64,000 nt of DNA, taken from the NCBI GenBank assembly GCA_001795385.1, contig MGOU01000007.1, forward strand, positions 1 through 64,000, written 5' to 3'. A program made the position numbers and the translations under genes. The notes under the pieces are model-generated. The model made no database searches, was not told where the DNA came from, and saw only the letters and a program-made list of their open reading frames with translations. The stretch is from Clostridiales bacterium GWD2_32_19. Lineage in GTDB: Bacteria; Bacillota; Clostridia; Lachnospirales; UBA12420. Positions 1-64,000 of the stretch are shown piece after piece. Numbering within the stretch: position 1 is the stretch's first letter; every line of letters starts with the position of its first letter.

Positions 1-1
1 A

Positions 2-505
2 GACAGACAATGGATAGTGATAGATCAAGCGACAGGATTATTAGTAAGTCCAAAATCAATAAGTAGAAAAGCATTCGATGTAGACAACACACAAATATAC
101 AGTCCGAGCGACAATAACAACATAGGATATTATCTAAACAACACATACTACAACACATTCACAGTAGCGCAGAAAGCAATAATAAAAGATAGCACATGGA
201 ATATAGGAAATGAAAGTAATGAAACAGGAAGTAGCGTAACAACTAAAATAGGACTATTAAGAGAAAGTGAATACAACGCAGCAAAAACAGCAGGAATATT
301 CAATGCAGGAGGAGAATATGCAACATGGTGGTTAATAACACCATATTCATCTGATGGAACAAATGTCAGAATAGTAAGTTATAATGGAACAGCAAGTAGT
401 AATGGTGCAAGTAGTACATCAGGCTTGAGGCCAGCATTAAGGATACTCGAAACTACATATTTTTTTAGAGATACCTTTTCAGGAGTATATTATTATCCAC
501 AGTAA
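2..505 (+). CDS. DUF6273-type protein, 3' part (5' end outside window)
   Basis: The reading frame is open to the first base of the window. It reads through a GTG at 17 that could be taken as a start, so the true start lies upstream and only about 167 C-terminal residues are seen. The visible part has the pattern of the DUF6273 family: RQWIVIDQATG near the left edge, a region with YLNNTYYNTF, IGLLRESEY, then WWLITPYSSDGTNVRIVS and the closing GLRPALRI. These domains usually form the C-terminal part of secreted or surface proteins of Clostridia. The domain assignment is by motif memory. Function is unknown, and nothing can be said about a signal peptide because the N-terminus is missing. Confidence 0.7.
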   Translation, partial: DRQWIVIDQATGLLVSPKSISRKAFDVDNTQIYSPSDNNNIGYYLNNTYYNTFTVAQKAIIKDSTWNIGNESNETGSSVTTKIGLLRESEYNAAKTAGIFNAGGEYATWWLITPYSSDGTNVRIVSYNGTASSNGASSTSGLRPALRILETTYFFRDTFSGVYYYPQ

Positions 506-609
506 CGAACAATGGGAATATATAAATATAAAAACAAAAATTGAGAAATTAATTCGTTGTTTTTTGAAAAATAAACAAAAATGTACAAGATATATAAAGA
601 TTAAAAAAT

Positions 610-653
610 AAAAAGAATAGATACTTCGAGTCAGTGAAGTATCTATTCTTTTT
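610..653 (+). terminator. Hairpin terminator, possibly bidirectional
   Basis: An 18-bp perfect inverted repeat (610-627 and 636-653) with an 8-base loop. The left arm starts with an A run and the right arm ends in a T run, so it can act as an intrinsic terminator in either direction. It closes the DUF6273-type gene. Confidence 0.85.
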
Positions 654-733
654 ATTTGAATAATAATCTAATAAGTGCAGAAAATAATTATATAACGACA
701 AGTATTTTATAAAATTATTTTAGGAGGGATAAA

Positions 734-982
734 GTGTCGAGAAGCAATAAACCTATAGTACCAGAGGCTAAGTATGCACTGGATGAATTTAAAGAAGAGA
801 TAGCACAAGAAATGGGAATTTCATTTTCAAATAATGACCAAGGTTACAAGGGAGATATATCAGCATATCAAGCTGGAACACTTGCCAATATGTCTAATGG
901 AAAAAATATAGGTGGGCAAATGGTAAAGAAAATGATAGAGAACGCAGAAATGGAAATGATAAAAAACAATAAAAATAATTAA
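734..982 (+). CDS. Alpha/beta-type small acid-soluble spore protein
   Basis: An 82-residue protein that starts at GTG 734, five bases after a strong AGGAGGG (722-728). It has the two family hallmarks. The first is a basic N-terminal segment leading into FKEEIAQEMGI, which is where the germination protease GPR cleaves in this family. The second is a C-terminal block, NMSNGKNIGGQMVKKMIE, matching the conserved GxxGGxMVKxMIE DNA-binding helix. Alpha/beta SASPs saturate spore DNA, hold it in an A-like form and protect it from UV and heat, then serve as an amino acid store on germination. The gene is monocistronic, with hairpins on both sides. Its presence is good evidence for an endospore former. 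It would normally be expressed in the forespore under sigma G, but I did not find a convincing sigma G promoter. Confidence 0.93.
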   Translation: MSRSNKPIVPEAKYALDEFKEEIAQEMGISFSNNDQGYKGDISAYQAGTLANMSNGKNIGGQMVKKMIENAEMEMIKNNKNN

Positions 983-1001
983 TACATTTTTATTGTTTTT
1001 T
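961..1001 (+). terminator. Terminator overlapping the SASP stop codon
   Basis: Arms of 16 bp (961-976 and 986-1001) pair perfectly and end in a T run. The SASP stop codon (980-982) sits in the loop. Confidence 0.85.
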
Positions 1002-1109
1002 ATTGCTAAAAAAAATAAATTAGTATAAAATAAGGCTAGTCTTAGAATATGGAATAGTGTCAGTACTATAAATATTTTACACTACCGAATATGGAATGGG
1101 GGAGAAACT

Positions 1110-1928
1110 ATGGCAATTGATTTTGAAATAAAGTTTTATGGAGTTAGAGGTACATATCCTGTTTCAGATAAAAATATGATAAAGTATGGTGGAAACACAC
1201 CATGTGTATATATGAAGGTTGCAGGTAAAAACTTTATATTTGACGCAGGTACAGGGATAATAAAGCTCGGAGAGGAAGTAAATACAAAAGAATTTGATGC
1301 AAATATATTTATTACACATATGCATCATGACCACATACAGGGACTTTCATTTTTAAAACCTCTTTTTTTAGATGAGAATAGTAATATAAAAATATATTGT
1401 AAAAATTATAAAGAAGCTACTTTTGAAAGTATAATAAAAGCCTTTTTACATGAGCCACTTTTTCCTTATAATATAGATACGTCAAAAGCAAAACACGAGT
1501 TTGAACCTATAGAAAGTGGAGATATAATAGAATTTGGAGATATAAAAGTGTACACAATTCAGAATAATCATCCTGATGGAGGACTTGGATACAAGGTTAC
1601 ATATAATAATAAAAGCTGTTGTTACATAACTGATTATGAAGTAAAGGAAGAAAATATAGATGAACTAACGAATTTTATAAAAGGTACAGATATTTTAATT
1701 ATGGATGCTACCTACAACAAGGAAGAATATAAAGAAAAGGAAGGATGGGGGCATTCTACTTGGGAAGATGTAACGCATATAGCAAAAGACGCAAAAGTCA
1801 AAAAACTATTTTTGTTTCATCATAAACCTACTAGAACGGATAGAGAACTCAATGAAATACAGAAAAATGCTAGAAAAATCTTAAAGAATACTTTTTGTGC
1901 AAAGGAAGATGAGAGGGTGGTACTATGA
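1110..1928 (+). CDS. MBL-fold metallohydrolase (cyclic phosphodiesterase-like)
   Basis: A 272-residue metallo-beta-lactamase-fold protein. The zinc-binding HxHxDH motif is seen as THMHHDHIQG at about residue 70, preceded by FDAGTG. Further metal ligands are plausible in NNHPDGG (about 153), the Asp of YITDYE and the final HHKPTRTD. The N-terminal pattern FYGVRGTYPVS with YGGNTPCVYM is typical of the MBL subgroup related to phosphoribosyl cyclic phosphodiesterases and class II cAMP phosphodiesterases. ATG 1110 follows a GGGGGAG (about 1097-1103). The stop overlaps the next start as ATGA, so it is translationally coupled to the GAF/HD-GYP gene. A role in cyclic nucleotide turnover is inferred from the subgroup and the neighbours; the substrate cannot be read from sequence. 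Confidence 0.85.
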   Translation: MAIDFEIKFYGVRGTYPVSDKNMIKYGGNTPCVYMKVAGKNFIFDAGTGIIKLGEEVNTKEFDANIFITHMHHDHIQGLSFLKPLFLDENSNIKIYCKNYKEATFESIIKAFLHEPLFPYNIDTSKAKHEFEPIESGDIIEFGDIKVYTIQNNHPDGGLGYKVTYNNKSCCYITDYEVKEENIDELTNFIKGTDILIMDATYNKEEYKEKEGWGHSTWEDVTHIAKDAKVKKLFLFHHKPTRTDRELNEIQKNARKILKNTFCAKEDERVVL

Positions 1929-3382
1929 AAAAGACGGGGGATTATTTACTAAAAACTCTTGATATAGGAATAGCACTTACTACCGAAAGAGACCCAAATA
2001 AATTACTAGAGAAGATTCTTAGGGAATCACGTGAAATAACACATGCAGATGCAGGAACATTGTATATAAAAGAAGGAAATGAACTACTGTTTAAAATTAT
2101 ACAAAATGATATAAGTAAAACATTTCTAGGAGAAGACGGCGAGAAAATAGACTTGCCACCTCTCAATATAAAAGGGGATAGCGTATCAGCTTATGTAGCA
2201 AGAACAAAGAAAACGATAAATATACCCAATATATACATGGAAACTAACTCATATCTTGAAGGGCCAAAGAAGTATGATAAAATGACAGGATATAAAACAG
2301 AATCAATGCTTGTTATACCTCTTATTAATAGGGAAGATGAAGTTATAGGTGTAATGTTGCTCATAAATGCAAAAAATCCAGAAGGAGAAGTAGTACCTTT
2401 CTTAAAGTATTATGAAAGGATTATAGCTTATTTTGCCTCGCAAGTAGCAATATATATGTCAAATATCAATTACCTTGATGAAATACATAGATTATTTGGT
2501 TCTTTTGTTGAGGTGATGGTAACTGCTATAGATAAAAGAACTAGTTATAATGCAAGTCACACTAAAAATATAGTGATGTTTCTTGAAAAATTTATAACGC
2601 ATATAAATGATACAAGACATGGATCTTTTGCTAATCAATATTTTGGACCTGAAAGATCAAAAGAAATAGTAATGGCTGCATGGCTACATGATGTAGGTAA
2701 ACTAGCAATACCACTTAATGTTATGGACAAGGCTACAAGACTTACCGAAAAGTATGATGTAGTTATAAAGAGAATACGCCTTGAAAAGTTGCAGGTAAAG
2801 GTTAACATGATGGAAGGAAAAATGGATAAAGAGGAATACGAGAGTAGAGAAAAATTTCTAGAAGAATCTGAAAAGATAATAGAAGTATGTAATAATCCTA
2901 ATAAATATATAGACGATGATTTATTAAATAGCCTAAATGATGTTTATAATTATATTCCAATAAGCGAAGAGGAAAAACTTTTATGCGAAGAGGAATATGA
3001 AAATATAACTGTTAGAAGTGGAACATTAACCCAAAAAGAAAGAAAGATAATGCAAGACCACGTAGTATTTACAAAGGATATGCTTGACAAAATACCTTTT
3101 ACGGAGAAACTACAGCATGTAAAAAAATGGGCTTCAATGCACCATGAATTTTTAGACGGTTCAGGATATCCAGATGGATTAGACATAAAATCTATACCGT
3201 TTGAAGTTAAAATACTTACAATGCTTGATATATATGAGGCACTGATTTCATCTGATAGACCATATAGAAAGCCAATAGAAAGAGAAAAAGCAATAGATAT
3301 ACTTAAAACAATGGCAGAAGAAGGTAAACTTGACAAAGCGCTTGTATTTGAATTTGAAAAGAGCGGGGTATGGAAAGAATAA
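1925..3382 (+). CDS. GAF plus HD-GYP domain phosphohydrolase
   Basis: A 485-residue soluble protein. Residues about 10-180 form a GAF domain (SREITHADAGTLYI, then SMLVIPLINREDEVIGVM). An HD-type phosphohydrolase follows, with AAWLHDVGKLAIP at about 250 and HHEFLDGSGYPDGL at about 406. The HHExxDGxGYP signature marks the HD-GYP subfamily, which hydrolyses cyclic di-GMP to GMP or pGpG. The gap between HDVGK and HHE is about 150 residues, against roughly 60 in ordinary HD-GYP domains. The extra 85 or so residues are rich in Lys and Glu and look helical. GAF domains often bind cyclic nucleotides or other small ligands, so the enzyme may be allosterically controlled. It overlaps the MBL gene by four bases. 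c-di-GMP as substrate is a family inference. Confidence 0.88.
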   Translation: MKKTGDYLLKTLDIGIALTTERDPNKLLEKILRESREITHADAGTLYIKEGNELLFKIIQNDISKTFLGEDGEKIDLPPLNIKGDSVSAYVARTKKTINIPNIYMETNSYLEGPKKYDKMTGYKTESMLVIPLINREDEVIGVMLLINAKNPEGEVVPFLKYYERIIAYFASQVAIYMSNINYLDEIHRLFGSFVEVMVTAIDKRTSYNASHTKNIVMFLEKFITHINDTRHGSFANQYFGPERSKEIVMAAWLHDVGKLAIPLNVMDKATRLTEKYDVVIKRIRLEKLQVKVNMMEGKMDKEEYESREKFLEESEKIIEVCNNPNKYIDDDLLNSLNDVYNYIPISEEEKLLCEEEYENITVRSGTLTQKERKIMQDHVVFTKDMLDKIPFTEKLQHVKKWASMHHEFLDGSGYPDGLDIKSIPFEVKILTMLDIYEALISSDRPYRKPIEREKAIDILKTMAEEGKLDKALVFEFEKSGVWKE

Positions 3383-3439
3383 AAGTTCTCATCCTAATGT
3401 AGGGGAGGAAATAGCTTGCAAAAAAGAGGAGGAACAGTT

Positions 3440-5236
3440 ATGAATAGAACTTTGAAATCACTGCTTGGAATTATACTAGGTCTTATTATAATATTTGCAT
3501 ATTATAATACATTTTATAGTATTGAATATTCAATGCAAGATATGATATACCAAAAGCCAAGTGAAACAACTTATGAAATAGCAATAATAGGTGTAGATGA
3601 GGAAAGTCTGGAAGAGTACGGCAGATGGCCATGGTCTAGAGAAAAGATAACAAATCTAGTAAAAATTATAGAACAAGGTAATCCAGCGGTAATAGGTATA
3701 GACATATTGCTTTCAGAAAAATCAGATGAAAATTTAGACAAAGCATTAGTAGATGAGATAAAAAAGCATGACAATATAGTTTTAGCTAAGATGGGTAAGT
3801 TTAATAATTATACTAAAGCAAATAATATGGAAGCTATAAAAATGGTTGAACCTTTTAAAGAACTAAATGAGAGTGCTATGACTGGGCATATTAATGTGTT
3901 TATTGATAAAGATGGAGTCGTAAGAAAGACACCTCTGTTTTATGACTATAAAGGGCAAAAAGTAGAAAGCTTTCCATACCAAATATACAAGAAATATTGT
4001 GAAAATCAGGGTATAGAGTCAGTAAAACTGGAAAATATCCCTCTTGACAACTGGAACAGAATGAATATATGGTTTAATGAAGGCTCGGAGTTGACTACTA
4101 AAAATGAAAGGAATAATATAAGGTATGAAGAGATATCTATTAATAGGATTTTAAATGGGGAAGTACCACCGGAGTATTTAGAAAACAGAATAGTTCTTAT
4201 AGGACCATATGCTACAGGTATAGATGATTACTACTATACTCCACTTATAAAGGATGAACCTGTTTTTGGAATACAGATAAATGCAAATATAGTACAAAAT
4301 CTCTTGGAGAAAAAATTTAAAACGGAGGCAAATGATTATGTAAATGTATTAATTTTATTGATTCTAGCTATAATAACAAACTTATTATTCAGAAAAATAA
4401 AGCCTATAGTGTCACTTGTAATATTGATATTAATTACAACTGGATACATATTTTTATGTACTGTTTTAAATGGAAACAATTACATTGTGTACATAAGTTA
4501 TCCGATAATATGGATTGTGCTACATTATGTGTTAGCATTACTTATGAGATATGTTGAGAAAATGAAAGAAGTTAAAGATATAACAAGTATGTTCGGAAAG
4601 TATGTATCACCAAAGATAGTAAAAGAATTAATATCAAAGGGTGAAAAGACTTTAAAACTAGGTGGTACAAAGAAATATGTAACATTGTTTTTTGTGGATA
4701 TACGAGGATTTACAAGTATGTCAGAGAAACTTGAACCAGAAATTGTTGTAAGTGTGCTTAATGAATATTTTGAAACTTGCGTGAACTCGATATTTAAGTA
4801 TGATGGGACTCTTGATAAATTTGTAGGAGATGAGATAATGGCTGTATTTAACTCACCTATAGATTTAGCAAATCATGAGCTTGCAGCAGTTAAATCAGCG
4901 ATACACATGAGAGATAGTGGAGTAGAAATGCATGACAGGATAAAAGAAGAATATGGCGTTGATGTACGATTTGGTATAGGTATAAATTCGGGGGAGGCTG
5001 TAATAGGTAACATAGGGACAAGCTTTAAAATGGACTATACTTGTATAGGAGATGCAGTAAACACAGCCGCAAGACTACAAGCAGTAGCAACCCAAGGACA
5101 GATAATAATAAGTAAGGTAGTATATGATAAAATAAAGGATTATGTAGAGGTAACAGATTTGGGTGAAGTAAAAGTAAAAGGTAAAGAAGACGCAATAAAA
5201 ATTTATCAAGTTGATAAACTGGTGGTTAGCGAGTAG
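3440..5236 (+). CDS. CHASE2-domain class III adenylate cyclase
   Basis: A 598-residue membrane receptor cyclase. I chose ATG 3440 because AGAGGAGGA (3425-3433) sits seven bases before it; an in-frame TTG at 3416 has no such support. An N-terminal membrane anchor is followed by an extracellular CHASE2 domain (about residues 30-290, with IIGVDEESLEEYGRWPW). Three membrane helices lie at about 300-375. The cyclase domain (about 415-590) has both metal aspartates, in FFVDIRGFTSM and KFVGDEIMAVF. It also has the transition-state Asn/Arg in GDAVNTAARLQ, the Lys of DKFVGDE and the Asp of DYTCIGD. That Lys/Asp pair is the adenine-selecting combination, so cAMP is the likely product. The context is an MBL/HD-GYP/cyclase signalling run followed 14 bp later by the CoaD-CoaE gene. 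Confidence 0.92.
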   Translation: MNRTLKSLLGIILGLIIIFAYYNTFYSIEYSMQDMIYQKPSETTYEIAIIGVDEESLEEYGRWPWSREKITNLVKIIEQGNPAVIGIDILLSEKSDENLDKALVDEIKKHDNIVLAKMGKFNNYTKANNMEAIKMVEPFKELNESAMTGHINVFIDKDGVVRKTPLFYDYKGQKVESFPYQIYKKYCENQGIESVKLENIPLDNWNRMNIWFNEGSELTTKNERNNIRYEEISINRILNGEVPPEYLENRIVLIGPYATGIDDYYYTPLIKDEPVFGIQINANIVQNLLEKKFKTEANDYVNVLILLILAIITNLLFRKIKPIVSLVILILITTGYIFLCTVLNGNNYIVYISYPIIWIVLHYVLALLMRYVEKMKEVKDITSMFGKYVSPKIVKELISKGEKTLKLGGTKKYVTLFFVDIRGFTSMSEKLEPEIVVSVLNEYFETCVNSIFKYDGTLDKFVGDEIMAVFNSPIDLANHELAAVKSAIHMRDSGVEMHDRIKEEYGVDVRFGIGINSGEAVIGNIGTSFKMDYTCIGDAVNTAARLQAVATQGQIIISKVVYDKIKDYVEVTDLGEVKVKGKEDAIKIYQVDKLVVSE

Positions 5237-5250
5237 AAAGGAATGATTTT

Positions 5251-6399
5251 ATGAATAAAGCTATTTATGCATTTTCAGGTGATCCAATTACATACGGTCA
5301 TATTGACATAATAAAAAGGGCTTCTAAAATATTTGATGAGATTATTGTTGCCATAGGAGTTAATCCAGATAAAAACTACATGTTTACTTTCGAGGAACGA
5401 CTAGATATGGCAGAAAAAAGCCTTTGTTTATTTCAAAATATTAAAGTAGTTGGATTTAAGGGTTTACTAGTTGATTTTGCGTATGAGAGTAATTGCAATG
5501 TAATTATTAGAGGCATAAGAAATTCTGAAGATTTTGAGTATGAAAAAATATTATATGTAGCGAGTGAATCGCAAAAACTAGGTATTGAAACTTGCCCACT
5601 TTTCGCAAAACAAGATATGGTGCACATTAGTTCTAGTACAGTAAAGGCCTTACAAAAGGAGAATGGACTTATACATGAATATGTTCCTATGTATGTTAAA
5701 AAATGTCTGGAATATAAAATGTCAGGTCAATTTATAGTAGGCGTTACTGGAGAAATAGGTTCTGGAAAATCTTATATAAGTGAAATGTTAAAGACAATTG
5801 CAAAAAAACAAGGGATTGAGGTTCACAATATAGAGCTAGACTACATAGGTCATGAGATACTAGAGGAATTAAAAGAAGAAAAATATGAGAAAATAAGGGA
5901 AGAAATAGTAAATGCCTTTGGCAAAGAAGTGCAAAACGATGATGGTACCATAAATAGAAAGGTTTTAGGAAACATAGTTTTCGATGATGCAGGAAAATTG
6001 AATAAACTAAATAGTATTATGTACACACCCATTATGGTTAGGTTAAGAAGAGAATTGTACGATAAACAAGGCATAATACTAATAAATGCAGCACTTATTG
6101 CAGAATCTGGGATGACTTATATATGTAACAATAATATTATATTTATTAATGTAAATAAAGAAACTCAAAAAGATAGATTGAAAGGGCGAGGATATTCAGA
6201 TGACCAAATGTTGCATAGAATAAATTCGCAATATCATTCGTCTGAAAAACAAGTAAAGATAGAAGAAATAATAAAAAAAGATAATTACGGAAAAATATGG
6301 AACATAGATAATTCAAACAATGCAACTGTTAAGGATATAGATGAATTACTACTTAACATAAAAGGCTATTTTGGGATTGGGGTGGAATATCTTACTTGA
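5251..6399 (+). CDS. CoaD-CoaE fusion (PPAT + dephospho-CoA kinase)
   Basis: One 382-residue frame joins two CoA enzymes. Residues 1-158 match bacterial CoaD: AIYAFSGDPITYGHIDII with the TxGH nucleotidyltransferase motif, FTFEERLDMA, RGIRNSEDFEYE and ISSSTVKAL. Residues about 160-382 match CoaE: P-loop GVTGEIGSGKS, then ELDYIGHEIL, DGTINRKVLGNIVF and a C-terminal lid with RLKGRG. Together they would turn 4'-phosphopantetheine into CoA through dephospho-CoA. The usual PGTFDP of CoaD reads AFSGDP here, which keeps the hydroxyl residue but changes its neighbours. The CoaE DAD motif reads ELD. No stop or frameshift separates the domains. ATG 5251 lies 14 bp after the cyclase stop, so co-transcription with the signalling genes is likely. 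Both domains look intact, but activity of each half is inferred. Confidence 0.88.
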   Translation: MNKAIYAFSGDPITYGHIDIIKRASKIFDEIIVAIGVNPDKNYMFTFEERLDMAEKSLCLFQNIKVVGFKGLLVDFAYESNCNVIIRGIRNSEDFEYEKILYVASESQKLGIETCPLFAKQDMVHISSSTVKALQKENGLIHEYVPMYVKKCLEYKMSGQFIVGVTGEIGSGKSYISEMLKTIAKKQGIEVHNIELDYIGHEILEELKEEKYEKIREEIVNAFGKEVQNDDGTINRKVLGNIVFDDAGKLNKLNSIMYTPIMVRLRRELYDKQGIILINAALIAESGMTYICNNNIIFINVNKETQKDRLKGRGYSDDQMLHRINSQYHSSEKQVKIEEIIKKDNYGKIWNIDNSNNATVKDIDELLLNIKGYFGIGVEYLT

Positions 6400-6442
6400 A
6401 AATGCTGATATTAGTACATGATTTGAATCTTGAGGAATGGAT

Positions 6443-6508
6443 ATAATATGGACTGTGTTACATTATGTGAGAGCATTACTTATGAGATATGTTGAAAAAT
6501 GAAATAAA
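6443..6508 (+). pseudogene. Decayed duplicate of a piece of the CHASE2 cyclase gene
   Basis: These 66 bases align almost base for base with 4505-4571, the third membrane helix of the cyclase gene. There are about eight mismatches and one missing A. The lost A shifts the frame, and a TGA follows at once. It lies in the otherwise non-coding 175-bp gap after the CoaD-CoaE gene and appears to be a relic of a duplication. Confidence 0.7.
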
Positions 6509-6574
6509 TACTTTCGAATGTGAATTAAATTTATGGTGGCAGGATACTATCTTAATAGGGAAAGAGGATGAAAC

Positions 6575-7426
6575 ATGAGCAATAATGAAAGAATGTTACT
6601 TATAGCGGCATTACTGTGGGGATTTTCAGCACCATTAAATAAAATAATTTTACAAAGTACTTCAGAATTAACTTTTATATGGGTTAGATTTTTAGCTGCA
6701 GCAATTATATTAACGATAGTTTTTTGGAAAAAGCTTAAAAGTGCTGATTTGAAAACTATCAAATACGGATTATTACTAGGTGGTATTACGGCCACGGGTG
6801 CATTGCTTGAACTATCTGCAACTAGAATAATGAATCCAGCAAAACTTTATTTTATAATATCGATTGAGGCTGTTGTTATACCATATTTGGCATATGTTAT
6901 TTATAGACAAAAGACTTCAAAGAAAGAAATAATAAGCGCCATAATTGCGAGCATAGGACTTATAGTAATAAATATGAATGGCAGTAATATAGTATTAGGC
7001 TGGGGAGAGATGCTTGCAATTATGTGCACATTTGTATACTCTTTTAATGTAGTGTTTATGTCAAAAAATAATAAAAAGTATGACAATATACTAATTACTA
7101 TTTTTTTAATGTATGGTGCAGGTATTACTGGACTCATTTTAAACTTAATAACTTACGGAACGAATATGGCAGTCAAACCAGAAGGTATAGGATATATAAT
7201 AATATCAATCATATTTATGACATTAATACCTTTTGTTTTGGAAACAAAAGCTTTTAGAGATATAAGTCCGACAAGAGCTGGTATCATATACTCACTAATA
7301 CCTATATTTGCGCTTGTAGCAGTCATGATATTTTTGCAAGATTTTTTAACAATTCAGGGGTATATAGGAAGTGCAATAATATTTTCAGCTCTTATCTATA
7401 GTAATACTAGAAAAATTAAAGCGTAG
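6575..7426 (+). CDS. EamA/DMT-family transporter
   Basis: A 283-residue integral membrane protein with about ten hydrophobic segments in two five-helix halves, the plan of the EamA (DMT superfamily) carriers. The opening MLLIAALLWGFSAPLNKIIL is typical of the first EamA repeat, and the second half starts at about residue 150 (LGWGEMLAIMCTFVYSFNVV) and ends with LIPIFALVAVMIFLQDFLTIQGYIGSAIIF. Members export or import amino acids, nucleotides or other metabolites; the substrate cannot be predicted. The gene starts at ATG 6575 behind a modest GAGG. It is followed 38 bp later by the amidohydrolase gene, so a shared transcript is possible. Confidence 0.88.
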   Translation: MSNNERMLLIAALLWGFSAPLNKIILQSTSELTFIWVRFLAAAIILTIVFWKKLKSADLKTIKYGLLLGGITATGALLELSATRIMNPAKLYFIISIEAVVIPYLAYVIYRQKTSKKEIISAIIASIGLIVINMNGSNIVLGWGEMLAIMCTFVYSFNVVFMSKNNKKYDNILITIFLMYGAGITGLILNLITYGTNMAVKPEGIGYIIISIIFMTLIPFVLETKAFRDISPTRAGIIYSLIPIFALVAVMIFLQDFLTIQGYIGSAIIFSALIYSNTRKIKA

Positions 7427-7464
7427 GTATGCAGAGGTAATAAAAATTTGAAGGGAAGTCAGAT

Positions 7465-8745
7465 ATGAGAATTTTATTGAATAATGCTGATATTGTTACG
7501 GTGAATGAAGAAAATGAAGTTTTAAAAGGATACGATATAATAGTTGAAGAGAATAAAATAGGAGTTATTAAACAATCCTCAGGTTTTCTATTACAAGGAG
7601 AATTTAATGAAGTCATAGACTGTACCAATAAAATAGTAATGCCTGGTTTTATAAATTGCCATACTCATACACCTATGACCTTGTTCAGAAACTATGCAGA
7701 TGACTTAAACTTACATGATTGGTTATATAAGAATATGTTTCCACTGGAAGAAAAGCTTACACCGGATATGTGTTATGCAGCAAGTAAATTATCTATAATT
7801 GAGATGATAAAAACAGGAACTACGACTTTTAATGACATGTATTTTTATATGAATGAAACAGAAAGAGTGATAGGGGAAGCTGGTATGATGGCTATGATAG
7901 GCGTATCTGCAAGTAACAAAACGGATCCTGATTTTAAAAAGTCTATAATGCTTTATGAAAAATTTAAGGATAATAAAAATATAAAAATCAATTTGGCGCC
8001 TCATTCAATATATACCTGTACTGAAAAGTACTTGAAAAACATTTGCAATCTTTCAAAGGAATATAACATACCTGTCCACATACATGTATCAGAAACTAAA
8101 AAAGAGGTTGAAGATTGTATTCGTGAAAATGGCATAACACCTGTAAAATATTTAGAAAGTCTTGGATTATTCGATAGACCAGTAATTGCAGCACATTGTG
8201 TGCATGTGACAGACGATGATATTGATATACTAAAAAGGTATAATGTAAATGTAGTACATAACCCAGCAAGCAACATGAAGCTAGCGAGTGGGATAGCGCC
8301 TATAACTAAAATGATAGATAAAGGCGTAAATGTGTGTCTCGGAACAGATGGGGCAGGAAGTAATAATAATCTAGATATGCTAAAAGAATTAAGGATGGCT
8401 TCATATCTTCAAAAGGTGAGTTCATATGATCCGACAGCTTTCAATGTAGATACAGCACTAAAAGTTGCCACAGTAAACGGTGCAAAAGCATTAGGCATAG
8501 AAAATTTGGGGCAAGTCAAGGAAGGTTACAAGGCAGACTTGATAATAATTGATGCAAATAAGACCTACTACTATCCTAAAACTAATATAAAATCTCAGAT
8601 TGTATACTCAGGGAACGCAGAAGATATAGAAACAGTTATAATAAATGGTAAGATAGTAATGAAGGGTAGACAAATGTTGACAATGGATGAAGAAAAGGTA
8701 AAGTACGAAGCTCAGAAGGCGTATGAGAAATTGATTGAAAATTAA
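7465..8745 (+). CDS. mtaD: MtaD-like amidohydrolase (MTA/SAH deaminase family)
   Basis: A 426-residue amidohydrolase of the adenosine-type deaminase/chlorohydrolase group. Metal and catalytic motifs are in order: GFINCHTHTPMTLFR (HxH, about residue 65), VHIHVSET (about 210), AAHCVHV (about 240) and LGTDGAGSNNNLDML (about 295). The segment NYADDLNLHDWLY is characteristic of 5'-methylthioadenosine/S-adenosylhomocysteine deaminases. These convert SAH or MTA to the inosyl forms in an alternative methyl-cycle salvage route. The length suits the family. The start at ATG 7465 has GAAGGGAAG in front. metK lies about 54 kb away in the same window, so SAM use and salvage are both represented. Guanine deaminase-like or SsnA-like activity cannot be excluded from motifs alone. 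Confidence 0.85.
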   Translation: MRILLNNADIVTVNEENEVLKGYDIIVEENKIGVIKQSSGFLLQGEFNEVIDCTNKIVMPGFINCHTHTPMTLFRNYADDLNLHDWLYKNMFPLEEKLTPDMCYAASKLSIIEMIKTGTTTFNDMYFYMNETERVIGEAGMMAMIGVSASNKTDPDFKKSIMLYEKFKDNKNIKINLAPHSIYTCTEKYLKNICNLSKEYNIPVHIHVSETKKEVEDCIRENGITPVKYLESLGLFDRPVIAAHCVHVTDDDIDILKRYNVNVVHNPASNMKLASGIAPITKMIDKGVNVCLGTDGAGSNNNLDMLKELRMASYLQKVSSYDPTAFNVDTALKVATVNGAKALGIENLGQVKEGYKADLIIIDANKTYYYPKTNIKSQIVYSGNAEDIETVIINGKIVMKGRQMLTMDEEKVKYEAQKAYEKLIEN

Positions 8746-8770
8746 AAAATTGTTAAAGGGGGAAGTACAG

Positions 8771-10183
8771 ATGGATAAGGATTTAAAGATAAAATTTGAC
8801 TTTAATTATATGATGGAGGATTTTATAGGAGAAAAGGGTATAAAGCATCAACAAATAAATGAGATACTTCATAAGATTGTTAAAGCTCAAGAAAATATGG
8901 AGATAAAGAGAAAAGACGGCAAGATGGACTTTAGAGAGTTGCCGTACAACCAAGATGAAGTTGTAGAAGAAATAAATAAATTTGTAGAAGACACAAAGGG
9001 TAAAATAGAAAATTTCGTAGTTTTGGGTATTGGAGGCTCTGCGCTAGGACCAATAGCAGTACAACAAGCTGTAAATCATTTATATTACAATGAACTTACA
9101 AAGGAAAAAAGAAATGGGTGTCCAAAGTTATATGTACTTGATAATGTAGATCCAGAAAGAATAGTAGCTTTACTTGATATAATCGATATAGAAAAGACAA
9201 TGTTTAATGTTGTTTCGAAATCAGGTGGCACGCCAGAGACGATGTCACAATTTATGATAATAGAAAAAATGCTTTTAGATAAAGTAGGTCAGGAAAAAGC
9301 AAAAGAATTAATGGTGTTTACAACAGATAAAGAAAAAGGAAATCTGATAAAAATATCTAAACAAAAAGGTTACAAGATGTTTATAATACCTGAAGGGGTT
9401 GGAGGAAGATTTTCACAACTTACACCTGTAGGATTATTGCCAGCTGCCATGTGTGGAATAGATATAAAAGAAATGCTAAAAGGTGCAGCAACGATGGACG
9501 AAATGTGTAAAGCACACGATATATTTGAAAATCCTGCGTATATGTATGCAATACTTCATTATATAGCAATGACTAATGGCGCAAATATATCTGTTATGAT
9601 GCCATATGCAGATTCTTTAAAATACATGTCAGATTGGTATGCACAGTTGTGGGCAGAATCTACAGGAAAGAAATACGACACTGAAGGTGAAGTCGTAAAC
9701 AGAGGTCAAACTCCAGCAAAGGCTTTGGGAGTTACTGATCAACATTCACAATTACAACTTTATACAGAGGGACCATTTGATAAGATTGTGGTTCTGATGG
9801 GGGTTGGTGAGTATAAAAAAACTTTAGATATACCAAAAGTACATGAAGATATAGATAGCATAGCATTTTTAGGAGGACATACTCAAAATGAACTTATAAG
9901 CTTAGAACAAATGGCTACAGAGTATGCACTTCTAAAATCAGGTAGAATGAATATGACAATAACATTACCTAAGGTATGTGAGCATACGGTAGGGCAGCTC
10001 TTATATTTATTAGAAGTTGCGACAGTGTTTATGTGTGAACTCTTGGAGGTAGATTCATTTAACCAACCTGGAGTAGAAGAAGGAAAGAACGCGATGTATG
10101 CAATGTTTGGAAAACCAGGCTATGAAGAAAAGAAAAATGAATTAATGGCAAGACCTGAGAAAATGGAAAAATACATGATATAA
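8771..10183 (+). CDS. pgi: Glucose-6-phosphate isomerase
   Basis: A 470-residue phosphoglucose isomerase that interconverts glucose-6-phosphate and fructose-6-phosphate in glycolysis. The sugar-phosphate binding SIS motifs are clear: VLGIGGSALGP (about residue 78) and SKSGGTPETM (about 144). Later blocks include GGRFSQLTPVGLLPAA and the QHSQLQLYTEGP region with the catalytic His near 330. The length is that of the shorter Gram-positive PGI form rather than the 550-residue E. coli form. ATG 8771 is preferred because AAAGGGGGAAG lies at about 8756-8766. A longer frame from 8735 would overlap the preceding gene without an obvious ribosome site. It sits 25 bp after the amidohydrolase gene. Confidence 0.95.
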   Translation: MDKDLKIKFDFNYMMEDFIGEKGIKHQQINEILHKIVKAQENMEIKRKDGKMDFRELPYNQDEVVEEINKFVEDTKGKIENFVVLGIGGSALGPIAVQQAVNHLYYNELTKEKRNGCPKLYVLDNVDPERIVALLDIIDIEKTMFNVVSKSGGTPETMSQFMIIEKMLLDKVGQEKAKELMVFTTDKEKGNLIKISKQKGYKMFIIPEGVGGRFSQLTPVGLLPAAMCGIDIKEMLKGAATMDEMCKAHDIFENPAYMYAILHYIAMTNGANISVMMPYADSLKYMSDWYAQLWAESTGKKYDTEGEVVNRGQTPAKALGVTDQHSQLQLYTEGPFDKIVVLMGVGEYKKTLDIPKVHEDIDSIAFLGGHTQNELISLEQMATEYALLKSGRMNMTITLPKVCEHTVGQLLYLLEVATVFMCELLEVDSFNQPGVEEGKNAMYAMFGKPGYEEKKNELMARPEKMEKYMI

Positions 10184-10197
10184 AGGGGTTGGAAACG

Positions 10198-10869
10198 ATG
10201 GGACTATTTGATTTTTTCATAGCAAAACCAGATAATATTCAGACAAGAAGACCTGATTATAAAATATTAGATGAAGAATTGGAAAAAGAAGAGCAGACTG
10301 TGAAAAATACCAAAACGGTAGCAAAGGTCATAAACTTTAGGGACGCCAAAATCGGAGATTTTATAATAATTGATGACATTTCATATGAACTTGGAGATAT
10401 TATATTATATTCGAATAAGGAAACGGGAGAAAAATTTTACAAATATGAATTAACGTCTGAGGATGTTCCTTTGTTTGATACTCCGTTAGGACCATTGAAT
10501 AATGAACAAATAAGTGATGAAGAGTTTACAGATAAAGTTATGGGTATGTGTACATCTATATGGCTCAAGGTTGAACAAAACGCAATTTACAAATTTACTT
10601 ATACCTTTAACTTTTCAGAAAATATAGGAGATAATGTAGTATACAATAAAGAAACCTACAATTTTGTAAAAGAGGGAGTGTTTGATAAGGAAAGTGAAAG
10701 GACATATGATGATGCAAATGACCTAGATAAAACTTGTGAATATTGTGAGTATAAAAACTCAAGAAATGATATAATACTTATTGAGGAAGTCAATGAATAT
10801 ATAGATACAAGTGTAGGAAGTTTGATTATGGAGATAAATATTAGTGCACAAAGAGCAATAAAAGTGTAG
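10198..10869 (+). CDS. Uncharacterised 223-residue acidic protein
   Basis: I do not recognise this protein with certainty. It begins [11 protein letters not shown] at ATG 10198, nine bases after AAAGGGG; an in-frame TTG at 10189 is a poorer choice. After a charged linker (residues about 20-45) there is a compact beta-rich region: [21 protein letters not shown], then [17 protein letters not shown]. The second half has a CEYCEY pair of cysteines near residue 180. No signal peptide or membrane helix is seen, so it is probably cytoplasmic. The first part loosely recalls DUF4178-type sequences, but this is a weak resemblance. It lies between pgi and the rubrerythrin gene with short gaps of 14 and 23 bp, which suggests one operon. 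Confidence 0.7.
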
Positions 10870-10892
10870 TTATAAAAAGGAGAATAGATATT

Positions 10893-11441
10893 ATGAAAAA
10901 ATTTATTTGTACTGTATGTGGGTATATACATGAAGGAGATATGGCACCGGATGTTTGTCCTCAATGTAAAGCAGCAAAAGAGAAATTTGAAGAAAAAATT
11001 GATACAGGAATAATAGAATTTGTTGATGAACATAAGGTAGGGATTGCAAAAGGACTTGATGAGAGAATAGTTGAAGGGTTAAGAGCTAATTTTATGGGAG
11101 AATGCTCAGAAGTAGGTATGTATCTTGCCATGAGTCGTCAAGCTGACAGAGAAGGCTATCCAGAAATAGCAGAAGCGTATAAAAGATATGCATTTGAAGA
11201 GGCTGATCATGCTGCTAAATTTGCAGAGCTTTTAGGAGAATTATTAACAGATAGCACAAAGAAAAATCTAGAAATGAGAGTGGACGCAGAACAAGGTGCA
11301 TGTAAAGGTAAAAAGGAACTTGCGATTCTTGCAAAGGAATTAGGATATGATGCAGTTCACGATACAGTTCATGAAATGTGCAAAGATGAAGCAAGACATG
11401 GTCAAGGATTTTATGGATTACTGACTAGATACTTTAAATAA
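10893..11441 (+). CDS. Reverse rubrerythrin (rubredoxin + diiron domain)
   Basis: A 182-residue protein with the rubredoxin-like Fe(Cys)4 domain at the N-terminus ([13 protein letters not shown] and [11 protein letters not shown], residues 3-34). The ferritin-like diiron four-helix domain follows, with [37 protein letters not shown] and [13 protein letters not shown] carrying the expected Glu/His ligands. This domain order is the reverse of classical rubrerythrin and is typical of the clostridial revRbr, an NADH-linked H2O2 and O2 reductase (through rubredoxin partners) that is induced by oxygen. It supports an anaerobic lifestyle. It starts at ATG 10893 after AAAAGGAG. A short hairpin follows the stop codon. 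A decayed copy of its C-terminus seems to lie near 14.9 kb. Confidence 0.93.
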
Positions 11442-11443
11442 GG

Positions 11444-11488
11444 GTTTCGTGTGCCAAAGGCGCATAAATACAAGGAAAAACACGAAAC
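11444..11488 (+). terminator. Hairpin after reverse rubrerythrin gene
   Basis: Nine-base arms (11444-11452 and 11480-11488) pair perfectly around a 27-base loop just after the stop codon. There is no clear T run, so termination or mRNA 3' end protection is only a suggestion. Confidence 0.4.
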
Positions 11489-11544
11489 TTAACATTTTAA
11501 TTATAACTAATTGGTTTTAATTATTTCTAATCGTTTTAAAAATT

Positions 11545-11640
11545 CCGTAGGCAAATGGTAGGCAAAAATCATTTGAATACGGTTTTTTAATGTTTTCTGA
11601 TAATTTTGTCGAGGGGAATAGGGTTAGGCCAAGAGGGATA
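11545..11640 (+). repeat. Direct repeat, left copy (flanks WG lipoprotein gene)
   Basis: A 23-bp stretch at 11545-11567 (TCCGTAGGCAAATGGTAGGC followed by AAA) is identical to 13072-13094. Weaker similarity runs on for about 70 bases in both copies, with a shared CGGTTTTTT-AATG/GATG stretch. The rest of this 384-bp gap holds the hairpin after the rubrerythrin gene and a promoter-like site near its right end. No coding frame is seen in it. Confidence 0.7.
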
Positions 11641-11760
11641 TGATGTTGAAGCGTTTTACTTGCAATTAAATCTATTTTGGTACAGATATATTTAAATTCA
11701 AAAAATTAACCCTTTTGTAACCATTTATAACCAAATTGTAATTACTTATTGTGGGAAATA

Positions 11761-11769
11761 TGTTATAAT
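11761..11769 (+). promoter_or_regulatory. Extended -10 promoter for the WG-repeat lipoprotein
   Basis: TGTTATAAT is an extended -10 element, 57 bases before the start codon. No good -35 hexamer lies 17 bases upstream, which suits an extended -10 promoter. Two TTGTAACC/TATAACC-like words just upstream (about 11715-11742) could be an operator. Confidence 0.5.
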
Positions 11770-11825
11770 CTGTTTAAAAGGAAAATACGTAAGATATTTT
11801 GTTATATTGAAAGGGGAGATTATAA

Positions 11826-13022
11826 ATGAAGAACAATTTAATTATACCAATGTTAGCAATAGGAGCATTAATATTTGTAGGTTGTGGAAAAAGCAGTACC
11901 AATGTGGAGAGTGTTAAACCAGATTCGGCTGTAGTACATGAAAAAAGTCAAGTTGACACTCAAAACATGGATAATGTAGACTTAAATGCAACTGGAGCTA
12001 ATGTGGCAGGTGAAAAATCAGATGAGACAGGTTCTAAAAACATTGAAACAACAGCTAAACTTCAAGAAAATAAAAGTATAGATGCAAAAAAGGAAGTAAA
12101 ACCCGTCATTGCTACAAATACTAAAGTAAATCAGCAGAAAGAAGAGGCAGTAAAAGAAGAATATGAAAAAGTTCAAGTTTTTACGTCCATGTATACGAAT
12201 AAGGAAATTACATTGATTAAATTAGGCAGTAAGTATGGTTTTGCGGATAGCACTGGAAAAAACATAACAGAAATAAAATTTGATGAAGTTATACCTGCTG
12301 ATCAAGCAGTGTATGGTTTGCAATTTGTAGTAAAACAGAATGATAGATACGGAGTAATAAATGAAAAAGGGGAAACAAATATACCTTGTAGTTATAATAG
12401 TTATAACAAAGTAGTGTTTAGCAATGGGAATGAGAATGTTGGTTTTACACAACATACAAAAATAGAACTACTAGATGCGAAGGGGAAAAAGATTAATCTG
12501 GATGGAACATCAGTGGATGAGTCAGTAAAAGCAATTGGTAACACTGATACAAGCAAAAAGGTATATGAAGATAAGGTGTATTTGGCCAATCCAGATGGGG
12601 ACCTATGGAAAGTTAAGTATCAGGGAAAATGGGGATGTGTTGATAAAGATGGAAAGGAAGTTGTACCAACAAATTATGATGAGATTGTATGGGTTATCTA
12701 CGGTGGAATTACGCAAGTGAAATTGTATGGAAAGTATGGTATTATAGATTTAAATGGAAATGAGATTGCACCGATAAAATATGACAAGATATATGTACAA
12801 TCGTTTAAGGGAAGTATTATGGATATGGTAGGGGTGATTGACGGTAAATATGGTCCAATAGGTGGGGAATGCACATATGTAGATGCAAAACTATACAATT
12901 TTAGTCCGATCGCGAGTAGAATAATACTATATGATGATAAAAAAGATGCTTTTTTTACTAGTGGAGGGAAAGTTGATTTTAGTACATATCCTAATGCTAC
13001 ATTTAGTGAACTTGGACAATAG
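11826..13022 (+). CDS. Lipoprotein with WG (KWG) repeats
   Basis: A 398-residue predicted lipoprotein. A short hydrophobic signal ends in the lipobox IFVGC (Cys 20). A Ser/Lys/Glu-rich linker runs to about residue 115. The rest is a series of WG-type repeats: KLGSKYGFADSTGK, QNDRYGVINEKGE, YQGKWGCVDKDGKEVVP, LYGKYGIIDLNGNEIAP and IDGKYGPIGG. Such repeats (G-K-W/Y-G-hydrophobic-D-x-G) are common in surface proteins of Firmicutes and are thought to form a beta-propeller-like or solenoid module; their ligand is unknown. It would be anchored outside the membrane. RBS AAGGGGAG lies just before ATG 11826. The gene stands alone between two direct repeats, which hints at acquisition as a unit. Confidence 0.85.
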   Translation: MKNNLIIPMLAIGALIFVGCGKSSTNVESVKPDSAVVHEKSQVDTQNMDNVDLNATGANVAGEKSDETGSKNIETTAKLQENKSIDAKKEVKPVIATNTKVNQQKEEAVKEEYEKVQVFTSMYTNKEITLIKLGSKYGFADSTGKNITEIKFDEVIPADQAVYGLQFVVKQNDRYGVINEKGETNIPCSYNSYNKVVFSNGNENVGFTQHTKIELLDAKGKKINLDGTSVDESVKAIGNTDTSKKVYEDKVYLANPDGDLWKVKYQGKWGCVDKDGKEVVPTNYDEIVWVIYGGITQVKLYGKYGIIDLNGNEIAPIKYDKIYVQSFKGSIMDMVGVIDGKYGPIGGECTYVDAKLYNFSPIASRIILYDDKKDAFFTSGGKVDFSTYPNATFSELGQ

Positions 13023-13051
13023 AAGTAAAAAAGAAAAGTGAATAAAAATGG

Positions 13052-13190
13052 TTTGCCTACAGGTGATATTCTCCGTAGGCAAATGGTAGGCAAATGGTAG
13101 GCAAATATCATCTTTCAGCGGTTTTTTGATGCTTTTTCACTTTTTTGACGACCAAAATCAAGGTCATCCTTAGAGGAATAAGGGATTGCG
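13052..13190 (+). repeat. Direct repeat, right copy, with local hairpin
   Basis: 13072-13094 repeats 11545-11567 exactly, and a further partial tandem copy (TGGTAGGCAAAT) follows at once. TTTGCCTAC at 13052-13060 pairs with GTAGGCAAA at 13075-13083 to make a hairpin. Similarity to the left copy fades out by about 13190. Apart from a palindrome at 13341, I see nothing else definite in the 465-bp gap 13023-13487. A 6-bp GGGTGC/GCACCC pairing spanning about 13259-13315 is too weak to call an RNA. Confidence 0.65.
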
Positions 13191-13340
13191 GGCTTGAGTT
13201 TTTGATATTTCTACACTTTTCAATTTAAGAGTGATAGGAGAATATTTAGTGTCAGTGTGGGTGCTTTAAATTTACTGGCAAAAATGTTGGGTTCAACTGG
13301 GGGGAGAGCGAGTTTTGCACCCATAAAAGTATAAAATTAG

Positions 13341-13359
13341 TTTTGTTAAATTAACAAAA
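13341..13359. promoter_or_regulatory. 19-bp perfect palindrome, possible operator
   Basis: TTTTGTTAAATTAACAAAA has perfect 9-base arms around a single central A. It lies 129 bases upstream of a small membrane protein gene. The shape fits a dimeric repressor site, but no regulator is evident nearby. Confidence 0.45.
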
Positions 13360-13487
13360 AATAGATAGTAAGAAAAATACTTTCAAAAATATACAAAATA
13401 ATATAAAATATATATAAGTAAAAATACTCAGTTTTATTATATTTTAAGATAAATGGAAAAGCAGATATCAATGAATGGGGGGAGGAA

Positions 13488-13994
13488 ATGAACATACTAA
13501 AAGCCTTTTTGGTAAGATATTTAAGATACATAGTTTTTATTATTGCGTTAGTAGTATCTGTCATTACAAATAACTATGCTTTTGTTTTAGTTGTAGTTAT
13601 TGAAAGTATTGTAGCTAAAGTTATAGGTAAGATTAATATAAAGAAATTATTTTTAATGGATAGAAAAGAAGAGAGAAAATATGAAATATTTAAGAATATA
13701 ATTGCAACTATAGCCATTATATCATTGCCGATATCGCTTTTTTTAAGTAGAGATATTGGAGCATTATTAATGGTACTAACCCAATTAACTATGAGTGCAA
13801 TATTATTAGCTATGTGTGAGGCGATAATAAAATGGGGTATAAAGGCTGTATTAAAGCCAAATGAGAGTGTAGGTAAATTGGAACAATTTGCATTGGGAAT
13901 TATTGTTACATTTTTCTTGATTTTTGCCGTGGCGCTTTTCATGCAGGGCAATGATTTAACATGGGAAATAGCAATAAAAGCTTTAAAAAATTAG
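13488..13994 (+). CDS. Small multi-pass membrane protein, unknown function
   Basis: A 168-residue protein with four or five hydrophobic segments: IVFIIALVVSVI plus YAFVLVVVIESIV near the N-terminus, IIATIAIISLPISLFL and ALLMVLTQLTMSAILLAM in the middle, and FALGIIVTFFLIFAVALFM near the C-terminus. A basic loop with DRKEERKYE separates the first pair from the rest. I recognise no family motif. ATG 13488 follows GGGGGGAGGAA closely, so translation should be strong. It is flanked by long AT-rich gaps and may be transcribed alone from a promoter near the 13341 palindrome. Confidence 0.75.
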   Translation: MNILKAFLVRYLRYIVFIIALVVSVITNNYAFVLVVVIESIVAKVIGKINIKKLFLMDRKEERKYEIFKNIIATIAIISLPISLFLSRDIGALLMVLTQLTMSAILLAMCEAIIKWGIKAVLKPNESVGKLEQFALGIIVTFFLIFAVALFMQGNDLTWEIAIKALKN

Positions 13995-14094
13995 TTGGGT
14001 AAAATAATTCAAGCAAGGATATTATTTGAACATAAGTATTCAGATAATTACAATGTTTAGATAAATTGCAGGCAAGATATAGGAGGAGAAAATT

Positions 14095-14778
14095 ATGAAA
14101 AGAACAATCGTATTAGTTACATTTTCAATATGCATGGTACTCATTTTTCTTTCAGGATGTAACAGTAGTAAAAAAGTAGGTAATGAAGTTTTAGAAATTT
14201 CAAAGACAAAAATTAGTGATGAGGAATACACTGAAAAGGCAATGGAGCATAATTTAAATGTAAAAATGATAGAAAGAGCAGTCATGAACTATGAATTGGA
14301 AACGGATACAATACCTAATCACCCAAATTTTGATGAAATGAAAGCATTGGTTGAAGGGGGATATATTCAGGAAATTCCCACAAATCCATTAGGAACAGGT
14401 GAATACAGAATAGAAAGAACGAAAGAAGGTATTCCTATGCCTATAGTGACACCTACATATGTAAAATTGAAACTTGAAAATAAAGAGGATGTAGACTATA
14501 AAAATATGAATGAGAAGACTAAAAAAACTATTCATAATGAGAATGTGGGTAAGATTACAGATGCGATGATGAAATATGAATTTACAAATGGACAACCTAC
14601 TGATCTAAACTTTGATGAAATTAAGGATTTAGTTAGTAAGGGATATTTAGATGAAATACCTGTAAATCCTTTAGAAACTGGCGAATATAAAATAATAAGA
14701 GATGAAAAGGGTACTTCGATAGTCACTCCAGGAAGAGTGGAGGTTACCTTGCCGCTCGACAGGACAAAAAGCAATTAG
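14095..14778 (+). CDS. Lipoprotein with two pseudopilin-like repeats
   Basis: A 227-residue lipoprotein: signal MKRTIVLVTFSICMVLIFLS then GC (Cys 21). The mature part contains two copies of a unit of about 65 residues. The first has MIERAVMNYELETDTIP, FDEMKALVEGGYIQEIP and NPLGTGEYRI; the second has ITDAMMKYEFTNGQPTD, FDEIKDLVSKGYLDEIP and NPLETGEYKI. The pattern (helix with A-x-x-x-Y, a short G-x-x-P, L-x-x-L-V-x-x-GY, P-x-NP-G-x-G-x-Y) resembles the globular part of GspG-like type II pseudopilins. Here it is tethered by a lipid instead of an N-terminal pilin helix. Function unknown. GGAGGAG precedes ATG 14095. Confidence 0.8.
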   Translation: MKRTIVLVTFSICMVLIFLSGCNSSKKVGNEVLEISKTKISDEEYTEKAMEHNLNVKMIERAVMNYELETDTIPNHPNFDEMKALVEGGYIQEIPTNPLGTGEYRIERTKEGIPMPIVTPTYVKLKLENKEDVDYKNMNEKTKKTIHNENVGKITDAMMKYEFTNGQPTDLNFDEIKDLVSKGYLDEIPVNPLETGEYKIIRDEKGTSIVTPGRVEVTLPLDRTKSN

Positions 14779-14859
14779 AGTAATAATCACTATTTAGAAA
14801 ATAATAGTCACAAGTCTAGTAAAAAAAGTGGAAATAATACAAACTTTTTGCACGAACAA

Positions 14860-14985
14860 GAGTCTGAAGAGTTTAATGAAGAGATAAGAGTATTTGAAGA
14901 GATAATTATATCTTTGATGTCTGATGTGTACATAGGAAACAGATCATGGGGTCTTTATGGATTACTTAAAAGATATTTTAAGTAA
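14860..14985 (+). pseudogene. Possible remnant of a rubrerythrin C-terminus
   Basis: Read in the frame that stops at 14983-14985, the last residues are GLYGLLKRYFK. The intact reverse rubrerythrin ends [11 protein letters not shown], and the DNA of the two ends is also alike. The residues upstream are acidic and helical but no longer hold diiron ligands, and no start codon or RBS is present. It lies in the 424-bp gap 14779-15202. The rest of that gap is AT-rich and shows only T-rich tracts. Confidence 0.45.
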
Positions 14986-15202
14986 AGATTTAAAATATTA
15001 TTAGACAAGGTGCTTGTATATAAGGGAAATATAAAAAAGATTTGAAAGTAATTTAGAATACTTTTAAGTCTTTTTTTATTTTTGGAATTTTTCTAATTAA
15101 TATTTAATAAAATTAATCATAATGAAATATTTAAAACGAACTTATGTTATGGATTCGATAAAGGTAACCGGTAACTAATTTATATTGAAAGGTAGTGACA
15201 TT

Positions 15203-16255
15203 ATGTATAAAACATATTCGTATATTTTAAGTGAAAATGTATCTGGATACGGAAAAGGGAACAGAAAACCGAGTGGATATTGTAAGATTAGGTGTTTAGA
15301 TGATAAGAATATGGTGGATGTGAATATTAGAAATATAGACACAGATAGAAACAAGTATAATTGCTATCTAATATATTTTAAAGACAAGTATTATGGAGTA
15401 AATATAGGAGAAGCAACCGTATTAGGAGAAAATAGCATCACTCTAAAAAAAGATATACAAGCACGAGGCAAGATGAATAATTGTGACCTAAAGGGATTTG
15501 CAATAACTTGTGAGTTAGAGGATAATAAAGCTATATTATATGGATACAATGATGAGTCAGACCTTTGGGACGGTCATTTCATGAAAGATGAGGAATTAGA
15601 AGAAGAGAAGGTTCATGAAAAGGAAGATATAAAAGAAGATATAAAAGAAGGAATAAAAGAAGAAATGGAATATGAGATGAAGGAAGAACCAAAAGAGGAA
15701 ATGAAAGAAGAAAAAGAATATGAGACGGAGGAAGAACCAAAAGAGGAAATGAAAGAAGAAAAAGAATATGAGACGGAGGAAGAACCAAAAGAGGAAATGA
15801 AAGAAGAAATAGAATATGAGACGGAGCAAGAACCGAAAGCGGAAATGAAAAAAGAAATAAAATATGAGACGGAGGAAGAACCGAAAGAGGAAATGAAAGA
15901 AGAAATGGAATATGAGACGGAGGAAAAAATGCAAGAAAGTACACACGATAAAAATATGGATGAGGCGGTGGAAACAATAGATATAAGTAAAATACCTTTC
16001 AACGAGAATCTATACAAAAAAATAAATATTGATGATCTTATACATATGGATAGATTTAGTTGGGCTATTTTTAATAATATTTTCTTATATATTAGTTATA
16101 AAAAATATGGGTTTGTTTTTTACAAGCAAGACCTACAAAAGTGCATTTTAGCAATACCAGTTGAAGAAAAGTATATAAAAAATGTAAAGGATAGGCACCA
16201 ATACATAGAAGCTTACGGTAAAGAATATGAAGGATATATAATGTTAAAGTGGTAG
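15203..16255 (+). CDS. Glu/Lys-rich repeat protein, unknown function
   Basis: A 350-residue protein in three parts. Residues 1-120 are a folded-looking N-terminal domain opening YKTYSYILSENVSGYGKG, with GYCKIRCLDD and FKDKYYGVNIGEATVLG. Residues about 130-245 are almost only E, K, M, P, T and Y, built from about five or six copies of a 16-residue unit (EYETEEEPKEEMKEEK and variants). The C-terminal 90 residues are again globular (LIHMDRFSWAIFNNIFLY, YGFVFYKQDLQKCILAIP). The 48-bp DNA repeat can change in number by slippage. ATG 15203 is chosen over an in-frame TTG at 15185, whose codon overlaps the likely RBS GAAAGGTAG. No signal peptide or membrane helix is seen. I cannot name the family. 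Confidence 0.75.
   Translation: MYKTYSYILSENVSGYGKGNRKPSGYCKIRCLDDKNMVDVNIRNIDTDRNKYNCYLIYFKDKYYGVNIGEATVLGENSITLKKDIQARGKMNNCDLKGFAITCELEDNKAILYGYNDESDLWDGHFMKDEELEEEKVHEKEDIKEDIKEGIKEEMEYEMKEEPKEEMKEEKEYETEEEPKEEMKEEKEYETEEEPKEEMKEEIEYETEQEPKAEMKKEIKYETEEEPKEEMKEEMEYETEEKMQESTHDKNMDEAVETIDISKIPFNENLYKKINIDDLIHMDRFSWAIFNNIFLYISYKKYGFVFYKQDLQKCILAIPVEEKYIKNVKDRHQYIEAYGKEYEGYIMLKW
15665..15930 (+). repeat. 48-bp tandem repeat inside the Glu-rich gene
   Basis: Five to six imperfect copies of a 48-base unit beginning GAATATGAGACGGAGGAAGA. The middle copies are nearly identical, and outer ones carry substitutions, for example GAGCAAGAACCGAAAGCG. All keep the reading frame. Confidence 0.85.
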
Positions 16256-16257
16256 AA

Positions 16258-16310
16258 TAAAAAAGCAACTCTGCACTCAATTTTATTTTGAGTACAGGGT
16301 TGCTTTTTTA
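16258..16310 (+). terminator. Terminator after the Glu-rich gene
   Basis: AAAAAGCAAC-CTG-ACTCAA pairs with TTGAGT-CAG-GTTGCTTTTT around a short loop, ending in a T run. Confidence 0.85.
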
Positions 16311-16399
16311 TTGTAATTAGAGTAAAATAAGAAATATAAATAAAGTGGTATATTGTGGTAAGATTTTGAAATAGAATTGTGATACTGAGGGGGATAGAC

Positions 16400-17050
16400 A
16401 TGATAGCATTAACAACATGGGAGTTTGTAAGAAGAATAATATTTGCAATTTTGCTAGGAGGATTAATAGGTTTAGAAAGAGAAAAAGGTAATCGTCCGGC
16501 GGGTATTAGGACATATGCGTTGGTTACCACAGGCTCTTGTCTTGCTATGCTTATAGGAATATATACAGCAACAGGAATAAATGTAGATCCAACAAGAATA
16601 GGTGCACAAGTTATAAGTGGTATAGGTTTCTTAGGCGCAGGAACTATAATGCGATATGGAAATAATATAGTAGGATTAACAACTGCAGCTGGTCTCTGGG
16701 TTATGGCATGTATTGGTCTTGCGATTGGTGCAGGAATGTATGAAATTGCTATTATTACTACATTATTAATATTTGCTATACTAATATATATACCTTATAT
16801 AGAAAGACTCTTTTTTGGAAAGAGAATTCTATTTCATGTATCAATACAAATATCTGAAGAGACAAATTCCATGGAGATTATAACACAAATTATAAAAGAC
16901 CATGATTTGGACATAAAATCAATAGATATAAATCTTGATAAACGTAAGAATAAGATAATCACATTAAGTTTGCAAGCAAACAGCGAAATAGTAAAAATAG
17001 AATTTCTTGAAAAAATAAAAGATATTGTAAGCATAGAAAGTGTAGAATGA
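16400..17050 (+). CDS. MgtC/SapB-family membrane protein
   Basis: A 216-residue protein with four or five membrane helices in the first 145 residues, then a soluble tail. The MgtC/SapB hallmarks are RIIFAILLGGLIGLEREK, RPAGIRTYALVTTGSC, ISGIGFLGAGTIM and GLTTAAGLWVMACIGLAIG. The C-terminal 80 residues look like the ACT-type domain of the longer members. MgtC proteins affect magnesium homeostasis and, in Salmonella, inhibit the F1Fo ATP synthase; the role of the clostridial family is less clear. I use ATG 16400 because GAGGGGG (about 16387-16393) precedes it; GTG 16379 has no RBS. polA follows 25 bp downstream. Confidence 0.9.
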   Translation: MIALTTWEFVRRIIFAILLGGLIGLEREKGNRPAGIRTYALVTTGSCLAMLIGIYTATGINVDPTRIGAQVISGIGFLGAGTIMRYGNNIVGLTTAAGLWVMACIGLAIGAGMYEIAIITTLLIFAILIYIPYIERLFFGKRILFHVSIQISEETNSMEIITQIIKDHDLDIKSIDINLDKRKNKIITLSLQANSEIVKIEFLEKIKDIVSIESVE

Positions 17051-17075
17051 TTATAAAAACCGGAGGTTTTAAAGT

Positions 17076-19745
17076 ATGAGTAAGGTTTTACTTATAGATG
17101 GAAATAGTATTTTAAATAGAGCATTTTACGCGATACCGCTTTTGACTAATTCTGAGGGATTGTATACAAATGCAATATATGGGTTTATGAATATACTACT
17201 AAAACTCTTGGATGAGGACAAGCCTGAGTATATCGGGGTTGCTTTTGATTTAAAGGCTCCTACATTTAGGCATAAGCATTATTCAGAGTATAAAGGCAAT
17301 AGAAAAACTATGCCTGATGAACTGAGAGTGCAGATGCCTGTAATAAAAGAGCTTTTATGCAAAATGAATATTAGTACTTTTGAAATGGAAGGATATGAAG
17401 CGGACGATATACTTGGTACACTTGCAAAACGATACGAAAAGAACGGTATGGATGTTAGCCTTGTATCTGGGGACAGGGATATGCTTCAAGTAGCGACTGA
17501 TATGATAAAGATAAGAATACCTAAGACTATTAAAGGGAAAACAGAGACTGAGGATTATTATGCAAAGGATGTGCTAGAGAAGTATCAAGTAACACCTATA
17601 GAATTTATAGATTTAAAAGCACTTATGGGGGACAGTTCAGATAATATACCAGGGGTACCAGGAATAGGGGAAAAGACTGCTACAAAGATAATAAGCGAAT
17701 ATAAATCAATAGAAAATGCAATAGAAAAACTTGATCAGATTACTCCAAAGGGTGTAGCAGAAAAAATAAGAAACAACACAAAGTTGGCTATTATGAGTAA
17801 GTTTCTAGCAACTATTTGTTTGGATGTTCCGGTGACTAATGAAGCTTGCAAAATCTCAGATATGCTAAATGATGAGAGTATTAACATGCTAAAAAAATTA
17901 GAGTTTCGATCAGTAATTGAAAAATTATCAAAGGGAAAATTACAAGTAGTTGGGGAAATAAAAAAAGATGAGAAAACGAGTGTAGTTACAATTATTGATT
18001 CAGAGGCGGTTTTTGAAAAGCTGACTTCCAAATTGCAAAAGCAAAAGCAATTTGCATTTAAGATATTAGAAGAAAATGGTCAAATACTAGGTATTGCAGC
18101 ATGCTTTAAGAACGATGAGTGCTATTTGGTAAAACAAAACAATGGTTTTGATATACAACAAATGCTTAATATATTTAGTGGATTATTAGAAGATGATTCA
18201 GTTATAAAAATAGGACATGATATAAAAAGAGACATGAAAATCTTGAAGAGTTATGGATTTGGTAAAATAAATAATTTTGAGGACCTAATGGTTGCACATT
18301 ATCTTCTAAATCCCACAAGAGAGAAGTATGACTATAATGACATCGCAAGTGAATTTTTAAAAGAATATTTAGATTCACGTGAAGAAGTCTTTGGTAAAGG
18401 CAAGAGTAAAAAAAGTATATTTGAGGTAGATGAGTTGACTCTAAACAAATATATTAGTGACTATATGACTACTTTGATAAATGCAATTGAAGTGATAAAA
18501 CAAAAAATAGGTAATGACATACAAAAAGAACTTTTATATACGATAGAATATCCATTGGTAGAAGTGCTAGCTGATATGGAGTTTTCAGGTATAAAGATTA
18601 ATAGAGAATATTTAAGTGAATATTCAAATAAAATTAATAAAATGGTAGATACATTAGAAGAAACGATATATAATCATGCAGGTACGAAGTTTAACATAAA
18701 TTCGCCTAAACAAATGGGTGAGATTTTATTTGAGAGACTTGGATTACCCGTAGGTAAGAAGACAAAGACGGGTTATTCGACTAATGTAGATGTGCTTGAA
18801 AAACTAAAACACCAGCATGAAATTGTATGGAATATAATTGAATACAGGCATCTAAGCAAGCTGAAAACCACATACGCAGATGGATTGGTAGATTATATAG
18901 ATAAAAAGACAGATAAAATACACACAACATTTAACCAAACAGTTACTGCAACAGGAAGACTAAGTAGTACAGATCCAAATCTACAAAATATACCGATAAG
19001 ACTTGAAATTGGAAAGGAAATAAGAAAGATTTTTGTTCCGAGTTCTGAAGAGTATGTATTTATAGATGCTGACTATTCTCAAATAGAGCTTAGGTTACTT
19101 GCACATATATCAAGTGATGAGACATTAATAAATGCATACAAAAACAACCAAGATATTCACAGACTAACAGCTTCACAAGTATTAGGGATACCTTTTGATG
19201 AAGTAACAAAAGAACAAAGAAGCAGCGCAAAAGCAGTAAACTTTGGTATAGTGTACGGGATAAGTGCATTTAGTTTAAGTCAAGATATAAATGTGTCGCC
19301 AAAGGAAGCAGAAAAATATATAAAAGGCTATTTTGATAAATATCCAAGGGTTAAGGAATATTTAAAAGAAGTGGTAATAAAAGCTAAAGAAGATGGCTAT
19401 GTAGAAACTATTTTTGGTAGAAGACGTGAAATACCAGAACTTAACGCATCTAACTTTATGCAAAGGGCTTTTGGAGAAAGAGTCGCGATGAATACACCAC
19501 TCCAAGGAACAGCAGCAGATATCATAAAAATAGCAATGATAAAAGTATATGAAGAATTGAAAACAAAAAAAATGAAATCAAGATTGCTTTTGCAAGTACA
19601 TGACGAACTATTAGTAGAGGCACACAAAACAGAGATTGAAGAAGTAAAAGATATAATTAAAAGAAACATGGAAAGCGCAGCGACATTGTTAGTCCCACTT
19701 GTGGTCGATATAAACATAGGAGATAACTGGCTAGAAGCACATTGA
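17076..19745 (+). CDS. polA: DNA polymerase I
   Basis: An 889-residue family A polymerase. Residues 1-290 are the 5' nuclease (LLIDGNSILNRAFYA, FEMEGYEADDILGT, SGDRDMLQV, GDSSDNIPGVPGIGEKTA). Residues about 310-480 are the proofreading-like domain. It lacks the DxE metal motif (the strand reads FAFKILEENGQIL), so 3'-5' exonuclease activity is probably absent, as in many Firmicutes. Residues about 490-889 are the polymerase, with TGRLSSTDPNLQNIP, DADYSQIELRLLAH, the O-helix RSSAKAVNFGIVYG and QVHDELL. It removes RNA primers and fills gaps in replication and repair. CGGAGG precedes ATG 17076. A hairpin lies just after the stop. Confidence 0.97.
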   Translation: MSKVLLIDGNSILNRAFYAIPLLTNSEGLYTNAIYGFMNILLKLLDEDKPEYIGVAFDLKAPTFRHKHYSEYKGNRKTMPDELRVQMPVIKELLCKMNISTFEMEGYEADDILGTLAKRYEKNGMDVSLVSGDRDMLQVATDMIKIRIPKTIKGKTETEDYYAKDVLEKYQVTPIEFIDLKALMGDSSDNIPGVPGIGEKTATKIISEYKSIENAIEKLDQITPKGVAEKIRNNTKLAIMSKFLATICLDVPVTNEACKISDMLNDESINMLKKLEFRSVIEKLSKGKLQVVGEIKKDEKTSVVTIIDSEAVFEKLTSKLQKQKQFAFKILEENGQILGIAACFKNDECYLVKQNNGFDIQQMLNIFSGLLEDDSVIKIGHDIKRDMKILKSYGFGKINNFEDLMVAHYLLNPTREKYDYNDIASEFLKEYLDSREEVFGKGKSKKSIFEVDELTLNKYISDYMTTLINAIEVIKQKIGNDIQKELLYTIEYPLVEVLADMEFSGIKINREYLSEYSNKINKMVDTLEETIYNHAGTKFNINSPKQMGEILFERLGLPVGKKTKTGYSTNVDVLEKLKHQHEIVWNIIEYRHLSKLKTTYADGLVDYIDKKTDKIHTTFNQTVTATGRLSSTDPNLQNIPIRLEIGKEIRKIFVPSSEEYVFIDADYSQIELRLLAHISSDETLINAYKNNQDIHRLTASQVLGIPFDEVTKEQRSSAKAVNFGIVYGISAFSLSQDINVSPKEAEKYIKGYFDKYPRVKEYLKEVVIKAKEDGYVETIFGRRREIPELNASNFMQRAFGERVAMNTPLQGTAADIIKIAMIKVYEELKTKKMKSRLLLQVHDELLVEAHKTEIEEVKDIIKRNMESAATLLVPLVVDINIGDNWLEAH

Positions 19746-19785
19746 CTCACACACCTAACCCCTTATTAGAGAGGGGATAGGTGTG
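19746..19785. terminator. Hairpin between polA and lytic transglycosylase gene
   Basis: CACACACCTAACCCC pairs with GGGGATAGGTGTGTG apart from one mismatch. There is no T run, and the RBS of the next gene begins right after it. It may be a weak terminator or a dispersed palindromic repeat. Confidence 0.55.
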
Positions 19786-19803
19786 TGTAGGAGGTACACA
19801 GAT

Positions 19804-20343
19804 ATGAAAAAGATTAAAAAATTATTCAAATTCGTAATAATTTTATTCATACTGATAAGTATATGTATAAATATACTATACTTTTTGTACCCTAATAAGT
19901 ATAAAGATCAAGTTTTGAAATATGCTAAGGAATATGAAGTTCAACCAAGCTTAATATATGCTATTATAAAAACAGAAAGCAACTTCAATAACGAAGCAAG
20001 ATCTCATAAAGATGCCTTGGGTCTTATGCAAATTAAAGATACTACAGGAGAGTGGCTTGCTAAAAGATTGTTTATTAGAGATTACACTATAGAAAAGCTA
20101 TATGATCCAGATACAAATATAAAGATAGGTACATGGTATATAAAAAGTCTAATGACGAAATATAATGATGTAGACACAGCAGTAGCATCTTATAATGCTG
20201 GAAGCGGGAATATGGATAAATGGTTACAAGATGGGGAGTACAGCGAAGATGGTCTTACAATAAAAAATATTCCATTCCCGGAAACAGAGAAATATGTAAA
20301 AAAAGTTAAAATAAATAAAATAATATATCAAATTTTATATTGA
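19804..20343 (+). CDS. SLT-family lytic transglycosylase
   Basis: A 179-residue exported murein hydrolase. An N-terminal basic stretch and one hydrophobic segment (FVIILFILISICINILYFL) form a signal anchor. The soluble-lytic-transglycosylase domain follows, with QPSLIYAIIKTESNFN (the catalytic Glu is in KTES), ALGLMQIKDTTGEW, YDPDTNIKIGTWYI and VASYNAGSGNMDKWL. These are the family 1 blocks E-S, GLMQ and AYNAG. It would cleave the glycan strand between MurNAc and GlcNAc with formation of a 1,6-anhydro end. AGGAGGT (about 19789-19795) selects ATG 19804; a GTG at 19783 lies in the hairpin. Confidence 0.9.
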   Translation: MKKIKKLFKFVIILFILISICINILYFLYPNKYKDQVLKYAKEYEVQPSLIYAIIKTESNFNNEARSHKDALGLMQIKDTTGEWLAKRLFIRDYTIEKLYDPDTNIKIGTWYIKSLMTKYNDVDTAVASYNAGSGNMDKWLQDGEYSEDGLTIKNIPFPETEKYVKKVKINKIIYQILY

Positions 20344-20463
20344 CAACTATGTAATAAAATAGTAAAATTTGAAATAAACATGAAATCATTTTGTAATTAT
20401 AAATAAAAATATAGAAAATATGGATAATCTGTAGGAAATTTAAATAAACAGGAGGAAAAGATA

Positions 20464-22038
20464 TTGAAATATAATTTTAAAAAGTTATTCAAATATATAT
20501 TGTTATTAATAATATTTTCGTTAGTCTTTGTAGGTTGTAATAATGATGGTAAAACAAATAAACAAGATAAAGAAAAGAGCACAAGCAAAACGAATGTATC
20601 TAAAATAGGTGGAGAGCTTATTATAGGGACTAAAGCACCGGAAACATTCAACCCATTGCTTAATATAGATGAAGATACAGATCAAGTATTGAAGTTAATA
20701 TATGATACATTGGTAAATATTGACGAAAATATAAAGCCAGTTCCTAATATAGCAGAAAGTTGGAAAGTAAATGATATAGGGACTGCAGTAAATATAAAGC
20801 TTAGAAATGATGTAATTTGGCATGACGGACAGAAATTAACGGCCGAAGATGTCATATATTCCATGGATACAATTAGAAATGCAACAGCGTCATTGTATAA
20901 AAAGAATTTGAGAAATGTTATGTCATATGCAGTGATTGATGAATATAATTTGAAAATAGTTTATAATAAACCAGCGGCAGATATACCATACACATTATGT
21001 TTTCCGATAATTCCAAAGCATTATTATGACACGAAAGAAGTAGTGATTAATCCTTTGGGAAGTGGTAGATATAAATTTACAAGTTATGAAGCACAAAAGC
21101 AAATAATCCTTGAGTTAAACGAGAAATATATTAATAATGCTGGATATATAAAGAAAATTACGGCAAAGATCATGAAAGATAAAACAGTAGAAGAAGAGGC
21201 TTTTAAACAAAATCAAATAGACTTTATATATACCGATAAATTAAATATGCAAAAATATGCAAGTGATAAAAAATCTAGACAGTTTACATCTCTGACAATG
21301 TATTACGATTTTGTGGGATTTAACTTTAATAACCAGTATTTAAAAGATAAAAAAATGAGACAAGCAGTAGCATATAGCATAAATAAAAATGAATATTTAG
21401 ATAAGTATTATCTAGGATTTGCAGATATAGCAGATACACCTGTACATCCAAAATCATGGTTATATTTAAAGGATGTTGTAAAATATAATTATGATAAGGG
21501 ACGTGCTGAAAAATTAGTAACTGAAGTATTAAAAGATAAAAAAGATAAAGTTAAATTAAGACTACTAGTCAATGAAGAAAATTACCAAAGAATGAATATA
21601 GCAAACAGCTTAAAGTCAGAGCTTGACAGTATAGGATTTGATGTGGTAGTAGAAAAGTACAAAATAGATGAATATATGCAAAAGGTAGATGCCGGAAATT
21701 TTGATATTTTGCTAGGTGGGTGGAAATTTTCAAAGTTTCAAGATTTTACATTCATGTTTAACTCAGAAGAAGCTGATGTAGGTAAAAATTATGGTGGCTA
21801 CAAGGATGCTCAGACAGATTTGCTTTTAGAAAAAACATTTCTATCATTTCAAGAGGAAGATATGAGAGTAGCATATAAAGAATTACAAAAACATATACAT
21901 GATGAACTTCCATATGTAAGTATAGCATTTAGGAAAAATATTATTTATACAAATCCAAAACTAAAAGGCGAACTAAAGCCGCTAGAGTGGAATATCTTTA
22001 ACAACATAGAAGAATGTAGTATTGATGTTATAAAGTGA
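20464..22038 (+). CDS. Peptide/nickel ABC transporter substrate-binding lipoprotein
   Basis: A 524-residue extracytoplasmic solute-binding protein of the SBP_bac_5 (OppA/DppA) class. It starts at TTG 20464, seven bases after AGGAGGA, and has a signal ending in the lipobox LVFVGC. Family landmarks are GGELIIGTKAPETFNP, LVNIDENIKPVPNIAESW, the typical LRNDVIWHDGQKLTAEDV and MRQAVAYSINKNEY. It would capture oligopeptides (or another small ligand) outside the membrane and hand them to an ABC permease. No permease or ATPase gene is next to it, so it is an orphan subunit here. The neighbour downstream is glgA, 31 bp away. Confidence 0.9.
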   Translation: MKYNFKKLFKYILLLIIFSLVFVGCNNDGKTNKQDKEKSTSKTNVSKIGGELIIGTKAPETFNPLLNIDEDTDQVLKLIYDTLVNIDENIKPVPNIAESWKVNDIGTAVNIKLRNDVIWHDGQKLTAEDVIYSMDTIRNATASLYKKNLRNVMSYAVIDEYNLKIVYNKPAADIPYTLCFPIIPKHYYDTKEVVINPLGSGRYKFTSYEAQKQIILELNEKYINNAGYIKKITAKIMKDKTVEEEAFKQNQIDFIYTDKLNMQKYASDKKSRQFTSLTMYYDFVGFNFNNQYLKDKKMRQAVAYSINKNEYLDKYYLGFADIADTPVHPKSWLYLKDVVKYNYDKGRAEKLVTEVLKDKKDKVKLRLLVNEENYQRMNIANSLKSELDSIGFDVVVEKYKIDEYMQKVDAGNFDILLGGWKFSKFQDFTFMFNSEEADVGKNYGGYKDAQTDLLLEKTFLSFQEEDMRVAYKELQKHIHDELPYVSIAFRKNIIYTNPKLKGELKPLEWNIFNNIEECSIDVIK

Positions 22039-22069
22039 TGAAAAACAAAAACCGGGGGGTTGGAGAAAA

Positions 22070-23536
22070 ATGAATAAGAAATTAAAAATTTTGTATGTAT
22101 CTTCAGAGATGGATCCTTTTGTAAAAACAGGTGGACTAGCTGATGTGGCAGGAGCATTGCCAAAAACAATAGCACATGAAAATTGTGATATAAGAGTAGT
22201 TATTCCAAAATATAGCGCTATAGATGAAAAATATAAAAAAGATATGAAACATGTGGTTGATCATTCTGTGCATCTAGATTGGAGAACTCAAGAGTCAAGT
22301 GTATTTGAGTATGACTATAAAGAACAAGAACAAGATAAAGAATTAAAATGCTACTTTATTGGTAATGATTATTATTTTGATAGATGGAATGTTTATGGTG
22401 AATATGATGATGCTGAAAGATTTGGTTTCTTTGCGAGAGCAGTACTTGAAATGCTACCCAAAATAGGTTTTCAACCAGACATAATTCACTGTAATGACTG
22501 GCAAACAGGTATTATATGTTTATTATTAAATGATCAATACAAATTCGATGAGTTTTACACGAACATGAAAACGGTTTTCTCAATACACAACATGAGATAT
22601 CAAGGAAACTTTCCAGCAGAAGTCTTAAATATAATAGGACTTAATCATGGATATAATAATCCCGATTCAATTGAATTCTACGGCGGAATAAGCTATATGA
22701 AGGCAGGACTGAAATACGCTGACATAATAACAACTGTAAGCGGAACATATGCAAAAGAAATTCAAATGGTGGAATATGGATATGGAATGGATGGGCTTAT
22801 TAGAAAAAGAAATGATGCGTTATACGGAATAATAAACGGAGTAGATTATAAAAAATTTAATCCAGAAGTGGATAAAAACATATATGAAAATTATAATAAA
22901 GATAGCTTGAATATTAAAAAACATAATAAAGAAAGATTGCAAGAGGAACTGGGGTTACCAAAAAGAGATGTACCGATGATAGGATTTGCGTCAAGGCTTA
23001 CAGAGCAAAAAGGAATGAGACTTATTGATGAAGCAATGGAAGATTTAATGAGCTTAGATATACAATTGGTTCTTGTGGGTACAGGTGAATGGCATTTTGA
23101 AGAAATGTTTAGATATATGCAATCAAGATGGCCAGAAAAAGTAAGTGCAAATATTAAATTTGATGAACCTCTAGCACAAAAGATACAGGCAGCAAGTGAC
23201 ATGTATTTAGTACCATCATTATTTGAACCATGCGGACTAACACAACTATATGCATACAAGTATGGGTCGGTTCCTATTGTTAGAAAAACGGGCGGTCTTG
23301 CAGATACTGTATGGCATTACAATCTACATGAAAAATCAGGAACAGGATTTACATTCGATAACTATAATTCATGGGAAATGATGAATACAATAAAATATGC
23401 AGTAGATGTATATAATAATTATCAGGGTGATTGGATAGAACTAGTAAGAAAAAACATGGACATGGATTTTTCATGGACAAGCTCAGCAAAGAAATATATA
23501 GCATTATATAAAAAAATAAGTCAGGATAATAAGTAG
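22070..23536 (+). CDS. glgA: Glycogen synthase (GT5)
   Basis: A 488-residue ADP-glucose-type glycogen synthase. The N-terminal KTGGLADVAGALP is the donor-binding KxGGL motif. HCNDWQTG, FSIHNMRYQGNF and NGVDYKKFNP follow, and the second Rossmann half carries ASRLTEQKGMRLI, LVPSLFEPCGLTQL and the KTGGLADTV motif. This is the complete GT5 pattern at normal length. The enzyme extends alpha-1,4-glucan from ADP-glucose; many sporulating clostridia store such granulose before sporulation. No glgC, glgB or glgP lies in the window, so the gene is outside a glg operon. GGGGGGTTGGAG precedes ATG 22070, and a clear terminator follows. Confidence 0.95.
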   Translation: MNKKLKILYVSSEMDPFVKTGGLADVAGALPKTIAHENCDIRVVIPKYSAIDEKYKKDMKHVVDHSVHLDWRTQESSVFEYDYKEQEQDKELKCYFIGNDYYFDRWNVYGEYDDAERFGFFARAVLEMLPKIGFQPDIIHCNDWQTGIICLLLNDQYKFDEFYTNMKTVFSIHNMRYQGNFPAEVLNIIGLNHGYNNPDSIEFYGGISYMKAGLKYADIITTVSGTYAKEIQMVEYGYGMDGLIRKRNDALYGIINGVDYKKFNPEVDKNIYENYNKDSLNIKKHNKERLQEELGLPKRDVPMIGFASRLTEQKGMRLIDEAMEDLMSLDIQLVLVGTGEWHFEEMFRYMQSRWPEKVSANIKFDEPLAQKIQAASDMYLVPSLFEPCGLTQLYAYKYGSVPIVRKTGGLADTVWHYNLHEKSGTGFTFDNYNSWEMMNTIKYAVDVYNNYQGDWIELVRKNMDMDFSWTSSAKKYIALYKKISQDNK

Positions 23537-23550
23537 AATAACACAAAACA

Positions 23551-23582
23551 AAAAAATTCAAGCAAAAGGCTTGAATTTTTTG
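23551..23582 (+). terminator. Terminator after glgA
   Basis: AAAAAATTCAAGC pairs with GCTTGAATTTTTT around a short A-rich loop, ending in T residues. Confidence 0.9.
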
Positions 23583-23791
23583 TTTTATTTAGTTATAATA
23601 ATGGAAATAGATAGCATATTTTATTATTTAATAGTTAAAATAATAGAAGATTTATCCCACAGTTAGTCATCTTGAGGAGATGGAAATTAGAGTAGAAAGT
23701 TTAATGAAAATGGATGAAAAGTCTTAAAATATAAGGAACTCTGAATTCGGAAATCAGTTAGAGTTAAAGAAGTTAAGGAGAGGGTGGATTT

Positions 23792-25804
23792 ATGAATGAA
23801 CAAGATAATAATCTAATATTTGGTCTGGATATAGGTACTAGGACTGTTGTAGGAGTTGTAGGATATAAAAGAGAGAAAAATTTTGAAGTTATAGCTATGG
23901 ATATTGAGGAACATGATTCAAGAGCCATGGTAGATGGACAAATACATGATATATCGGAAGTTGCGAAAGCGGTAAGGCGTGTAAAAGAAAGGCTAGAGGC
24001 CAAAATAGGATGTGAATTGAAAGAAGTAGCAATTGCTGCTGCTGGACGAAGTCTTAAAACATACTCTGTAAAAGCAGAAAACGAAATAGATACGATAAAA
24101 ATTACTAACAAACATATAAGAATGCTTGAAATTGACGGAGTTACGCTTGCTGAGGAAAAACTAAAACAGGAATTAAATGATAATGATTTAGAATATTTTT
24201 GTGTTGCGCATACAGTTGTAAATTATTATTTAGATGGATATGTTATTACTAATTTAGAAGGTCATAGAGGTAAATTAATATCAGCAGTGGTCTTGGCAAC
24301 ATTCTTACCAAAGTCGGTTGTTGACAGTCTTTATGCAGTTGTAAATAGAGTAGGATTAAATGTAACAACGCTAACACTTGAACCAATTGCAGCTATAAAT
24401 GTGGTTATACCTGAAAAATTAAGATTACTTAATTTATGCTTGCTCGATGTAGGAGCTGGCACATCGGATATAGCAATAACAAGGGATGGAAGTATAACTG
24501 CATATGGGATGATACCGATTGCAGGAGACGAAATCACTGAACAGCTAATTCATCATTATCTTGTGGATTTTTCGACAGCAGAAAAAATGAAAATAGATTG
24601 CTCGAAAGAAGAAAATATAACCTTTGCAGATATTTTTGCAACAATAATAACAGTCCCAAAAGGAGAAATACTAAAACTTTTGGAACCGACTATACAAGAA
24701 TTAGCAGATAAGGTAGCAAACAAAATTGTTGAGTTAAACGCAGGTAAAGCTCCTAACGCAGTGTTTTGTGTTGGAGGAGGGGGACAAGTACCAGGATTTA
24801 CAAAAAAGCTAGCCAAGTTCCTCGCTTTGCAAGATGATAGGGTTGTTTTAAAAAGTAGCAAGTCAATAGACAATATAGAATATAAATCTGACTATTTAGA
24901 AGGCACAAACATAGTAACTCCAATTGGTATATGTGTAACTTCAGTGCAGCAAAAAGGGTATAATTTTATAGAAGTCAAGTTAAATGGAGAGACAGTAAGA
25001 CTATTAAATTCTAGAAAATTAAAAATACTTGATGCAGGGATTGTAAAAGAATTTAATCACGAAAATCTTATAGGCAGGAAAGGCAAGGATTTAAAATTTA
25101 TTTTAAATGGTAAACCAAAGAAGATTACAGGAGAAATGGGAGAGCAAGCTGAGATATTATTAAATGGCAAAGTAGCGGATCTTGAAACTTTTATAAAAGA
25201 AGGGGACAATATAAAGATAAAGCCAGCCAAAAATGGTATTGATGCAAAGGTTGTTATTTCTGATTTGATAGACTCAGATGATATATGCTATATAATGTTT
25301 AACGATCATGATGTAAAGGTAAGGTCGAATGTTAAAATAAACAAAATGACAGTTGACGCAAGTATGCGGGTTGAAGAAGATGATGAAGTAGTTATAACGA
25401 AAATTAAAACAGTAGAAGATTTATGTAAACAGCAAGGGATACAGTATGAAAGCAAAAGCATATATATGAATAACAAGAAGATAGATATTCATCACCATAT
25501 TAAAGAAGGAGATTGTATATACATAGAGGACCAGACTATAGAAAATGTTAAAAACCAAAATATTATTGAAAAAGGTTTTACAAAATCTAATAATAATGCT
25601 ATAATTATTCTTAATAATGAATTAATTGAATTAAATTTAAATAAAACGCCATACATGTTTGTCGATTTATTTAATTATATTGACATTGACACAGCAAATA
25701 AAAAAGGTAAATTAGAAATGAAACTTAATAAAGAAAATGTTTTATTAACAGATATTATAAAAGATGGTGACATAGCTGATATAAAATGGGTTGAAGATAA
25801 TTGA
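23792..25804 (+). CDS. FtsA-like actin-fold protein with long C-terminal extension
   Basis: A 670-residue protein. Residues 1-370 follow the FtsA plan: phosphate loop FGLDIGTRTVVGVVGY, an SHS2-like 1C segment at about 85-190, LLDVGAGTSDIAIT (phosphate 2) and AVFCVGGGGQVPGFTKKLA (adenosine motif). About 300 further residues are not part of standard FtsA (about 420 residues). They contain several short beta-rich units with an LNGE/LNGK-type start, for example VKLNGETVRLLNSRKL, FILNGKPKKITGEMG and ILLNGKVADLETFI. No C-terminal amphipathic membrane helix of the FtsA type is evident. Such long FtsA-domain proteins occur in Clostridia next to, or instead of, true FtsA. A structural or morphogenetic role is likely, but the partner is unknown. 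ATG 23792 follows AAGGAGAGGG. Confidence 0.8.
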   Translation: MNEQDNNLIFGLDIGTRTVVGVVGYKREKNFEVIAMDIEEHDSRAMVDGQIHDISEVAKAVRRVKERLEAKIGCELKEVAIAAAGRSLKTYSVKAENEIDTIKITNKHIRMLEIDGVTLAEEKLKQELNDNDLEYFCVAHTVVNYYLDGYVITNLEGHRGKLISAVVLATFLPKSVVDSLYAVVNRVGLNVTTLTLEPIAAINVVIPEKLRLLNLCLLDVGAGTSDIAITRDGSITAYGMIPIAGDEITEQLIHHYLVDFSTAEKMKIDCSKEENITFADIFATIITVPKGEILKLLEPTIQELADKVANKIVELNAGKAPNAVFCVGGGGQVPGFTKKLAKFLALQDDRVVLKSSKSIDNIEYKSDYLEGTNIVTPIGICVTSVQQKGYNFIEVKLNGETVRLLNSRKLKILDAGIVKEFNHENLIGRKGKDLKFILNGKPKKITGEMGEQAEILLNGKVADLETFIKEGDNIKIKPAKNGIDAKVVISDLIDSDDICYIMFNDHDVKVRSNVKINKMTVDASMRVEEDDEVVITKIKTVEDLCKQQGIQYESKSIYMNNKKIDIHHHIKEGDCIYIEDQTIENVKNQNIIEKGFTKSNNNAIIILNNELIELNLNKTPYMFVDLFNYIDIDTANKKGKLEMKLNKENVLLTDIIKDGDIADIKWVEDN

Positions 25805-25870
25805 AAATGAAATAGCAAACAGTAATTCTTTAATTTTTAATTATTAATAGTGCTTTCTAGGGGGGATAAT

Positions 25871-27541
25871 ATGCAAAAGATCATTAGTTTTGAGAAAAGG
25901 TATACAGTAGGACATATGTTTTTTTTACTTGTAATAAATATAATATATAGTGTTTTTTTTCAACCATTAACTAACTACAATGACTTGTTTTTTATAGCAA
26001 TAGTAAGCAGTTGGGGAATATTGATTGTAAAGACATTTATATTAGAAAAAGAAGACTGGATAAAGTGGATAGTAGATAAAAAACTATATAATTTATTAAA
26101 ATTGACTGAACTTATAATGGTATCACTTCTTATTGTATCAGCAAGGGAATTCAAACTTGAATTAAGCTTGCTATATTTAGTTATAATAATTGAAGCATAT
26201 ATTGCAAATGAAGATTTAGAAGAACCTGTGTACAAGTTTTTCTACTTGTTGCCATTTATATTCACAAATATAATATATGAAGGAACAAATTTGCTTCAAA
26301 CGAATAAAATACTTTATTTTATATTTGGAATAGCTGTGTTTTTAGGAGTTCAATATATATTGGATTTAAACATAAAAGAAGTCAAACGAAAGTTAAATGA
26401 AAATAAAATACTAATAAAAGAAAAAAATACTAAAAATGAAGAATTGATAAGCTCTCAAGAGACGCTGCAAGAATTAAATGAAAAGTTGAAGGGACAAAAA
26501 TTAGAATTAGAAAAAGCTACAGAAGAATATAGAAAAAAAGCAGCAGAATTTTATGTTCTAAATGAAATAGGCAAATTTTTGGGAAAATCGCTAGAAGTGG
26601 AAAAATTACTCGGCGGTGTTGTTGATGTGTTAAGTGGCGTGATGGGTGTAGACATGTGTTGCATAGTTTTGTATCCAGAAGGAAATTATGATAAAAAAGA
26701 TGTGTCTTTTCATATAAAAACTGTATATGACAAAAAAACTACTGACATAATAAGACAAAAAATAGAATCTGGAGTACTTAGTTTCTTAATGGATAACAGA
26801 GATATATATATAGATAATGAAGTTGCACAAACCAAAAACTTGTTCTTTGAAAATCGTGAAGTGGGATCTTTTGCGGCAGTTCCTCTATATAAAGGGGATA
26901 CAACCTATGGTCTTGTGCTTTTAGAACAAAAGTACAAAAATTATTTTTATAAGACAATAGTTGATTTACTAAAGTCTGTAGCAAATCAAATAGTGCTATC
27001 AATAGAAAATGCTAAACTTTATGAATCAGTTGAGGAATTAGCTATAAAAGACAATCTAACAAAGGCATATAATAGAACTTATATGCAAAAAGTATTCTTT
27101 AAAATGCTTAAAGAAGCAGAAGAATCTAAAGAGCCTGTAGCAGTATCAATGTTTGATATAGATCATTTTAAGCATGTAAACGATACATATGGACATTTGT
27201 TTGGTGATAAAGTACTTAAGACGGTTGCTAAGACAGTACAGGCACATGTGGACAAATATAACGGTATAGTAATAAGGTATGGTGGAGAAGAATTCTTAGT
27301 ATTGTTGCCAAATAAAAATTCAGAACAAGCATATAAAATATTTGAATCTTTAAGGGAAGAAATAGAAAATACGGAACTAGTAGAAGGAGTAGTAAGAACT
27401 CATATAACTGTAAGTTTTGGAGTAACTACATATCCTGAGTTAGTAACAGATAAAGATATGGTAGTAGGGTCTGCAGATAATGCAGTGTATAAAGCGAAAG
27501 AAAGTGGAAGAAATAAAGTTGTTCTTGCGAAGAAGGAATAA
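25871..27541 (+). CDS. Membrane GAF-GGDEF diguanylate cyclase
   Basis: A 556-residue protein. Residues 1-175 hold about six hydrophobic segments (MFFLLVINIIYSVFF to FGIAVFLGVQYIL). A coiled coil (about 175-230) leads into a GAF domain (about 235-385; EIGKFLGKSLEVEKLL, FAAVPLYKGDTTYGLVLL). A GGDEF domain fills the end, with DNLTKAYNRTYM, MFDIDHFKHVNDTYGH and active-site RYGGEEFLVLLP. GGEEF is a catalytically competent variant, so c-di-GMP synthesis is likely. The residues where the RxxD inhibitory site would lie read KYNG, so product inhibition is probably missing. ATG 25871 is preferred because AGGGGGGATA lies right before it; GTG 25850 has no such site. A terminator follows. Confidence 0.92.
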   Translation: MQKIISFEKRYTVGHMFFLLVINIIYSVFFQPLTNYNDLFFIAIVSSWGILIVKTFILEKEDWIKWIVDKKLYNLLKLTELIMVSLLIVSAREFKLELSLLYLVIIIEAYIANEDLEEPVYKFFYLLPFIFTNIIYEGTNLLQTNKILYFIFGIAVFLGVQYILDLNIKEVKRKLNENKILIKEKNTKNEELISSQETLQELNEKLKGQKLELEKATEEYRKKAAEFYVLNEIGKFLGKSLEVEKLLGGVVDVLSGVMGVDMCCIVLYPEGNYDKKDVSFHIKTVYDKKTTDIIRQKIESGVLSFLMDNRDIYIDNEVAQTKNLFFENREVGSFAAVPLYKGDTTYGLVLLEQKYKNYFYKTIVDLLKSVANQIVLSIENAKLYESVEELAIKDNLTKAYNRTYMQKVFFKMLKEAEESKEPVAVSMFDIDHFKHVNDTYGHLFGDKVLKTVAKTVQAHVDKYNGIVIRYGGEEFLVLLPNKNSEQAYKIFESLREEIENTELVEGVVRTHITVSFGVTTYPELVTDKDMVVGSADNAVYKAKESGRNKVVLAKKE

Positions 27542-27554
27542 ATGGTTGTGGGGG

Positions 27555-27596
27555 AAACAAGAAAAAGCAAGCAATGGGTTTGCTTTTTCTTGTTTT
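27555..27596 (+). terminator. Terminator after the GGDEF gene
   Basis: AAACAAGAAAAAGCAA (27555-27570) pairs with TTGCTTTTTCTTGTTT (27580-27595). Confidence 0.9.
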
Positions 27597-27630
27597 CAGT
27601 ATAATTTGTTAACATAAGGAGTTGAGGTTT

Positions 27631-29367
27631 ATGAAGACATTGTTGGTCGCTATTAATAGTAAGTTTATACATTCTGGTATGGGTGTTCATTGCATAAAGG
27701 CATATGTGGAGGATCATGGTGAAAGTGTTGAGATTGGTGAGTATACTATAAATAATAATGAGGATATGATTGTACAGGATATATATAAGCGAAAACCTGA
27801 TTTGTTAGGGTTTTCTTGTTATATATGGAATATTGATATTGTGATGAAGGTGGTGAAGAATATCAATAAGGTTTTGCCTGATACTAAGATTTTTTTAGGT
27901 GGACCGGAGGTGTCTTTTGATGGGGAGAAGATACTTAGTGACAATCCAGAGGTAAGTGTTATAGTTTTAGGTGAGGGTGAAGAGAAGGTTTTAAAGCTAA
28001 TTAGATCATGGAAACAAAAAGAGGATATAGCAGAGGTAGAAGGTGTCATATATAGGGAAGGAGATTGTATTTCGTGTAATGCGCCTACTAGTTATATGGA
28101 TCTTGATAGTCTTGGGTTTATATATGAAGATAAATTGGATGATTTTGAGAATAAGATTATTTATTACGAGTCGTCAAGGGGATGTCCATATAGATGTAGC
28201 TATTGTCTTTCATCAGTAGATAAAAAGATACGATATCGGAGTCTAGAAAAAGTATTTAATGAGTTGAAAATATTTTTAGATAATAAAATAAAGCAAGTAA
28301 AATTTGTAGATAGGACATTTAACTGTGATGGGGAAAGAGCAAAAAACATATGGCGGTATTTAAAAGAAAATGATAATGGAGTTACGAATTTTCATTTTGA
28401 AATATCGGCCGATATATTGGACGAAGAAGCTATAAATATACTAAAAGATGTGAGAACTGGATACTTCCAATTTGAAATAGGAGTACAAACTACAAATACT
28501 GAAACGCTAAGTATAATAAATAGAAAAATGGATTTTAAGAAGATTTCTAAAAATGTAGGAATGATTAAGGCGAATGAAAATATTCATCTTCATTTAGACT
28601 TGATAGCAGGACTACCAAAAGAAGGGTATGAATCATTTAAAAAATCTTTCAATGATGTTTATTCTTTAAAACCAGAAGAACTGCAACTCGGATTTTTAAA
28701 GGTCCTTAAAGGAACAGAGATGAGGGATGTTGCAAAAGAATATGGACTTATATATAAGGAAGAACCTCCATATGAAATACTCTATACAGAGCACATGAAC
28801 TTTGATGAAATATTAAGGCTAAAGATGGTTGAAGAAGTGTTGGAGATATATTATAACACAACTAGATTTGTAAATAGCGTGAAGTATTTAGAAGGTTTCA
28901 GCTCAACGCCTTTCGAATTTTATGAGACCCTTGCTGAATATTGGGAAGTGAAAGAATATAATAAATATAACCATTCAGAAATGGAATTGTATACGATATT
29001 ATATGAGTTTGGGTGTCGTGGAGTGGATAATTGTGAACTACTTATGGAACTCTTAAAGCTTGACATGTACACACACGAGAAACTTAAAAAATGTCCTGAA
29101 TGGCTTACTACAAGTCTTACTGAAAGTAAAAAAGAAACTATATACGAATTTTATAAAAACCAACAAAATATAGAAAGATACCTATCTAAATATATTTCAT
29201 ATGATTCAAAGCAAATAAGTCGTATGGCACATATTGAGTGTTTTGAATATGATGTATTAGCATATGAAGAAAAAGGTGAGATACAAAGAAAAGAAATAAT
29301 GATTTTGTTTAATTATAAAGATAGAGATAAATTAACACAACAGGCTAAAAAATACAATATAGTATGA
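27631..29367 (+). CDS. B12-binding radical SAM protein (DUF4080 type)
   Basis: A 578-residue protein. Residues about 1-130 form a cobalamin-binding-like Rossmann domain (LLVAINSKFIHSGMGV at the start, LLGFSCYIWNIDIV, IFLGGPEVSFDGEKIL). The radical SAM domain follows, with the cluster motif SSRGCPYRCSYCLSS (CxxxCxxC, about residue 185), VKFVDRTFNCD and FQFEIGVQTTNTETL. The last 200 residues match the DUF4080-type tail (LQLGFLKVLKGTEMRD, MVEEVLEIYYNTTRFV). The substrate is unknown; relatives include methyltransferases acting on RNA or natural products. ATG 27631 follows AAGGAG at 27616-27621; TTG 27622 is too close to it. The gene is transcribed alone. Confidence 0.88.
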   Translation: MKTLLVAINSKFIHSGMGVHCIKAYVEDHGESVEIGEYTINNNEDMIVQDIYKRKPDLLGFSCYIWNIDIVMKVVKNINKVLPDTKIFLGGPEVSFDGEKILSDNPEVSVIVLGEGEEKVLKLIRSWKQKEDIAEVEGVIYREGDCISCNAPTSYMDLDSLGFIYEDKLDDFENKIIYYESSRGCPYRCSYCLSSVDKKIRYRSLEKVFNELKIFLDNKIKQVKFVDRTFNCDGERAKNIWRYLKENDNGVTNFHFEISADILDEEAINILKDVRTGYFQFEIGVQTTNTETLSIINRKMDFKKISKNVGMIKANENIHLHLDLIAGLPKEGYESFKKSFNDVYSLKPEELQLGFLKVLKGTEMRDVAKEYGLIYKEEPPYEILYTEHMNFDEILRLKMVEEVLEIYYNTTRFVNSVKYLEGFSSTPFEFYETLAEYWEVKEYNKYNHSEMELYTILYEFGCRGVDNCELLMELLKLDMYTHEKLKKCPEWLTTSLTESKKETIYEFYKNQQNIERYLSKYISYDSKQISRMAHIECFEYDVLAYEEKGEIQRKEIMILFNYKDRDKLTQQAKKYNIV

Positions 29368-29467
29368 GGGAATGTTTTATAAATTTATACATAATGAACT
29401 ATTTGCACTAGTAATATTAGCATATAAACTTGCAAATTTTACAATTTTATATATATTTATATATTTA

Positions 29468-29495
29468 TTGACATAATTGTTTAAAGTGGTATAAT
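29468..29495 (+). promoter_or_regulatory. Near-consensus sigma A promoter for the FIST operon
   Basis: TTGACA (29468-29473) and TATAAT (29490-29495) are both perfect hexamers, with a 16-bp spacer. The site lies 35 bases before the FIST gene start. Confidence 0.85.
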
Positions 29496-29530
29496 GAACA
29501 TAAGTATATTTTAAAATGGGGGGTAAGTCT

Positions 29531-30655
29531 ATGAAAATTGAACAATTGTCTTATGATTTAAATGTATTTAAAGGTGAAGTAACACTTGGGGATTTAGCTC
29601 AATGGGTATTAGTATTTGGAAATAGAAACTTGATTGGGGACACAAATATTTTCGATAAAATAAGAGGGATGTACCCAAATGCTTATATTATGGGATGTTC
29701 TTCGTCTGGAGAAATAAGAGATAATATAGTTACTGATGAATCATTGGTTTTGACGGCGGTTTATTTAGAAAAGAGTAAGGTGGTATTTAGTAGCTTTGAT
29801 CTTGAGAGTAGCAAAGACTCTTATGAGGTAGGTAAAAAGATTATTAATTCCATTGAAAGAGAGGAGCTTGTACATTTATTTGTTTTGGCAGAAGGTATTA
29901 ATATAAACGGAAGTAAATTGGTCGATGGCATGAGAACAGAGGCAGGGGTTGAAGTATCTATTACTGGAGGACTTTCAGGCGACGGGGCTAATTTTAAAGA
30001 AACATGTATTTTAGCAAATGAGTATGCAAAGTCTAACAAAATAGTTGTTGCAGCTTTCTATGGAGAAATTAAAACAAGCTGTGCTTCTGTGGGTGGCTGG
30101 GATACCTTTGGTCCAGAGAGGTTGGTAACAAAGTCAGAAGATAATATTTTGTATGAGATGGACGGTAAACCAGCACTTGATTTGTATAAAGAGTATCTAG
30201 GTGATTTAGCTTCTGAGCTTCCATCTAGCGGTTTGTTATTTCCTTTGTCTCTAAGAGATAAGGATTCAGAATTTAGCTATGTAAGGACTATTCTTGGTAT
30301 CAATGAAGAAGATAAATCGTTAATTTTCGCAGGTGATATTCCCAAAAATATATATTGTAGATTAATGAAAGCAAACAATGATAATTTGATTAATGGTTCT
30401 AAGCAAGCAGGTGAGTTTAGTTTAGAGACATTTGATTCAGAAAGTGCTGAGTTGGCAATATTGGTAAGTTGCGTTGGAAGAAAGTTAGTATTAAAACAAA
30501 TGGTAGATGAAGAAGTTGACATTGTAAAAGAAACTTTTGGAGATAAAACAAGTATTACTGGATTTTACTCATATGGTGAAATTTCACCATACAAGAAAGG
30601 GACACAATGTGAATTGCATAACCAGACAATGACTGTAACTCTTTTTTCGGAGTAA
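29531..30655 (+). CDS. FIST-domain sensory protein
   Basis: A 374-residue soluble protein built of FIST N (about 30-215) and FIST C (about 220-355) domains: YIMGCSSSGEIRDNIV, VSITGGLSGDGANF, YEMDGKPALDLYKEYLG and the closing ITGFYSYGEISPY. FIST proteins act as sensory input units; members called NosP bind heme and nitric oxide and modulate a co-encoded histidine kinase. The same layout is seen here: the next two genes are a soluble kinase and a response regulator. The ligand of this protein is unknown. GGGGGGT (29518-29524) supports ATG 29531 over ATG 29516, which would itself overlap the ribosome site. Confidence 0.9.
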   Translation: MKIEQLSYDLNVFKGEVTLGDLAQWVLVFGNRNLIGDTNIFDKIRGMYPNAYIMGCSSSGEIRDNIVTDESLVLTAVYLEKSKVVFSSFDLESSKDSYEVGKKIINSIEREELVHLFVLAEGININGSKLVDGMRTEAGVEVSITGGLSGDGANFKETCILANEYAKSNKIVVAAFYGEIKTSCASVGGWDTFGPERLVTKSEDNILYEMDGKPALDLYKEYLGDLASELPSSGLLFPLSLRDKDSEFSYVRTILGINEEDKSLIFAGDIPKNIYCRLMKANNDNLINGSKQAGEFSLETFDSESAELAILVSCVGRKLVLKQMVDEEVDIVKETFGDKTSITGFYSYGEISPYKKGTQCELHNQTMTVTLFSE

Positions 30656-30667
30656 GGGGATGATGAA

Positions 30668-31705
30668 GTGGAGGATAAATATCATGTTTTACTGAGAAAG
30701 CAGATAAAAAAAGTACTTGGTGATGAAAAGAAATATGATTCACTTCCTGCTGAAGTTAAAACAATTCTGGACTTAGTAAATAAAACATATTTTGAAAATG
30801 AAAAGGAAAAGCAACTCTTAGGAAGAAGCATTGACATAAGTTCGAGAGAGTATAAAGAAAACATAGAAAAGATAAATAAGATGCAAGCCCAAATCATAAG
30901 TAACGAAAAAATGGCAGGAATTGGACAGCTCTCGGCTGGTATAGCGCATGAAATAAATAATCCATTAAGCTTTGTACTGGGCAACATGAATATGATAAAA
31001 AAATATTTTGTTAAGATAAAAGTATTATATGATTTAAATAAAAAATTAATAGAGAGTTATGATGAATGTTTTTGTGATGAGCTAAAAGCCCAAATTTTTG
31101 AAATCTCCATGTATATAAAAGAAAATGATATTGAGTATATAGCAGGGGATTTAGATGATATAACAAATGATGGGAAGGAAGGCATAGACAGGATTGCAAA
31201 AATAGTAAAAAGCTTACTTAATTTTGCTAGAAAGGGCTACGAAGAAGAGTTTACAAGGTATGACATAAATGGTGGAATAAGAGATACTTTAACAATTGCA
31301 AATAATTCTATAAAATACTGTGCAAAGGTGAATGAAGAATTTACAGATGTACCTTGCGTTCTAGCTATAGCAGGTCAAATAAATCAAGTTATACTCAATT
31401 TGATAATGAACGCCACACATGCAATAAAGAGTAAAGGTATACTGGGGAACATTACTGTACATACACACAATGATGAAAATTTTGTGTACTGTGAGATAAC
31501 AGATGACGGTTGTGGAATTTCTGAAAAACATATGAATAAAATATTTGATCCGTTTTTTACTACAAAACCAGTTGGTGAAGGAACTGGACTTGGACTAAGT
31601 ATTGCACATGATATAATAGTAAGTAAGCATAATGGCAATATCGAAGTTAGGAGTATAGTGGGAGAGGGAACAAAATTCATTATAACTTTACCTATAGATA
31701 GGTAG
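30668..31705 (+). CDS. Soluble histidine kinase partnered with FIST protein
   Basis: A 345-residue kinase without membrane helices. A helical N-terminal region leads to the H-box GQLSAGIAHEINNPLSFVLG (phospho-acceptor His at about residue 94). The HATPase domain has the N-box VILNLIMNATHAI, ITDDGCGIS (G1), FDPFFTTKPVGEGTGLGLS (F and G2) and GEGTKFIITLP. It lacks its own sensor domain apart from the first 60 residues, which fits a kinase whose input is the separate FIST protein encoded 12 bp upstream. It starts at GTG 30668 with AAGGGG at 30654-30659. The likely phosphoryl target is the receiver-HDOD protein encoded next. Confidence 0.93.
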   Translation: MEDKYHVLLRKQIKKVLGDEKKYDSLPAEVKTILDLVNKTYFENEKEKQLLGRSIDISSREYKENIEKINKMQAQIISNEKMAGIGQLSAGIAHEINNPLSFVLGNMNMIKKYFVKIKVLYDLNKKLIESYDECFCDELKAQIFEISMYIKENDIEYIAGDLDDITNDGKEGIDRIAKIVKSLLNFARKGYEEEFTRYDINGGIRDTLTIANNSIKYCAKVNEEFTDVPCVLAIAGQINQVILNLIMNATHAIKSKGILGNITVHTHNDENFVYCEITDDGCGISEKHMNKIFDPFFTTKPVGEGTGLGLSIAHDIIVSKHNGNIEVRSIVGEGTKFIITLPIDR

Positions 31706-31732
31706 GGAAGTACTAAAATAAGGAGTGGCAAT

Positions 31733-32905
31733 ATGAAAAAAATACTTTTTGTTGATGATGAAGAGCAAATACTCAAAACAATTATCCGACTTTTTAGAAC
31801 AACGGATTATGATTTGTATACAGCAATGGATGGTGAAAAAGCACTTGAAGTTTTGGCAAGAGAAGATATAGATTTGATAATTAGTGATATGAGAATGCCT
31901 TATATGGATGGATATGAATTGTTGTATAAGGTAAAGACATTATATCCAAAGATAGCAAGAATAATTTTAAGTGGGTATGCTGACGAAAAAATAATATTCA
32001 AGGCAATTCAAAAAAATATAGCAAAAATGTATATATTTAAACCTTGGGAAGATGAAACATTGTTAAATATTGTAAATCAAGTATTTGCAGTAGAAGAAAT
32101 AATCAACGATGAAAGGGTTATGACATATATAAACAATATAGAAGAACTTCCCATCATTAAAGCTAATTATCGTAAAATAGTTTCACTTATTCAAGAAGAT
32201 GCAGACATAAAGGACATAACTAATGAAATAGAAATAGATCATCAGATAGTTCTAAAAATACTACATGTGGCGAATTCAGCCTATTGTGGAGTGGAAACGA
32301 AGTCAGTAGATGATGCGATTTCTTACCTAGGACTTCATGATGTCAGTAATATAGTAATATCAACTTCTGTGATAGATGCAATAAGTTACAATGGAATAGC
32401 TGAATCAGATATGGATATTTTATGGAGACATGCATTTATAACAAACCAACTCGTAAATTTCATATATGACAATATTTTGCGTAAAAAGATTAATCAAGTT
32501 CACAATACTGCAGGTTTGTTACATGATGTAGGAAGAGTATTTTTGTTTAATAGTTTTAAAGAGAAATACGCTGAAGTATACCAAAAATCTTTAAAAGAAG
32601 CACTTGATATTGGTGAGGTTGAAAGAGACATGTTAGGAATTACTCATGAAGAGGTAGGAGGGTATCTATTAAAGAGATGGGATTTACCACATTCTATAGT
32701 TGAGGCAGCCTTCTTTCATCACAGACCAATGGACGATAGAATAATAGATAAAGAGCTAGTTTGTGTTGTTCATCTTGCTGATTATTATTCTTGGAAGGTG
32801 ACTAATGAAAAAAATGCAACTAAACTTATTGAAGAGGTTTTTGAATATCTAAATATTAATAAAAGTATGTTTGAAGAGGAACTTGGAAAAATAAAGATAG
32901 ATTAA
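31733..32905 (+). CDS. Response regulator with HDOD output domain
   Basis: A 390-residue protein. Residues 1-125 are a receiver (ILFVDDEEQILKTI, phospho-acceptor Asp in LIISDMRMPYMDGYE at about 52, Ser/Thr in IILSGYADE, Lys in FKPWEDE). Residues about 140-340 are an HDOD domain with KILHVANSAYCGVETKSVDDA and an HD-like NTAGLLHDVGRVF. HDOD is related to HD phosphohydrolases but usually has lost metal ligands and works as a signalling scaffold. Here an HD pair is present, though whether it is catalytic is unclear. The gene is third in the FIST/kinase/regulator operon and is closed by a terminator. Confidence 0.92.
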   Translation: MKKILFVDDEEQILKTIIRLFRTTDYDLYTAMDGEKALEVLAREDIDLIISDMRMPYMDGYELLYKVKTLYPKIARIILSGYADEKIIFKAIQKNIAKMYIFKPWEDETLLNIVNQVFAVEEIINDERVMTYINNIEELPIIKANYRKIVSLIQEDADIKDITNEIEIDHQIVLKILHVANSAYCGVETKSVDDAISYLGLHDVSNIVISTSVIDAISYNGIAESDMDILWRHAFITNQLVNFIYDNILRKKINQVHNTAGLLHDVGRVFLFNSFKEKYAEVYQKSLKEALDIGEVERDMLGITHEEVGGYLLKRWDLPHSIVEAAFFHHRPMDDRIIDKELVCVVHLADYYSWKVTNEKNATKLIEEVFEYLNINKSMFEEELGKIKID

Positions 32906-32936
32906 TTGTTTCTGAAATATAATTATATAGTAGCTA

Positions 32937-32970
32937 AGACATTGGAGACTAAACCCGATGTCTCTTTTTA
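32937..32970 (+). terminator. Terminator after the FIST operon
   Basis: AGACATTGG (32937-32945) pairs with CCGATGTCT (32955-32963) with one wobble, followed by CTTTTTATTT. Confidence 0.85.
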
Positions 32971-33060
32971 TTTCCATAAATTCTACAATGAAATAACATG
33001 GACTTTGTTGTATAATGTAATAAAGATGTAATATTAATTATAGCAAAGGGGACAAGGCTT

Positions 33061-35346
33061 ATGAGTATGGAAAATTCTAAAATACCTCTACTTAAGATAA
33101 AGGAAATTGTTTTATTTCCTAATATGCTTATACAGTTTGATGCAGTAAAACCGGAATCTATAAATATTATTAATACCGCGCTCGCAAATAATGGAGCACT
33201 GTTTGTAATTAACGAAGATGAGGAAAATAAGGATTCGGGTACCATTGCAAAGATTAAAGAAGTTAGGAAATTAAAAAACGAAACGCTAAGTGCAGTTATC
33301 GAAGGTATAAGTAGAGGAGACCTTGTTTCTACCCATAAGCATTCTCAAGTACTATATGCAGAGATAAACGAAAAAAATCCGGTATTAATTAATTCTGAGG
33401 ACAGGCAGAGAAGTTATAAAAATGAAATATTGAGTTTGCTCACACAATATACTAATTTAGTAAATAAAGTGCCTAAGGAGCTTTTTGATATAATTGAAAA
33501 CATGAAAGACTTGGGAAAGGTAGTTGATACACTTGCAATAAATTTACCTATAACTGATTTGTATAAAAACAAGATACTAAAGCAGAATGAAGTGGATAAA
33601 AGAGTGGTTGAATTAATTAAAATAATGAATAAAGAAATAAGTGCTTTGAACCTACAATGTGAAATAAATCAAAAAGTTAAAGATGATATAAAAAATGTAG
33701 AAAGGGTATTTTTACTAAAAAAACAAATGGAGAAAATAAAAGAAGAGTTGGGTATAGAATCTGAGGTAGATGAGGAAGTAGAAGAATATCGAAACATATT
33801 ATCACAAACTAACATTGACAAGCCTATAAAAGATAGGATTATCAAGGAACTAAAAAAACTAGAAAAAATGAAAAAAGATTATGCAGAGAGAGGTATCGTA
33901 AAAGGATATATAGATACTTTGCTTGAGTTACCATGTAGTGATGAAAAAAGACACGATCCAAGTATACATTACATAACTAAGAAACTTGAAGAAGGGCACT
34001 TTGGACTAGATGAGATAAAGGAAAGAGTTATTGAATATGTAGCAACAAATAGATATGCGGAAAAATCGGATAATATGATTTTATGTTTAGTAGGCCCGCC
34101 AGGAGTTGGGAAAACGTCAATAGCGATAAGCATTGCAAAAAGTCTTCAAAAACGATACGTTCGAATACCACTTGGGGGAATGAAGGACGAGTCTGAGCTT
34201 AGGGGTCACAGGAGAACATATGTAGGGGCCATGCCAGGCAAAATAATAAGTGCATTCATAGAAGCAGGGGAAGGTGCTTTTGTAGCAATATTTGATGAAA
34301 TAGATAAGGTGAGTAATAGCTTTAAAGGTGATCCATACTCAGTACTTTTAGAAGTATTCGATTATGAACAGAACAGTAAATTTAAAGATTATTATATAGA
34401 TGTCGAATATGATGTATCAAATGCTTTATTTATATGCACAGCCAATTCTCTTGAAAATATACCAGCACCACTTATTGATAGAATGGAGATTGTTTATCTA
34501 GAAGGGTATTCAGATTCGGAAAAGCTTGAGATAGTCAAGAAACATCTGATTGTAAACCAAAATATAAAATACAATATAAAGAATGATAAAGTCTTAATTA
34601 GTGATAATGCTATTATTAATATAATAAATGAATATACGAGAGAAGCGGGTATTAGGGATCTTACAAGAGAAATAGATAAAATATATAGAAAAGCAATAAA
34701 AAAACTATTTACGGATAAACAAAATAATGTTAGAATAACAAGTAGTAACCTATTTAAATATTTAGGAGAGCCACATTATAAAATGCAAAAAGGTGTGTGC
34801 ACTAAGATTGGTGAAACAATTGGACTTGCGTGGACTGCATATGGTGGTAAGATATTAAAAATTCAGGTGGATATCCTAGAAGGAAGTGGACAGTTTAGAT
34901 TTACAGGTAAAATAGGACAAGTAATGAATGAGTCAGCTGTAATAGCACATACATATTTAAGGTTAAATGCAGAGAAACTGGGAATAGATAAAGATTTTAA
35001 TAGAAAGGTAGATATGCATATTCATATACCAGAAGGATCAATTGCAAAGGATGGCCCATCAGCTGGAATAACACTTTTATGTGCGATGATATCTGCACTT
35101 AAAGGGGAAAAATTAAGCGATAAACTTGCCATGACAGGAGAAATGACTATAAAGGGCGATATAATACCTGTAGGAGGACTCAAAGAAAAAATAACATCAG
35201 CGATAAGAAATAATATAAAGAGAGTACTAATACCTGAAGAAAATAGAAGTGATATAGAAAAAATAATGAAGGAAACACATGGTAAAATAGAATATATATT
35301 TGTAAAAAGCGTTGAAGAGGCACTAGAGGTAGTTTTCGGAAAATGA
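33061..35346 (+). CDS. lon: ATP-dependent protease Lon
   Basis: A 761-residue LonA protease. The N-terminal substrate-binding domain starts IPLLKIKEIVLFPNMLI. A coiled coil follows (about 195-290). The AAA+ module has Walker A VGPPGVGKTS (about 347), the pore-region segment GGMKDESELRGHRRTYVGAM and Walker B AIFDEIDKV. The C-terminal protease domain has the Ser-Lys dyad in AKDGPSAGITLL (Ser about 664) and PVGGLKEKITSA (Lys about 707). It degrades misfolded and regulatory proteins in the cytoplasm. AAGGGG precedes ATG 33061. A TATAAT at 33011-33016 may be its -10 box, but no convincing -35 is seen, and no CIRCE operator is present. Confidence 0.96.
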   Translation: MSMENSKIPLLKIKEIVLFPNMLIQFDAVKPESINIINTALANNGALFVINEDEENKDSGTIAKIKEVRKLKNETLSAVIEGISRGDLVSTHKHSQVLYAEINEKNPVLINSEDRQRSYKNEILSLLTQYTNLVNKVPKELFDIIENMKDLGKVVDTLAINLPITDLYKNKILKQNEVDKRVVELIKIMNKEISALNLQCEINQKVKDDIKNVERVFLLKKQMEKIKEELGIESEVDEEVEEYRNILSQTNIDKPIKDRIIKELKKLEKMKKDYAERGIVKGYIDTLLELPCSDEKRHDPSIHYITKKLEEGHFGLDEIKERVIEYVATNRYAEKSDNMILCLVGPPGVGKTSIAISIAKSLQKRYVRIPLGGMKDESELRGHRRTYVGAMPGKIISAFIEAGEGAFVAIFDEIDKVSNSFKGDPYSVLLEVFDYEQNSKFKDYYIDVEYDVSNALFICTANSLENIPAPLIDRMEIVYLEGYSDSEKLEIVKKHLIVNQNIKYNIKNDKVLISDNAIINIINEYTREAGIRDLTREIDKIYRKAIKKLFTDKQNNVRITSSNLFKYLGEPHYKMQKGVCTKIGETIGLAWTAYGGKILKIQVDILEGSGQFRFTGKIGQVMNESAVIAHTYLRLNAEKLGIDKDFNRKVDMHIHIPEGSIAKDGPSAGITLLCAMISALKGEKLSDKLAMTGEMTIKGDIIPVGGLKEKITSAIRNNIKRVLIPEENRSDIEKIMKETHGKIEYIFVKSVEEALEVVFGK

Positions 35347-35351
35347 ATGTA

Positions 35352-35382
35352 AAAACCCCTATATGCTAGTAGATAGGGGGAT
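35352..35382 (+). terminator. Hairpin after lon
   Basis: CCCCTAT pairs with ATAGGGG just downstream of the stop. The T run after it is poor, so termination strength is uncertain. Confidence 0.5.
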
Positions 35383-35464
35383 TTCATGAAAGTATTGTTT
35401 TTCAAGAAATGATGCGAATGAAGAACACATATCTTTTTACATTAACATTTTTGGAGGTGACACG

Positions 35465-37258
35465 ATGAATGAAAGATATGAGAATCTAGAAAACTTATAC
35501 CTAAACCATAAAAGCACAGTAGGTAAGAATATTTCTAAAATAAATAAGAGAGTAATTATAGTAATAAGTATAGTGTTAATTGCAACAATTGTAGGATTTT
35601 CAATAAACACTGCAATTAAGTATATACCTAATTTTAATAGTATTTCTTTGTATGAAGCAGTTCCTACATTTGAACTAAATAAAATTGGAGTTGTAATTGA
35701 GGATAAGTACGCAAGCATAGATAATCCAATAACACTTGATAATACTGAGATATTAGTTCCAGTTGAGTTTATAAAGAACAATATTGATAAGTATATTTTT
35801 TGGGATGAAAAAGAGAAGGTTCTGACCATTACTACTCAAGATAAAGTAATTAGAATGAAAAGTGAAGGGCTCACATCTTTTGTAAACAACCAACCGGTAA
35901 GCCTTGATATACAAGTGAAAATGTTTGATGATGTACCATATATACCGATACTGGAATACGCAGATTTATATAATATAAATGTAAAGTATATTGATGAAAG
36001 TAAACTGCTAGTGATTGATTATAAAAATCGAAAACATGAAATTGGAAGCATTAGTAAAAATACAACTTACATAAGACAGGCAGCGACTATAAAAAGTCAA
36101 TGGATAGATAAGCTAAGCAAAGGCGAAAAAGTGTATGTATATAAAGAATATAACAACTTCAAATATGTAAGAAGTGAAAAAGGATTTTTAGGATATGTAA
36201 GAAGTAGTGATATTAGTGATATTAATGAAGAACAAAGTGATAATAGTCTTCAAATTTTTAGTTCCAAAGTGGAAAAGTGGACACCAAAAAAAGGCAAGAT
36301 AAGTATGCTTTGGAGGCAGGTATTCAAACCTGAAAATGTAGATGCATCTAAAATGGTAAAACAGGAAGGCGTAGAAGTTTTATCCCCAACTTGGTTTAAC
36401 ATAATAAATGAAAATGGAGATATGAAAAGTATAGCAAATAAGGAATATGTAAAGTGGGCACATGAAAATGGTTATGAAGTATGGCCACTAGTGGCGAATC
36501 CTTTTGCTAATAAGGAAATGACTCATATAGCTTTAATAAATACGAATACAAGAGAGAAAATAATACGACAGATACTCTCATATGCGGCTTTGTATGATTT
36601 GGATGGAATAAACATTGATTTTGAAGGACTTAAACCTGAGAGTGGTGAATATTTCATACAATTTCTACGAGAGCTTGCACCTTATATGAGTGAGCAGGGG
36701 TTAGTACTGAGTGTAGATGTGTACATGCCCTCAATATGGACAACATTTTACAATAGGACGGAAATTGCCAAAATAGCAGATTACATATGCGTAATGGCGT
36801 ATGACGAGCATTGGTCGACTTCGCCAGTGAGTGGATCTGTTGCATCAGCTGATTGGATTGAGGAAGGGATAATAAATACTTTAGTTGAAGTACCAAAAGA
36901 AAAAATAATAATGGGAGTCCCTTTTTATACAAGGCTTTGGACGGAAAAGGATGGGGTGCTTGTAGACAAACCAAAAGCGATGAATATGGAAAATGCTAAA
37001 CAATTATTAAACGAAAATAAAGCGGCGATAACCTGGCTACCAGAAGACGGACAATATTATGGAGAATATACAGTAGATGGTTTAACTTATAAAATATGGC
37101 TTGAAGATGAAAAATCTATAGAAGAGAAGTTAAACATAGTAAATAAATATGAATTAGCAGGTGCAGCATTTTGGAAAGATGGTATGGAAAAGGATAGTAT
37201 ACGAGGAATAATTAAGGAAAAGTTATGGGTGACTGATAAAACCCAATATACTAAATAA
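35465..37258 (+). CDS. Exported GH18 glycosidase with amine-oxidase-like and SH3 domains
   Basis: A 597-residue cell-wall enzyme. A cytoplasmic N-terminus of about 30 residues precedes one membrane anchor (VIIVISIVLIATIVGFSI). Then come a copper-amine-oxidase-N-like domain (about 65-195; PVEFIKNNIDKYIFWDEKEK), a bacterial SH3 domain (about 200-255; LSKGEKVYVYKEY, GFLGYVRSSDI) and a GH18 barrel (about 275-590). The GH18 motif reads DGINIDFEG: the catalytic Glu is present, and the fourth position is Asn instead of the usual Asp. SVDVYMPS, ICVMAYDEHW and GVPFYTRLWT are other barrel strands. Related enzymes act on peptidoglycan of spores and cell walls. ATG 35465 follows TGGAGGTGA. A strong terminator follows. 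Confidence 0.9.
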   Translation: MNERYENLENLYLNHKSTVGKNISKINKRVIIVISIVLIATIVGFSINTAIKYIPNFNSISLYEAVPTFELNKIGVVIEDKYASIDNPITLDNTEILVPVEFIKNNIDKYIFWDEKEKVLTITTQDKVIRMKSEGLTSFVNNQPVSLDIQVKMFDDVPYIPILEYADLYNINVKYIDESKLLVIDYKNRKHEIGSISKNTTYIRQAATIKSQWIDKLSKGEKVYVYKEYNNFKYVRSEKGFLGYVRSSDISDINEEQSDNSLQIFSSKVEKWTPKKGKISMLWRQVFKPENVDASKMVKQEGVEVLSPTWFNIINENGDMKSIANKEYVKWAHENGYEVWPLVANPFANKEMTHIALINTNTREKIIRQILSYAALYDLDGINIDFEGLKPESGEYFIQFLRELAPYMSEQGLVLSVDVYMPSIWTTFYNRTEIAKIADYICVMAYDEHWSTSPVSGSVASADWIEEGIINTLVEVPKEKIIMGVPFYTRLWTEKDGVLVDKPKAMNMENAKQLLNENKAAITWLPEDGQYYGEYTVDGLTYKIWLEDEKSIEEKLNIVNKYELAGAAFWKDGMEKDSIRGIIKEKLWVTDKTQYTK

Positions 37259-37292
37259 AAACTTTAAGCAAATTTGCTTGAAGTTTTTATTT
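37251..37292 (+). terminator. Terminator overlapping the end of the GH18 gene
   Basis: Arms of about 20 bases (37251-37270 and 37273-37292) pair with few mismatches. The stop codon lies in the left arm. Confidence 0.85.
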
Positions 37293-37352
37293 AGTATATT
37301 AGGTTTGCTGTCGATAATATATAGGTAAGATATAATATGGGAGGTGAAATAT

Positions 37353-40300
37353 ATGGTATCTAATGTAGCAAGCATGCAAAATTTAAGTATGGAAATGGTT
37401 GATGTAAATGAAATGAGAGAGTTAGGTATGGAAGTAGATAATATAGTAAAGGCAGTAGTTACAGAAATAAATGGAGATAAGATAAAGATAAAGTTTGAAA
37501 ATGAAAATCTACCCGATCAAGAAATAAGTGCAAAAGAACTAAAAGTCTCAACTCTTGATATAAAGGTGGGAGACAAAGTCTTTTTTGAAGTTAAAACAGT
37601 AAACAAAAATAAGGTAGAGCTAAAACCAATTAAAATAAAAACTGATGTAATAGATAATAGAAATACAATGCGTGTGGACATGCTGAAGTCAATGTTATCT
37701 AAAATTAATATTGATATAACCAAAGAAAGCATGCAAATTGCTGATGAAATTGATAAAAATGATATGGAAATTACTCAAAAGACTTTTGCTCAAACACAAA
37801 CTTTAAAAAACGATATAAGCAAAATAGTAAACAACATTACAAAGAATAAAATTGAAATATTAAGGAAAAATGAGATATCACTAGATAAAGTAACGATGGA
37901 AATATTAGTTGAAAATTTGAAAGAAGCGTATTCAGGTAAGGATATTGAGGTGAAAAATCTAGAGGTCAAAGTGGAGAAGTCATTTTATAATAAAATAAAA
38001 GTTGCTGAAGAAAGTACCACTGATATGAAGAATAATATAAAAACAATATTAGAAAATAATGACTTGCCAGAAACAAAGGAAAATGTAAAATATATAAGAA
38101 ATATTTTAAATCAATTATCAGAGGTTAAGGAAATAAAGCAAGCAGATATATTAGAGATAATTAAAAGAGACGATAACATTACACTTGAGGGTCTATATAA
38201 AGCCAAATACACATCAGGGAGCCAGACTGCCAGCGGGTTAAAGAGGAAGGAAAAGATAGATGAAATCCTCAATATTGATGCAGAAATTGCAAAAATACTT
38301 AATGCACAAAATATAGAAGCAAATAGCGATAACAAGGCACTTGCAAAGGCCTTTTACAATAATGGTATAGACATTATAGCTGATAATATAAAAGAATATA
38401 AAATTATAGAAAATTCGGTAAGAAATATTGATGAAGTAAAGGTTATAGATGAGGCGATAAGAAATATAAAAACGGGGAGTAAAAATATTTATTTAGATGA
38501 AAATATTGAAAAATTAAATAATGAGAAGATGCAACAAAAACTAATGACTATAAAAGAAAGTATTGAAAATGTTGATATAAGTGATATAAAAAGGGTTATT
38601 GAAAAAAGGCAAACAATTAATATAAAGAATATAGTTAACGAAGGTAAGATATCTGAGAACACAATAACTAGTATACTTAATAATCCACAGATAGATATAA
38701 AAGCACTAAAGGTTAAGCTACAGATGGAAGAAATAAGGCTGAAACTTACAGTTGAGGCGGCTATGAAGCTAAAAGATAAAGGAATAAATATAGAGACGGA
38801 CCCAATAAAAAAAGTAGTAGATGAATTAAAAAGAATGGAAGAACAGGTAGATATAATTATAGGAGAACAAAAAATAACTGTAGATATAGGGAAAGCTGAT
38901 ACAATGAAAACCTTATATGAAAAAATTGATATATTAAAAACCAGAGACATGGATACATACGCAAATGCTATAAAAAATAAGATATTTTTAAATATAGAAA
39001 ATCTATCAAATGAAATTCTAAATAATAGTAATAAAATGGAAAAAATGGTGGAAAATTCTAATAATTATGTTGATAACTATGAAAAAAATGGAAAAGAAGC
39101 GGAAAATGGAAAAAGTATCCACAACATGGAGAAAATAATAAATTCTATGCTAAATGCATATGAAGAGGCAGAAACTAGGCCAAATATAAGGTATGGAGAT
39201 AGCGTAAAGAAGATTGAAAATCAAATTGAGAACTTGCTTAAGAGTCAAAATATAGATGCTAGTGAAATAAATGTAAAGTGTAGTAAGATTTTGATTAAAA
39301 ATAATATGGAAGTGAATAACGAAAATATAGAGGCAATAAAAGTTTGTGAAAACAAGGTACAAGCCGTGACGAGAGGATTGCATCCAGTTATTTCATTAGA
39401 CATGATAAGTCAAAATAAAAATCCAATAGAGATGCATTTAGATGAAGTTATCCAGTATATAGGGGATTTTAACGGTAAGTATGGACTAGACACACAAGAA
39501 ACTTTATATGATTCAATAGCGACCATGGAAGAGAAAAAAACAATAAATTTGGAACAGAAAGATGCACTAATTTCAATATACAAGGCTATGAATAAAATAA
39601 ATAAAGCTGGAGATGTAGCTGTAGGACTGGCAATAAAAAAAGACATTTCTTTAACTATCAATAATCTCCTAGAAGCGACTAAATATATACAAACTACTAA
39701 AGTAAATGATGAGAATATAAATATGACGATTGATGATAATTTTGGAATTCTTTCTGAGATTAAAAATAATGAAAAAAGCATTATGGGTAAAATACAACGA
39801 ATATTAGATGACGCTGATTTTGGATTTACAAAGGATAATAAAAACCTCATACAGGCTATGGAAAATGTCGAATTGGATACAAACAATGAAAATATATATA
39901 AGGCGTATAATGCAAAAAGCATATTAAATGAACTTAAGAAGCTTGCCACTCCAGAAAAGCTACAACATATAATTAGCAATAACTTAAATATAAATAATAC
40001 TCCTATAGGCGAAATTGTTGAAAAATTGAAGGAAGCAACTGTTGAGAAAACGAGAGATTTTGGGTATAGTGATGAAAAGATAAATAAATTTTTGAAAGAT
40101 ATAGAAGGCTTAGAGGGAACAAGTGAAAATGTTCTATACGCACTTAAAAAATATGATATAAAGTCAACAATAAACAATATAAATTTATTGAAAAAATTTG
40201 AGAAAGACTTTAATTTCTTATCAAAAGAGTATAAAGAAATCGACAATGTTATAAAAAATGAAAATTTAGAGACAAAAACAATGTTTAGAGATAACTTAAA

Positions 40301-40862
40301 TAATTTAAAAGATAAACTCTTAGGTAAAAGAAAAAATGATAATAGCATAGACAATCTAGAATCCATTAAACAAGAGTATTCAAGTAAAGAGGGCAAAAGT
40401 AATGATACTTTAATAAATAAAATAGAAAAAACGCAAGAAATCTTAAAGGCAGCTCAGAACATCCATAAACAAGATGAGTTTTATCAGATACCCATATATC
40501 TAGGAGATAGACTTACAAATTTAAATATATATATGTATAATGATAAAAATCAAAATCAAGATTCAGGCAGTAAAAACGAAAAAAATGTTTTAGTTTCCAT
40601 GGATACAGAAACGCTTGGAGATGTAAGTATAGACATAAAAATAAAGGCAAGAGCTGTGGAGATAAAAATAAATGCTGAAAATAAGCAAGACAGAGAGTTT
40701 GTAAGACAAAATCTTGGAGAGTTGCAAAGAATCATTCAAGAACTGGGATACAAAACCGATAAAATATCTTGGCAAAATCAAAAATTAACAAATCCTATAT
40801 TTAATGAAATAAATAATGAAATAAGAAAATATAAAAATAGCAAATATGAAGAAACTGTTTAG
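37353..40862 (+). CDS. FliK-like hook-length control protein, very long
   Basis: An 1169-residue, highly charged and mostly helical protein. The last 90 residues carry the FliK C-terminal pattern: VSMDTETLGDVSIDIKIKAR, then EIKINAENKQDREFVRQNL, LGELQRIIQELGYKTDKISW. The N-terminal 90 residues form a small beta domain (VKAVVTEINGDKIKIKFEN, KVGDKVFFEV). The middle 950 residues are rich in Asn, Lys, Glu and Ile and show no known domain. FliK acts as a secreted ruler and export switch for the hook, and a long ruler is compatible with that. The position before flagellin and FliS supports a flagellar role. GGGAGG (37339-37344) supports ATG 37353. Some clostridial proteins of this kind are grouped under DUF6240; I could not check this. 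Confidence 0.75.
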   Translation: MVSNVASMQNLSMEMVDVNEMRELGMEVDNIVKAVVTEINGDKIKIKFENENLPDQEISAKELKVSTLDIKVGDKVFFEVKTVNKNKVELKPIKIKTDVIDNRNTMRVDMLKSMLSKINIDITKESMQIADEIDKNDMEITQKTFAQTQTLKNDISKIVNNITKNKIEILRKNEISLDKVTMEILVENLKEAYSGKDIEVKNLEVKVEKSFYNKIKVAEESTTDMKNNIKTILENNDLPETKENVKYIRNILNQLSEVKEIKQADILEIIKRDDNITLEGLYKAKYTSGSQTASGLKRKEKIDEILNIDAEIAKILNAQNIEANSDNKALAKAFYNNGIDIIADNIKEYKIIENSVRNIDEVKVIDEAIRNIKTGSKNIYLDENIEKLNNEKMQQKLMTIKESIENVDISDIKRVIEKRQTINIKNIVNEGKISENTITSILNNPQIDIKALKVKLQMEEIRLKLTVEAAMKLKDKGINIETDPIKKVVDELKRMEEQVDIIIGEQKITVDIGKADTMKTLYEKIDILKTRDMDTYANAIKNKIFLNIENLSNEILNNSNKMEKMVENSNNYVDNYEKNGKEAENGKSIHNMEKIINSMLNAYEEAETRPNIRYGDSVKKIENQIENLLKSQNIDASEINVKCSKILIKNNMEVNNENIEAIKVCENKVQAVTRGLHPVISLDMISQNKNPIEMHLDEVIQYIGDFNGKYGLDTQETLYDSIATMEEKKTINLEQKDALISIYKAMNKINKAGDVAVGLAIKKDISLTINNLLEATKYIQTTKVNDENINMTIDDNFGILSEIKNNEKSIMGKIQRILDDADFGFTKDNKNLIQAMENVELDTNNENIYKAYNAKSILNELKKLATPEKLQHIISNNLNINNTPIGEIVEKLKEATVEKTRDFGYSDEKINKFLKDIEGLEGTSENVLYALKKYDIKSTINNINLLKKFEKDFNFLSKEYKEIDNVIKNENLETKTMFRDNLNNLKDKLLGKRKNDNSIDNLESIKQEYSSKEGKSNDTLINKIEKTQEILKAAQNIHKQDEFYQIPIYLGDRLTNLNIYMYNDKNQNQDSGSKNEKNVLVSMDTETLGDVSIDIKIKARAVEIKINAENKQDREFVRQNLGELQRIIQELGYKTDKISWQNQKLTNPIFNEINNEIRKYKNSKYEETV

Positions 40863-40881
40863 GGAATGTATAATTAATTTC

Positions 40882-40961
40882 TTTGGGTTTAATTCCCCGT
40901 CGGCTTGCCGCGGGGAGATTCATTCTTGAAATATCTGTTTCGCTCAGGATGATAGAATGAG
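40882..40961. repeat. Dispersed repeat family A (intact copy)
   Basis: TTTGGGTTTAATTCCCCGTC and the following GGCTTGCCGCGGGGAGATTC form a unit with an internal hairpin (CCCCG...CGG / CCG...CGGGG). A longer tail ends near GCTCAGGATGATAG. The same unit appears broken at 57446-57476 and 57571-57600. Confidence 0.8.
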
Positions 40962-41002
40962 CAAAATCAAACAATATCCATAACTGTTAGGAGTTGATTC
41001 TT

Positions 41003-41134
41003 ATGATGACAGAACAAGAAAAACCGATGGATAAAAAAAATACAGATGAAAAAATGTATGAATTAATAATAAGTCTAGTGAAGTTTATGGACACTGTGGA
41101 TAAAAAAATAAAAAATGATATTAAGCAAACTTGA
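41003..41134 (+). CDS. Small 43-residue protein between FliK-like and flagellin genes
   Basis: A short frame that starts ATGATG behind TAGGAG (40988-40992) and encodes a charged, probably helical peptide: MMTEQEKPMDKKNTDEKMYE, then LIISLVKFMDTVDKKIKND. No family is recognised. The good RBS and flagellar position suggest a real gene; a spurious frame in AT-rich DNA is possible. Confidence 0.5.
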   Translation: MMTEQEKPMDKKNTDEKMYELIISLVKFMDTVDKKIKNDIKQT

Positions 41135-41249
41135 AAAATGGTCGATAAATAATTTAGAAAATAAAAACTTATAAAATTGTGCGTTGTACGGTAAAAAGTT
41201 AAGTACAAACTTCTTACATTGTGCAATGCAATTAACCGGGGGTGCAAGT

Positions 41250-43352
41250 ATGAAAATAAATAATAATATTCCAGCTTTAAGATCATTACATTTATTAGAT
41301 GTTACAAATTCAGCTTTGGACAAGACATTAGAAAAGTTATCATCAGGTAAAAGGATTAATCGTGCAGCAGACGATGCGGCAGGACTGGCAATAGCACAAA
41401 AAATGGACACGCAAGTAAGAGGTTTAGAAATCGCTACTAGAAACTCTAATGATGGTATAAGTTTAATACAAACTGCAGAAGGATCTCTTACAGAAGTTCA
41501 TTCAATGTTACAGAGGATAAGAGAGCTATGTATACAAGCGTCGAATGGAACTTTATCAGCTGATGATAGGGATTCAATAAATAACGAAGTAGTTCAGTTG
41601 AAAGAAGAAATCGGAAGAATCGCTGATACAACTGAATTTAATGAGATGAAATTATTAAATGGAGATATAGATAGAAGAGCGTTCTCAACAAACTCAAATG
41701 TAGCTGATATAGTTGCAATGAGCGATACTGTTAATCCAGCAAATTATAGTTTTGAGGTAACACAAAGTGCCACAAAAACAAAGGATACGGGAGGAGCAGT
41801 AACATTATTTGATGGAACCGGAAATTCGACTTTAGCAGGATACATAAATATAAATGGTGAACAGATTTATATAGAATCAGGAGAGTCTTCAGAAACCGTT
41901 TTCGCTAAAATTAGAAACTTGGCAGATACAGCAGGAGTGAATGCCACAACAGTATCACCTTTCGGAAATAGTAAAACTATAACACTAGAAGCACAATTAT
42001 TTGGAGAAAAAGAAATATCAGTTACGGGAGACACTGATCTTATAGAAGGGCTTGGGCTTGATTCTGTTCATTTTAATCCTAATACAGAAGGAGAATATAA
42101 AAAGGTTAGTAATTTAGGTATATCAATAGGTGCTTTAGATGGGGATGTACTGGTAAATGGAATAGAAGTTAATTTTTTAAATACGGATACAACAGCAGAT
42201 ATTCTGGATAAATTAAAAGCAAAAAACATACCTGGTGCAGAATTTGCTTTAGATTTAACGGGAGTAGATAGTATAATAGTTATGTCAACAAAGCCTCTAG
42301 TAATTGAGGCGAAAACAGCAGGGGCTGGAGATGTAGCTGTAGCAGCAGATTTATCATCACTAGCATCAGGGACTGCACTTAGTTCATCATCAGTAAGATG
42401 TGTACCAGAAGACAATATAGATACAACAGCTACTATTCTAGGTGGAGTGGCACCAGCGGGAGCTGATATTGAGATAATGGTAAATGGTACATCAGCAGGA
42501 GCTTACCATTTTGCCGCAAATTTAGACTTAAGCATTCCAGCAAATTTAGAGACATTGGTTGGAAATTTAAATCAACTAGCAGTTCCAAATACTACATTTA
42601 CATTAGATGAAACTGGCAGTAAATTGATATCTTATAATACAAACGGAGATACTGTTACATTAGTTCCATCGGATAATGGAGATACAGATGATGTTGATGC
42701 TGCAGGATTTTTAGGATATTCTAATTCATCAGTGTCTGTACAAACAGGTTTTGGAAATAAAGGACATAGTATAGAAGTTAATCCTACTAACATAGTGTTT
42801 GACAATCCAAGTACGGCAGCAATTGAGGGATTTCCTATTGGGACAACTGTTACAACAAGTGGGAAGAAAATTGTATTTGAAGGATCAGAGGGATTCCAAT
42901 TAACTTTACAAGGTGGAGATGTTCCAGGAAATGTAACTGTTAATATACTAGAGACGGGACCACTTGATTTACAAATCGGAGCAAATGAAGGACAATTTAT
43001 GGCAATAAGAATACAAAACTTGTCACCGGAAGCTTTAGGAATTGAAGACTTAAACCTAAGCACATCAACTTTAGCACAAGATGCAATAACAATAATAGAT
43101 AAAGCAATAAACACAATATCAAGTGTTCGTTCAAAGCTTGGGGCTTTCCAGAATAGATTGGAACATACGATACAGAGCTTAACAGTTGCATCAGAAAATA
43201 TGATTGCATCATTATCACGTATAGAAGATGCAGACATGGCATTTGAAATGTCAGAATATACGAAACAAAATGTATTAGCACAAGCAGGTACATCGATGCT
43301 TGCACAAGCAAATCAAAGACCACAATCGATATTACAATTGTTACAACAATAA
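41250..43352 (+). CDS. Flagellin
   Basis: A 700-residue flagellin. The conserved N-terminal D0/D1 segment (residues 1-165) includes MKINNNIPALRSLHLLD, LSSGKRINRAADDAAGLAIA and IQTAEGSLTEVHSMLQRI. The conserved C-terminal segment (about 605-700) includes SSVRSKLGAFQNRLEHTI and ends in ANQRPQSILQLLQQ. About 430 residues in between are variable and Thr/Asp/Gly-rich, with hook-IN-like units. The protein is about 2.5 times the minimal flagellin, so the filament surface would carry large outer domains. ATG 41250, behind CCGGGGGTG, gives the standard flagellin N-terminus; an upstream in-frame ATG at 41184 would add 22 residues that no flagellin has. FliS follows 16 bp later. No sigma D promoter of the usual form was found. 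Confidence 0.95.
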   Translation: MKINNNIPALRSLHLLDVTNSALDKTLEKLSSGKRINRAADDAAGLAIAQKMDTQVRGLEIATRNSNDGISLIQTAEGSLTEVHSMLQRIRELCIQASNGTLSADDRDSINNEVVQLKEEIGRIADTTEFNEMKLLNGDIDRRAFSTNSNVADIVAMSDTVNPANYSFEVTQSATKTKDTGGAVTLFDGTGNSTLAGYININGEQIYIESGESSETVFAKIRNLADTAGVNATTVSPFGNSKTITLEAQLFGEKEISVTGDTDLIEGLGLDSVHFNPNTEGEYKKVSNLGISIGALDGDVLVNGIEVNFLNTDTTADILDKLKAKNIPGAEFALDLTGVDSIIVMSTKPLVIEAKTAGAGDVAVAADLSSLASGTALSSSSVRCVPEDNIDTTATILGGVAPAGADIEIMVNGTSAGAYHFAANLDLSIPANLETLVGNLNQLAVPNTTFTLDETGSKLISYNTNGDTVTLVPSDNGDTDDVDAAGFLGYSNSSVSVQTGFGNKGHSIEVNPTNIVFDNPSTAAIEGFPIGTTVTTSGKKIVFEGSEGFQLTLQGGDVPGNVTVNILETGPLDLQIGANEGQFMAIRIQNLSPEALGIEDLNLSTSTLAQDAITIIDKAINTISSVRSKLGAFQNRLEHTIQSLTVASENMIASLSRIEDADMAFEMSEYTKQNVLAQAGTSMLAQANQRPQSILQLLQQ

Positions 43353-43368
43353 TGGGGGGTGAAATATC

Positions 43369-43836
43369 TTGGAAGGTATGACAGTAAGAATAGCTGGAGC
43401 GACGCCATCAGAATTATTAGTTATTACATATGATATAACCATTGATTCTATAGATAATGCAATTAAAGCTTTAAAAGAAAACAACGAAAAGCAATTTAGA
43501 AGATACATAAATAAATCTCAAAATCTTACAAGAGAATTAATGAACACTCTGAATATGTCATATGAGATTTCAATAAGCTTATTATCTCTCTATCGATTTG
43601 TGAATGAATTGTTAGTAAAAGGTTCTGTAAAAAAAAGTGATAAATATCTTCTCGAAGCGAAAAAAGTACTTAACATATTACTTGATGGGTGGAAGACTGT
43701 TAGTCAAACACAAAGGAAAATACAGAAACCGGTTGTAGACAATGCTCAGAGATTAGTAGCAGGTCTTACATATGGAAAAGGAAGTTTGAATGAATCTGTG
43801 ATGAATAATGGGGTTAATAGAGGGTATACAGCATAA
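43369..43836 (+). CDS. fliS: Flagellar chaperone FliS
   Basis: A 155-residue helical protein that matches FliS: ATPSELLVITYDITIDSIDN, then INKSQNLTRELMNTL, MSYEISISLLSLYRFVNELL and NILLDGWKTVSQTQ. FliS binds the C-terminal helix of flagellin in the cytoplasm and stops early polymerisation before export. The tail of about 35 residues past the normal end is extra. The start is TTG 43369, about nine bases after GGGGGGTG; the next ATG (43378) is too far from that site and would cut into the conserved start. It lies 16 bp after flagellin, its expected client, and is followed by a terminator. Confidence 0.88.
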   Translation: MEGMTVRIAGATPSELLVITYDITIDSIDNAIKALKENNEKQFRRYINKSQNLTRELMNTLNMSYEISISLLSLYRFVNELLVKGSVKKSDKYLLEAKKVLNILLDGWKTVSQTQRKIQKPVVDNAQRLVAGLTYGKGSLNESVMNNGVNRGYTA

Positions 43837-43868
43837 AAAAAGTCAAGCCAAAGCGGCTTGACTTTTTT
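43835..43868 (+). terminator. Terminator after fliS
   Basis: AAAAAAGTCAAGCC pairs with GGCTTGACTTTTTT around a 5-base loop. Confidence 0.92.
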
Positions 43869-43871
43869 AAG

Positions 43872-43966
43872 TCCTCCCCCTGCGAAGGGGGAGCTAGAGG
43901 GGTAAGAGTGTTTGGAATGAATTGTTTCTTTTCTTTTTGAAAGACCAAAAAGAAACAAAAAGTCTT
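43872..43966. repeat. Dispersed palindromic repeat, family C
   Basis: Two hairpins in a row: CTCCCCC/GGGGGAG (43874-43880 and 43887-43893), then GTTTCTTTT with AAAAAGAAAC around CTTTTTGAAAGACC. The first hairpin is of the same general type as the repeat between rpoB and rpoC. Confidence 0.6.
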
Positions 43967-43999
43967 TAACCTTTGTAATAAAAATTTTGCTTAAAGGTG

Positions 44000-44028
44000 T
44001 TTACAAATGGAAAAAATTATATTATAAT
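44000..44028 (+). promoter_or_regulatory. Sigma A promoter for tig
   Basis: TTTACA (44000-44005), a 17-bp spacer and TATAAT (44023-44028), 89 bases before the trigger factor start. Confidence 0.8.
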
Positions 44029-44116
44029 AAACAATAGTTTTACAAGTAAATGTATTGGATACATTGCAATTGAAAAGAAATTTTGTGTTTTGAGCACAAT
44101 GAAAGGGTGATAATTA

Positions 44117-45403
44117 ATGACAAGCAAATTAGAAAACTTAGAAAAAGGCGTTGCAAAATTAACTATAGAGGTTGATGCTAAAAGATTTGAAGAAGGACTT
44201 AAATATTCATTTAGTAAAAATAAATCACATTTTAAGATTGATGGATTTAGGAATGGGAAAGCACCAAGGAGTATCGTGGAAAAAATGTATGGAGTGCAGG
44301 TGCTATATGAGGATGCTGTAGATTACTTATTGCCAACAGAATATGAAAGCGCAGTGCGTGAACACAAATTGCAAGTAGTATCAAGACCTGATATAGATAT
44401 TGTACAAATAGGAAAAGAACAAAATCTTATAGTTACGGCTGTTGTTACTTTAAAACCAGATGTAATTTTAGGGGATTATAAAGCTGCTGTAATAGAAAAG
44501 GTAAGTGAAGAAGTTACGGATGAAGAGGTAAATGAAGAAGTGCATAAAGTTGCAGAGGGTAATGCAAGACTTGTAACTGTAGAAAATAGACCAGCACAAA
44601 TGGGGGATATATTAACTATAGATTTTGAAGGATTTGTAGATGATGTAGCATTTGAAGGCGGAAAAGCAGAAAATTACGAGATTACAATAGGATCAAAAAC
44701 TTTTATAGATACATTTGAAGATCAGTTAGTAGGTAAAAATACAGGGGATAATGTGGAAGTAAATGTATCTTTTCCTGAAAACTATACAAGTGAAGATTTA
44801 GCAGGGAAAAAGGCAATATTTAAAGTAGTGATAAACGAAATAACAGAAAAAGAATTACCGGAGATAGATGATGACTTTGCGCAAGATGTTTCAGAATTTA
44901 ATACATTAGATGAATATAAAAGCGGTATAAGAAGTAGAATACAAGAAGAGAAAAAAGAAAGTGCAAAAGTTGAAAAAGAAAATAGAGCAATAAGAAAAGT
45001 TGTAGAAAGTGCAAAAATGGATATACCAAAAATTATGATAGAAAACCAAACGGATAAGTTAATTCATAATTTTGAAATGAGAATAAAACAAAACGGTTTA
45101 ACACTAGAACAATATTTACAATTTTCAGGACAAAATATGAACTCAGTTAGAGAAAGTTTGAAGAATGAGGCAGAAGAACAAGTAAAAACTTCTTTGGTTC
45201 TTGATGCAATAGTTACAGAAGAAAAGATAACTGTAACAGAAGAAGAATTTGAAAAGAAATTAGAAGAGTTAGCAACTTCTATGAAATTTGATATCAGTAA
45301 AGTAAAAGAAGGACTTCTAGGAGAAAGAAGAGAAGAATTCGAAGATGAAATAAAACTTCAAAAAGCTGTAGAATTAATTGTGAACTTAGCGAAAGAAGAG
45401 TAA
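44117..45403 (+). CDS. tig: Trigger factor
   Basis: A 428-residue ribosome-bound chaperone and peptidyl-prolyl isomerase. The N-terminal ribosome-binding domain contains FKIDGFRNGKAPRSIVEKMYG, the conserved signature at the ribosome contact (GFRxGxxP). A PPIase (FKBP-like) domain follows (about 155-245; GDILTIDFEGFVDD, VSFPENYTSEDLAGKKAIF), then a long helical C-terminal chaperone domain. Length and order match the family. AAAGGGTGA precedes ATG 44117. It is the first gene of the classic tig-clpP-clpX run, which couples nascent chain folding with proteolysis. Confidence 0.97.
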   Translation: MTSKLENLEKGVAKLTIEVDAKRFEEGLKYSFSKNKSHFKIDGFRNGKAPRSIVEKMYGVQVLYEDAVDYLLPTEYESAVREHKLQVVSRPDIDIVQIGKEQNLIVTAVVTLKPDVILGDYKAAVIEKVSEEVTDEEVNEEVHKVAEGNARLVTVENRPAQMGDILTIDFEGFVDDVAFEGGKAENYEITIGSKTFIDTFEDQLVGKNTGDNVEVNVSFPENYTSEDLAGKKAIFKVVINEITEKELPEIDDDFAQDVSEFNTLDEYKSGIRSRIQEEKKESAKVEKENRAIRKVVESAKMDIPKIMIENQTDKLIHNFEMRIKQNGLTLEQYLQFSGQNMNSVRESLKNEAEEQVKTSLVLDAIVTEEKITVTEEEFEKKLEELATSMKFDISKVKEGLLGERREEFEDEIKLQKAVELIVNLAKEE

Positions 45404-45449
45404 AAAATAGTCCAAATATATTTGGGAACTATAGAGGGGGATAATGCTA

Positions 45450-46034
45450 ATGAGTTTAGTACCTATGGTAATTGAACAAACTAATAGAGGCGAGAGATCG
45501 TATGATATATTTTCGAGATTGTTAAAAGACAGGATAATTATGCTAAGTGATCAGGTGAATGATGTTACTGCAAGCTTGGTAGTGGCGCAGCTATTGTTTT
45601 TAGAAGCAGAAGATCCAGAAAAAGATATATATTTGTATATAAATAGTCCAGGTGGTTCTGTAACTAGTGGATTTGCCATATATGATACGATGCAATATAT
45701 AAAATCAGATGTTGCGACTATATGTGTAGGAATGGCAGCGAGCATGGGAGCATTTTTACTTGCTGGTGGGCAAAAAGGAAAAAGATTTGCACTTCCAAAC
45801 TCAGAAATAATGATACATCAACCACTCGGTGGCATGGAAGGTCAAGCTACAGATATGGAGATAGCGGCAAAACATATTTTAAGGACGAAAGAGAAGTTAA
45901 ACAGTATATTAAGTGAAAGAACAGGTCAATCAATCGAAAATATAACAAAGGACACAGATCGAAATAATTTTATGACAGCAGAAGAAGCAAAAGATTATGG
46001 AATAATAGATAAGATATATTTTAAGAAGGAATAA
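45450..46034 (+). CDS. clpP: ATP-dependent Clp protease proteolytic subunit
   Basis: A 194-residue serine protease subunit that forms a double heptamer barrel. The catalytic triad is visible: Ser in [14 protein letters not shown] (about 97), His in MIHQPLGG (about 122) and Asp in [10 protein letters not shown] (about 171). The start [19 protein letters not shown] is the usual mature N-terminus. ATG 45450 is chosen over ATG 45444 because AGAGGGGG (about 45432-45440) gives better spacing. A short palindrome (CCAAATATATTTGG) lies just upstream, between tig and clpP. Confidence 0.97.
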
Positions 46035-46145
46035 GCTTTAGGATTTCATTGCAGAAGCTATGGTGAGGGTGTTATAAAACGAGGTTTCTTAATTTGGAAA
46101 TCTACTAAATAATTATTATATGACAAAAGGAAGGTGACAAAGAAT

Positions 46146-47441
46146 ATGATAAATAAATTTGAAGAAGGAAGGAATATACATTGTTCGTTTTGCAGTAAGA
46201 CTCAAGACCAAGTTAAACGTCTTATAGCTGGACAAGATGTATATATCTGTGACGAGTGCATAAAGGTATGTAAAGAAATTGTTGATAAGCAAATATATGA
46301 TTATGAAACAAAAGATCAAATACAAAATCTTTTAAAACCAAAAGAAATAAAAAATATTTTAGATGAGTATGTAATAGGGCAAGATGAAGCAAAAAAAGCA
46401 CTTGCAGTGGCAGTGTATAATCACTATAAAAGAATATTTTTTGTAGATGCAAGCAACAAATGTGAACTTCAAAAGAGTAATATACTTTTGGTAGGTCCTA
46501 CGGGATCAGGTAAAACATATCTTGCACAAACTTTAGCAAAAATGCTCAATGTTCCATTTGCAATAGCTGATGCAACATCACTAACAGAAGCAGGTTATGT
46601 AGGTGAGGATGTAGAAAATATCTTGCTTAGACTTATACAAGCTGCTGATTTTGATATAGAGAAGGCAGAAACAGGAATAATATATATTGATGAAATAGAT
46701 AAAATATCAAGAAAGTCAGATAATCCATCGATAACAAGAGATGTAAGTGGTGAAGGTGTCCAACAAGCTTTACTTAAGATTTTAGAAGGAACAGTTGCTT
46801 CAGTTCCACCACAAGGTGGAAGAAAACATCCGCATCAGGATTTCTTGCAAATAGATACATCGAATATATTATTTATATGCGGTGGTGCTTTTGAGGGACT
46901 AGAAAAAGTAATTGATAAAAGAACAGATAATAGTGGAATGGGATTTGGGATCGAAGTAAAATCAAAGAAAGATAAGAAGGTTGGAGAATCATTTAAAAAA
47001 ATGCTCCCAGCTGATTTACTAAAATATGGATTGATACCAGAATTTGTTGGAAGAATACCAGTTATTGTAGCTCTTGATGATTTGGATAAAGAAACACTAA
47101 TGAAAATAATAAGAGAACCTAAAAATGCAATAGTAAAACAATACGAAGCTTTACTTAAAATGGATGATGTAGAATTAGAATTCACAGATGAAGCCATAAG
47201 TGCGATAGCAGATAAGGCTTTGGAGAGAAATACAGGAGCAAGAGGACTTAGATCGATAATTGAAAGTGTGATGATGAATACAATGTTTGATATACCATCA
47301 ACAGGAAATGTAGAAAAGTGTATCATAACAAAAGAAGTTGTCGAAGGAATTAAATTGCCAGAGTTAATAATAAATGAAAACAAAAAGCAAAGTGTTAGGA
47401 AGATGAAAACAAAGATAATAAATCATAACGAAACAGCATAG
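46146..47441 (+). CDS. clpX: ClpX ATPase subunit of ClpXP
   Basis: A 431-residue AAA+ unfoldase. The zinc-binding domain is at the N-terminus ([17 protein letters not shown] and ICDECIKVC). Walker A is [15 protein letters not shown] (about 115), Walker [12 protein letters not shown], with sensor and pore residues in the expected order ([29 protein letters not shown]). It unfolds tagged proteins and feeds them into ClpP. GGAAGGTG upstream supports ATG 46146; a GTG at 46134 lies inside that site. It follows clpP by 111 bp and ends in a clear terminator. In many Firmicutes lon comes next, but here lon is 11 kb upstream. Confidence 0.97.
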
Positions 47442-47442
47442 C

Positions 47443-47473
47443 AAAAACTTCAAGCAGATGCTTGAAGTTTTTT
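47443..47473 (+). terminator. Terminator after clpX
   Basis: AAAAACTTCAAGCA pairs with TGCTTGAAGTTTTT, followed by T residues. Confidence 0.92.
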
Positions 47474-47574
47474 CATAAACAAAGAAAGTTCTTCTTTTTT
47501 ATTATTAGAGTAATAACTGATGTTTACAATTAAGAGTTATAATGTTAAAAATATAAGCAATATTATGTAAAATA

Positions 47575-47603
47575 TTGACTTGAAGCAGAAAAAAGTATAT
47601 AAT
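47575..47603 (+). promoter_or_regulatory. Sigma A promoter for the SLH protein gene
   Basis: TTGACT (47575-47580), 17-bp spacer, TATAAT (47598-47603), 56 bases before the start codon. Confidence 0.8.
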
Positions 47604-47658
47604 CTGATAAGAGGTAGTAATTAATTAATCCACACACTAACTGAATGGGAGGGAAATT

Positions 47659-49587
47659 ATGAAAAAACTAGGGGAATTAATATGTATGTTACTAATAGCG
47701 ATAACTTGTAGCATTAGCTTGTCTCATGCCGCAACGGATTCCGAACTAATAAAAGAGGTAAGTGATAAAATAACTTTTTATAAGAGCATGCTTACGGGAG
47801 ATATAACAACTGATGTCAGAGACGCAGTAGCAGCATTGGAAAGTAAAGTAAATTTGATATCGGATTATACTGAAAAGACAAAATTAATGGAAAAAGTTTT
47901 AGAATTGAAGAACAAAATGAATGATATACTGACAGGAAAAGATTTAGAAACAATTGCTAAAAGTATTAAGTTTGTATTTGAGAATGGAGAGTTATATTTA
48001 TCACTACCAGATACTTCGTCAAGGTATACATATAATGTATTGGTGGAAAATACTGACTTGGGTGTTCGAATGCTAAGTATTAAAGCAAAACAAAATGAAA
48101 AGATAACGCTTCCTACTATAAGTAAAGCCACAAGTTTAAAATATACTGTGGAAATATTATATGGCTCAGTAATAAAAAACACGGCAACTGGAGTATTTAA
48201 ATTTACAGATACACAAGCACCAAAAATAACAGCTATTTATGTACTTAATAACAAATTATATATAAAAGCAACAGATAATTACAGATTTGCAGATAAAAGG
48301 TATATATATATTATTGGAGATCAAACATATGAAACGGATTCATACTATGAAATAGATGAATACCCAACAGCGGTAAAGGTACAAGTAAAGGATTTATTAG
48401 GAAATGCTAGTAGTCCGTATTCAGTAAATGTAATCCAAGATGCAAAAGTATATTTTGGAGATGCATCTAATGCAATAGATGAGGATATAGATGATGCAAG
48501 AGAATCGGAAATAACTACTAATAAATACTTTAAGAATATAGTTATAGGGGAATATGGTAAAGAATTATATTATTATGATGCATTTGGAACATTTCTAAAG
48601 AAAAAGGTTGGCAACTCATATCGTGAAGCAGATGTTACACCTACTTCAACATTAACAATAAATAAAATAAAAAAGAGCGTGTTATTAAATAAAGAAGGAG
48701 TATTCGAATTAAAATTTAAAAATGTCAAAGATAATGCAATAATATCTACATATGTAGTTGTGGGAGATAAAGATGACAAAATAGAAAGTTATTATGCAGC
48801 TGTAAGAGATAATTTACCAAGTTATACAACAACAGACTCTATTACACTTAAAAATTATATAGAACTTATTCCAAAAAGCAAATACGGTACTAGTGTATTG
48901 GATGGTAAATATATTGTTATAATGGTAGACGATATTGCATATTCAATTAATAGTTCAATTAAGCTTACAAATAAAAGTAGTTGGAATATATATATATATA
49001 ATTTAGCAACTGGAGAAGTTATAGAACACGAATTATATTATAAAAAATTAGTAAAAAGAGTGGAAACACTTAACGATATAAAAAGTCACTGGGCAAGAAG
49101 CAGTATAGTAAGCTTGATAGAAAAAAATGTAGTTGCTGGTTATTCGGATTTGACATTTAAACCGGACAATAAAGTAACTGTTAAGGAATTTATAGCTATG
49201 TTAAACAGGCTGAATCCAAATAAGAGTAGACAAACGATTAATCCGTATGATATAGGATTGTCAAGAGATGACTGGGCTTATTATGAAATTAAAAATGTAT
49301 TATCGAAAGTGGATTATTCGGCAATACATCGCTCAGGGCTTATGAATAAATATGATTATCCAATTACGAGAGAAGAAGTAGCGTTATTGGTTGCAAATTA
49401 TTATCAAATTTTAGAAAAGCCTACAGATAAGTACTATAGTGATTTGACACAAAGTGCATATTCAGATGAAATACAAAAACTTATTGCAAATGGAATACTT
49501 AATGGTTACAATGATAATACAGTAAAACCATTCAATGAGTTAACGAGAGCTGAGGCGGTAACAATATTAGGTAGAATTAAGAATTAA
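47659..49587 (+). CDS. Secreted protein with C-terminal SLH domains
   Basis: A 642-residue exported protein. The signal peptide is ELICMLLIAITCSISLSHAA, with cleavage expected near AHA/AT. The middle region (about 30-470) holds beta-rich, Ig-like or adhesion-like stretches with no firm family match (KSIKFVFENGELYLSLPDT, FTDTQAPKITAIYVLNNKLY). Three S-layer homology domains close the protein: IKSHWARSSIVSLIEKNVVA, a divergent one with SRDDWAYYEIKNVLSKV, and SDEIQKLIANGILNGYNDNT. SLH domains bind pyruvylated cell-wall polymer and hold proteins on the surface. GGGAGGGAA precedes ATG 47659. It is transcribed alone, with its own promoter and terminators. Confidence 0.9.
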   Translation: MKKLGELICMLLIAITCSISLSHAATDSELIKEVSDKITFYKSMLTGDITTDVRDAVAALESKVNLISDYTEKTKLMEKVLELKNKMNDILTGKDLETIAKSIKFVFENGELYLSLPDTSSRYTYNVLVENTDLGVRMLSIKAKQNEKITLPTISKATSLKYTVEILYGSVIKNTATGVFKFTDTQAPKITAIYVLNNKLYIKATDNYRFADKRYIYIIGDQTYETDSYYEIDEYPTAVKVQVKDLLGNASSPYSVNVIQDAKVYFGDASNAIDEDIDDARESEITTNKYFKNIVIGEYGKELYYYDAFGTFLKKKVGNSYREADVTPTSTLTINKIKKSVLLNKEGVFELKFKNVKDNAIISTYVVVGDKDDKIESYYAAVRDNLPSYTTTDSITLKNYIELIPKSKYGTSVLDGKYIVIMVDDIAYSINSSIKLTNKSSWNIYIYNLATGEVIEHELYYKKLVKRVETLNDIKSHWARSSIVSLIEKNVVAGYSDLTFKPDNKVTVKEFIAMLNRLNPNKSRQTINPYDIGLSRDDWAYYEIKNVLSKVDYSAIHRSGLMNKYDYPITREEVALLVANYYQILEKPTDKYYSDLTQSAYSDEIQKLIANGILNGYNDNTVKPFNELTRAEAVTILGRIKN

Positions 49588-49605
49588 TAGGTCTTTTGTG
49601 TGTTT

Positions 49606-49686
49606 TTTGGGATGGTTCCTTCTGTTGAGGAATCGTCTTTTTAATTACCACGATAAAATATTCCTTTGCAATAAAGGAATATTTTG
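49606..49686 (+). terminator. Two hairpins after the SLH gene
   Basis: GATGGTTCCT pairs (with wobbles) with AGGAATCGTC and runs into TTTTT. A second hairpin, AAAATATTCCTTT/AAAGGAATATTTT, follows about 20 bases later and can act on either strand. Confidence 0.8.
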
Positions 49687-49718
49687 TATAAATTCTATGA
49701 AATTTTAACAAAAATTGC

Positions 49719-49747
49719 TTGACTGCCTTGCCATTTTATGTTATTAT
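49719..49747 (+). promoter_or_regulatory. Sigma A promoter for rpoBC
   Basis: TTGACT (49719-49724), 17-bp spacer and TATTAT (49742-49747). A leader of about 95 bases follows, with a small CTCGT...ACGAG hairpin before the rpoB start. Confidence 0.75.
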
Positions 49748-49847
49748 AGTAAAATGTACTCGTTTGCTCGTAGTGAATACGAGAATGTATAAAATTTCCA
49801 CAAAATGAAAAATATTACAATAATTAAAATTAAGGAGTGGAATGTTA

Positions 49848-52800
49848 ATGGAAAAAATTCGCATCAAACCTGTGAAAACTGGCAATGTAACAAGGATGTC
49901 ATATATAAGAAAAGAAGAAGTTGTGGATACGCCAGATTTTATAGAAATTCAAAAACAATCTTACGAATGGCTAGTTGAAGAAGGACTTAAAGAAGTTTTT
50001 AAAGATATAAATCCTATAATTGACTACAATAATAATTTGGTATTAGAGTTTTTGGATTTCCAAATTGAAAAGGATAAAATTAAGTATAATATTGAAGATT
50101 GTAAAGCAAGAGACATGACTTATGCAGCTCCACTAAGAGTTAAGGTGCGTTTGTTAAATAAGGAAACTCAAGAAATAAAGGAACAAAATATTTTCATAGC
50201 AGATTTTCCACTAATGACTGAAAACGGTTCTTTTATTATAAATGGTGCAGAACGTGTTATTGTAAGCCAATTAGTAAGGTCGCCGGGAATATATTATAAT
50301 ATAGATCATGATAAATTAGGAAAACAATTAATAACAGCAACAGTTATACCTAATAGAGGAGCTTGGCTTGAATATGAGACTGACTCGAAAGATGTTTTTT
50401 ATGCAAGAGTAGACAGAACCAGAAAATTACCGGTTACATGTCTTATTAGAGCTTTAGGTGTAAATACAGATGAAGAGATAAAAGAATTATTTGGTGAAGA
50501 TCCTAAGATACTTGCAACACTTGAAAAAGATGTTTCAAAAACAAGAGAAGAGGGTCTTATTGAGATATACAAAAAACTAAGACCAGGTGAACCGCCTACT
50601 GTAGATAGTGCAGAAAGTTTGTTTACAAATATGATGTACGATGATAGAAGATACGACCTTGCTAAAGTGGGGAGATATAAATTTAACAAAAAACTTGCTC
50701 TAAAAAACAGAGTAGTAGGTTTTAAAATTGCAGAAACTGTTGCAAGCCCACTTACAGGGGAAATTATTATAGAAGAAAATCAAGTTATCACTGAAGAAAT
50801 AGCTGATGCAATTCAAGACTCGGGTATACATTCTTTTGGTATATTTGCTGATGACAGAATCGTAAAGATATTATCAAATATGACTGTAGATGTAAATAAG
50901 TATTTAGATATAGATGTAAAAGAGTTAAGTGTAAAAGGAAGGGTATATTTGCCTGCACTTAAAGATTTAATTGAAAAGAACAAGGATAAAGACAAAAACG
51001 AGATAAATGAAGCAATAATGAACAATATGAAAGCATTGTTACCTATACACATAACGGTAGAAGATATTTTGGCTAGTATAAATTATACAATGCATTTAGA
51101 ATATGCTATAGGAATACCAGACGATATTGACCACTTAGGAAATAGAAGAATAAGATGTGCTGGTGAGTTGCTGCAAAATCAAATAAGAATTGGATTGACC
51201 AGAACTGAGAAGGTTATACGTGAAAGAATGAATTTACAAAACATAGAAATTATTACGCCACAAGTACTCATAAATACTAAGCCTATTTCGGCATCAATAA
51301 AAGAGTTTTTTGGTAGTTCACAATTATCACAATTCATGCAACAAAACAACCCACTTGATGCACTGACACACAAGAGAAGATTGTCAGCACTAGGGCCAGG
51401 GGGATTATCAAGAGAAAGAGCTGGATTTGAAGTACGGGACGTTCACTATACACATTTTGGTAGAATGTGTCCAGTTGAAACACCAGAAGGTCCAAACATC
51501 GGTCTTATTAACTCGCTTGCAATATACGCAAGAATTAATGAATATGGATTTATAGAAACACCTTATAGAAAAGTGGATAAAACACAAGCTGAACCAAGAG
51601 TAACAGTAGAAATTGCTTACTTCACGGCGGATGAAGAAGAAAAATTTGTAGTTGTCCAAGCCAATGAACCACTAAATACAGATGGAACATTTAAAAATGA
51701 AAAAGTAACTGGACGATATAAAAAAGAAGAGTTTATTGAGTTAAGTAGATATAAAGCAGATTTAATGGAAGTATCGCCACAACAAATGTTTTCAGTTGCA
51801 ACAGCAATGATTCCTTTTCTTGAAAACGACGATGCGAACCGTGCACTCATGGGTTCAAACATGCAACGTCAATCAGTTCCACTTATAAAAACAGAGTCTC
51901 CTATAATAGGTACAGGTTTAGAATACGATGTAGCGATAGATTCTGGAGTAGTAATAGTTGCAAAAGAAGAGGGTGTTGTTACAAAAACATCTGCTAACGA
52001 AATAATAATAAAAAATATTAATGGACAATACGATAAATATGAATTGTTGAAGTTTAAGAGAAGTAATCAAACAAACTGTATAAATCAAGTTCCTATTGTA
52101 GACAGAGGCCAAAAAGTTAAAAAAGGCGAAGCAATTGCGGATGGACCATCTACAAAAAATGGAGAGATTGCATTAGGTAAAAACATATTGATTGGATTTA
52201 TGACTTGGGAAGGTTATAACTATGAGGATGCTATATTGCTTAATGAAAAACTAGTTCAAGATGATGTTTATACATCAATTCATATAGAAGAATACGAGAT
52301 GCAATCAAGAGATACAAAACTAGGACCTGAAGATATTACAAGAGATATTCCGAATATTGGTGATGACGCCATACGTGATCTAGATGATAAGGGAATAATA
52401 AGAATTGGGGCAGAGGTATTGCCGGGAGATATATTAGTTGGTAAGGTGACTCCAAAAGGTGAAACAGAGCTTACAGCAGAAGAAAGATTACTTCGCGCAA
52501 TATTTGGAGAAAAAGCTAGAGAAGTTAGAGATACTTCACTAAGAGTTCCACATGGTCAATCAGGTATAATACTTGATGTGCATGTTTTTACAAAAGAAAA
52601 TGGAGACGAGTTGCCACCAGGTGTAAATGAAGTTGTTAGAGTTTACATTGCTCAAAAGAGAAAGATATCTGTTGGGGATAAAATGGCTGGTAGACATGGT
52701 AATAAAGGTGTTGTTTCGAGAGTATTACCGTCAGAAGATATGCCATATCTTCCAAACGGAAGGGCACTTGATATAGTTCTTAACCCACTTGGGGTTCCAT

Positions 52801-53672
52801 CACGTATGAATATTGGTCAAGTACTTGAAGTTCATTTAGGACTTGCAGCAAAAGCCCTCGGAATAATGGTTGCGACTCCAGTATTTAATGGAGCAAAAGA
52901 AGGGGAAGTAGTTCAGACACTGGAAATTGCTAACGATTATGTAAATACTGAATGGAAAGACTTTGAAGATAAATGGAAAGATAAATTAGATGAAGGATTT
53001 TTCAATCATTTAGATAAAAACAAAGCTCATAGGGAAGAGTGGAAAGATGTCCCAATTAACACAACAGGTAAAATAATGCTTAGGGATGGAAGAACTGGAG
53101 AAGAGTTTGATAATCCTGTAACTGTAGGATATATGCATTATCTAAAATTACATCACTTGGTAGATGATAAAATACATGCTCGTTCGACTGGTCCATATTC
53201 ACTTGTAACTCAACAACCACTTGGAGGAAAAGCACAATTTGGTGGTCAGAGATTTGGTGAGATGGAAGTTTGGGCGCTTGAAGCTTATGGTGCTGCTTAT
53301 ACACTTCAAGAACTTCTTACTGTAAAATCTGACGATGTTATAGGACGTGTTAGAACTTATGAAGCTATAGTAAAAGGAGAAAATATTCCAAAACCAGGAA
53401 TACCTGAGTCATTTAAGGTTCTTTTAAAAGAATTACAGGCACTATGTCTTGATATAACAGTATATGATAAAGATCGTGAGTTTGATATAAGAGAGTCTGT
53501 AGAAAATGATGATATAGAAGAAACATTTTTTGAACATGAATCTGAAAAGAAGAGAAATAACGACAGTGATAATGATGATGACGAATTGTACTCAGTTCAA
53601 TATATAACTTCTGAAGAACTTGCTACGGAATCAGATGATATAAATATTGTTGACGAGAAAGATTTATTTTAG
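49848..53672 (+). CDS. rpoB: RNA polymerase beta subunit
   Basis: A 1274-residue beta subunit of RNA polymerase. Conserved blocks are [30 protein letters not shown], the rifampicin region [20 protein letters not shown] with [53 protein letters not shown] and [20 protein letters not shown]. The residues of the rifampicin pocket (Q/D/H/S) are the sensitive type. A short acidic tail with [14 protein letters not shown] ends the protein. AAGGAG at 49832-49837 favours ATG 49848 over ATG 49842. The gene has its own promoter and no rplJ-rplL upstream, which is unusual. Confidence 0.98.
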
Positions 53673-53690
53673 ATATCAGGTATAAATGAT

Positions 53691-53774
53691 CGCCCTCTTG
53701 ATTTAGAGGGAGTCGGAGAGAGTTCTATGTTTGAAGAAAGAACTCACACTAACCCTCTTTCAAAAAGAGAGGGG
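53691..53774. repeat. Palindromic repeat between rpoB and rpoC
   Basis: Three small hairpins in a row: CCCTCT/AGAGGG (53693-53710), AGTTCT/AGAACT, and CCCTCTTT/AAAGAGAGGG (from 53753). The sequence type resembles the dispersed repeat after fliS. It fills most of the 127-bp gap inside the rpoBC operon. Confidence 0.65.
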
Positions 53775-53799
53775 ACTAAATTAAAGGAGTGGAATTCGG

Positions 53800-56700
53800 A
53801 TGTCTAATGCAACAAGAAAATATTCAAGCTCATTTGATATAATGAAGATAAAGTTAGCGTCACCTGAAAAAATTAGGGAATGGTCAAAAGGTGAAATAAA
53901 AAAACCAGAAACTATTAACTACAGAACACTAAAACCAGAGAGAGATGGATTATTTTGCGAACGTATATTTGGGCCCACAAAAGACTGGGAATGTTTTTGT
54001 GGAAAGTATAAGAGAGTAAGATATAAAGGTGTTGTGTGTGATAGATGTGGCGTTGAAGTAACCAAATCTAAGGTTAGACGCGAGAGAATGGGGCATATTG
54101 AGCTTGCTGCACCAGTTTCACACATATGGTACTTTAAAGGTATACCTAGTAGAATGGGACTTTTGTTAGATTTAACTCCAAGAGCACTCGAAAAGATATT
54201 ATATTTTGCCTCTTATATAGTTGTAGATCAGGGAAATACAAGACTTGATTATAAGCAATTACTATCAGAAAATGAGTATAGAGAAGCAATAGAAGCTTAT
54301 GGCGAAAAAGCTTTTAGAGTTAGCATGGGAGCAGAAGCAATAAAAGAACTTTTACAAAATATTGATCTGCAAAAAGAATTTGATGAATTAAGAACTGGAT
54401 TACGTACTTCAAGTGGGCAAAAAAAGTTGAGGATTATTAAGAGACTAGAAGCCGTTGAAGCTTTCCTTGAATCTAAAAACAAACCGGAATGGATGATTAT
54501 GGATGTGGTTCCAGTTATACCTCCAGAACTTAGACCAATGGTACAACTAGATGGTGGTAGATTTGCCACATCTGACTTGAACGACTTATATCGTAGAGTT
54601 ATTAACAGAAATAATAGATTGAAAAGACTTCTTGAGTTAGGGGCACCTGATATTATTGTAAGAAATGAGAAAAGAATGCTACAAGAAGCAGTAGACGGAC
54701 TTATCGATAATGGTAGACGTGGAAGGCCTGTAACAGGTCCTGGTAACAGACCACTTAAGTCATTATCTGATATGCTAAAAGGAAAACAAGGGCGTTTCCG
54801 TCAAAATTTACTTGGTAAAAGGGTTGACTATTCAGGACGTTCAGTTATCGTTGTAGGTCCAGAACTAAAATTCTACCAGTGTGGTCTTCCAAAAGAAATG
54901 GCTATAGAATTATTTAAACCATTTGTAATGAGAGAACTAGTAAAAAAAGGAGTCGCTCACAACATAAAATCAGCTAAGAAAATGGTTGAGAGATTACATC
55001 CAGAAGTGTGGGAAATATTAGAGAATGTTATTAAAGAGCATCCAGTGTTACTAAATCGTGCACCTACGCTACATAGATTAGGTATTCAAGCTTTTGAACC
55101 TATTCTAGTAGAAGGAAAAGCGATAAGACTTCATCCTCTTGTATGTACTGCGTTTAATGCTGACTTTGATGGGGATCAAATGCCGGTTCACGTACCATTA
55201 TCAGCAGAAGCTCAAGCAGAGTGTAGATTTTTGATGTTATCATCAAATAATTTGCTAAAATTATCTGATGGAGCGCCAGTTGTGGTACCTACACAAGATA
55301 TGATTCTTGGAGTATACTATATGACTTTAGATAAGAAAGAAGAAAAAGGTGAAGGAAGATACTTTAAAAATGAAGATGAAGTATTAATGGCATATTTTAA
55401 CCATGAAATATCAATACATTCAAGAATAAATGTCCGTAGAACTATAATAGTTAATGGTATAGAGAAAACAGGATTAATTGATACTACACCAGGTAAAATA
55501 GTAATTAATACGGCTATTCCACAGGATATAGGCTATATTGATAGAACAAAAGAAGAAAATATGTTCAAGTATGAAATAGACTTCTTAGTTGATAAAAAGC
55601 AATTAATAAAAATAATAGACAAGGCTATTCAAACACATGATTCTATTGAAGTAGTAGAGATGCTAGACGAAATAAAGAATTTAGGGTTTAAATATTCTAC
55701 ACAAGGTGCGCTTACTGTTGCTATATCAGACATGTTAGTACCACCTTCAAAATATGAATTATTAGCTGAAGCAGAAATTAAAATAGAAAAAATTAATTCA
55801 TTGTATAGAAAAGGATTAATGACTGATAAAGAGAAACATAATCAGGTAATATCAATTTGGGATCAAACAACTAACAAAGTAACAGATGCTCTTATGGACC
55901 ATTTAGGTGAGTTTAATAATATATCTATGATGGCTAACTCTGGAGCTCGTGGTAGTCGTAGCCAAATAAAACAATTAGCAGGTATGCGTGGTAACATGGC
56001 AGATACATCTGGAGAAGTTATAGAATTGCCTATTAAATCAAGCTTTAAAGAGGGACTTAATGTTCTGGAATACTTTATTTCAGCCCATGGTGCTAGAAAA
56101 GGTATGGCGGATACAGCCCTTCGTACAGCTGACTCTGGATATCTTACTCGTCGTCTTGTTGACGTATCTCAAGACCTAATTACTCGAGATGATGACTGTT
56201 TTGTAAATTCAGAAGTAAAAGGTATTTGGATTAAAGCATTTAAAGATGGAAATGAAGTTATAGAATCTTTAGAAAACCGTATTAATGGAAGATGGTCAAT
56301 ACTAGATGTAGTAAATCCAAGTACTGGTGAAATAATAGTTCCAGCAGATACGATGATAACTAAAAAGATAGCGAATGAAATTGTTAAAGCAGGAATTGAT
56401 AAAGTTAATATTAGAACTGTATTTACATGTGAGTCTAATAATGGTGTGTGTGCTAAATGTTATGGTTCAGACATGTCATCTGGAAAACCAGTTAAGAGAG
56501 GAGAAGCTATTGGTATAATAGCAGCTCAATCTATTGGAGAGCCAGGTACACAGCTTACAATGCGTACATTCCACTCAGGTGGTATAGCAGGTAAAGATAT
56601 AACACAAGGACTTCCAAGGGTTGAAGAAATCTTTGAAGCACGCAGACCAAAAGGTATGGCTATCATTTCTGAAATAGATGGTATTGCTACACTAAAAGAA

Positions 56701-57381
56701 ACAAATAAAAGAAGAGAAATAATTGTACAAAACGATAAAACAGGAGCTGTTAAGACTTATTTGATACCATATGACTCAAAGATAAAAGTATATGATGATC
56801 AAGAGATAACAGCAGGGGAAAGATTAACAGATGGTAGTATTAATCCTCATGATATTCTAGAAATAAATGGACTTGAAGCCGTGCAACAATACATTTTAAA
56901 AGAAGTTCAAAAAGTGTATAGCTTACAAGGTGTTGATATAAACGATAAGCATGTAGAGATTATAACTAGACAGATGTTAAGAAAAGTTAAGATTGATGAT
57001 CCAGGCGATAGCAACTATTTACCAGGAAAGTTTATTGACAGAATAGATGCAATGAACCAAAGCGAGGAGTTATTGGCACAAGGTTTACAGCCTATAATAT
57101 TTAATAATGTACTTTTAGGTATTACGAAAGCCTCACTTGCAACTGATTCATTCTTATCTGCCGCGTCATTCCAAGAAACTACGAGAGTTCTTACAGAAGC
57201 AGCGATAAAAGGTAAAATGGATAATCTTGTTGGATTAAAAGAAAATGTTATATTAGGTAAATTAATACCAGCAGGTACAGGTATGGAAGATTATGAAGGT
57301 ATATGTGTAAATAAAGCAGAGGAAGAAGTAGAAGAAATAGATGAAAATAGTATGAATAGATATGTGACTAATAACTATTAA
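53800..57381 (+). CDS. rpoC: RNA polymerase beta' subunit
   Basis: A 1193-residue beta' subunit. The N-terminal zinc ribbon is [54 protein letters not shown] and the catalytic Mg motif [12 protein letters not shown] (three Asp at about residues 455-459) are intact. The trigger loop and bridge helix region ([40 protein letters not shown]) and the second zinc site ([13 protein letters not shown]) are present. Start ATG 53800 has AAAGGAGTGG in front. It forms an operon with rpoB in spite of the repeat between them, and a strong hairpin follows. Confidence 0.98.
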
Positions 57382-57390
57382 ATATAATGT

Positions 57391-57432
57391 AAATATCCTC
57401 CTCGCGTTGTTATTATGAGGAGGATATTTATA
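57391..57432 (+). terminator. Terminator after rpoC
   Basis: AAATATCCTCCTC (57391-57403) pairs with GAGGAGGATATTT (57416-57428) around a 12-base loop. Confidence 0.85.
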
Positions 57433-57445
57433 TTATATTTAATAG

Positions 57446-57600
57446 TTTGGGTTTAATTCCCCGTCGGCTTGCCGCGTTCTTGTCATTGCGAGGAGGTTCT
57501 TTCGACGAAGCAATCTCGTTTTTGAAAGATGAGATTGCTTCGCAAAAAACGCTCGCAATGACAACATGATACCCCGTCGGCTTGCTACGGGGAGATTCAT
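57446..57600. repeat. Nested repeats: family B inside family A
   Basis: Family A starts at 57446 and stops after GCTTGCCGCG (57476). Family B runs 57483-57562, with inverted ends TCATTGCGAG / CTCGCAATGA and inner arms CGAAGCAATCTC / GAGATTGCTTCG. A second piece of A (CCCCGTCGGCTTGCTACGGG) starts at 57572 and ends at 57600. This accounts for most of the 358-bp gap; the remainder is AT-rich with nothing recognised. Confidence 0.85.
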
Positions 57601-57739
57601 TAGTTTGGGTAGGAATATAATTGAAAAGATGAAGAATAAAAAAATTATGAGAACTAAGTAAATTTTTATGATATAATATAAAGCAAAATCATAGAAGTTT
57701 TTTTACAGAATAAGAAAAATAAAAAGGGTGGAAGAAATC

Positions 57740-58105
57740 ATGATAAGAGGTATTGGAATCGATATAATAGAAATAAATAGAGTACAGGAAGCGGTTGAGA
57801 AGACTAAAGGTTTTTTGGAGAAAACATATACAAAGGATGAGATAGAATATTTCAAATCTAGAAAGATGAAGTATGAGACTGTAGCAGGTAATTTTGCGGG
57901 CAAAGAGGCATTTGTAAAAGCAATGGGAACAGGATTTATAGGTGTAGAACCAAAAGATATAGAAATATTGAGAGATGTAAGCGGTCAACCTTATATAAAT
58001 GTTTTAAAGGAAGAGATAAAAGAATTATTAAAGGATGCAAGGATATTTATAACAATCTCACATTCTCAAAATTATGCAGTAGCAAATGTAGTCATAGAAG
58101 AATAG
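57740..58105 (+). CDS. acpS: Holo-[acyl-carrier-protein] synthase
   Basis: A 121-residue AcpS-type phosphopantetheinyl transferase. It moves the 4'-phosphopantetheine arm of CoA to the Ser of acyl carrier protein. The family signatures are present: MIRGIGIDIIEINRV (Mg-binding Asp 8) and GNFAGKEAFVKAMGTG (Glu in the KEA motif), then ISHSQNYAVANVV near the end. ATG 57740 is the standard N-terminus; GTG 57728 lies in the RBS AAAAGGGTGG. The next gene follows after 46 bp, and the acpS-gerS-alr order suggests an operon. It uses CoA made by the CoaD-CoaE fusion enzyme. Confidence 0.95.
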   Translation: MIRGIGIDIIEINRVQEAVEKTKGFLEKTYTKDEIEYFKSRKMKYETVAGNFAGKEAFVKAMGTGFIGVEPKDIEILRDVSGQPYINVLKEEIKELLKDARIFITISHSQNYAVANVVIEE

Positions 58106-58151
58106 TAATTTTTTGTTAAAGGTAGGAATATATATATTATGGGTGATTTTA

Positions 58152-58724
58152 TTGAAAAGACTTGTTTACATAATCTTTATTTCTATTTTTATGACATCTT
58201 GTAGCGGAATCAATGAATATGAACAAGTACATGAAAATATAGTAAGATTAGATAGCTGTAGTTATGAAATGGAGTATAAGGTTATATCAAATAAAAATGA
58301 GAACATATACAAAATCAAGGTTACAGCGAATACGAAGGATGGATATATGGTTGAATTCTTGGAGCCAGAAAATATGAAAAGAATAGTAACAAGATATAAC
58401 GAAGATGAGGCAGAACAGGAAAATACAACTATAAAAGATAAAATAACGATTGTAGATACTGAAAGATTTGATTACAATGTACTAATGTTAAGTAATTTTA
58501 AAAAGATTTATATGCAGCAAGATAAGGTTGAAATTAATAAATTAAAAAGTGGAAATTTAAATGTAAATCTTTTTGTTCCAAATGGCAATTATTATTTTAA
58601 TAAACAGGAAATAATATTTGATGTAAAGGATAAACAACCTATCCAGATGAATATATATAATGAGGATAATCAAAAAACTATTGAAGGAAAGATTTACAAT
58701 GTACTATTGGAGAAAGATATTTGA
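58152..58724 (+). CDS. GerS-like germination lipoprotein
   Basis: A 190-residue predicted lipoprotein. The signal MKRLVYIIFISIFMTS ends in the lipobox FMTSC. The mature part looks like a LolA/LppX-type half barrel (HENIVRLDSCSYEMEYKV, VEFLEPENMKRIVTRYN, KQEIIFDVKDKQPIQMNIYN). In Clostridioides difficile, gerS lies immediately upstream of alr2 and encodes a lipoprotein that partners the amidase CwlD for cortex modification and germination. The same order here supports a GerS-like call. TTG 58152 is chosen because it gives a proper signal peptide behind GGGTGA; TTG 58113 would give a longer leader. The match is by architecture and context, so the name is tentative. Confidence 0.65.
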   Translation: MKRLVYIIFISIFMTSCSGINEYEQVHENIVRLDSCSYEMEYKVISNKNENIYKIKVTANTKDGYMVEFLEPENMKRIVTRYNEDEAEQENTTIKDKITIVDTERFDYNVLMLSNFKKIYMQQDKVEINKLKSGNLNVNLFVPNGNYYFNKQEIIFDVKDKQPIQMNIYNEDNQKTIEGKIYNVLLEKDI

Positions 58725-58742
58725 CAAGTTGGGGTGTATGAT

Positions 58743-59867
58743 ATGAACGAAAGAGTAATTGCTGAGATTAACATGAGTAATTTAAAACATAATTTGGGAG
58801 AGGTAAGAAAATGTATAAACAATAACACGAAAGTCATGGGAGTAGTTAAAACAAATGCCTATGGTCACGGAATAATTGAAATATCAAAGGGATTAGAAGC
58901 TTTTGGTATTGACTCCTTCGGTGTGGCAATAGCCGAAGAAGCCTTGGAGTTAAGGAAAAACGGGATAACTAAGCCAATCTTAATAATGGGATATCTCGAG
59001 CAAAATAAGGTTACAGATATAGTGAAAAATGATATAATGCAAACAATATTTAGATATGAAGATGCATTATTAATTTCAGAAGAAGCAAAAAAACAAGATG
59101 TAAGTGCAAAGATTCAAATAAAGATAGATACTGGTATGAATAGGATAGGATTTAAGATAAAAAGTGATCTTGTAGATGACTTAAAAAAAATATATGAATT
59201 GCCTAATATTATGGTTGAAGGGTTATACACTCATCTTTATGCTGCAGATAAAAAAAATAAGACAATGTCACGCATACAAATAGAAATATTTCAAAATATA
59301 ATTGTCGAGTTAGAAAAATCAGGATTAAGTATACCAAATAAGCATGTACTAAATAGTGCAGGTGTAATAGATTTAGGTAGAGAGTTTTCTATGGACTTTG
59401 TTAGAACTGGTATAATGTTATATGGATTATTTGCATCTGATGAGATAGAAAAAAATAATGCGGATTTGAAACCTGTTATGAGCGTAAAGACAAAAGTAAT
59501 ATTTGTAAAAGAGGTAGAAATAGGTGAAGGTATAAGCTATGGAGCAGACTATATTACAAAAAGAAAAACAATGGTAGCTACTATACCAGTAGGATATGCT
59601 GACGGATACAGTAGAAAGCTTACAAACATTGGTCGTGTTCTTATAAAAGGTCAATATGCAAATATCACAGGAAAGGTATGTATGAATCAATTTATGGTTG
59701 ATGTAACAGACATAAAAGATGTAAATATTGGAGATGAAGTAGTATTATTTGGAGAGCAGGGTGGCAACAAAATAGGGACAGAAGAAATTGCCCAAAAGTG
59801 TAATACAATTGAACATGAAATTTTATCTAGAATAAATGATAGAGTAGAGAAAAAATACTTATTTTAA
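58743..59867 (+). CDS. alr: Alanine racemase
   Basis: A 374-residue PLP enzyme that makes D-alanine for peptidoglycan. The PLP lysine is in MGVVKTNAYGHG (about residue 38). EGLYTHLYAAD and DFVRTGIMLYG are further barrel motifs. The second catalytic Tyr is in EGISYGADYITKR (about 264), and VGYADGYSRKL and CMNQFMVDVT follow. Size and order are normal. ATG 58743 follows TTGGGGTG. It lies 18 bp after the gerS-like gene. Downstream is mazF at a distance of 102 bp, as in many Firmicutes, but the antitoxin gene usually found between them is missing. Confidence 0.96.
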   Translation: MNERVIAEINMSNLKHNLGEVRKCINNNTKVMGVVKTNAYGHGIIEISKGLEAFGIDSFGVAIAEEALELRKNGITKPILIMGYLEQNKVTDIVKNDIMQTIFRYEDALLISEEAKKQDVSAKIQIKIDTGMNRIGFKIKSDLVDDLKKIYELPNIMVEGLYTHLYAADKKNKTMSRIQIEIFQNIIVELEKSGLSIPNKHVLNSAGVIDLGREFSMDFVRTGIMLYGLFASDEIEKNNADLKPVMSVKTKVIFVKEVEIGEGISYGADYITKRKTMVATIPVGYADGYSRKLTNIGRVLIKGQYANITGKVCMNQFMVDVTDIKDVNIGDEVVLFGEQGGNKIGTEEIAQKCNTIEHEILSRINDRVEKKYLF

Positions 59868-59969
59868 AAAAGAGAGTCAAATGCAACTTGCTCTGTATAA
59901 AAATCACTCTAATGACAATAATATAAATGAAAGTGGTACATATTTCATACTGTTTAGGAGTGAAATATC

Positions 59970-60311
59970 ATGAATGTGAGAAGAGGGGATATTTTTTATG
60001 CTGACTTGAGTCCTGTAATTGGTTCGGAGCAAGGAGGAGTAAGACCTGTACTTATTATACAAAATGATGTCGGGAATAAGTACAGTCCAACCGTGATATG
60101 CGCAGCTATCACATCACAAATTAATAAAGCAAAGCTACCTACACATATTGAGCTAGACTCAGCTAAATACTCTTTGATGAAAGACTCGGTTATATTACTA
60201 GAGCAGGTTAGGACTATTGATAAGCTGAGACTAAAGGAAAAGATAGGTCACTTAGAGGAAGAAGTAATGGGTAAAGTTGATAAGTCGCTTCAAATAAGTG
60301 TAGGGTTGTAA
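59970..60311 (+). CDS. mazF: MazF/NdoA-type endoribonuclease toxin
   Basis: A 113-residue MazF (PemK-like) mRNA interferase. Landmarks are [32 protein letters not shown] (catalytic Arg), [19 protein letters not shown] (catalytic Thr) and [13 protein letters not shown]. It would cut single-stranded mRNA at a short sequence and stop translation. In Bacillus subtilis and many clostridia, its antitoxin gene (ndoAI/mazE) lies between alr and mazF. Here the 102-bp interval has no frame for a ribbon-helix-helix antitoxin. TAGGAG (59956-59961) precedes ATG 59970. A terminator follows. The protein itself looks intact. Confidence 0.95.
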
Positions 60312-60341
60312 AAAGGACAGTATATCAATACTGTTCTTTTA
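60310..60341 (+). terminator. Terminator after mazF
   Basis: AAAAGGACAGTAT pairs with ATACTGTTCTTTT with one G-U pair. Confidence 0.88.
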
Positions 60342-60364
60342 TATGTGAAGATAACAGATAACAG

Positions 60365-60527
60365 GTTACAGTTCAGAGGTATTAATGTATAATAGTCCTA
60401 TGTTGCCATTGCGAGGTACGAAGCAATCTCTCTTTAAAACTTGATTTATAACGATTTTAAAAGAATAAGTACGAGATTGCTTCGCGAAAAGATGCTCGCA
60501 ATGACAATATGGGGGCTGAACTGTAAC
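60365..60527. repeat. Nested repeats: family B copy inside a 12-bp inverted repeat
   Basis: GTTACAGTTCAG (60365-60376) and CTGAACTGTAAC (60516-60527) are perfect inverted copies. Between them a family B element runs 60407-60504, with CATTGCGAG / CTCGCAATG ends and CGAAGCAATCTC / GAGATTGCTTCG inner arms. A related GATAACAGAT word occurs on both outer sides. This explains most of the 357-bp gap before recU. Confidence 0.85.
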
Positions 60528-60584
60528 GATAATAGATAACAGATATAATTATGTCTGATTACAGTAAAATTTTTTATTTTTACA

Positions 60585-60613
60585 TTGAAATAATTACTTC
60601 GAAATGATATACT
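60585..60613 (+). promoter_or_regulatory. Sigma A promoter for recU
   Basis: TTGAAA (60585-60590), 17-bp spacer and TATACT (60608-60613), with TGA just before the -10 box (extended -10). Confidence 0.7.
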
Positions 60614-60668
60614 AAGAATATTATAAAAATGTTAACTGCTATTTGAATATGATTTAAGGAGTGATTAA

Positions 60669-61202
60669 GTGGGATATTTTCATACAAGAGGGCTTAGGGG
60701 AAGTTTGCTCGAAGAAATAATAAATATGACTAATGAAATTTATAGAAAAAAAGGGATAGCTCTCATTCAAAAGATTCCTACTCCGATAAAACCAACAGAG
60801 ATTGATAAAGAAACTAGAACAATAAGTCAAGGCTATTTTGAACAAAAAAGCACGGTAGATTATATAGGAGTTGCTCAAGGTGTATCTATTTGTTTTGATG
60901 CCAAAGAGACAAGTCAAAGTAGCTTGCCACTTCAAAACATACATAAGCATCAAATGGATTTTATGCAAGATTTCGAAAAGCATGAAGGCGTTAGCTTTAT
61001 ACTAGTGTATTTTAAAAAACATACAAAGTATTATTTGCTACCATTCGAAAAATTAAAAAAATATTATGATGAAAAAGAAAATGGTGGAAGAAAGTCAATA
61101 CCGTATTCTGAATTTGGAGAAGAGCTAGAAATAAAGATAAGTAATAATGCATATGTAAATTATTTAGAGAAACTGAGTGAGATATTAGAAGCGAAAGAAT
61201 AA
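60669..61202 (+). CDS. recU: RecU-type Holliday junction resolvase
   Basis: A 177-residue nuclease of the RecU family. The start GYFHTRGLRGSLLEEIINMT is the DNA-binding N-terminus. YFEQKSTVDYIGVAQG carries the metal-binding Asp. CFDAKETSQSSLPLQ has the D/E-x-K core, followed by HKHQMDFMQDFEKHEGVSF. RecU resolves recombination intermediates and modulates RecA in Gram-positive bacteria. In Bacillus it is paired with a penicillin-binding protein gene, but here it stands before metK. The start is GTG 60669, six bases after AAGGAGTG. Confidence 0.9.
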   Translation: MGYFHTRGLRGSLLEEIINMTNEIYRKKGIALIQKIPTPIKPTEIDKETRTISQGYFEQKSTVDYIGVAQGVSICFDAKETSQSSLPLQNIHKHQMDFMQDFEKHEGVSFILVYFKKHTKYYLLPFEKLKKYYDEKENGGRKSIPYSEFGEELEIKISNNAYVNYLEKLSEILEAKE

Positions 61203-61244
61203 AGATTATAACTTCATTCACTACACAAAATAGGAGGACAAATA

Positions 61245-62393
61245 ATGAGTACATATCTTTTTACATCTGAAAGCGTAACAGAGGGGCATCCAGATAAAGT
61301 TTGTGATCAAATATCAGATGCAATACTAGATGCGTATATAACAAAGGATAGAAATGCTAGAGTAGCTTGTGAGGTTGCAGTTACAACAGATTTAGTGGTT
61401 ATTATGGGAGAAATATCAGCAAATTGTGAAATAGATTTAGAGAAGGTCGTAAGGGATACTATAAGAAAAATAGGATATGACAAGGATGAGTATGGGTTTA
61501 ATGCGAATACCTGTGAAATAATGGTTAGGTTGGGTAAACAATCTCCTGATATAGCAATGGGTGTTGATAATGCAGTGGAAACAAAAGAAAGTACCGAAAA
61601 GGAAATTGGAGCTGGAGATCAAGGAATGATGTTTGGGTATGCAAATGACGAGACAGAAGAGTACATGCCACTTGCGATAACATTAGCACATAAAATTGCA
61701 AAAAGATTAGCGGATGTACGAAATGAAGGTATTATAAAATATATAAGACCCGATGGTAAAGCACAAGTGACAGTTGAGTACGAAAATGATATACCAAAAA
61801 GAATAGATACAATAGTTGTTTCATCACAGCACGAACCTAATATACCAATTGAACAAATAAAAGAAGATATAATAAGGGAAGTAGTAAACTATGTAATACC
61901 TAAAAACATGATAGATGAAAACACGAAATATCTAATTAATCCTACAGGAAGCTTTGTATTAGGAGGACCAGCAGGAGATACAGGTTTAACAGGAAGAAAA
62001 ATAATTGTAGACACATATGGTGGTTATGCTAGGCATGGTGGTGGGGCTTTTTCAGGTAAGGATCCGACGAAGGTAGATAGATCAGCTGCATATATGGCAA
62101 GACATGTAGCGAAAAGTATTGTAGCATCTGGATATGCAAAAAAATGCGAGGTACAAATTGCATATGCAATAGGAAAAGCAAATCCAGTTTCCATATATGT
62201 AGACACTTTTGGAACAGGTAAAATATCAAATGAAGAATTGATAAAAAAAATAAAACATACATTTGACCTAAAGCCAAGAAGTATAATAGATAAACTAAAC
62301 CTTAGAAGACCAATATATAGTAAGACCAGTGTTTATGGACATTTTGGGAAAATAGAAGATAGTCTCACATGGGAGAAAGTAGAAAAAATGTAG
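61245..62393 (+). CDS. metK: S-adenosylmethionine synthetase
   Basis: A 382-residue enzyme that makes SAM from methionine and ATP. Signatures: [19 protein letters not shown] (ATP-binding His and Asp), [12 protein letters not shown] and [20 protein letters not shown] (the GGGAFSxKD motif), with [11 protein letters not shown] near the end. Length is typical. AGGAGG lies just before ATG 61245. The 42-bp gap to recU leaves no room for a SAM riboswitch, so control must come from elsewhere. The product feeds the radical SAM protein, methyltransferases and the MTA/SAH salvage enzyme encoded in the window. Confidence 0.97.
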
Positions 62394-62467
62394 AGTCTCC
62401 GATTTTTTAGAAATTATTATTGAAGAAGATAGAAAAGAATGGTAAAATAGAACAAAAAAAGAGTAGG

Positions 62468-62668
62468 ATGTGTGATATCGTGGAACTGAATGATAAGCTG
62501 ATGAAACAAATAGCAGATGTTAAATATTTGGTAAGAGATAATGCTTATAAATATAGCACTATAATACGATTTTTGTTTGCACAGTATGAAAAGTTAAATT
62601 ATTATTTTATAAAAAGGATATTTACGGAGAGCTCAAGAAACATGAGCTTTTTTTGGATAGTTTGGTAG
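62468..62668 (+). CDS. Short ORF, possibly truncated gene remnant
   Basis: A 66-residue frame: MCDIVELNDKLMKQIADV, VRDNAYKYSTIIRFLFAQYE, KLNYYFIKRIFTESS and a Trp-rich end. The part around IIRFLFAQYEKLNYYF recalls the N-terminal segment of large uncharacterised proteins such as the DUF2397 group, but this is a faint likeness. The last residues are read from an apparent terminator hairpin, so the frame is probably a broken N-terminal fragment or not translated. The RBS is weak. Confidence 0.3.
   Translation: MCDIVELNDKLMKQIADVKYLVRDNAYKYSTIIRFLFAQYEKLNYYFIKRIFTESSRNMSFFWIVW
62630..62654 (+). terminator. Terminator downstream of metK
   Basis: AGCTCA (62630-62635) pairs with TGAGCT (62643-62648) and runs straight into seven T residues. 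Confidence 0.75.
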
Positions 62669-62734
62669 GTATGAGATAGAAGCGTATGTATCACAGATGT
62701 TGGGAAAGGTAGTAAGAATAAATGAGACAGAAAA

Positions 62735-62762
62735 GGGACATCAAGAACCGTCCCCAATGTCC
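62735..62762. repeat. REP-like hairpin with GGGACATCAAGAACCGTCCC core
   Basis: GGGAC/GTCCC (62735-62739, 62750-62754) and GGACAT/ATGTCC (62736-62741, 62757-62762) give two overlapping foldings. Similar GGGACGGTTCTTG words often accompany REP-associated transposases in Clostridia; none is in this window. Apart from this, the short ORF and the terminator, the 391-bp gap shows nothing else. Confidence 0.5.
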
Positions 62763-62784
62763 GCAAAAGGAGGCAGGTTTTATT

Positions 62785-63216
62785 ATGAAGGAGTATGTAT
62801 TGGCAATTATTTTTGATAGTGAATTTAAAAATGTAGTTATGATCAAAAGAAACAGGGAACCTTTTATGGATATGTATAATGGTGTAGGTGGAAAGATAGA
62901 GAACGGTGAGAAAACAGAGGTAGCAATGATAAGGGAGATAAAAGAGGAGACAAGGATAGTTAACGACGACATAGAAAAACTCGAATTTATGATGAAAACT
63001 GAGTTTACTGATCAACCAAGTTTAAACATATTTTATGCCAAGTTGAAGGATAATTACATAAAATCTGAATTTCAAGATATTAGTGAAGGAACAATATCTT
63101 GGGTAAATATAGAATTGGGAAATCTACTTGATGCAAACAATGAAAAGTTGGCAGGTGATGGTAATGTATCTTATTTCATAAAATATGTATTAAATAGGGA
63201 AGGTATTAAGTTGTAA
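62785..63216 (+). CDS. Nudix hydrolase
   Basis: A 143-residue Nudix protein. The Nudix box is seen as GKIENGEKTEVAMI then REIKEETRI (about residues 38-60). G, E and the REIKEE core agree with the consensus, but the Gly near the end is replaced by Arg. The N-terminal strand YVLAIIFDSEFKNVVMIKRN is normal for MutT/8-oxo-dGTPase-like members. It would hydrolyse a nucleoside diphosphate linked compound; the substrate is unknown. ATG 62785 follows AAGGAGG (62767-62773), and a longer frame from 62722 would run through the REP-like hairpin. Confidence 0.9.
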   Translation: MKEYVLAIIFDSEFKNVVMIKRNREPFMDMYNGVGGKIENGEKTEVAMIREIKEETRIVNDDIEKLEFMMKTEFTDQPSLNIFYAKLKDNYIKSEFQDISEGTISWVNIELGNLLDANNEKLAGDGNVSYFIKYVLNREGIKL

Positions 63217-63284
63217 AAAAGTAATTGCACTATTTTACATACATACAAACAGATAGAGTAGTTGAATTTTAGGAGGACAAGTAA

Positions 63285-63908
63285 ATGACATGTTCTAACC
63301 AAGAGTGCTTTAAAGAAATAAAAACAATAATATTTTTAACAACACTATACATAGCTCTAACACTATTTTCTAACATAAGTAGTTTGAGGATAATATCTGT
63401 TATGACATTATCTATGGATGCAGGGACTCTTTTATATCCAGCTACATTTACAGTAAGAGATATGATTCACAAAAAGACTAATTCTAAAATTGCATATTAT
63501 ACTATTTGGTTAGCTGCAATCTTCAATGTAATTATGTTTATCACATTTTATTTAGTATCGATTTTACCGCCAGATTCGTCGGTTGGGTTACAAAAGGAGT
63601 TTGGACTTGTATTGATACCCACATGGAGAATTATAGTTGGATCAATAGTAGCAATGGTAATAGCAGAGTTTATAGATACAAAAGTCTACGAAAAAGTTGT
63701 TAAAAAATTTAAAGATAAGAAACAATGGTTAAGGGTATTAATTAGTAATAGTGTATCGATACCATTAGATACATTTTTGATGTGTACAATAGCTTTTTAT
63801 GGAACAATGGATAATAAAATTTTGATTGCGATAATTATCAGTAATATATTAATAAAACTACTGATAACTCTTGTTTCTTTGAATTGGATATATTTTGTGA
63901 AAAGTTAG
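63285..63908 (+). CDS. VUT-family (YhhQ-like) transporter
   Basis: A 207-residue membrane protein with about six helices: IIFLTTLYIALTLFSNIS, IAYYTIWLAAIFNVIMFITF, IIVGSIVAMVIAEFIDTKVY and IIISNILIKLLITLVSL. SMDAGTLLYPATFTVRDMI and AEFIDTKVYEKV match the two signature loops of the VUT (vitamin uptake) family, whose best known member, YhhQ, imports queuosine precursors. A preQ0/preQ1 or related substrate is likely, but no queuosine gene or preQ1 riboswitch is nearby. TAGGAGGAC precedes ATG 63285. The remaining 92 bases of the window hold no gene that I can see. Confidence 0.85.
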   Translation: MTCSNQECFKEIKTIIFLTTLYIALTLFSNISSLRIISVMTLSMDAGTLLYPATFTVRDMIHKKTNSKIAYYTIWLAAIFNVIMFITFYLVSILPPDSSVGLQKEFGLVLIPTWRIIVGSIVAMVIAEFIDTKVYEKVVKKFKDKKQWLRVLISNSVSIPLDTFLMCTIAFYGTMDNKILIAIIISNILIKLLITLVSLNWIYFVKS

Positions 63909-64000
63909 AGCTATAACTAATTATGAAATAGATAGTTATATAATTAAAAGAAATCATGAAAAGTGGAAAATCATAGAAATATTGGGTGTTGTTAAATAAG

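Follow-up and report, generated by a model that had tools for sequence, protein, structure and literature searches.

A probable single-gene bacterial CoA synthase fusion is the only coaD/coaE found in a clostridial genome and is linked to mobile elements

The analyzed window is a stretch of 64,000 nucleotides from contig MGOU01000007.1 of Clostridiales bacterium GWD2_32_19, whose draft genome (1.97 Mb, hereafter G000) is 97.6% complete, so that about 2.4% could be absent. At positions 5251-6399 of the forward strand the window carries one open reading frame of 382 codons with an ATG start and no internal stops, in which the last two enzymes of CoA synthesis are joined. The locus comprises the following features:

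3416..5236, forward strand: upstream gene encoding an adenylate-cyclase-type membrane protein, separated from the fusion by a 14-nt gap
5251..6399, forward strand: fused coaD-coaE gene, 382 aa, the sole coaD/coaE found in the genome
5251..5718, forward strand: CoaD (phosphopantetheine adenylyltransferase) domain, residues about 1-156 (TIGR01510, 154 bits; Foldseek match to E. coli CoaD 6b7a)
5269..5301, forward strand: variant ATP-binding loop AFSGDPITYGH, where the canonical loop is PG[ST]FDPxTxGH (7 of 7 fusions versus 0 of 44 standalone CoaDs)
5719..5733, forward strand: CoaD/CoaE junction without a linker (AlphaFold2 model)
5734..6285, forward strand: CoaE (dephospho-CoA kinase) domain with P-loop GEIGSGKS and IELD (TIGR00152, PF01121)

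Both halves of the protein score above curated cut-offs, the CoaD half across the full model. NCBIfam searches gave 152-155 bits for TIGR01510 (cut-off, 103.3 bits) over residues 4-156 and model positions 2-154/155, and 98-100 bits for TIGR00152 (cut-off, 65.55 bits) over residues 162-344 (domain span, 162-345), while the Pfam family PF01121 matched the CoaE half with 89.7 bits (cut-off, 27 bits). In sequence, the protein comes closest to the solved structures of bacterial CoaDs (T. maritima 1vlh and E. coli) and of the CoaE 2grj. The open reading frame and both searches bear out the initial annotation of a one-frame CoaD-CoaE fusion, including its coordinates, its domain order and the bacterial type of the adenylyltransferase (PPAT) half; the motifs AFSGDPITYGH, RGIR..DFEYE, ISSS, GEIGSGKS and ELD had also been read correctly. 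In an AlphaFold2 model built from a five-row alignment (pLDDT 83, pTM 0.75), the last CoaD helix (147-158) is predicted to run directly into the first CoaE strand (160-167), and the modelled CoaD domain superimposes on E. coli CoaD 6b7a with a TM score of 0.92 over the target and an rmsd of 1.6 Å (Foldseek). The ATG at 5251 is closely preceded by AAAGGA and, at a distance of 14 nt, by the end of the cyclase gene; the two genes are probably co-transcribed.

A whole-genome search found no second CoaD or CoaE in G000. The sole further match to the CoaD model (31 bits, below the cut-off) does not extend beyond the model's N-terminal half; it probably represents another adenylyltransferase such as NadD. 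The congeners G001 and G002 bear the fusion as their single coaD/coaE match, with 52% and 70% identity to the window protein, respectively, and separate coaD or coaE genes were found beside the fusion neither in these two genomes nor in G119, which belongs to another order. The carriers amount to five genomes (G000, G001, G002, G119, and G837) from two families of the class, and at least two genera, each from a different order, thus have the fusion. In the rest of the window's order, represented by at least one genome from each of 24 families, coaD and coaE are separate wherever both were found. Among 391 genomes of the class, two carry the fusion, namely the window's genome and G119, and none besides the window's was detected among 399 genomes of the phylum, a sample that does not contain G119. 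Within the order of G119, the fusion recurs in G837 from the same genus and in none of the other 144 genomes. A candidate in G902 was rejected as a further fusion, its coaD and coaE being two separate adjacent genes 9 nt apart. A scan of genome contigs with the window protein matched only standalone CoaDs of Shewanella. Judged from these gene inventories, the fusion most likely serves as the CoA synthase of its host in G000, G001, G002, and G119.

The gene takes several forms among the relatives. The fused frame of G119 and G837 ends at CAA CTT CGG TAA (L039:2440-2625, forward strand, and L117:1355-1530, reverse strand), and the +1 frame continues for about 46-48 further codons that are colinear with the C-terminus of the window protein. 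The frame offset and 13 nt around the junction are identical between the two genomes; the differences downstream (13/6/18) fall most often on third positions of the +1 frame, compared with 31/16/120 for frame 0 upstream, and of the arginine codons in the samples of both genomes CGG is the least used, strongly so in G119. This arrangement looks like a candidate programmed +1 frameshift that would complete the kinase half, with an old frameshift mutation and a dispensable tail as a standing alternative. The CoaD-CoaE protein of G001 has an extra C-terminal region of about 220 residues (L006:2620-3300, forward strand) resembling HD-type phosphohydrolases; it matches PF01966 with 18 bits, below the cut-off, contains the motifs H..N..H, FHD, and DVDLSILG, and has no copy that we could find in G000. 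In G002 no ATG, GTG, or TTG precedes the ATP loop in frame (L005:1495-1503, forward strand): the position of the window's ATG is occupied by ATA, which overlaps the TAA stop of the cyclase gene and is preceded by GGAGGG, the candidate readings being a non-standard start or an assembly error.

The active-site motifs were compared in seven fusions, 44 standalone CoaDs, and 21 standalone CoaEs. All fusions share the loop A[FL]SGDPIT, whereas standalone CoaDs have [PA]G[ST]FDP. In E. coli numbering, position 9 is F or L and position 11 is G in every fusion (7/7), and the corresponding residues of the standalone proteins are G and F without exception (44/44 each), so that the window loop combines swapped G9→F and F11→G with retained S, D, and H. 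The initial annotation had singled out AFSGDP as unusual; the loop does differ from PGTFDP, but S9 of the window protein still gives the hydroxyl of T/S10, and the oddity lies in the G9→F/F11→G swap. The G[ST]FDP sequence is a hallmark that is invariant in the standalone set used and lies outside the curated definition of TIGR01510; we treat the fusion CoaD as a variant CoaD, since its score and other residues pass. CoaD residues H18, K42, R91, D95, E99, and S127-128 are kept in every row, fused or standalone; Ser10 and Ser129 are kept in all seven fusions, and R88 is once replaced by K. In the CoaE half, the P-loop (G172, K173, S174), D197, R236, and E285 are likewise conserved in 7/7 fusions, and the alignment shows that two features of standalone CoaEs have been lost, namely the conserved TH(P/K) His and the C-terminal AD.VI.N motif. 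ELD turned out not to be anomalous as had been supposed, the first acidic residue being E or D in fusions and variable among standalone CoaEs, with the second D fixed in 28/28 sequences. A Pro-to-Ala change in the dephospho-CoA pocket, remarked on for mammals (PMC2765170), was rejected as a hallmark of bifunctionality, because Ala also occurs in 11 of the 21 standalone CoaEs used. The fusion CoaD is expected to be active with altered packing of the ATP loop, because the loop retains the hydroxyl and the Asp; a change in its activity is possible, since an otherwise invariant loop is affected.

Beyond chromosomes, a tblastn search of plasmids revealed a full-length, one-piece fusion with 43% identity on the 1.17-Mb plasmid pPL1 of Pseudomonas silesiensis, and an IMG/VR scan with the fusion alignment revealed two more on contigs G823 (297,710 bp) and G824 (181,270 bp). 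A CoaE-only alignment proved too diverse to serve as a query against viral contigs. The G824 and pPL1 copies are 91% identical over the CoaD half and 80% over the CoaE half. The G824 gene has a G+C content of 0.40 against 0.32 around it, and the pPL1 gene 0.46 against 0.53; close copies in differing surroundings with intermediate gene G+C make up the pattern expected of transfer, which these compositions would suggest here. G823 encodes a phage-type DNA polymerase, a DnaB-like helicase, and further replication genes, and G824 encodes phage-type RNA-repair genes. None of the ORFs sampled from these contigs was recognised as a capsid, portal, or terminase gene, so that the viral assignment of both rests mostly on IMG/VR, with the phage-type genes as further support. 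Phage isolates yielded no fusion, containing either a separate coaD only or, in LR756501, adjacent coaD and coaE. A search of viral contigs with the GDPIT DNA pattern brought up nothing beyond the two known fusions, one adenylyltransferase of weak similarity (L055), and matches by chance.

Some further observations were made on viral sequences. The adenylyltransferase-like ORF at L055:2500-2720 (reverse strand), weakly similar to CoaD, has the loop GLAGDPITLGH. The 735-kb genome of the huge phage LR756501 encodes canonical separate coaD and coaE genes that overlap by 4 nt (L047:3947-5010, forward strand). In G823 (IMGVR_UViG_3300035698_029839; L048, L068, L069, L070, L101, L102), about 33 ORFs that are otherwise dissimilar by eye share the C-terminal sequence (N/D)R(F/L)(E/D)ILDL with varying codons; the fused coaDE gene does not carry it. 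It may act at the protein level as a tag for targeting or clamp binding.

The fusions all fall into a single clade, with support of 100/99 in the tree of the CoaE half, 92/73 in the tree of the CoaD half with the motif columns removed, and 100/100 in a concatenated tree against paired separate coaD and coaE genes. Because the trees place all fusions in one clade, the simplest account is a single fusion event followed by spread. In the concatenated tree a weak branch (68/93) has the five chromosomal rows on one of its sides, and a tree holding the three congeners (G000, G001, and G002) together is marginally disfavoured (p-AU 0.079).

The surrounding pathway suggests where the fusion may act. 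Neither the PPCS domain PF04127 nor a full coaBC was found in G000; the only match to the coaBC model (42 bits, below the cut-off) lies inside a gene tandem that, by resemblance, we take to be dipicolinate synthase A/B. As a separate observation, these dipicolinate-synthase-like genes suggest a spore former. PF04127 is also absent in G001 and across much of the order, and is matched weakly in G002; therefore, the loss of coaBC is not uniform. The type III pantothenate kinase CoaX (PF03309) was found in none of the five fusion-bearing genomes. Documented salvage routes start either at pantetheine, with PanK, PPAT, and DPCK as the steps, or at imported 4'-phosphopantetheine, for which PPAT and DPCK suffice (PMC7770189, PMC8721197), and B. 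subtilis imports cysteinopantetheine (PMC11487621). Because coaBC and CoaX were not found, the fused CoaD-CoaE may be the terminal module of a salvage route in G000, and the organism possibly relies on uptake of pantetheine or phosphopantetheine.

We consider it highly probable that the gene encodes a bifunctional CoA synthase that is the sole source of both steps, belongs to a mobile [FL]SGDP family, and probably serves salvage. According to this explanation, the N-terminal CoaD would adenylylate 4'-phosphopantetheine to dephospho-CoA and the C-terminal CoaE would phosphorylate the 3' hydroxyl of dephospho-CoA to yield CoA; the fusion would replace separate coaD and coaE genes in G000, and would probably finish the salvage route in this organism. 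CoA synthesis is essential, and the fused gene is predicted to be so as well. The initial annotation had left room for a sequencing error that removed a stop and a start between neighbouring genes. Separate adjacent coaD-coaE pairs of the kind this would need do exist in LR756501 and G902, but the same fusion occurs in the two congeners, and eight independent records share the linkerless junction at identities down to 42-54%, which refutes the artefact and leaves its probability negligible. A second, diverged copy that has taken on a new role, for example one linked to the neighbouring cyclase, would fit the altered ATP loop, the adjacency of a cyclase gene in both G000 and G002, and the position of the fusion as an extra beside host genes on pPL1 and in phages. 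This reading, also raised initially, is rejected as very improbable, because the fusion is the only coaD/coaE found in G000, G001, G002, and G119; moreover, the catalytic residues are kept, and the gene order after the cyclase is common to G000 and G002 only, so that a link to cyclic-nucleotide signalling is unsupported, the adjacency not being kept in G001 or G119. We also find it unlikely that only one half is active, with the other persisting as a relic in a structural or regulatory role: the loop swap in CoaD and the missing TH(P/K) His and AD.VI.N motif in CoaE could point to such decay, but no other gene was found for either step and the catalytic residues are retained.

The direction of spread is a closer matter. 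The bifunctional synthase belongs to a monophyletic [FL]SGDP family that we infer to have moved horizontally between clostridial chromosomes, large phages, and megaplasmids. An origin in Clostridia with later uptake by phages and plasmids, the opposite of phage-to-host movement, is a serious candidate that comes somewhat short of an even chance; the placement of the chromosomal rows on one side of the 68/93 branch agrees with it and a host clade is not contradicted, whereas the rarity and patchiness of the hosts (1/399 and 2/391) fit acquisition, and G001 is not firmly grouped with its congeners by the AU test. More tentatively, and in our view rather doubtfully, a fusion from a pool of viruses and megaplasmids could have displaced the chromosomal coaD and coaE genes of several lineages of Clostridia, including ones without coaBC, thereby becoming the sole CoA route, with one genus requiring a programmed +1 frameshift for the kinase half.

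The final two steps of CoA synthesis are taken to be carried out by separate enzymes in bacteria and by a fused protein in animals, and some archaea fuse the first of them with an unrelated kinase. Animal CoA synthase (COASY) carries its PPAT and DPCK activities in one chain, in the same order as the corresponding domains of the window protein, and its DPCK domain is homologous to the window CoaE half (2f6r, 52 bits). However, the window PPAT belongs to the bacterial CoaD branch (TIGR01510) and that of COASY to another; the window protein also lacks the N-terminal region of about 200 residues, its PPAT starting at residue 4, and its halves have no linker. These sequence differences indicate that the two fusions are independent. 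Compared with separate bacterial CoaD and CoaE, each half is a full-length member with the same catalytic residues, but the window protein is fused, has [FL]SGDP instead of G[ST]FDP, and lacks the TH(P/K) His. Archaeal PPAT-DPCK fusions (arCOG04076; PMC6650551) are likewise prokaryotic and join the same two steps, whereas their DPCK is GTP-dependent and unrelated to CoaE, and their PPAT differs (PMC6650551). Auxiliary metabolic coaD and coaE genes of phages place the same two steps on viruses (PMC11097641; LR756501), but in LR756501 they are separate with the canonical motif, and PMC11097641 lists them as two genes. The open-access papers searched contained no account of a CoaD-CoaE fusion in bacteria. 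Protein databases contain automatically named bacterial PPAT/DPCK multi-domain entries, and fusions of this kind may, as such, be annotated already; as far as can be told, the single clade, the common motif, the presence as sole copy, and the connection to mobile elements are new.

Overall, we regard the bacterial CoA synthase fusion as real and rare, most simply of single origin, apparently the sole host copy, and linked to mobile elements. The CoaD ATP-loop motif used for PPAT recognition is not fixed. The sole-copy bacterial fusion offers a natural test of what joining PPAT and DPCK does to flux or channelling. A gene for an essential cofactor has apparently moved between cells and mobile elements: the viral-contig and megaplasmid copies suggest that the last part of the CoA pathway is borne by mobile elements in a single gene, and that such a fused gene can substitute for essential genes of the host.
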